From the IMG/VR virus record IMGVR_UViG_3300005613_000430, positions 1-22,787 of that record: 22,787 nt of DNA. One strand, 5' to 3'. Both the position numbers and the translations under genes were made by a program. This document shows positions 1 through 22,787 of this stretch, in pieces. Under the pieces are notes generated by a model. The model was not told the origin of the DNA. It did no database searches and saw only the letters and a list, made by a program, of their open reading frames with translations. Numbering within the stretch: the first letter of the stretch is position 1; every line of letters starts with the position of its first letter. The stretch is from a virus.

Positions 1-706
1 CTTCTTTATCCTTGTCCCATTCTTTGTACCTTAGGATACGGACGCAACGTGCCTGAGCCATGCAATAGTCGTAGTCAAAGCCTCGCTTCTCGTACTCAGC
101 CATGACCATAGAACTCCAGTTATCAGACCTTGTAGAATCCAGCATCTTTTGAGCCTTGACTGGCCCAACCTTTGGGATACCCGGAATGTGATCTGTGGAA
201 TCGCCCATTAACCACTGCTTGTGAAACCATTCGTCTGCATATTCTTGACTTAACAAAATAGGAAAGTCTATCTTATCTGGATTGAAGTACCAGCCCGGAC
301 AGGACCTTAGATCCTTGTCCAAGCTGACTCCAACCATGAGCATAGAACTCATGCCAAGACCAATAATATCGTCTGCCTCAAGCCTAGGTCGTTCTACGAC
401 ATGAGCCTTGTCGCAAAGGATTTCCTTCATTCTACCTAGGTATCTAGGTTTGGGCTTGCCTGCCCTATTCATTTTGTAATCAGGCCAGAAATCCCTGCGG
501 TAATTGTCTTCTCTACTACAAGAAAAGGCTAGAAGAATTCTAGATACACCAGGTGGTGTCCAGAAAGATAAGTCAGCATTGATCCGTTCCTCAAAGCCAG
601 CTTCTTCAGACTCTCGGTCATCAAGTGTTGCCTCTGCCCAACACGCTGCTTTGTAAGCAATGATGTCAGCATCTAAAATAGCAACATCAGGCATTTCTTG
701 TTTCAT
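1..706 (-). CDS. T7 gp6-like 5'-3' exonuclease (flap nuclease family), C-terminus outside window
   Basis: The first 235 codons are in the window and the 3' end runs off the left edge. The protein starts MKQEMPDVAILDADIIAYKA, the metal-binding DADxxxY start of T7/T5-type 5' nucleases. About residue 118 reads EADDIIG, followed by SLDKDL near 130 and GDSTDHIPGIPKVG near 175, which is the second metal site plus helix-3-turn-helix. In T7 this enzyme removes RNA primers and degrades host DNA. I chose the ATG at 706 because GGAG lies 6 bases upstream; an in-frame ATG at 712 sits directly against that GGAG. The start overlaps the end of the dNMP kinase gene by 20 bases, so translation is probably coupled. 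It is last in a T7-ordered replication block. The family assignment is firm. Confidence 0.93.
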   Translation of the reverse strand, partial: MKQEMPDVAILDADIIAYKAACWAEATLDDRESEEAGFEERINADLSFWTPPGVSRILLAFSCSREDNYRRDFWPDYKMNRAGKPKPRYLGRMKEILCDKAHVVERPRLEADDIIGLGMSSMLMVGVSLDKDLRSCPGWYFNPDKIDFPILLSQEYADEWFHKQWLMGDSTDHIPGIPKVGPVKAQKMLDSTRSDNWSSMVMAEYEKRGFDYDYCMAQARCVRILRYKEWDKDKE

Positions 707-1409
707 CGTCATCTCCAAACAGGTCGTCTAAAAAGTTGCGTAGTTCTTTATCTAACTTATCTTTATCAGGTTCTCTCATTTCATAGTTAGCTACGCAATT
801 CTCACATAAACAAGGATCAGACGATGATAGAAATTCCATGAAAGTCTGTGCCCACTTCTGTATTTCTTTTTCACTCTTATCGTTATGAATCACAAAGTCA
901 TAGCCAATCTTGTTCTTAAGGTGCGAGTCTTCGCTTTGTTCGTATTTATTAGCTAGTTGTTCAGATTCATGAGTACGCCACTTACCATCAGGATCTTCTA
1001 TTGCTCTGCTATCATGCTTGATAAACAGAATAGTTGCATTAACACGGGGATCACGTAGAACCTTTAGTTCATTTGGATATCGGACATCGTCAACTAAGTA
1101 CAGTACAGGTCGTTCGCTCTCCCTCATCTCTGCATCAAACTCTAGTAACATATCTTGATACCATAGTTTAACCCAGTGATCTGGGTCTTTAGAGCGTTCC
1201 TCTGCACCTATGCGTTGACAATTAATGCGATACTGATCTGGGTTGTTTTCCTTTGTGTATCCTAGTTGTTCAGCTACGTACTTTTTCAAAGGCCCAGCAA
1301 ATGGTTTAATCTCTACGTCCCATCCTACTCGTTCTGCTGCGTCATAGATTGCTCTACATAATGTTGATTTTCCTGTACGAGCTTTACCGCTCATTCCTAA
1401 TATGATCAT
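687..1409 (-). CDS. deoxynucleoside monophosphate kinase, phage type
   Basis: A 240-residue P-loop kinase that probably phosphorylates dNMPs to dNDPs for phage DNA synthesis. The N-terminus is a beta strand, MIILGMSG, running into the Walker A loop GKARTGKST (residues 8-16). LYLVDDVRYPNE near 105-115 is the second strand with acidic residues and the DVR(Y/F)xNE signature of phage dNMP kinases. R/K-rich stretches such as RTHESEQLANKYEQ could form a lid. A TTG at 1415 extends the frame by two codons, but the ATG at 1409 is more natural; the ribosome site is weak (TTTGAGA). It overlaps the upstream gene by 26 bases. With ThyX and the deaminase in this window it forms a nucleotide-supply set. Substrate range cannot be read from sequence. 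Confidence 0.88.
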   Translation of the reverse strand: MIILGMSGKARTGKSTLCRAIYDAAERVGWDVEIKPFAGPLKKYVAEQLGYTKENNPDQYRINCQRIGAEERSKDPDHWVKLWYQDMLLEFDAEMRESERPVLYLVDDVRYPNELKVLRDPRVNATILFIKHDSRAIEDPDGKWRTHESEQLANKYEQSEDSHLKNKIGYDFVIHNDKSEKEIQKWAQTFMEFLSSSDPCLCENCVANYEMREPDKDKLDKELRNFLDDLFGDDDETRNA

Positions 1410-1815
1410 TCTCAAAGAATTCTATAAGTTTGTGCGGAAGGATTAGCTCAGGGCATTCAAATCCATTTTGTCTAAGAGCATCAATGCATCCAGTAGAACA
1501 ACAAGATGGTCTAGATCCTAGTAGATACTTCCATCTTATTACTGACATAGTACTACCAGCATCGGGCCTGATGTAAACAGGTTTCTTAACCGAGCCAATG
1601 CGTATAAAAGATTCTAACTCATAGGTTCCTACATAAGACCCAAACAATCTAAGAGTAGGATACCAATTACTACCTTTGTAATCTACGTGTAATGTAAGAT
1701 CGCCAATTGATAAGGTACAGTGAGTTAATTTACTACCAGTCCCATACCTTAGCCACTTAGATCTCCATCCATTTGAAATGTCTTTAAACCCTCGAAGTAT
1801 TACTTCTTTAGCCAT
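1384..1815 (-). CDS. permuted papain-fold (YiiX / NlpC-P60-like) protein, possible peptidase or amidase
   Basis: A 143-residue protein without a signal peptide. Two blocks suggest a circularly permuted NlpC/P60 (YiiX-like) fold. The first is KLTHCTLSIGDLTLHVD near 30-45, with H32 in the place of the catalytic His. The second is SCCSTGCIDALRQNGF near 104-119, with C105/C106 as the nucleophile position, then ELILPHKLIEFFE, resembling the closing 'TPxxL' helix of that family. Related enzymes cut peptidoglycan peptides or acyl bonds; no activity is proven here. The start codon overlaps the tail of the tiny upstream gene by 16 bases and has no clear Shine-Dalgarno site, so coupling is likely. The end overlaps the kinase start. 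It sits among replication genes, but products could act at infection or lysis. Confidence 0.55.
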   Translation of the reverse strand: MAKEVILRGFKDISNGWRSKWLRYGTGSKLTHCTLSIGDLTLHVDYKGSNWYPTLRLFGSYVGTYELESFIRIGSVKKPVYIRPDAGSTMSVIRWKYLLGSRPSCCSTGCIDALRQNGFECPELILPHKLIEFFENDHIRNER

Positions 1816-1958
1816 GTAAATGGAAACTTTCGATTTAAAGTTTTTCTTCGATTCTTACAACCACACTCAAACCCTGTGTAAGACCCATACTTATGTACCA
1901 GCCAATGTATGCCGGTGTATTTTAAGATGTAGTAAATTAGATCTCCTAAGCCATTCAT
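1800..1958 (-). CDS. small Cys-x-Cys protein, 52 residues, function unknown
   Basis: An open frame that fills the gap between the Cys-rich protein and the YiiX-like gene. Its ATG shares a base with the upstream stop (TAATG), and its end overlaps the next start by 16 bases, so the whole cassette is gap-free. The product begins MNGLGDLIYYILKYTG, continues HWLVHKYG, and has ECGCKNRRKTLNRKF near residues 34-48. That layout, an amphipathic first helix followed by a CxC and a basic stretch, is familiar to me from small phage proteins of unknown function, a recollection not checked by search. The CxC could bind metal. The junctions and dense packing make a real gene likely. Confidence 0.7.
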   Translation of the reverse strand: MNGLGDLIYYILKYTGIHWLVHKYGSYTGFECGCKNRRKTLNRKFPFTWLKK

Positions 1959-3874
1959 TAGAATGTCTCCGATATTGAGTTAGTTACTTTATAACTCTGA
2001 ATTTCCAAAAAGTCATATGACTCTGCTTCTAAAACTTCTGGAACAATGCTGATGCCCCATTCCCTAGTTGTGTTTGGAATAATATGACCAAAACAATAAT
2101 CGGTATAAACTCTTCTAATATTAGAGGGTTGAGGTTCAGAAGCCCACCACGACACGCTATTAGAGGCATATGGGAAATTAACATTAGTAGATCCCCCAGG
2201 ACCAAAACTTAAAATCCTTGTAATATTACCAGGAAATGTCGTTGACACTCCTCCTAAATATGAAGCTGTATTAGTACTTAGACTAAAAAAGCGTGTCAAT
2301 GATCCGCTTACTGTGGCGTTTAATTTAGTTAAAGAACCATTATATTGATAGGAATTGGCCCCTAAATTAACAGGATCATTCCCTCCTTCACAAAGAGGAT
2401 CGGACATCCATTCTGATGTATAATTCATAAGAGTTCCTGTAACAACAGAACCAGGCCATCCTACTAAAGTATTTGTTAGCGTATACTCTGCTTGTTCATC
2501 ATCTATAACGTTAACTAATTCAAATACATAATCCAAAGTTACCGTACCACGAACAGTATTTTGAGTTGTGCTGTAACCCGAAAGAGTGTAGCCATCGCAA
2601 GCGCCTCCGGGTTCTCCTTCTGGTTGCTGAATAAAGTCAGGAGCTTCAAAAGGATCTCCTGGTTTTACCGCTGGTCTAATAGCACCGCTACCTGGATACT
2701 GAAGATAATAACCTGATGGAATACCGACAGGGCCTGATACGCCACCGCTAGTACAAACAAACTCAACTGAAATTGTAATAGTTTGTGGATGCTCGTAGCA
2801 TGTATTAGTCTTTGTTAAGTAGTCTAGGTTACATGTAGCCTCTTTAGAATTAGGATTCCAAGAATAAGCCGTACCTGGTGGCAATGCTGCATGAGCATCA
2901 ATGCACTCTTGCTCTGTAGTAATTCCTACAAAGTCCCATTCACATGTATCACCTAAGATGCAACAGCCAGTAGGCTCCACACAGTTGTAGTAATCTTCCC
3001 AATAAGAACTGGGTTCTGCGGTTAGATCGACTTCTTCAAACCAATCAATACCATCGCAAGCATCTTGCTCAACATACGATGAGGTAAAACCAGAAGTACA
3101 ATCTCCTGTAACACAAGTTCCTTCAGGAGGGTCTACGATTTCACAGTTATACCTATCTTCCCAAAACTCTTGTGGTTGTTTACTTAGATCTTGATCTTGA
3201 ATCCACTCAACTCCATCGCATTCGCCTGCAGTCTCAGGATAATTAGCGACATAGCCACGGCAGTCTCCTCGTACGCAAGTGCCTACTGGGTCTGGCTCTT
3301 CCTCGTCTTCACCACATTGAAGTACTGAAGAACCTAGAGGATAGAAGCATACCGTAGATGGAGGAGCCGTAGCCGTTACCTCGCATCCATCAAAAGACCA
3401 AGCGATGTCTTCCCAATTAAGCTCTACTCCACCGTCGTACAAAGCAATGTCACCGAATCTACCAGAGATAATTACATTACCATTAATATCTGTAGTGATA
3501 GATCCTTGTCCTTTGAATGGTTCAATAGGACCATAGTTCCATTCGCCGTGTCGTTTGGTTTCATGTAGCTGAGAAATCTGGGGCAATAAAGAAATCAAAG
3601 TAGCTCTGATCTCACTTGCTGTACCTTTGACCTGCAACCAGTACTCAGCTCTTTCTCCATCTCGTTCCCATGACTCTGTAGCTACAAACGAATCGTCTGC
3701 TTGCATGTAAAAGATCCGACACTCTAGCTCCGAAGAGCTAGAAGCGACGGATCTATGCCAAATGTCTAAGCAACCATACGTTGTAACCAAAGTGGTTAGG
3801 AATCTTTCAAATGAGTTTCTGGCACTTACTTCGCCAGCTTCCAATCTATTCCTTAGTGAATACCACGTAGGCAT
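1958..3874 (-). CDS. large Cys-rich beta protein with three 45-residue repeats, probable virion or surface protein
   Basis: A 638-residue protein I cannot assign to a named family. Residues 1-115 look alpha/beta and globular. Around 120-160 is a beta stretch (TTDINGNVIISGRFGDIALY). Residues 200-244, 254-298 and 304-348 are three similar Cys-bounded repeats: the first two start TCV.GDC and end W.D.YNC, and the third starts GCCILGDTCEW and ends ATC. From 350 to the end it is Ser/Thr/Gly-rich beta sequence typical of fibre or adhesin-like proteins. There is no signal peptide. It starts at the DNA polymerase stop (TAATG) and ends at the next gene's start in the same style. Paired cysteines suggest disulphides or metal and an extracellular role, which is unusual inside a replication block. 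A fibre, decoration or glycan-binding role is inference. Confidence 0.8.
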   Translation of the reverse strand: MPTWYSLRNRLEAGEVSARNSFERFLTTLVTTYGCLDIWHRSVASSSSELECRIFYMQADDSFVATESWERDGERAEYWLQVKGTASEIRATLISLLPQISQLHETKRHGEWNYGPIEPFKGQGSITTDINGNVIISGRFGDIALYDGGVELNWEDIAWSFDGCEVTATAPPSTVCFYPLGSSVLQCGEDEEEPDPVGTCVRGDCRGYVANYPETAGECDGVEWIQDQDLSKQPQEFWEDRYNCEIVDPPEGTCVTGDCTSGFTSSYVEQDACDGIDWFEEVDLTAEPSSYWEDYYNCVEPTGCCILGDTCEWDFVGITTEQECIDAHAALPPGTAYSWNPNSKEATCNLDYLTKTNTCYEHPQTITISVEFVCTSGGVSGPVGIPSGYYLQYPGSGAIRPAVKPGDPFEAPDFIQQPEGEPGGACDGYTLSGYSTTQNTVRGTVTLDYVFELVNVIDDEQAEYTLTNTLVGWPGSVVTGTLMNYTSEWMSDPLCEGGNDPVNLGANSYQYNGSLTKLNATVSGSLTRFFSLSTNTASYLGGVSTTFPGNITRILSFGPGGSTNVNFPYASNSVSWWASEPQPSNIRRVYTDYCFGHIIPNTTREWGISIVPEVLEAESYDFLEIQSYKVTNSISETF

Positions 3875-5556
3875 TAGTGTGTTTCCTGCCAGTTAGAACC
3901 AATGCACGCTTCAGAGTGAATTGGCATTTTGATTCCAAGACGTTCTCCTGCTTCCAAACTAGCAGCCTCTAGTATTTTGCATACTTCATCTGCATAATCT
4001 TTATGGACAGCAAACTGCAATTCATCGTGGACATAAGCCATTTGAATTACTTTATTGCCAAACTTCTTGAGCCTAGCGTTTGCAACTACCATCCAATATT
4101 TGGAAACAATGGCACCCGCACCTTGGAGCATAGTATTTAGTGCTGCGTGTTCTGATCGACACTTAACCCATCTTCCATCGGGAAGTTGAACTTCACCTCG
4201 TTCAAGAAAAGACCATTGTACAGCATCTAAGACTTTCTTCAAAGCTGGTAGCTGAGCCAAGAACTTTTCTTTTAGTTCCTGACCTTTCTTCCTACTGCCA
4301 CCAACAATAGTACCGATCTTTGCATCACCGGCACCATAAAGAAAACCGTAGATAAAGGTCTTGGCTTGGTCTCGTGTTGTAAGACCCGCAGCCTTCTGGT
4401 TCATGGTATGAACATCGCCGTTAAGAATAACGTCGGCATAGTTACCTTCATCGTATTCATACATGTAATGTGCTAGCATTCTCAGTTCTAAGCCAGATAG
4501 GTCACACCCAACTTGTACATAGTTTGGTATGCCGGGAATCCACAAGGCTCGCATCCGCTTGTCCTTTGCTACCTGAGCCACATTAGGATTGGCATGAGTA
4601 CATCGTCCTGTTCCTGCACCTTGAGTATTCACTTCTCCGTGAATCCTTCTATCAGGAGACTTAGATGCTCTATCATTCCAATCTTTAATCTGACCCTCAA
4701 GCTTAAGATTATCTCGATACTTCAGAATCTGAGCTGCTTCTGAAACATTAGCCTCTGCAAGTTTGTTCAAAATAATTGAATCTACTTGCGGATTACCTTT
4801 CTCGGTTTCAGGAATAATCTTGGTAACGTGGGGATACTTCTCTACTAGTCGTTCATAGACTTGTAGATTACTTTGTGGATTGAAAGGAGTAATCTTAGAC
4901 TTTAGTTGCTTGCCTGTTTTCTGTGACCATCTTTCTTCAACTTTATCTGGAAAGATTTGCTGAAGATAGTCTAGATGCTCTGCTCGTTCAACAGCCAGTA
5001 TTTGCTCTAAGTTAATCCCTTCCTCTAGGTTGTAACCAAAGCCGTTGACTTGCTGCTTAAAACAGATCTGAGCAACAAGAGTTTCAAACTTGATTACCTT
5101 TTCGTACTCTTTGATAAACTCCTTTTGAGCTTGAAGAATATCGTAGTTCAATAGAACATCTTGAGTACAGTACTTAAGCATCTCCTTGGAGTAGTGCGAC
5201 CAGTCATCGAACTCGATCTTACTGTTGCCTAAGTGTTGGCCCCATTGCTTAAGACCATTACCTCCGAATGGATGTTGTCTTACATCCGGGTACATGAGCC
5301 TAGATACAATGAGAGTATCTAGAATATTACCCTTGTATTCCACGTTGAATAATTTTTCTAGAACTGGAATATCGAAAGTAACTATGTTATGTCCGATGAG
5401 AGTCTTTGCTGACATGACAAACCTAACACCCTCTTCAATGTTCTCAGGTGTAAAGTGCCATGTCTTTCGAGTATCAATATCGTGAGCTACAATACAGTAT
5501 ACTTCCGTGACATCCCAGTATAGGCCGTCAGCCTCGATGTCGAATACCAGTCGCAC
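3874..5556 (-). CDS. family A DNA polymerase, T7-like, with 3'-5' exonuclease
   Basis: A 560-residue replicative polymerase. The exonuclease domain has Exo I FDIEADGLYWD (D6, E8), Exo II IGHNIVTFD (D62) and Exo III YCTQD (D133). The polymerase domain has motif A VGCDLSGLELRMLAHYM (D352), motif B RDQAKTFIYGFLYGAGD (R395, K399, Y403, Y407) and motif C YVHDELQ (H510, D511, E512). Motif B is almost identical to T7 gp5, including Tyr at the T7 Y526 position. T7 gp5 has 704 residues; the shortfall lies mainly between the exonuclease and fingers, so a thioredoxin-binding loop is probably absent and processivity must come from another factor. It follows the primase-helicase by 8 bases and is joined to the next gene by TAATG. 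Confidence 0.97.
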   Translation of the reverse strand: MRLVFDIEADGLYWDVTEVYCIVAHDIDTRKTWHFTPENIEEGVRFVMSAKTLIGHNIVTFDIPVLEKLFNVEYKGNILDTLIVSRLMYPDVRQHPFGGNGLKQWGQHLGNSKIEFDDWSHYSKEMLKYCTQDVLLNYDILQAQKEFIKEYEKVIKFETLVAQICFKQQVNGFGYNLEEGINLEQILAVERAEHLDYLQQIFPDKVEERWSQKTGKQLKSKITPFNPQSNLQVYERLVEKYPHVTKIIPETEKGNPQVDSIILNKLAEANVSEAAQILKYRDNLKLEGQIKDWNDRASKSPDRRIHGEVNTQGAGTGRCTHANPNVAQVAKDKRMRALWIPGIPNYVQVGCDLSGLELRMLAHYMYEYDEGNYADVILNGDVHTMNQKAAGLTTRDQAKTFIYGFLYGAGDAKIGTIVGGSRKKGQELKEKFLAQLPALKKVLDAVQWSFLERGEVQLPDGRWVKCRSEHAALNTMLQGAGAIVSKYWMVVANARLKKFGNKVIQMAYVHDELQFAVHKDYADEVCKILEAASLEAGERLGIKMPIHSEACIGSNWQETH

Positions 5557-5564
5557 GGTTTCTC

Positions 5565-7271
5565 CTACTTATGATTTGGATCTAAGACCACATGTCCTTC
5601 TGAGATTTGGAATGGAACTTCCGTAAGGCGTCCGTATCTGCGGTCATAGTATAAACAAGATGCTACGCCAGCTCGTCCAGTGAGCCGGTTCTTCAGTACT
5701 CTAACAATAGTAGTATTAGCTTCATACTCACATGACGCTTGACGATCACGCTCAAGAGCAATGATGGTGTTTGGCACAGAAGCTAGACTACCCGAACCAC
5801 GGAGGTCCTGCAAGGTAATTCTAGTACCTTCTTCAAATGCCTTGTCGGTCTTCTTAAGTTGTGAAACAATATCTACATGCACACCAGTACGAACAGCCAA
5901 GGATCTTAGCTGCTTCATAACAGTATCAATAAGAATACGCTCGCTTTGGTGTTCATCATTATCATTACCCATAAGACCAGCTGCCAATGCAGTAATATGA
6001 TCTAGAATAATAACATCAACGCCTAGAGAAATAGCCATGTATTCCATACGAGCCATGATATTTTGCATGGCACTGTTACCTAGGTGGTCATAGATATATA
6101 GGTTAGTTTCTTCTAGCTTGGTCCTAGCAAGAGCGTATTCTTCTGAATCAAGATCATCAAAGAACTCAATGTTGATTGGATCCTTGCCCATCTTCTTACG
6201 AAGATCGTTCATGATCTTAGATGCTCTGATTGCTCGCACAGGCTTGTTGATCAATAGTGAGATCATGTCATCTCGCGTCTCTTCAGGAGACTCTTCGAGC
6301 ATGATCATACCTACTGATCTGCCTTCTTCAAGATGATGATGAGCAATCTCACGAAGAATAGTAGACTTACCGGAGCCAGTACCGGAGCACCAAAGGTTTA
6401 CCTCTCCGCTTCTCTGACCTAGTAAGAACTCACTAAGGTTATCCCAAGGATAAGCATAGACCTCCATCTGAGAATCTTCTGAATCAATAATATCTTTTAC
6501 ATGAAGAATCTCGTCTGGGGAGTAAAGCTTGGCTTGGAAAATTGCATTGACAACTGCCTTGCTATCCGAAGATACAAGACACTCATTGGCATCCTTTCTA
6601 GGAAGCGATGCAATCTTAGTGCGACCAGGTGGAAGGAGCTGAGCACACTTGACAGCAGCTTCTCTACCTGCATCATCATTATCAAACATCAAGACAACTT
6701 CTGGGAACTTGGAGATCCACTCAAGGTTGTCCTTAATGTTGTTCTCTGCATTACCTGTACCACCATTGAGTGATACTACGGGCCAACCACCGTTGACTTG
6801 ATAGACGCTCATAGCGTCGATCTCACCTTCAGTAATGACCAACCGACGACTGTTGCTGCCATCGAATAGATGCTGACCAAAGAGGCCAGCACTGCGGGAT
6901 TCGCCTCGCCACCTGAACTGCTTGTCAGGACCACGATACTTCTGTGCTACAAGTGTACCATTAGAATAGAAGTTAGCAATATGAATATCGCCCTTCTCGG
7001 GGTGGTTAATTACTTGGTAGTTAAACTTGCGTAGTGTATCTTGGTTTAGTCTACGTTCTGGGAGATCTGTAGACTCGCCATACAACGGTTTCCATTCGCC
7101 CATTGTCTTCCGAACTGTGATCACTTTATCACCTTTTTCATAATACTTACACCTATAACAATACGAATGACCATCGCTGTATTTTGCTAGGTTATCTTCA
7201 GAGTTGTCATGCCCTTCAGCTGCGCACTTAGGACATTGATCTCTGGCTACAACGTAACTATCTTCATTCAT
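5565..7271 (-). CDS. bifunctional primase-helicase, T7 gp4-like
   Basis: A 568-residue protein, the same size as T7 gp4 (566). The zinc-binding domain uses C13, C16, C38 and C41 (CPKC, CYRC). The Toprim primase core has VITEGEIDAMS (E148) and FDNDDAGRE (D197, D199). The RecA-type helicase has Walker A CSGTGSGKST (297-304), a Walker B strand VDVIILDHITAL, the QLKK sensor, and DLRGSGSLASVPNTIIALER, which closely matches the T7 block before its arginine finger. It primes lagging-strand synthesis and unwinds DNA as a ring ahead of the polymerase. Its start overlaps the RusA stop as TAATG. The zinc finger implies primer-site recognition; the recognised sequence is not deducible. Confidence 0.97.
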   Translation of the reverse strand: MNEDSYVVARDQCPKCAAEGHDNSEDNLAKYSDGHSYCYRCKYYEKGDKVITVRKTMGEWKPLYGESTDLPERRLNQDTLRKFNYQVINHPEKGDIHIANFYSNGTLVAQKYRGPDKQFRWRGESRSAGLFGQHLFDGSNSRRLVITEGEIDAMSVYQVNGGWPVVSLNGGTGNAENNIKDNLEWISKFPEVVLMFDNDDAGREAAVKCAQLLPPGRTKIASLPRKDANECLVSSDSKAVVNAIFQAKLYSPDEILHVKDIIDSEDSQMEVYAYPWDNLSEFLLGQRSGEVNLWCSGTGSGKSTILREIAHHHLEEGRSVGMIMLEESPEETRDDMISLLINKPVRAIRASKIMNDLRKKMGKDPINIEFFDDLDSEEYALARTKLEETNLYIYDHLGNSAMQNIMARMEYMAISLGVDVIILDHITALAAGLMGNDNDEHQSERILIDTVMKQLRSLAVRTGVHVDIVSQLKKTDKAFEEGTRITLQDLRGSGSLASVPNTIIALERDRQASCEYEANTTIVRVLKNRLTGRAGVASCLYYDRRYGRLTEVPFQISEGHVVLDPNHK

Positions 7272-7669
7272 TAATAGTTGATATCCTCTTCGATTTTAAT
7301 CCAAAAGTACCCATCATCTTCGTTACTATCTGTCCATGCTTTCATTGCATGAATCAGCGTGATTTGCGAGTCATCTTCCCACAAGATTTTATTGAAACAA
7401 TCAAAGATTGCTTTGAGGTAGTTATCAATATCAGCCCGTGGATGTAGTAACTTAGTTGATTTTGGACGACGTACATAGATATCAACATACACCGAAAGAG
7501 GACCGACCAAGGGCTCATGGCCCTTGGTCAGCTCCTCAATAAGCGGTTGAATATCTTTTCTGAAGTCCTTGTATGGACCAGCATAGTAGCTATGACCTTT
7601 AGTGGTCACTCTAGGTCTGCTAGCAGCTACGGGATTGATTGGAAACGTAGCTTCGTACAAGACTGACAT
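7271..7669 (-). CDS. RusA-family Holliday-junction / crossover-junction endonuclease
   Basis: A 132-residue protein close to RusA length (about 120). The family signature is RADIDNYLKAIFDCFNKILW, then EDDSQITLIHAMKAW, giving catalytic acids D80 and D82 plus D99/D100, as in the DxDN...DD pattern of RusA. It should cleave four-way junctions left by replication and recombination. In T7 the same slot, between SSB and primase-helicase, is held by endonuclease I (gp3), which is unrelated, so this looks like functional replacement. Both junctions are overlapped: TGATG with SSB and TAATG with the helicase. The coding sequence contains a perfect 10-bp hairpin at 7505-7529. Confidence 0.9.
   Translation of the reverse strand: MSVLYEATFPINPVAASRPRVTTKGHSYYAGPYKDFRKDIQPLIEELTKGHEPLVGPLSVYVDIYVRRPKSTKLLHPRADIDNYLKAIFDCFNKILWEDDSQITLIHAMKAWTDSNEDDGYFWIKIEEDINY
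7505..7529 (-). other. perfect 10-bp intragenic hairpin
   Basis: Arms 7505-7514 (GACCAAGGGC) and 7520-7529 are exact reverse complements around a 5-base loop, inside the RusA-like gene. No T-tract follows on the minus strand, so it is not a classical intrinsic terminator. It could be an RNase III site, a translational pause or an mRNA-stability element between the SSB and helicase cistrons. The encoded residues are ordinary (TKGHEPLVG), so protein constraint alone may explain it. Confidence 0.5.
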
Positions 7670-8178
7670 CAGAACGGAATGTCGTCATCAGGCACTGTAA
7701 CAGGAGTCTCGCTGGTTCCTGTCGGTGCCTCGTTAGACGACTCTTCCGACACAAACCCATCGTGCTCTTCCCAACCAGACATGCTGGTGTTGTTGGCCTC
7801 AATGACCTGTACGCCGCTGAGGAACAGGCTCATCTTGCCTTCCCACTCACGAGCCCAGATCTTAAGGCGGACCTTGTCACCCTTAGCGGGGAAGTAATCA
7901 GTCTTGACTCCCTTGGAATCAACAATACGACCGTACTGATCCTTGTTCTGCTTGGTGAACTCGGTAGTCTTCACCTTGACAATAGTATCTCCACTCTCCT
8001 TGCCGGTGTACGTACCGTTGAGCGGCATGTTGAAAGCATCGAGCTGCTTCTTGAAGTCATCGTTAACGACGACCTGAATGTCGTGCTTCTTGCTGCCTCG
8101 GAACTCGTCAGGCTTACGGAGGTTAGCCCAAGCAACTTCAACGATCGGAGAATAGATTTCATTGTTACGATTTGCCAT
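7669..8178 (-). CDS. single-stranded DNA-binding protein (phage type, with a bacterial-SSB-like tail)
   Basis: A 169-residue protein between the metallophosphoesterase and RusA, the slot of T7 gp2.5. The start reads YSPIVEVAWANLRKPDEF and is followed by a beta-rich core (HDIQVVVNDDF, GDKVRLKIWAREWEGKMSLFLSGVQVIE) consistent with an OB fold of the phage SSB (gp2.5/Enc34-like) type. The C-terminus is a Ser/Glu/Thr-rich linker ending PDDDIPF. T7 gp2.5 also ends in acidic residues plus Phe, but DDDIPF matches the last residues of E. coli SSB. Its role is coating ssDNA and recruiting polymerase and helicase. A good Shine-Dalgarno site (AAGGAAG) precedes the ATG at 8178. It ends TGATG with RusA. 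Confidence 0.87.
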   Translation of the reverse strand: MANRNNEIYSPIVEVAWANLRKPDEFRGSKKHDIQVVVNDDFKKQLDAFNMPLNGTYTGKESGDTIVKVKTTEFTKQNKDQYGRIVDSKGVKTDYFPAKGDKVRLKIWAREWEGKMSLFLSGVQVIEANNTSMSGWEEHDGFVSEESSNEAPTGTSETPVTVPDDDIPF

Positions 8179-8213
8179 GTGTTCTTCCTTTCTTTAAACA
8201 CTTAACTTGGCTA

Positions 8214-8228
8214 TGGGAACCATTCCCA
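8214..8228 (-). promoter_or_regulatory. short perfect hairpin between metallophosphoesterase and SSB genes
   Basis: Arms TGGGAA (8214-8219) and TTCCCA (8223-8228) flank a 3-base loop in the 57-base gap before the SSB gene. This is one of few gaps in the block. There is no T-tract on the minus strand. It might be a processing site or 5' leader structure for the SSB mRNA; it is short and could be chance. Confidence 0.35.
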
Positions 8229-8235
8229 ATAAACA

Positions 8236-8928
8236 TTAACGCCACTCTTCGAGGAATAAGGGCTCGAAGATAGCTCTTTCACCATCTAGTACAACACCGC
8301 ATCCAAGCATAGGACGCTTGCTGTAGATCTTGCTGTAATTCAAATAGGGAGATCGTGGGTCAGTTCCACACCCTACTTGCATACCGAAGTATCTCTTGGT
8401 CTGATTAGCACCGTAGAGAACCCCGCCCTGAGAATGGAGGTGTCCTTGTACGACAGACATGAACTCATTCTGTGCGTTAAGAAATGCTGCGTTTGTTTGG
8501 TTGCTTCGACCCTTATCGCCATGACGATAAATTACATCATCAATAACAAGATCGGTATATCTAGGCAGCACATTCCAGGTATCTGGAAGGTTTAGAATCT
8601 CAGATAAAGATAAGACCATTGACGGAGGTAGTCCGGCTTCCTGAGCTTGACGCACAGGTAAGGCCGAGTGATTACCAGTAAGATAATCTACTTCAGGAAA
8701 CAACTCACAGAGAGTTTGCACCTGCTGCCGTGCCTCTTCAATCTCTCGTTCAATATCAGGAATACCAAACTCTTTAGTATGGAAACTGATACCATGGAAA
8801 TCCACAAGATCTCCAATGTGTACTACATGGTTGCAATCCCAAGCCTCATAGATTGAGGCAAGGAAATCGGGGTATGCATCGAGCATTGCTGGACAATGCG
8901 TATCTCCGATTACTAATACATTACTCAT
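8236..8928 (-). CDS. calcineurin-like metallophosphoesterase
   Basis: A 230-residue enzyme with all five family motifs: GDTHCP (D9, H11), HIGDLVDFHG (D40), LTGNHS (N86, H87), YRHGDKG (H136) and VQGHLHSQ (H163, H165). These bind two metal ions and hydrolyse phosphomono- or diesters. The substrate (nucleotide, nucleic acid or phosphoprotein) is not given by sequence. Phage T7-like replication blocks often carry such a gene near polymerase genes, which suggests a nucleic-acid or nucleotide role (inference). The start overlaps the upstream stop as TGATG. Confidence 0.88.
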   Translation of the reverse strand: MSNVLVIGDTHCPAMLDAYPDFLASIYEAWDCNHVVHIGDLVDFHGISFHTKEFGIPDIEREIEEARQQVQTLCELFPEVDYLTGNHSALPVRQAQEAGLPPSMVLSLSEILNLPDTWNVLPRYTDLVIDDVIYRHGDKGRSNQTNAAFLNAQNEFMSVVQGHLHSQGGVLYGANQTKRYFGMQVGCGTDPRSPYLNYSKIYSKRPMLGCGVVLDGERAIFEPLFLEEWR

Positions 8929-9287
8929 CAGGCTCTCCCAACCTTACGGTAGAATGGACGCTCGCCACGATAGAGGAGCTTCCACTCTTGGGCAATGCTT
9001 GGTCCCTCATAGCGATAGACGGTCTTGTCTTCCTCGTTGAGAATATCAAAGACCTGCGGAGCATGGATGTCAACACCCGACATGAAGGTTAAGTGTGCAC
9101 GCTGGGTATTGTTGAGACCATCAAGCCACTTACTTCCCAAGCTTTCGTCTTGGATAACAGGCTCTGGATTGATTGGTGTACCGTCAGGTAGCTTAGTTGC
9201 TGGCTTGGTATTCATGATTTCAAGACGAGTGCCAGAGAACTCACCTCGAATAAACTTACGGACATCACTCAGTTTCTGTGTCATCAT
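8928..9287 (-). CDS. hypothetical protein, 119 residues
   Basis: I do not recognise this protein. It starts MMTQKLSDVRKFIRGEF; the second Met (9284) is an equal candidate. Its purine-rich ribosome site (AGAAGAAG) lies inside the Glu/Asp-coding tail of the upstream gene, with a 23-base overlap. The sequence is soluble and mixed charged, with a proline-rich middle (LPDGTPINPEPVI) and a basic C-terminus (YRGERPFYRKVGRA). It lies between RNA polymerase and the metallophosphoesterase, where T7-like phages keep small host-takeover or replication accessory genes. Confidence 0.75.
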   Translation of the reverse strand: MMTQKLSDVRKFIRGEFSGTRLEIMNTKPATKLPDGTPINPEPVIQDESLGSKWLDGLNNTQRAHLTFMSGVDIHAPQVFDILNEEDKTVYRYEGPSIAQEWKLLYRGERPFYRKVGRA

Positions 9288-9648
9288 CTTCTTCTTCTAG
9301 ATCGCCTTCAATTTCGATGAAACCTTCTTCATCTACTTCTTCAAGAAAAGCTTCTAACATTTCAACAAGTTCTTCAGTACTTAGTTTACTTAGATCTGTA
9401 GGTACTGGGGTATCAATGTGAAAGTTAATTTGAATTACGTTATTCTCTGCTTCTTCTACTAAATTATGATTTGCAATATCGTCTGAATAGATTTCTGCAA
9501 ACAGATTAGCCCAAGGAACAGCAGGAGCAAGAATATGTTGGGGCTTCTTTAACTCAGGACTCTTGGTCTTAAGCCACTCAATAAATACTTTTGAGACACG
9601 CTCGCAGTCTCCCTCTGAGGAGATCTTAAAATTCATTGATTTGGCCAT
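9265..9648 (-). CDS. hypothetical protein with strongly acidic C-terminus, 127 residues
   Basis: This is unrecognised. The first 75 residues look globular (MAKSMNFKISSEGDCERVSKVFIEWLK). The last 40 are very acidic (EELVEMLEAFLEEVDEEG, ending EEEDDDTETE). Acidic tails in small phage proteins sometimes mimic DNA or bind basic partners, but nothing here proves that. It overlaps both neighbours, by 16 bases upstream and 23 downstream. Confidence 0.75.
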   Translation of the reverse strand: MAKSMNFKISSEGDCERVSKVFIEWLKTKSPELKKPQHILAPAVPWANLFAEIYSDDIANHNLVEEAENNVIQINFHIDTPVPTDLSKLSTEELVEMLEAFLEEVDEEGFIEIEGDLEEEDDDTETE

Positions 9649-9989
9649 TGCATAATCCTTATTGATTCTACCATACCTGTAGGAATCACGTGGACATAGC
9701 CTCCAGAGTCACCATCAATCATCAAAGTATCGCATACGGCAATGTATCCTGCTGTCTTACGAAGAAGCATACCAACGGTACGAATCTTAGTAGGTCCGTT
9801 ATCCACAGCTTCGTGAATCTCGTCAAAGCTTTGCCAGTTACTTCCGCCGCTACATACTGCATCCCACCAATCAACACAGACAACAGGAAGTGCCTCGATA
9901 TCATCCAAAGAGGTATTCAGAATGTCTGACAAGGGAAATGTCGAATGTCCCTTGGGTGGGAACCTTGAGTCCGATGGGTCCGATGACAT
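9633..9989 (-). CDS. hypothetical protein, 118 residues, start uncertain
   Basis: The frame is open from an ATG at 10040, but the RNA polymerase gene runs to 9901 in another frame. The conserved-looking part begins about DDIEALPVVCVDWWDAVCSGGSNW, just past the polymerase stop, and continues with IRTVGMLLRKTAGYIAVCDTLMIDGDSGGYVHVIPTGMV. I chose the ATG at 9989 (MSSDPSDS), which still overlaps the polymerase by 89 bases and has a weak ribosome site (GAAG). TTG codons near 9937 and 9907 would reduce or remove the overlap. Function is unknown; the Trp-rich start and the IDGDSGG turn look like a small beta protein. Confidence 0.7.
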   Translation of the reverse strand: MSSDPSDSRFPPKGHSTFPLSDILNTSLDDIEALPVVCVDWWDAVCSGGSNWQSFDEIHEAVDNGPTKIRTVGMLLRKTAGYIAVCDTLMIDGDSGGYVHVIPTGMVESIRIMQWPNQ

Positions 9990-12336
9990 CTTCGATGTCC
10001 GATTTGAATCGTTCAAGTAAGGGTTCTTTGTGTATTTCATAAAAAGTGTTTACCAAAGCGTCTCTCATAATAGGGACGGAAGAACAGGGACATCCAAATG
10101 AATCATGGATCATAGAGTAATGAGTTACTCCGTGTTCCTTCATCTGGTTGATTGTCTTCATCATGTGCGCTGCATCAATGCTGTGAATATAATTAGGAGG
10201 TACAGCTTGAACAGCTAGGTTAAGTGCTGGGTTCTTTGTATCCTCTACTACGCTTAACTGTAAGCGAGAATTACGATACATATGCGTGTCAAGCACTTTG
10301 ATCTTTTCTTGAGTATATCTATTGACTACTCTGAATCCGGTAGGAGTAACCCAACTGGCGTGTTTTCCATGAGCAACACATAGCTCTGTCAAATCTTGCA
10401 GGAATATCTTGCCTGTATTAGCTGACTGCAATGCACCGTCTAATGCTAAACGAATGATCACAGCTAATTCATTGACTGCTTGTGTCTTTTGGGATCCATC
10501 GTTAATCCACTCAAGGTGTCCCTCTTCTCTACAATATCGTCTGATACCATGATCGGTAATACCGTAGGCATCGCACATTGTAGATCTCTTGACTACCTTT
10601 CTTGGAATGCTTTGTTCCCAATACTCATAGAAAATTTCACGCCACTTGGTTTCTCCACCCTTGCAGATCTCTGTAGCTACATCTGCAACCAGTTGATATA
10701 GATCACCTGGTACATCATTTGGAGCTACGTTGACCTTTGTTGCAAGGTCAGGATCACGCATGATAGCCGACCAATGTTGGCTACCATTGCACGATCCGTC
10801 GAGTTGCACGGGAATGCTAGAGTATCCAGTATCCAAAGCTTTTGCTAGATCAATTGCAGCAGCTAAGCGTTGGAAACTTGGATTCTTTTTGATGGTATTA
10901 TTATCCATCCACTCTGTATTATCATATGGATCTTCAGCAATTGCTTTGATATTCTGTAGATTAGCCTTGACCCATTGGACACGGTCGTCGAAAGAGACCT
11001 TGTCACTCGCTGGGCCTAAACCGAAGTCTACACCATCAAAGGTATTTGCTACATGAACCATAAGCCAATACAGTCCTTGCTTGGTTACTTTACATGGTGA
11101 GGCGAACTGAATCAACCCACGATCAAAGTCACCGCTCTGAGGACTCAGCATTTCCGTAACGGTGTATGCTCGGCCTCGGAAGTCCATAGTATAAGCGTGA
11201 TAGAAGAATCCTGTCTTGGTTAATTTACGTGCAAGATTAAGACGAATTTCCATTTGGGCACGCTTTTGAACTTCTTTGTACCACTTAGCATACTGATCTT
11301 CCTTGTCCCGTTTCCACGCTAGTTTCTCCTCTGATGTTCCCTCTTCAGGATAAGGACGAAGGAAGGTGAACTCCTCGTAGTTATATGCTGGCATATTGCA
11401 TTCAGTAGAGTTTCTTTTGTAGATGGTTTCCATGACATCAAGGACCTTCTCATTGATGGTCCATTCTGTAGCTTGTAGTGTATTAATTGCATTCAAACAT
11501 TCTTGGCTTGCTTTGCTAATACCACCTACGGTCGGCTTTCGTCGATCCAGTAGCAAGCATCCACCAGGAATATCCTCGGTATGGGGCATTGGTGGAACAA
11601 GCATTGGTCTATACAAAAGACGAAGAAACTGATAATACTCATGCCTACGAATAAGTTCTAACATGATGTTAGGATCAATGCTGATTTCATTGTAGCTTCT
11701 TGGTTTGCCTGCTTCCTTGTATTGTTTTCTTTCTACATTAACAATACCATGAGCTTTAGCAATGTTAAGAAGACACGTACCTAAGTACAATGTTTGTTTC
11801 TTAGTCCAAGCTTGCAAAGAATCACAACGCTTTGTGAATCTATGAAATCTTTTACGATCCCAACGCTTTACATATTTGTTGACGTATTTATATTCTTCTG
11901 AATTGTTTAGCTTAGCATACTTAAAAGAAGCAATGAGCTTAGTTTCTTTTCCAATACGATAAGCAACAGAATAGAAGTTATCTACGCCATTTGCATGGAT
12001 CTTCTTACGAATGTCTCGACTGTCTACTAGGTCTTCAACAAGCTGTGAGATGACGATAGCAGCTAAGACATCAGAAGGGACAAGGAACAGGGCGGGCGCC
12101 CATTCGCGCATCCGCCCGTCCTTGTCAATCTCATCCTTAATAATATCAAATGATTTAGTACATTGACGAATAAATTCTTGGATGAGGTCTTGCTCAGCAG
12201 CACAGGAAGTCTTACAGTTTTCGTAGCCCTTCCAGTATTTATTCAAGGACTGCTCAGCTAATGTTTCTTCTAGATGATACTGATAAGTGTATCGCTTTTT
12301 CTTAGCTTCGTCATCAAGAGCGTTCCAACGATCCAT
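9901..12336 (-). CDS. T7-family single-subunit DNA-directed RNA polymerase, full length (RNAP 1)
   Basis: An 811-residue polymerase (T7 gp1 has 883). The N-terminal 320 residues carry TPxxKP-like and PPMPHTEDIPGG segments typical of the promoter-binding half. The catalytic core is complete: MDFRGRAYTV (D385-R389), motif A QLDGSCNGSQHWSA (D513), motif B RKVVKRSTMCDAYG (R579, K583, Y591, the exact spacing of T7 R627, K631, Y639), NYIHSIDAAHM, and motif C MIHDSFG (H744, D745). It ends FDISLVRHSEYLFG, like the aromatic foot of T7 RNAP. A strong AAGGAG lies 6 bases before the ATG at 12336. It should transcribe phage genes from its own promoters and opens the replication block, as in T7. Confidence 0.97.
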   Translation of the reverse strand: MDRWNALDDEAKKKRYTYQYHLEETLAEQSLNKYWKGYENCKTSCAAEQDLIQEFIRQCTKSFDIIKDEIDKDGRMREWAPALFLVPSDVLAAIVISQLVEDLVDSRDIRKKIHANGVDNFYSVAYRIGKETKLIASFKYAKLNNSEEYKYVNKYVKRWDRKRFHRFTKRCDSLQAWTKKQTLYLGTCLLNIAKAHGIVNVERKQYKEAGKPRSYNEISIDPNIMLELIRRHEYYQFLRLLYRPMLVPPMPHTEDIPGGCLLLDRRKPTVGGISKASQECLNAINTLQATEWTINEKVLDVMETIYKRNSTECNMPAYNYEEFTFLRPYPEEGTSEEKLAWKRDKEDQYAKWYKEVQKRAQMEIRLNLARKLTKTGFFYHAYTMDFRGRAYTVTEMLSPQSGDFDRGLIQFASPCKVTKQGLYWLMVHVANTFDGVDFGLGPASDKVSFDDRVQWVKANLQNIKAIAEDPYDNTEWMDNNTIKKNPSFQRLAAAIDLAKALDTGYSSIPVQLDGSCNGSQHWSAIMRDPDLATKVNVAPNDVPGDLYQLVADVATEICKGGETKWREIFYEYWEQSIPRKVVKRSTMCDAYGITDHGIRRYCREEGHLEWINDGSQKTQAVNELAVIIRLALDGALQSANTGKIFLQDLTELCVAHGKHASWVTPTGFRVVNRYTQEKIKVLDTHMYRNSRLQLSVVEDTKNPALNLAVQAVPPNYIHSIDAAHMMKTINQMKEHGVTHYSMIHDSFGCPCSSVPIMRDALVNTFYEIHKEPLLERFKSDIEDVIGPIGLKVPTQGTFDISLVRHSEYLFG

Positions 12337-12401
12337 AGTTCTCCTTTTATGAGCTGAGGATAGGTATTCTCTCTTAGACTCAGGCGTTAACGACCGCGTT
12401 A
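12337..12401 (-). promoter_or_regulatory. leader region of RNA polymerase gene
   Basis: A 65-base gap between DUF932 and RNAP 1. It holds the palindrome CGTTAACG and a small CTGAG/CTCAG inverted repeat, then the AAGGAG ribosome site. A promoter or translational control of the polymerase is possible, but I see no convincing -10/-35 or T7-type consensus. Confidence 0.3.
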
Positions 12402-13259
12402 TCAGACCATAGAGAGAGCGGTCTTCATGACCTTTGCCGAAAGATTACCACGAGGACCAATGGCACAATCAATGAACCGTCGATCTACGTTGGGCTTACG
12501 GCCACGACTACCAGTGTTATGCTGGATATACTTAGTCACAGCGTTTGCTGCCAGCCAGAGAGAATCAGGCGCTCCCCTCTCTCGTTCCTCTTCATAAGTA
12601 TGAGTAGCATACTGAACAAAAGCGGTTAGCTTTGTCCGGTTAGTGTCTTCATCCTTAGTAAAGTTAACGACATGAGGGCTGACCTGCTTCCATAGTTCTT
12701 CGATCTTAGCTTGAGTCACATCGGTCTTGACCAATGCAGTTACCTGAGTCATAAAGTCCTTATGACTATGGGCAATGGCTTGGCAAGCATTCTTGAACTC
12801 TGAGAGCTTATACTCAAAGTCACCGTTATGACGGATCTTCTGAATAGCGTTATTATTCTTAGCGTTGTTGAAAGCTACTCGGAGCTGGTTCAAGCAGAAC
12901 AAACGGAAGTTAATACCAAGACCGTAGATTGAGGCACTACCGTCGAAGGAGTTTACAACCGTGAAGTTAGTCACGATTTGATCATCTCCAGGGAGTAGAG
13001 CTTGGGCAATAGGCGCTTGAATAATCATACGCTTACCGTCCCAACGGGTCTCAATGTTATCGCTGCCAGTGGTTTCAGCAACGAGATCATACGCTTCCAT
13101 AGGCTGCATGATTTGGTAATCAGGGCTTACTACGCCTAGTGGTTCTCCGGTCTCTTTGATGTAAGTAAATACATGACGAGACGAGGTAATGATACCGTCA
13201 GGACAATCACCAACGCCAGTCAGTGGATAAGTTTTAGCAACAGTGAATAGAGTGTTCAT
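12402..13259 (-). CDS. DUF932 family protein
   Basis: A 285-residue protein typical of phage and plasmid DUF932 members. Visible hallmarks are LGVVSPDYQIMQPMEAYDLV near 40-60, a beta core IVTNFTVVNSFDGSASIYGLGINFRLFCLNQL near 95-130, and a helical C-terminal half. The molecular function of the family is not established; members often sit near early or replication genes. GGAAA lies upstream of the ATG. The candidate promoter motif at 13274-13284 sits 15 bases upstream, so this gene may head its own transcript with RNAP 1 next in line. A 65-base gap follows before RNAP 1. Confidence 0.85.
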   Translation of the reverse strand: MNTLFTVAKTYPLTGVGDCPDGIITSSRHVFTYIKETGEPLGVVSPDYQIMQPMEAYDLVAETTGSDNIETRWDGKRMIIQAPIAQALLPGDDQIVTNFTVVNSFDGSASIYGLGINFRLFCLNQLRVAFNNAKNNNAIQKIRHNGDFEYKLSEFKNACQAIAHSHKDFMTQVTALVKTDVTQAKIEELWKQVSPHVVNFTKDEDTNRTKLTAFVQYATHTYEEERERGAPDSLWLAANAVTKYIQHNTGSRGRKPNVDRRFIDCAIGPRGNLSAKVMKTALSMV

Positions 13260-13273
13260 AGTGTTTCCATAGT

Positions 13274-13284
13274 GTGATAGTGAA
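13274..13284 (-). promoter_or_regulatory. candidate phage promoter or operator motif TTCACTATCAC (copy 1)
   Basis: The minus strand here reads TATTCACTATCACACTATGG in the 34-base gap before DUF932. Its 11-base core TTCACTATCAC also occurs at 20649-20659, in the other short gap right after the RNAP 2 terminator. The CACTAT part recalls the CACTATAG core of T7/T3/SP6 promoters. The two copies diverge outside the core, so this remains a candidate. Confidence 0.4.
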
Positions 13285-13293
13285 TACGCTTTG

Positions 13294-13530
13294 CTAGCGT
13301 CTTTGATTCTTGATTGATTCCCGCCAAGCTTCCTCGGTCTTCTTATACTCGGGGGAGTCCTTACCGAATTCTTCCGCTACTCGCAGAAGCTCCATACCTA
13401 GTTGATAGGGCTTGGTGTGTGAGGAGCGATCAATATCTCCTTTACCACCTTCCCACGCTCTGTAGTTACCACCGCTCTTTGCGATGGCTTCTCTTTGTCG
13501 GTATTTATCCCAATTACTCTGTTGGCTCAT
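13294..13530 (-). CDS. hypothetical protein, 78 residues
   Basis: A hydrophilic, helical-looking protein starting MSQQSNWDKYRQREAIAKSG, with a Gly-rich middle (NYRAWEGGKGDIDRS) and a charged C-terminal helix (GMELLRVAEEFGKDSPEYKK). I do not recognise it. AAAGGATC lies about 10 bases before the ATG, inside the end of the upstream gene (17-base overlap). A 5-bp stem (13286-13290 with 13296-13300) overlaps its stop and precedes the candidate promoter. Confidence 0.7.
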   Translation of the reverse strand: MSQQSNWDKYRQREAIAKSGGNYRAWEGGKGDIDRSSHTKPYQLGMELLRVAEEFGKDSPEYKKTEEAWRESIKNQRR

Positions 13531-13699
13531 TTATATAATGATCCTTTAACATGTCGTAGTAATGGTTGCCTAAGTCACAAGTGGAGTCAAGGTCTCCTTC
13601 ACGGATGGACTGGCACAGGCTCCATACTACATCGACCCATGTAGTGTGTCGGATCCACGCTTTGGGATCTTCGTCGCCGGGGTCATGATTATCTGTCAT
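13514..13699 (-). CDS. hypothetical protein, 61 residues
   Basis: A small acidic protein, MTDNHDPGDEDPKAWIRHTT, then WVDVVWSLCQSIREGDL and a helical end. Longer upstream starts exist in the frame, but AGGAAA before the ATG at 13699 decides for this one. It overlaps the upstream gene by 11 bases and the downstream one by 17. Function is unknown. Confidence 0.65.
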   Translation of the reverse strand: MTDNHDPGDEDPKAWIRHTTWVDVVWSLCQSIREGDLDSTCDLGNHYYDMLKDHYINEPTE

Positions 13700-13877
13700 A
13701 GTTCTTTTCCTCTGTCCAATCATAGTACTCAGCTTCATAGTTACCGTTTGAATCTGAGTTAGCAAACTTCTTTGGTCCAGTATACCCTGATGGTTCTGCC
13801 TGCATGTTCTCCATATACTCTACCATACGTAGCATGCTTGTCAAGTGGTATTTAAATTCTTTAATGTTAAATTCCAT
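13689..13877 (-). CDS. hypothetical protein, 62 residues
   Basis: It begins MEFNIKEFKYHLTSMLRMVE, an amphipathic helix, followed by a polar tail rich in Asn, Glu and Tyr. A strong ribosome site (AAGGAG, 4 bases before ATG) supports it. It lies directly downstream of tRNA-Leu, 13 bases from its 3' end, so it is probably released when the tRNA is processed. Function is unknown. Confidence 0.7.
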   Translation of the reverse strand: MEFNIKEFKYHLTSMLRMVEYMENMQAEPSGYTGPKKFANSDSNGNYEAEYYDWTEEKNYDR

Positions 13878-13890
13878 AAGTCTCCTTTAA

Positions 13891-13974
13891 TACCGTTGGT
13901 GGGACTCGAACCCACAAGGCCCTAAGGCCGTCAGATTTTAAGTCTGATGCGTATGCCAATTCCGCCACAACGGC
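13891..13974 (-). tRNA. tRNA-Leu (UAA)
   Basis: An 84-base class II tRNA. The acceptor GCCGTTG pairs with CAACGGT (one G-U). The anticodon arm CAGA-CTTAAAA-TCTG gives UAA, followed by a long variable arm (GGCCTTAGGGCC region). The T arm is GTGGG-TTCGAGT-CCCAC. CCA is not encoded. It reads UUA, an A/T-rich codon. It lies 4 bases after tRNA-Arg. Confidence 0.95.
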
Positions 13975-13978
13975 ATAG

Positions 13979-14052
13979 CACCCCGAGTAGGACTCGAACC
14001 TACGACCTGCTGATTAGAAGTCAGCTGCTCTATCCAGCTGAGCTACCGGGGT
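13979..14052 (-). tRNA. tRNA-Arg (UCU)
   Basis: A 74-base class I tRNA. The acceptor ACCCCGG pairs with TCGGGGT (one G-U). The D arm is GCTC-GAGC, the anticodon arm GCTGA-CTTCTAA-TCAGC gives UCU, and the T arm is GTAGG-TTCGAGT-CCTAC. Discriminator G; CCA is not encoded. It reads AGA, a codon often rare in hosts but used in AT-leaning phages. It starts 5 bases after the DUF4241-like gene. Confidence 0.96.
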
Positions 14053-14057
14053 AGAAT

Positions 14058-14357
14058 TTACCAATCATCGTCCTCATCATCATAGTGATCTTCAATAAAA
14101 GTAATAGTAACCGACTTTACTCTTCCTGAGTGAGAATCATGTTCAATCTCTACTGGGTAGCGTCCGTCGCCGTAGCCAGAGTTGATACAAAGGCCTATAC
14201 CTTCGCCAAGCGGCTTGTTAACGCTTTTATTGTTATCTAGCTTATCACAAAAGTCAGTAATCCAGTCACGAACTCGTGAGCTTGCGTCATCACCCATGAC
14301 ATAGCAAGGGTCACCAATCCAGATACATCCAGCATCTACGTAAACATAGTCAGCCAT
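14058..14357 (-). CDS. DUF4241-like protein
   Basis: A 99-residue protein with VYVDAGCIWIGDPCYVMGDD near the start and CINSGYGDGRYPVEIEHDSHSGRVKSVTITF later. The 'xGDPCYV...GDGxYPV' pair is what I recall of DUF4241-type phage proteins, whose function is unknown. It ends in an acidic tail (EDHYDDEDDDW). Two adjacent ATGs exist; GGAG is 6 bases from the second (14357), chosen here. It overlaps the upstream gene by 8 bases. Confidence 0.75.
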   Translation of the reverse strand: MADYVYVDAGCIWIGDPCYVMGDDASSRVRDWITDFCDKLDNNKSVNKPLGEGIGLCINSGYGDGRYPVEIEHDSHSGRVKSVTITFIEDHYDDEDDDW

Positions 14358-14571
14358 CATTGTCTCCTAGTAGCATAACGCCGTATGAGAGAAACTGCGT
14401 AAAGGACTTTCTTGTCCAGATCCATGAGTATTGGTCAACATTGTGTTCGTATTCTAGATCGTCCCAGCAAGTATAGACGCCGAGAGAGTGCAAAACGCCG
14501 CTGTCATCAATACCAAAGTATTCTGTTTCCGGCCATGCACGATCAATTTCTTTCTTTTCGTTTATATTCAT
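14350..14571 (-). CDS. hypothetical protein, 73 residues
   Basis: It starts MNINEKKEIDRAWPETEYFG, then GVLHSLGVYTCWDDLEY and an aromatic-rich end (YSWIWTRKSFTQFLSYG). Unrecognised. Its ATG overlaps the stop of the small basic gene as ATGA, and GGAAAG lies upstream, supporting coupled translation. Confidence 0.7.
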   Translation of the reverse strand: MNINEKKEIDRAWPETEYFGIDDSGVLHSLGVYTCWDDLEYEHNVDQYSWIWTRKSFTQFLSYGVMLLGDNDG

Positions 14572-14705
14572 CGAATACGCTTTCCATTACCACGTCGTGA
14601 AGTACGAGCTGGCTTGTTGCCCTTATTCTTCTTACTCCTTCGTGGTCGTCCAGGCTTTAAGCCTCGCATCATATCCTTGTTACCTACACTGGTACGTCCT
14701 GCCAT
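14568..14705 (-). CDS. very basic small protein, 45 residues, putative nucleic-acid binder
   Basis: The product begins MAGRTSVGNKDMMRGLKPGR, followed by PRRSKKNKGNKPARTSRR and GNGKRIR. Seventeen of 45 residues are Lys or Arg and there is almost no hydrophobic core, so it is probably disordered and binds RNA or DNA. A clear AGGAG lies 8 bases before the ATG, and the stop overlaps the next start (ATGA). Both make a real gene likely in spite of its size. A role in RNA binding, condensation or inhibiting a host nucleic-acid enzyme is inference. Confidence 0.75.
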   Translation of the reverse strand: MAGRTSVGNKDMMRGLKPGRPRRSKKNKGNKPARTSRRGNGKRIR

Positions 14706-14835
14706 TGATTATTCTCCTTGGGTTTAATGAAAGCTGCATCCGACGGGATTGATTACCTGCATCTCTTCTTTATCAGATGAAGTGTTTTGGTTAAACTACG
14801 GATGATTAACTAACAAGTTCTTAATAGGTTTCTGA

Positions 14836-14925
14836 TTACTCGTGGTGATGTTTTCCAAAAGGTAAAGTAACAAAAGCAATGATGATTGCTATACACCAAA
14901 GAACGGTGGACATTATAAATCTCAT
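14836..14925 (-). CDS. single-pass membrane micropeptide, 29 residues
   Basis: The frame MRFIMSTVLWCIAIIIAFV, then TLPFGKHHHE, has one hydrophobic segment (about residues 3-21) and a short His-rich tail. GAAAGG lies 6 bases before the ATG, directly after tRNA-Ile. It could be a small membrane-acting peptide (lysis helper, superinfection exclusion) or noise; the ribosome site and clean membrane profile favour real. Confidence 0.5.
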   Translation of the reverse strand: MRFIMSTVLWCIAIIIAFVTLPFGKHHHE

Positions 14926-14939
14926 TATATACCTTTCAA

Positions 14940-15020
14940 TGCACCGAGCAGGATTCGAACCTGCGATAAATGACGGCGATTATAAGTCACCCGCTACATG
15001 CCAACGCAGCTTATCGGTGC
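14940..15020 (-). tRNA. tRNA with anticodon UAU (Ile), atypical shape
   Basis: The acceptor GCACCGA pairs perfectly with TCGGTGC; the T arm GCAGG-TTCGAAT-CCTGC is perfect. The anticodon arm GGTGA-CTTATAA-TCGCC gives UAU, reading AUA. Oddities: an extra base between acceptor and D arm, a 5-bp D stem (GCTGC/GTAGC) and a 10-base variable region without a stem, for 81 bases in all. Most bacteria read AUA with a lysidine-modified CAU tRNA, so a UAU tRNA is unusual. The isotype is from the anticodon only. Confidence 0.7.
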
Positions 15021-15027
15021 CAAATAG

Positions 15028-15093
15028 ATGCCCGGTGGGATTCGATACCCACATTCCCTCCATCCCGGAGGATCTTATCTTAGATGACGGGCA
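15028..15093 (-). tRNA. degenerate tRNA-like element
   Basis: It sits 7 bases upstream of tRNA-Ile. TGCCCG (15088-15093) pairs with CGGGCA (15029-15034) as an acceptor, and GTGGG/CCCAC closes a T-arm-like hairpin with an 8-base loop (TATCGAAT) near TTCGAAT consensus. The centre folds as CCTCC/GGAGG with only 5 loop bases, lacks U33, and the D arm is reduced to 3 bp without GG. At 66 bases it cannot be a normal tRNA. It is either a decayed tRNA or a tRNA mimic. Confidence 0.45.
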
Positions 15094-15117
15094 AGAATAG
15101 ACCTCAGACAGTGTGCT

Positions 15118-15161
15118 GGCTGCAACTATCCGGAGTTTCCGGATAGTTGAGCCTCGCAGCC
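15118..15161. repeat. two-part hairpin with 11-bp perfect inner stem
   Basis: The inner stem AACTATCCGGA (15124-15134) and TCCGGATAGTT (15138-15148) is perfect with a GTT loop. The outer stem GGCTGC (15118-15123) pairs with GCAGCC (15156-15161), leaving a 7-base bulge GAGCCTC on one side. There is no T-tract on either strand, so it is not a plain intrinsic terminator. It could be an RNase III site, structured RNA or cruciform. Confidence 0.7.
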
Positions 15162-15223
15162 GGGGTCGGGCCTGCCCTCTCGGACAGGCGGGGTGATCTA
15201 AGAAAGGCAAAAAGAGATGCTTC

Positions 15224-15267
15224 TAACTCCAATTCACCTCCAATTCGACTCCAATTCGACTCCAATT
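15224..15267. repeat. four tandem 11-bp iterons (AATTGGAGTCG on minus strand)
   Basis: Four head-to-tail copies occupy 15257-15267, 15246-15256, 15235-15245 and 15224-15234. The first two are identical (AATTGGAGTCG); the third is AATTGGAGGTG and the fourth AATTGGAGTTA. AATTGGAG is invariant. An 11-bp period is about one helical turn, so a protein binding each copy would line up on one face of the DNA. Confidence 0.85.
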
Positions 15268-15288
15268 GCAGGCGAGGTTAGTCATCAT

Positions 15289-15350
15289 TACGGTTTTGTA
15301 CGTATTTCTACGTTACTATGCTTCTCTGTACTTGTTTCTACGGTTTTGTA
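15289..15350. repeat. direct repeats TACGGTTTTGTA (x2) and TTTCTACG (x2)
   Basis: TACGGTTTTGTA occurs at 15289-15300 and 15339-15350 (50 bp apart). TTTCTACG occurs at 15305-15312 and 15335-15342 (30 bp apart). They lie in the AT-rich part beside the 11-bp iterons and may be further protein sites. Confidence 0.65.
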
Positions 15351-15363
15351 AGCATTTATTGAT

Positions 15364-15379
15364 TTTCCGGATCCGGAAA
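15364..15379. repeat. 16-bp perfect palindrome TTTCCGGATCCGGAAA
   Basis: Perfect dyad symmetry with no spacer, sharing the TCCGGA core with the hairpin at 15124-15148. A dimeric DNA-binding protein site is plausible. In an otherwise AT-rich stretch it stands out. Confidence 0.7.
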
Positions 15380-15467
15380 TACAAAGCAAACTAGAAATCC
15401 AACATGCTGCATGATCACAAAATAAGGTGCTTTGTGGCTGTTTTAAAGACATAGTCACCATAAAAGG

Positions 15468-15515
15468 TGTGACAAAACGTTAAACTTGGTTACTAATGAC
15501 CGACATTTTGTCACA
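15468..15515. repeat. 10-bp inverted repeat TGTGACAAAA / TTTTGTCACA
   Basis: Exact arms at 15468-15477 and 15506-15515 with a 28-base spacer, starting 6 bases from the 3' end of tRNA-Lys. The nearby GTCACC/GGTGTGAC pair (15455-15473) repeats the same GTGAC theme. A bipartite operator, or a processing structure for the tRNA transcript, would fit. Confidence 0.65.
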
Positions 15516-15520
15516 GCTAA

Positions 15521-15593
15521 TGCCCCCAGCTGGACTTGAACCAGCGACCAGCGGATTAAAAGTCCGATGCTCTACCAACTGAGCTATGGAGGC
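15521..15593 (-). tRNA. tRNA-Lys (UUU)
   Basis: A 73-base class I tRNA. The acceptor GCCTCCA pairs with TGGGGGC (one U-G), the D arm is GCTC-GAGC, the anticodon arm CGGA-CTTTTAA-TCCG gives UUU, and the T arm is GCTGG-TTCAAGT-CCAGC. CCA is not encoded. It begins 6 bases after the stop of the citrate-synthase-like gene and is followed by the repeat-rich gene-free region. Confidence 0.96.
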
Positions 15594-15599
15594 GTAACA

Positions 15600-16115
15600 T
15601 CAAAAGCCCATAGGCTTGTACTCTTGTTGATAGATTTCTGTCCATGCTCTGAGCCGTGCTTCAACAACAAGGCTCATGCCCATGTACGAGGGCATGTCTA
15701 GTAGATCTGCGGTGATTGCTGTAACAATAGCAGCATTAGGAAACAAAGGCTTATCCGTATACTTTTGCACTTCTTTGGTTAGAGAGTTTAGATTCTCTAC
15801 AATTTCTGTTGGCAACGACTTAAGATACCAAGAAACTTGTGGATCTTCCTGTCCCTTAAACCAAGAACTACCAAAGCCTGGGACCACATTCTTTGTATAC
15901 CACGTATGCATGTGAGTATCTTTATTCTCATTAAACAAAGACCACACATTACTTGCTGCTTGGATAGGAGCATGAATAGTGTTTAGACTAAGCAACGCAG
16001 CAGCCAATGCATCGTTGAATGGCTTACCTAAGTTAGCCATTGCACGAAGAATAGCAGTGCTTGCATTGTTCCTAAACGCCATCTCTGTGTGCATGTTTAC
16101 AAACTCATCAATCAT
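15600..16115 (-). CDS. short citrate-synthase-fold protein lacking two catalytic residues
   Basis: A 171-residue protein whose blocks match, in order, the C-terminal part of citrate synthases: NASTAILRAMA (17-27), LSLNTIHAPIQAA (42-54, H48 at the His274 place of pig enzyme), VVPGFGSSWFKGQEDPQ (77-93), KPLFPNAAIVTAI (122-134) and VEARLRAWTEIYQQE (151-165). In active enzymes GFG is followed by His (His320) and PN by V/I and Asp (Asp375); here these are Ser83 and Ala129. So the fold is suggested, but the normal chemistry is probably lost. Full enzymes have about 430 residues. GGAA precedes the ATG. Roles such as binding acyl-CoA or interfering with a host enzyme are inference. Confidence 0.6.
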   Translation of the reverse strand: MIDEFVNMHTEMAFRNNASTAILRAMANLGKPFNDALAAALLSLNTIHAPIQAASNVWSLFNENKDTHMHTWYTKNVVPGFGSSWFKGQEDPQVSWYLKSLPTEIVENLNSLTKEVQKYTDKPLFPNAAIVTAITADLLDMPSYMGMSLVVEARLRAWTEIYQQEYKPMGF

Positions 16116-16130
16116 TTAGTATTTTCCACT

Positions 16131-16532
16131 TTATTCGTTATTCAGATAACCAGCAAACTGCATACCTGGCTCATCGTAAAACCAAGAAATACTAAAATCT
16201 GATGGATTGACACGGTCTTGGAACCATGCTTCAATTGCATTGTAAATTTTTACAGGTGGCCCCCAAGCAGTATCAAAGTTAGCTTCGATACGATCTTCTT
16301 CAATTAAGAAACCATCGGCATCATCGTCGCAGAGTTGCCACTTAGTACCCCATTTGCTAACAGCAGTGTTGTACTCCCACTTGGGATTGCCGGTTTCATC
16401 TTCACCAAGCCCAAGAGGTACAATCTTAAAGAAGTCAAAGACTCCATTAGTCATGCATTCTTCGGTAAATTCCTTGAGAATTTCAGGCCGGTCGCAATAA
16501 ATGTTTACACGATTTTCGCACCAGTTAGGCAT
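16131..16532 (-). CDS. Api92/YubB-like protein (DUF1281, ferredoxin-like domain)
   Basis: A 133-residue protein starting MPNWCENRVNIYCDRPEILKEF, the hallmark 'MPNWCxNxv' of Api92/YubB-type proteins found in phages and plasmids. Later blocks include FDFFKIVPLG, a central WGTKW, and FDTAWGPPVKIYNAIEAWF, all usual in that family; its function is unknown. The frame is open further upstream, but GGAG 7 bases before the ATG at 16532 decides the start. It overlaps the end of thyX by 8 bases. Confidence 0.85.
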   Translation of the reverse strand: MPNWCENRVNIYCDRPEILKEFTEECMTNGVFDFFKIVPLGLGEDETGNPKWEYNTAVSKWGTKWQLCDDDADGFLIEEDRIEANFDTAWGPPVKIYNAIEAWFQDRVNPSDFSISWFYDEPGMQFAGYLNNE

Positions 16533-17283
16533 CGTTAGTCTCCAATAGAGCCTTAGTAGAATGAGGGAAGCAACGTTCCATTTCGTTATATACAGCAGCA
16601 GCGTAAGGCCAACACTCTGCTTGTGCGTTCTTATCAGCACGAAGCTTAACAAAGCGAGCCCAAGCCATAAGAGATCCTGACCAGATCCACTCGGTCATCA
16701 TTGCAAGTGGTTGCGAAATGCGAGCTTGTTCTGGGCAGACGCCTTCATAACTTAGGCTTCGGTAATCAGCCCGCCATTCACGAGCTTGAGTCTTGTACAT
16801 ATCAAGATACTTACCATTAACTGGGACAGCATCTTCAAATGTAGAACCTTGCTTCATGTTCTCAGGACGACGCCGCCATGAGTCAGGAACAAAGTAAAAC
16901 GGTGGGTTATCAACGTAGCGTCGGCTTACTTCGTTCCAAGTAAAACCAATCTGATGCTTGACAAATTGACGAGCAAGAAAGATTGGAGCTTGAAAACGAA
17001 ACTTTAGAAAACAATGAGCAAACGGCGACCAATGATTGTGACGAGCGAGGTAGTTAAGAAGCTTACGGTCCTTCTCCTTAAGCATCTGTACATCTTCTTC
17101 CTGATATGTACAGCCATTAAGGCGTAGGAACTCAATTGCTTCTTGATCTACGTCCCATTCAGTTTCTTTGTCAAATGAAACGCGAGCAGCGTTACATACG
17201 TCAAGGTCAGAGCCCATACAATCAATGAAAGTAACAGGCTCATACTCTACAACGTCTAAGCCATCAGTTTTCCGTAGTCTCAT
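16525..17283 (-). CDS. thyX: flavin-dependent thymidylate synthase ThyX
   Basis: A 252-residue enzyme making dTMP from dUMP with FAD, NADPH and methylene-tetrahydrofolate. The ThyX motif appears as KHQIGFTWNEVSRRY (about 109-123), a variant of RHRxxSxNExSxRY in which RHR becomes KHQ and the serine before NE becomes Thr-Trp. Upstream is HWSPFAHCFLKFRFQAPIF and downstream FVKLRADKNAQAECW, matching the usual HxSxxEH and LRxxxxAQxE blocks. ATGs at 17292 and 17283 are possible; AAGG spacing favours 17283. It overlaps the upstream small gene by 20 bases. With the deaminase 0.6 kb upstream it suggests phage-controlled dTMP supply. Confidence 0.95.
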   Translation of the reverse strand: MRLRKTDGLDVVEYEPVTFIDCMGSDLDVCNAARVSFDKETEWDVDQEAIEFLRLNGCTYQEEDVQMLKEKDRKLLNYLARHNHWSPFAHCFLKFRFQAPIFLARQFVKHQIGFTWNEVSRRYVDNPPFYFVPDSWRRRPENMKQGSTFEDAVPVNGKYLDMYKTQAREWRADYRSLSYEGVCPEQARISQPLAMMTEWIWSGSLMAWARFVKLRADKNAQAECWPYAAAVYNEMERCFPHSTKALLETNDA

Positions 17284-17497
17284 GTTCTTCATCCTTTGAA
17301 GTGTATTCGGTGTTGTTAGCTTCTTGAAGCAGAATCCACTTCATTAGTTCTTCTTCAAGAGCCTTTCGCTTGTTCTTAATAACTTCAGCTAGTTCAAGCG
17401 ATCCTAGTTCAAATGGAACGTAGTTATGCTTAACATAACACTTGCCGTTTGAGATCTGGAAAGGCCCGTAAAAATCATAGGCATTCTTGATGTCCAT
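17264..17497 (-). CDS. hypothetical protein, 77 residues
   Basis: It starts MDIKNAYDFYGPFQISNGKC and has a charged helix LAEVIKNKRKALEEELMKW in the second half; a coiled coil is possible. Unrecognised. AAGGAG lies 8 bases before the ATG at 17497, which shares a base with the upstream stop (TGATG). A TTG one codon earlier is unlikely. Confidence 0.75.
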   Translation of the reverse strand: MDIKNAYDFYGPFQISNGKCYVKHNYVPFELGSLELAEVIKNKRKALEEELMKWILLQEANNTEYTSKDEEHETTEN

Positions 17498-17925
17498 CAA
17501 TCTGCTCCTTCTGCAGTTTCATAGAATGGATGACTCTTAGCCTTAAGTCTGGCCTTTACCACATCCCAAGGATCTGGTTGGGTGCCGTGTTGCTTCTTGA
17601 TACCGCAGATTTGCTCGTACTTATCTGATGGGTAATTAATACAGGAATTTTCATAGTAAATAACCTGTGCTACACGACGAAAATCTGCCATAGTCCACGC
17701 GCACATTTCCTCTGCTTCAAAATGCAGAAGCGCAAGGCCCATGCAATATTCAAAGTCATTAATGCCAAGAGGAGACCATTTTTCATGGATTTCGTCGTAC
17801 CAATCGACATCAACGTTGCCATCATATTCCTTAATGCGAAGGCTTCCGTTACCGATGTTGACAACATCCTTGTAAATAAACGTAGCGAAACGCGCTGGAT
17901 ACATATGTTCAGGATACATAAACAT
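17497..17925 (-). CDS. hypothetical protein, 142 residues
   Basis: It starts MFMYPEHMYPARFATFIYKD; ATGs at 17925 and 17919 are both possible, with GGAAA better spaced for 17919. It is a soluble alpha/beta protein with many aromatic and Cys residues (CMGLALLHFEAEEMCAW, YENSCINYPSDKYEQICG) and no metal motif I can name. It overlaps the deaminase end by 17 bases. Unrecognised. Confidence 0.75.
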   Translation of the reverse strand: MFMYPEHMYPARFATFIYKDVVNIGNGSLRIKEYDGNVDVDWYDEIHEKWSPLGINDFEYCMGLALLHFEAEEMCAWTMADFRRVAQVIYYENSCINYPSDKYEQICGIKKQHGTQPDPWDVVKARLKAKSHPFYETAEGAD

Positions 17926-18274
17926 TTTCCATAGTCACGAGGCGACCCTCGTTAGTAGAGTAAGTGATTGATTCAAATACGGATTCGCACCATGGCATAC
18001 AGATTTTACATGGGCAAGACATCTTCAGTTGTCCTGCATTGTTGAACCTAAAGTTGTATAGATGAAGTTCTTCCTTAGGTACGTTCAACTTCATGATAGC
18101 ATTGACCTCGCTATGTAGCGAGCGATACCCCATGAAAGCGTACCGGCTAGGAACTTCAAAGCCATTGCAAGCCTTACAGATAATACGATTATTCTGCAAG
18201 ATAAAGGACACATGCTTCTTTCGTGCCCGGCAGTTATCCTTAGCATATTCCCATGCGAGTTCAATCAGGTTCAC
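17909..18274 (-). CDS. cytidine/deoxycytidylate deaminase-fold protein
   Basis: A 121-residue protein with the two zinc motifs of the CDA superfamily: LHSEVNAIM (H54, catalytic E56) and CPCKICMPWC (C89, C92). It should deaminate a cytosine nucleoside or nucleotide; with thyX nearby, dCMP to dUMP feeding thymidylate synthesis is the simplest reading, but size and the HSE variant do not settle the substrate. The start is GTG at 18274, because AAGGAG lies 6 bases upstream and its TGA-overlapping position (GTGA) matches the local style; the open frame upstream has only TTG. Confidence 0.8.
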   Translation of the reverse strand: MNLIELAWEYAKDNCRARKKHVSFILQNNRIICKACNGFEVPSRYAFMGYRSLHSEVNAIMKLNVPKEELHLYNFRFNNAGQLKMSCPCKICMPWCESVFESITYSTNEGRLVTMENVYVS

Positions 18275-18393
18275 TTGTACTCCTTTGATCTGCACCAATC
18301 ATCATATCTATCCCAGAGATTGGCTATATAGTACGAGTTACGCTTAGATCGTTTGAACCAGCGCAGAATCCTAGAAGGGAGAATCATCCTCAT
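18271..18393 (-). CDS. small basic protein, about 40 residues, tentative
   Basis: It starts MRMILPSRILRWFKRSKRNS and ends DDWCRSKEYK. The last codons contain the AAGGAG ribosome site of the deaminase, and the stop overlaps its GTG. That coupling, and the 101-base gap otherwise left uncovered, argue for a gene. Its own ribosome site is unclear and it overlaps the upstream acidic gene by 23 bases. Start and reality are uncertain. Confidence 0.45.
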   Translation of the reverse strand: MRMILPSRILRWFKRSKRNSYYIANLWDRYDDWCRSKEYK

Positions 18394-18577
18394 AGCGATA
18401 CATATCCATGTAATCTTCCTTGCTGATATCATCGCCTGATTCATAACGACTACACTCATTGATGTAGTCAGCGTGCTCGTCGTAGTTCCATTGAGGACTA
18501 GTTACACCGGGGATGTCAGGCTCATCAAGCATGTCATCCTTGTGCCAATGTTCACCAGGGTCATTAATAAAAGTCAT
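18371..18577 (-). CDS. hypothetical acidic protein, 68 residues
   Basis: It starts MTFINDPGEHWHKDDMLDEP and stays acidic to the end (YMDMYRYEDDSPF), with many Asp, Glu, His and Tyr. Such a charge profile could mimic DNA or bind metal, but there is no direct sign. The ATG overlaps the upstream stop (ATGA), with AAGGAAAGG further upstream. Confidence 0.65.
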   Translation of the reverse strand: MTFINDPGEHWHKDDMLDEPDIPGVTSPQWNYDEHADYINECSRYESGDDISKEDYMDMYRYEDDSPF

Positions 18578-18876
18578 GTGCGTTCTACCTTTCCTTGTTC
18601 GTACCTATAAGAGAGAATAATACTCTTCCTAATCAAATCTAATTCGCATTGGTTAGGATCAGGCACCCAAAAATTAACCAGAACATCCGACCTACCTTCG
18701 TAATCGTACATCTTGCATTTGACATAATTACTAGGAATACCAAAGGTCTGGTCAATAAGTGAATAGATTATTTTGTATTTATCTGTATTCTCTTTTAGTA
18801 CAGGAGTACTAGGACGAGGAGAATATGGAACCGCTTCATTGGCGCTCCTCTGAATCTCCTTGTCCTGTTTGCTCAT
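18574..18876 (-). CDS. hypothetical protein, about 100 residues
   Basis: The likely start is the ATG at 18876 (MSKQDKEIQRSANEAVPYSP) with GGA 5 bases upstream; two ATGs lie further upstream. A polar Pro/Ser-rich start is followed by a folded part (IIYSLIDQTFGIPSNYVKCK, VLVNFWVPDPNQCELDLIRK). It overlaps the previous gene by 41 bases. Unrecognised. Confidence 0.7.
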   Translation of the reverse strand: MSKQDKEIQRSANEAVPYSPRPSTPVLKENTDKYKIIYSLIDQTFGIPSNYVKCKMYDYEGRSDVLVNFWVPDPNQCELDLIRKSIILSYRYEQGKVERT

Positions 18877-19051
18877 TTGTTCCATTAGTAAGAGCATCCC
18901 AGTTTATAATAATGGAAGTTATACGGTTGATCTCATTCTTAAGCCACTCTGGCTCAAAGCCTTCTGAGTGAATAACATCATCCGCATAAATATAAAGACC
19001 ACGCAAGGCTTCTTCATAGGAAGCTCGTGTACAGTTTAGATAAGTAGACAT
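18836..19051 (-). CDS. hypothetical protein, 71 residues
   Basis: It starts MSTYLNCTRASYEEALRGLY and looks fully helical (DDVIHSEGFEPEWLKNEINR), with a polar tail. It begins 2 bases after the methyltransferase stop; the ribosome site is weak (AAAGAAC). Unrecognised. Confidence 0.65.
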   Translation of the reverse strand: MSTYLNCTRASYEEALRGLYIYADDVIHSEGFEPEWLKNEINRITSIIINWDALTNGTNEQTGQGDSEERQ

Positions 19052-19053
19052 TA

Positions 19054-19641
19054 CTAGTTTTGTTCTTTAGTTAAAATGGTTGACCATTGCTGTGCCATAG
19101 CATCGGCAACGCCTTGATAAGTCAGTGACCTAAGCTTAGCTCGTTCTTTAGAAGGAGGTAGTTTAAAGATACGTTGCTCTCTGCCTTCTACAACATTACT
19201 AGGAGTAAGCAGAGGTAGATTCTTTAACCAAAGACATGTAGCTTTTGTTTCTGGGTGACCAAACATCCAAGGTTGGATGATTTGATCCGGTTTTCTATAA
19301 TAAGTAGACATAATCCCAATAGGGTTTTCAATGCATGTATACTTTACATGGGACAATTCTGTAAAAAGCCTAAAGAAATCTATGCCCTGTTGCTGTCTTC
19401 CGTCCTTTTTCTTTTTCTCAAACCAACGAGCACCACTAGACGCTAGGTGAGTACAAGGTGGAAAAGCAATGACCATATCCCAACTATCTTGAAGAAGATC
19501 TGTAACGTCTCCTTGATAATGAGCAAGATCTTGACGACCTTCGCAGGGCAAAAGATCACAAGATATTGCCTCATGACCATACTCTGCAAAAGCATCACGA
19601 ACTCGCCCACTATATTCACAAGCAATCAGAATCTTAGCCAT
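19054..19641 (-). CDS. phage DNA cytosine-methyltransferase-like protein
   Basis: A 195-residue protein. The start MAKILIACEYSGRVRDAFAE holds a SAM-loop-like CEYSG (8-12). VIAFPPCTHLA (58-67) matches motif IV with the catalytic Cys of C5-cytosine methyltransferases (C63), and CIENPIG (103-109) resembles motif VI (ENV, here ENP). FGHPETKATCLWLKNLP is a block I know from phage methylase-like proteins. It is far shorter than bacterial enzymes (over 300) and has no clear target-recognition domain, so true methylation is uncertain. A perfect AAGGAG, 7 bases before the ATG at 19641, lies in the last codons of the lysozyme gene. Possible jobs are genome protection or altering host DNA. Confidence 0.75.
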   Translation of the reverse strand: MAKILIACEYSGRVRDAFAEYGHEAISCDLLPCEGRQDLAHYQGDVTDLLQDSWDMVIAFPPCTHLASSGARWFEKKKKDGRQQQGIDFFRLFTELSHVKYTCIENPIGIMSTYYRKPDQIIQPWMFGHPETKATCLWLKNLPLLTPSNVVEGREQRIFKLPPSKERAKLRSLTYQGVADAMAQQWSTILTKEQN

Positions 19642-20101
19642 TAAGATACTCCTTAACTTTCTCCCAATACTTGAGAGTGGCACGCTTCTTATACCCGTTA
19701 GGTCCGCCGTTATGAATACGAGCGATGTCTTCGTATGTAGGTTCATGACCTAGACGAGAAACAGTAGCGTACCGATCCATATAAGCCCTAAAAACAGAAG
19801 AGGCGTACTCCAGATCAGATACTCTAGAATACGGGCCTTCAACGTTGGAGTCTGCATGATATCCCCTATGAATCTGAAGGGGGCCGAGAGCAGCACCGCC
19901 ATCACCAAGAATTGGACCCATACGACCACCTGTTTCCACCATGTGGATAGCATGGATGATACGATCCCAATCAACAGTCTTCTGATCTGATGTAGTCATC
20001 CTCGTCATCGTTGTTTGAGTATTCGTCGTAGTACTCGTCGAGTTCGACATACTCAGAAAGAGTGTCAAGGATGCTGCTAGGGTTGTAGAAATGAGGCTCA
20101 T
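19634..20101 (-). CDS. lysozyme / lytic transglycosylase-like endolysin
   Basis: The catalytic domain is clear: IIHAIHMVETGGRMGPILGD, with the likely catalytic Glu at residue 56 from the chosen start, then GAALGPLQIHRGYH, and a C-terminal ARIHNGGPNGYKKRATLKYW block, the SLT/goose-lysozyme-like layout of phage muramidases. It should cut peptidoglycan. The start is uncertain: the ATG at 20101 gives a hydrophobic signal-like stretch (LISTTLAASLTLFLS) and a Thr/Ser linker, but overlaps the acidic gene by 131 bases; ATGs at 20011 or 20002 would give a shorter cytoplasmic form, and 20170 a longer one. No convincing ribosome site helps. Confidence 0.8.
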   Translation of the reverse strand: MSLISTTLAASLTLFLSMSNSTSTTTNTQTTMTRMTTSDQKTVDWDRIIHAIHMVETGGRMGPILGDGGAALGPLQIHRGYHADSNVEGPYSRVSDLEYASSVFRAYMDRYATVSRLGHEPTYEDIARIHNGGPNGYKKRATLKYWEKVKEYLNG

Positions 20102-20201
20102 CTTCGTTGTCTCTATTGATTCGATAAAGAAGTTCGTCAAGATGTTCTGGATAACTAGGATCCAGACCATAAGAATGCATTAGCTCTTCGAAATCATTCA
20201 T
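19971..20201 (-). CDS. hypothetical acidic protein, 76 residues
   Basis: It starts MNDFEELMHSYGLDPSYPEH at the lipoprotein stop, with overlapping ends. The second half is strongly acidic (YVELDEYYDEYSNNDDEDDY). GGAA lies about 9 bases upstream of the ATG at 20201. Unrecognised. Its 3' half shares DNA with the N-terminal part of the lysozyme frame, so one of the two starts or both frames need checking. Confidence 0.6.
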   Translation of the reverse strand: MNDFEELMHSYGLDPSYPEHLDELLYRINRDNEDEPHFYNPSSILDTLSEYVELDEYYDEYSNNDDEDDYIRSEDC

Positions 20202-20382
20202 GGATATATTCCGAGGACTTCTTACCCATCTTTTGCTGAATACCATCAGCGATATCGTGCATATCCATGCCGAAACCCTTGACAGTATTACAACCGCCGA
20301 GAGAGAAACCGATGATTACAAAGATACAAAACCAGATTGCAAAGCCCAGGTTACGACGAGAGATAAAGTCAGGATTCTTCAT
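20194..20382 (-). CDS. entericidin-like small lipoprotein
   Basis: A 62-residue protein with a basic start (MKNPDFISRRN), a hydrophobic segment (LGFAIWFCIFVIIGFSLGG) and a lipobox-like SLGGC, giving mature CNTVKGFGMDMHDIADGIQQ. The 'GCNTVxGxGxD' after the lipidated Cys is the hallmark of entericidin A/B peptides, bacterial membrane lipoproteins of which EcnB promotes lysis. The ATG at 20382 has GAGG 9 bases upstream and overlaps the previous gene. It lies two genes before the lysozyme, so a lysis or outer-membrane role (Rz1-like or captured host gene) is plausible but inferred. Confidence 0.7.
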   Translation of the reverse strand: MKNPDFISRRNLGFAIWFCIFVIIGFSLGGCNTVKGFGMDMHDIADGIQQKMGKKSSEYIHE

Positions 20383-20539
20383 TGATCTTAGCCTCAATCT
20401 TGGCACGAAGCTTGTCACTACAAGTGTCAATCTTCATATGCAGGTAAGTAGTAGCCAGCTCACGCTTGCTATCAGTAGTAGTGGGATTGTTAAGGACTCC
20501 GTAAAGAGCCCACGCCGGGGTGTTTTCATTCATCTTCAT
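20369..20539 (-). CDS. hypothetical protein, 56 residues
   Basis: The frame MKMNENTPAWALYGVLNNPT continues as a helical, charged protein (SDKLRAKIEAKINEES). AAGGA lies 8 bases before the ATG. It overlaps the lipoprotein start by 14 bases. It is the first gene after the terminator and candidate promoter, so it probably heads a transcript. Function is unknown. Confidence 0.7.
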   Translation of the reverse strand: MKMNENTPAWALYGVLNNPTTTDSKRELATTYLHMKIDTCSDKLRAKIEAKINEES

Positions 20540-20648
20540 TGTGAAATCCTTTTATAGAAATGAGCAGTTTTTCAACATGCTCAGGTTGACACAGTATCAA
20601 TCGCTACCGACAGGATTTACTTTATTAACGGCGATAGTTTATAACGGC

Positions 20649-20659
20649 GTGATAGTGAA
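20649..20659 (-). promoter_or_regulatory. candidate phage promoter or operator motif TTCACTATCAC (copy 2)
   Basis: The minus strand reads GAGTTCACTATCACGCCGTT, sharing an 11-base core with 13274-13284. It lies 110 bases upstream of the next start, just beyond the RNAP 2 terminator, where a new promoter is expected. Nearby, on the plus strand, TAACGGCGATAGT and TAACGGCGTGATAGT form an imperfect direct repeat (about 20627-20656). The remaining bases of the 20540-20728 gap hold no gene that I can support. Confidence 0.4.
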
Positions 20660-20728
20660 CTCTGCAAAAACAACTTAGCAGCTGCTATGGCAAAATCTGC
20701 TATCAGCATAAGAGAGAATCACGACAGT

Positions 20729-20774
20729 CTCTAAAAGCAAAGGGGCGATCCCAGCCATAAGCCAGGACCGCCCC
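20729..20774 (-). terminator. strong intrinsic terminator after RNAP 2
   Basis: On the minus strand GGGGCGGTCCTGGC (20774-20761) pairs with GCTGGGATCGCCCC (20755-20742) over all 14 positions (three G-U pairs), with a 5-base loop, followed by TTTGCTTTT. It lies 8 bases after the RNAP 2 stop, so it should separate the first transcript from the rest. Confidence 0.9.
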
Positions 20775-20782
20775 TGCGGTGG

Positions 20783-22234
20783 TTAGAGTCCAATGCATCG
20801 CCCGATGGGTAGCATTGGAGCGTTTCGTTGAATAGGGAAGTTGCTGAGTTGGCTATGCACTGCAATGTAGCCTTGCTGCACGACACGCTTTAGGTCGAGA
20901 GCCTTGTCTGGGGTAGTGAAGAAAGCATCATGCACTACGCCAAGCGTGCTGTCCCAGTTGTCAATGACGTATCGAACAACAGCGGCATCCAGACTATGCA
21001 CCATGTTAGGCATGGCACCAGCAGCACCTACTGCTTCCTTGGCTTGTTCGTCTTCAGTGATGAGACGCTTGGCAATGAAGCCATCAGGAGTAGTCCAGGC
21101 AAAGACACTCTTATCTGTAATCATGCAATGAGTAAAGTATTGCACACACATGTTACGAAGAATGGCAATGCTTTCGAATTCGTCAAGCATGGTCTTCTGA
21201 CAACGCTTGACAAACTCAACGAGGTCATCATAGGTAAACTGCCGAGTACCGATGAAGATGCTGGATTTGTCATTAGGCACAAAAACGCCTTCGTCAGTCA
21301 GTTCGCCATCGCCGCCATGATCCAGCCAATATCCAGATGCAATACCGTTAGCACCGGATCCATAGCCAGTGAGCATGACAATCTTCTTGGCAAATTGTCG
21401 AGCTTGCCTTTGATTGCCTTTGAACAGTTCATCAGCAATGTCATTTGTTTCTGCCACGTTGACATACAGATCTCCGTCTTTGTCATTGAGTGTGACATTG
21501 ACGGCTTTGGCAAGCTTATTATCGCCCATGATCAGAGCCATGTGTTGGAAGCCCGAGCACGTGGCATCTTGCTCAAGCATGTAATCAGTCTTACCAGTAG
21601 ATGCAATTTCTACAATAGCAAGAGCAGCACGAACAGCCATCCAGTCCAGGGCACCGTTGCCATCAAACTTAGGATTGTCCAGAAAGTCCTTAGCAGCTTT
21701 GATATCAGTAGGCCAGCCCTCATGCTCAAAGATCTTAAGCATATAATCAAGAGCCTCGCCTTCAACAAGCACTGCTTCAGGAGCCGACAGAGACGCTCTG
21801 CTGAGCTTGTTGTTCTGAAGGGATCCCCACTCTCCAGACATGTGATAAACCCTTCCACGCCAATCGTAGAAGGTATCACAATAGATTACTTGGCCACGCT
21901 TGCGGTACAGTGCACGAAAGGTACGCTCAATGGCATCTTGCCAAGTCTTTCGTTGTTCGTCGCCCTTAGGGAATACCTTCGCAAGGTAGTCAATAAAAGT
22001 AGAAGAGACACGGAAGCCTTGCTTAGCCAGCTTATCCAAGACACGATAATGAAGCGTATCTTCAGTAGGAGCAAAGGGGCTACGAGAGATCATCGGTCTG
22101 GTGCTGCCAGGCTTTACGGGTGTATCGCTTGGCAAAGCCTTGTTGAACACACGGCCATCATCTTCAATACCCGTATCAAAATCTGAGTTGATGAATCGGT
22201 TGTATGCAATAGCCGACAGTTCGTTAATGATCAT
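20783..22234 (-). CDS. second T7-family RNA polymerase, N-terminally truncated (RNAP 2)
   Basis: A 483-residue protein with the full catalytic core of single-subunit RNA polymerases: FYDWRGRVYHM (D124-R128), motif A LEQDATCSGFQHMAL (D223), motif B RQFAKKIVMLTGYG (R279, K283, Y291, spaced exactly as T7 R627, K631, Y639), PNMVHSLDAAVV and motif C VVHDAFF (H435, D436). Only 123 residues precede DxRGR against 420 in T7, so the promoter-recognition N-terminal domain is missing. All catalytic residues are kept, arguing against decay. AAGGA precedes the ATG, which overlaps the upstream stop (ATGA). It resembles the large subunit of N4 RNAP II (gp16), which needs a partner. It shares little with RNAP 1 outside motifs. 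Confidence 0.93.
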   Translation of the reverse strand: MIINELSAIAYNRFINSDFDTGIEDDGRVFNKALPSDTPVKPGSTRPMISRSPFAPTEDTLHYRVLDKLAKQGFRVSSTFIDYLAKVFPKGDEQRKTWQDAIERTFRALYRKRGQVIYCDTFYDWRGRVYHMSGEWGSLQNNKLSRASLSAPEAVLVEGEALDYMLKIFEHEGWPTDIKAAKDFLDNPKFDGNGALDWMAVRAALAIVEIASTGKTDYMLEQDATCSGFQHMALIMGDNKLAKAVNVTLNDKDGDLYVNVAETNDIADELFKGNQRQARQFAKKIVMLTGYGSGANGIASGYWLDHGGDGELTDEGVFVPNDKSSIFIGTRQFTYDDLVEFVKRCQKTMLDEFESIAILRNMCVQYFTHCMITDKSVFAWTTPDGFIAKRLITEDEQAKEAVGAAGAMPNMVHSLDAAVVRYVIDNWDSTLGVVHDAFFTTPDKALDLKRVVQQGYIAVHSQLSNFPIQRNAPMLPIGRCIGL

Positions 22235-22446
22235 TCAAGTTCCTTGAGTTGGTTTTCAAGTTCGGTAAGACGAGCACGTTCACGGGCAATGTAGTCTTCG
22301 ACCAGTTCCTTGGTTGGTCGTTCCTCGACAGAATACCAATCATCGGTTGATGAGATGTATTCAGAACAGCACCCACATGATGGAGTCCTGATGTTGATTG
22401 CTCCATCCTTAATCCAGCAGTATTCAACGTCGTTAAGATCAAGCAT
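22231..22446 (-). CDS. hypothetical protein, 71 residues, with Cys-x-Cys-Cys
   Basis: It starts MLDLNDVEYCWIKDGAINIR, has PSCGCC in the middle, and ends in a likely coiled-coil helix (ERARLTELENQLKELE). CxCC plus an earlier Cys may bind zinc. GGAG lies 8 bases before the ATG at 22446. Its end overlaps the RNAP 2 start, so it might be a partner of that truncated polymerase (inference from position only). Confidence 0.65.
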   Translation of the reverse strand: MLDLNDVEYCWIKDGAINIRTPSCGCCSEYISSTDDWYSVEERPTKELVEDYIARERARLTELENQLKELE

Positions 22447-22615
22447 CAATGTGCTCCAGCTTGAGTTCTCTTTCAGCCCAGTACATTTCGATGAAGTTAC
22501 ACAACAGGTTCTCCTCCCAATCAGTTAATGCTCCGCGAGGTGCCTTCAAGATAGTGCGAGCAATCTCGTACATTTTAACGATGCTGTCACTGATGGCTGT
22601 GTTTTCAACCGACAT
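22439..22615 (-). CDS. hypothetical protein, 58 residues
   Basis: It starts MSVENTAISDSIVKMYEIAR and looks all helical, with LTDWEENLLCNFIEMYWAER near the end. The frame is open upstream, but the next gene occupies that DNA; the ATG at 22615 with AAGG about 10 bases upstream is chosen. Unrecognised. Confidence 0.65.
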   Translation of the reverse strand: MSVENTAISDSIVKMYEIARTILKAPRGALTDWEENLLCNFIEMYWAERELKLEHIDA

Positions 22616-22787
22616 AGACGAGTCCCTTCGGCATGGAAGAGATGAAGTAGTTCCACGCTGCGATCTTGCTAAAAGCGTAGCCTTCATCTGAATTGTAATC
22701 ATCCACCCTGTTGGGATGGCAAGCCAGCATGAACAACGCGAAGAGTCGCTGAATGTCCTCACTTGCCACTTCACCAGAGACAAACTG
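22605..22787 (-). CDS. C-terminal end of a protein of unknown function (partial)
   Basis: The last 60 codons of a frame entering from the right edge, with FVSGEVASEDIQRLFALFML, then CHPNRVDDYNSDEGYAF and SKIAAWNYFISSMPKGL, ending at a TGA at 22605. The composition is protein-like and it overlaps the next start by 11 bases in the local style. The start lies outside the window. Whether it is the missing RNAP 2 N-terminal partner cannot be judged here. Confidence 0.6.
   Translation of the reverse strand, partial: QFVSGEVASEDIQRLFALFMLACHPNRVDDYNSDEGYAFSKIAAWNYFISSMPKGLVYVG

Follow-up and report, generated by a model that had tools for sequence, protein, structure and literature searches.

Two single-subunit RNA polymerases (RNAPs) are found in N4-like phages, the virion RNAP (vRNAP) and RNAPII (PMC4496689). 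N4 RNAPII divides its motifs between two subunits, with DxxGR in gp15 and A, B and C in gp16; its N-terminal part is reduced, it binds single-stranded DNA only and shows no specificity, and its recruiter is the single-stranded DNA-binding protein gp2 (PMC4496689). Lactococcus phage KSY1 also encodes two T7-family RNAPs, gp014 and gp033 (PMC11476376). Both match PF00940; the shorter one, gp014 (610 aa), lies in the early region, and the divergent gp033 (820 aa) is encoded close to the packaging genes. Short T7-family RNAPs are further found in the Chaseviridae (631 aa in Erwinia phage Berlingot and 648 aa in phiEcoM-GJ1), where no full-length T7-type enzyme was seen beside the RNAP in the region read. 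The Autographiviridae RNAPs (T7, LUZ100, Syn5 and others) all have an N-terminal domain and a full specificity-loop region. To our knowledge, phage and mitochondrial single-subunit RNAPs all possess promoter-reading parts or a dedicated factor.

The window analysed here, a virus fragment of 22,787 bases, carries two T7-family RNAP genes, the full-length RNAP1 and the much shorter RNAP2 (Table 1). The original prediction implied that two such enzymes in one phage were unique, which does not hold since N4 (vRNAP and RNAPII) and KSY1 (PMC11476376) each have two. We found no report in the open-access literature of a single-subunit RNAP lacking the specificity loop, or of a reduced core paired with a complete T7-type enzyme.

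Table 1. Positions of the RNAP genes and associated features in the window.
Feature	Position	Strand	Remarks
T7-type primase-helicase (TOPRIM + DnaB_C), the phage's own primase	5565..7271	-	
RNAP1, full-length T7-type RNA polymerase, 811 aa	9901..12336	-	PF00940 at 1.6e-77
Class L promoter-like element (GTCGTTAACGCCTGAGTCTAAGAGA), just upstream of RNAP1	12370..12394	-	
DUF932 gene, behind a class E element, directly before RNAP1	12402..13259	-	
Class E element TTCACTATCAC, just upstream of the DUF932 gene	13274..13284	-	Syntenic copies at G002 12640 and G001 1977
Class E element TTCACTATCAC, intergenic, past the RNAP2 terminator	20649..20659	-	Syntenic copy at G002 4503
Intrinsic terminator directly 3' of RNAP2	20741..20775	-	16-pair stem, then T-rich tail
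RNAP2, T7-family RNA polymerase	20783..22234	-	483 aa, ATG start; PF00940 and PHROG matches
DWRGR motif of RNAP2, residues 124-128	21851..21865	-	Motif alignment
Small ORF upstream of RNAP2, 72 aa	22231..22449	-	Stop overlaps the RNAP2 start (ATGA)

Catalytic residues of RNAP2

RNAP2 matches the Pfam family RNA_pol PF00940 (1.2e-20) and the PHROG RNA polymerase (3.4e-35), and has the features of the T7-family single-subunit RNAPs: DxxGR, motifs A, B and C, the Asp pair, the Arg/Lys and the Tyr. The catalytic residues D124-R128 (DWRGR), D223, R279, K283, Y291 and D436 are all present, together with H413, the equivalent of T7 H784, which with the Tyr is responsible for ribonucleotide selection in T7 RNAP. 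All of these residues are identical in the RNAP2 ortholog of a second phage contig, IMGVR_UViG_3300030328_002066 (69.5 kb, hereafter G002). Thus, the predicted second single-subunit RNAP with all catalytic residues kept is found exactly at its reading frame, in the same phage as a full-length enzyme. The residues were also predicted to stand in T7 spacing, which is only approximately so: T7 places the Arg of motif B 90 residues after motif A, compared with 66 for RNAP1 and 56 for RNAP2. The AlphaFold model of RNAP2, with low confidence (mean pLDDT 62) and PDB matches to mitochondrial and T7 RNAPs, supports the fold family only; the phiEcoM-GJ1 RNAP is likewise an apparent fold match to this model.

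The terminator behind RNAP2 is strong, as predicted (shuffle z = -5.2). An analogous terminator also lies 3' of the G002 ortholog, and two near-identical terminators there flank RNAP2 plus one small gene. The predicted early place of RNAP2 in the gene order was borne out, the gene being located left of RNAP1, in the early region, in both the window and G002.

Missing recognition elements

The alignment comprised RNAP2 and 20 further single-subunit RNAPs, among them the RNAP1 copies. Only 123 residues precede DxRGR in RNAP2, compared with 212 in the Chaseviridae, 235 in N4 gp15, 257 in KSY1 gp014 and 309-456 in the T7-like phage enzymes. The N-terminal promoter-binding domain of the Autographiviridae type, with the AT-rich loop and the intercalating hairpin, is absent, in agreement with the original prediction that the promoter-binding half is lacking. 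The reduction goes beyond that description. The specificity-loop region (TPDGF to PNMVHS) is halved: both RNAP2 copies have 22 residues there, whereas every other enzyme aligned has 38-65 (46 in T7), so that no Autographiviridae-type specificity loop is present between TPxGF and PNxxHS. The tail from the catalytic HD is short too, 49 residues vs. 73 in T7 and 63-73 in the others (44 in KSY1 gp014).

RNAP1 groups with the Autographiviridae RNAPs, whereas RNAP2 lacks their N-terminal domain and half of their loop region. The short RNAPs of other phages differ from RNAP2 as well: KSY1 gp014 has a loop region of 65 residues, and the Chaseviridae enzymes have a full-size loop region and C-terminal tail (Berlingot, which BLAST matches weakly to RNAP2, has ~210 residues ahead of DxRGR and 54 in the loop region). 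Like N4 RNAPII, RNAP2 is a minimal T7-family RNAP whose N-terminal part is reduced, and both are products of early-region genes in phages that have another single-subunit RNAP. However, the N4 enzyme consists of two subunits with 673 aa in total, whereas RNAP2 is one chain of 483 aa that contains all motifs and for which no subunit was found. Contrary to the prediction that N4 uses such a core, the domains are split differently between gp15 and gp16 (PMC4496689), and gp16 keeps a specificity loop, with a loop region of 38 residues. RNAP2 thus falls outside the N4 RNAPII family, because the N4 enzyme keeps the loop and its DxxGR sits in the partner subunit. The companions differ too, N4's other enzyme being the giant virion RNAP, which is not T7-type, and RNAP2's being the T7-type RNAP1. 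N4 RNAPII is promoter-blind without factors (PMC4496689), as RNAP2 may be.

An HMM of N-terminal domains, built from eight enzymes and run on every reading frame of both the window and G002, matched nothing but RNAP1, a search that very distant partners could escape. The ORFs directly upstream of RNAP2 are different, non-orthologous genes in the two phages. The 72-aa ORF of the window is not a partner conserved by position because its G002 ortholog is located elsewhere, and it was rejected as a fixed RNAP2 partner.

Relatives, selection and origin

RNAP2 is known from two sequences, both on metagenome contigs. A DNA pattern for the short loop (W followed by a codon starting with A, then TPDGF, with PN..H within 16-26 residues) matched one contig, G002, among 2.9 million viral contigs, and the variant pattern for the T7 form, in which the codon following W starts with G (TGGG...), matched none of them; the two scans covered A- and G-starting codons at this place. 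A DNA pattern specific to the RNAP2 family matched G002 alone, automatic peptide patterns gave no relative or G002 only, and the short-loop pattern had no match in 85,000 bacterial and archaeal genomes. Protein searches of 50,697 phage records with RNAP2 returned only weak matches, nearly all of 20-26% identity, to ordinary longer RNAPs.

A conserved truncation in a relative, the absence of which would have told against the original prediction, is present in G002. The ortholog there has 484 aa and 60% identity and is collinear, with the same start and no internal indels; the 483 aligned codons leave a difference of one N-terminal residue. RNAP1 in G002 has 811 aa and 75% identity. The two genes are ~9 kb apart in G002, in the same order as in the window and with conserved neighbours. 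A third contig (G001, 24 kb) has an RNAP1 of 86% identity and begins past the RNAP2 region. Comparison of the two RNAP2 genes showed differences of 0.33, 0.24 and 0.61 at codon positions 1, 2 and 3, with a dN of 0.36 and a saturated dS. As judged from these sequences, RNAP2 is a protein maintained under purifying selection.

These comparisons bear on whether RNAP2 is an artefact, namely a frameshift, a mis-assembly or a decaying gene cut from its N-terminal half. The window ends 553 bases upstream of the RNAP2 start, as would suit such an origin. However, G002 is an independent contig with the same start, length and synteny, it continues for 2.9 kb upstream with no N-terminal domain, and the gene is under purifying selection. 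A frameshift to an upstream N-terminal half, which the original prediction had named as the finding that would overturn it, was not encountered: the ortholog starts alike, and neither genome has an N-terminal-domain homolog other than RNAP1 by HMM. The ortholog and the selection lead us to reject an artefact as highly improbable.

In the trees, RNAP2 is on a long branch apart from RNAP1, which speaks against a recent duplication of RNAP1 as its source. However, an AU test does not reject RNAP1 and RNAP2 as one clade (p = 0.21), so that RNAP2 may or may not have arisen from RNAP1.

Two classes of intergenic motifs

Two directional classes of intergenic motifs were found, L (TTAACGCCTGAGTCTAAGAGA) and E (TTCACTATCAC). 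In the window, G001 and G002 alike, the class L element, which is highly conserved and 25 bases long, precedes RNAP1 by ~30-35 bases. Its copies outside the window are at 13570, 26616, 46889 and 69145 in G002 and at 2864 and 15192 in G001, those beyond RNAP1 preceding later gene blocks (one in G001; at the dUTPase, the terminase and the right end in G002). All copies lie at RNAP1 or to its right. The class is also present at corresponding places in 11 more IMG/VR contigs with G002-matching genes, which do not span the RNAP2 region and neither support nor weaken RNAP2. A hairpin promoter of the N4 vRNAP type was rejected for class L. Two of the G002 copies and the one in the window lack an intact palindrome GGCGTTAACGCC, so the conserved feature is the sequence and not a hairpin. 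Class L is probably the RNAP1 promoter; the annotated phage promoter of LUZ100 lies just before the RNAP gene, in the same position as class L relative to RNAP1.

Class E was discovered in the early region of G002 and then tested on the window and G001. Exact copies number four in G002 (0.01 expected), two in the window (0.006 expected) and one in G001 (0.006 expected), with none on the opposite strand of any of the three. Apart from one copy with one mismatch inside a G002 gene, class E occurs only left of RNAP1 in all three phages. The copies before the DUF932 gene are syntenic in the three phages and embedded in otherwise dissimilar intergenic DNA. One copy overlaps a 10-of-12 match to a sigma-70 promoter; reading of class E by the host RNA polymerase is possible, and the class might also be a regulator site. 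The genome is thus divided, with E in the region of RNAP2 and L from RNAP1 on, since E occurs only left of RNAP1 and L at RNAP1 and rightwards. The prediction of a stage-specific RNAP2 gains indirect support from these two promoter-like classes that split the genome at RNAP1.

Role of RNAP2

We tentatively favour RNAP2 as a factor-dependent early or middle polymerase core that works in a manner like N4 RNAPII, with RNAP1 driving the later genes from class L. Judging from its residues, RNAP2 would be an active, ribonucleotide-specific polymerase consisting of the T7-family core only, and it would transcribe part of the phage genome in early or mid infection. With the N-terminal domain and the specificity loop missing, neither binding nor melting of a T7-type promoter is expected; alone, RNAP2 would be unable to recognise or melt double-stranded promoters. 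By analogy with the recruitment of N4 RNAPII via gp2, it most likely depends on another protein, of the phage or the host, or on single-stranded or melted DNA, that would bring it to start sites. We infer that RNAP1 would then drive later genes plus its own gene from class L promoters. In favour of this view, the catalytic and ribose-selecting residues are invariant in two phages at 60% RNAP2 identity, the N-terminal domain, the specificity loop and the tail are all reduced, the terminator-flanked RNAP2 gene is found to the left of RNAP1 in both phages, and classes E and L keep to different parts of the genome. N4 RNAPII is, moreover, a precedent for a promoter-blind single-subunit RNAP that needs a factor and works on single-stranded DNA (PMC4496689). 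Counting against it, no partner was found, the upstream gene differs, one class E copy fits a sigma-70 promoter, RNAP2 is known from two metagenome contigs only, and its structure model is poor. Of the earlier interpretation, the complete, maintained second RNAP of the early region is supported, and the N4 comparison and the implied uniqueness are not supported as worded.

The main rival to factor-dependent transcription is replication priming, in which RNAP2 would act as a promoter-blind core on single-stranded DNA or R-loops and make RNA primers or replication transcripts, for instance at an origin, rather than mRNA. A core without recognition elements fits single-stranded DNA, the gene is early, and the phage has replication genes. 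However, the phage encodes its own T7-type primase-helicase with a TOPRIM domain, so RNAP2 may but need not serve as a primase; moreover, RNAP2 does not adjoin the replication genes in the window or G002, and we consider priming unlikely. The motif classes raise another explanation, that each RNAP has its own promoter class and that the RNAP2 core, either unaided or together with a small subunit or phage factor, reads the 11-base class E. E sites surround RNAP2 and end at RNAP1, where L sites begin, and the class E core resembles CTCACTATAG, the core of T7-type promoters. The N4 RNAPII promoter, in addition, is very short (-7 to +2; PMC4496689). However, the specificity loop, the reader of such cores in T7, is absent from RNAP2, and some E copies precede the RNAP2 gene, so that another polymerase would be needed to start the cycle. 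Reading of class E by RNAP2 therefore appears to us rather improbable; if it were true, RNAP2 would be the smallest promoter-using RNA polymerase that we know of. RNAP2 could also be a regulator or an interfering protein kept for binding, to the host RNAP, RNAP1 or SSB, and not a working transcriptase, as it is reduced and evolves faster than RNAP1 (60% vs. 75% identity). Binding alone, however, would not call for all the catalytic residues and the Tyr/His pair of ribose selection to be preserved, as they are in RNAP2, and we consider a binding role quite unlikely.

Being natural, maintained and pared down to its catalytic core, RNAP2 would reveal the minimum that a transcriptase needs. It would offer a small RNAP for study and RNA synthesis, and would hint at how the T7-like and N4-like transcription programmes relate. 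The E and L classes make the division of labour between the RNAPs directly testable.

Other features of the phages

RNAP1 and G002 show an Autographiviridae-like phage, with a T7-type RNAP, connector, capsid and tail tubular proteins and a one-direction genome; the giant virion RNA polymerase of the Schitoviridae was not found. G002 encodes a giant protein of 5014 aa at its right end (54051-69095), after one of 1414 aa, with no Pfam match above the cut-off and no PHROG. A third RNAP hidden in this protein was rejected, as searches against PHROGs, which include the vRNAP family, and Pfam gave no RNAP match; it is probably a virion or internal protein. A sigma-factor-like protein of G002 (10647-11228) matches the PHROG RNA polymerase sigma factor (6.8e-10), with Pfam Sigma70_r2 below the cut-off; no counterpart was found in the window or G001. 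A small conserved protein is encoded at 15600-16115 (-) in the window and 11218-11727 in G002, the latter with a weak match below the cut-off (3.4e-5) to PF00285, the citrate synthase C-terminal domain, which is odd for a phage.

ORFs overlap densely at 19.6-20.4 kb of the window, and a lysozyme-like ORF (Destabilase, PF05497) at 19634-20170 (-) overlaps other long reading frames. In Pelagibacter phage HTVC041P (820-3439), the annotation divides the T7-type RNAP between two genes that overlap, gp8 and gp9, so that it is either genuinely split or frameshifted. The window has tRNA genes at 13890-15593 (-), four in number (Leu-TAA, Arg-TCT, Ile-TAT and Lys-TTT) and conserved in G002, which adds a tRNA-Met.
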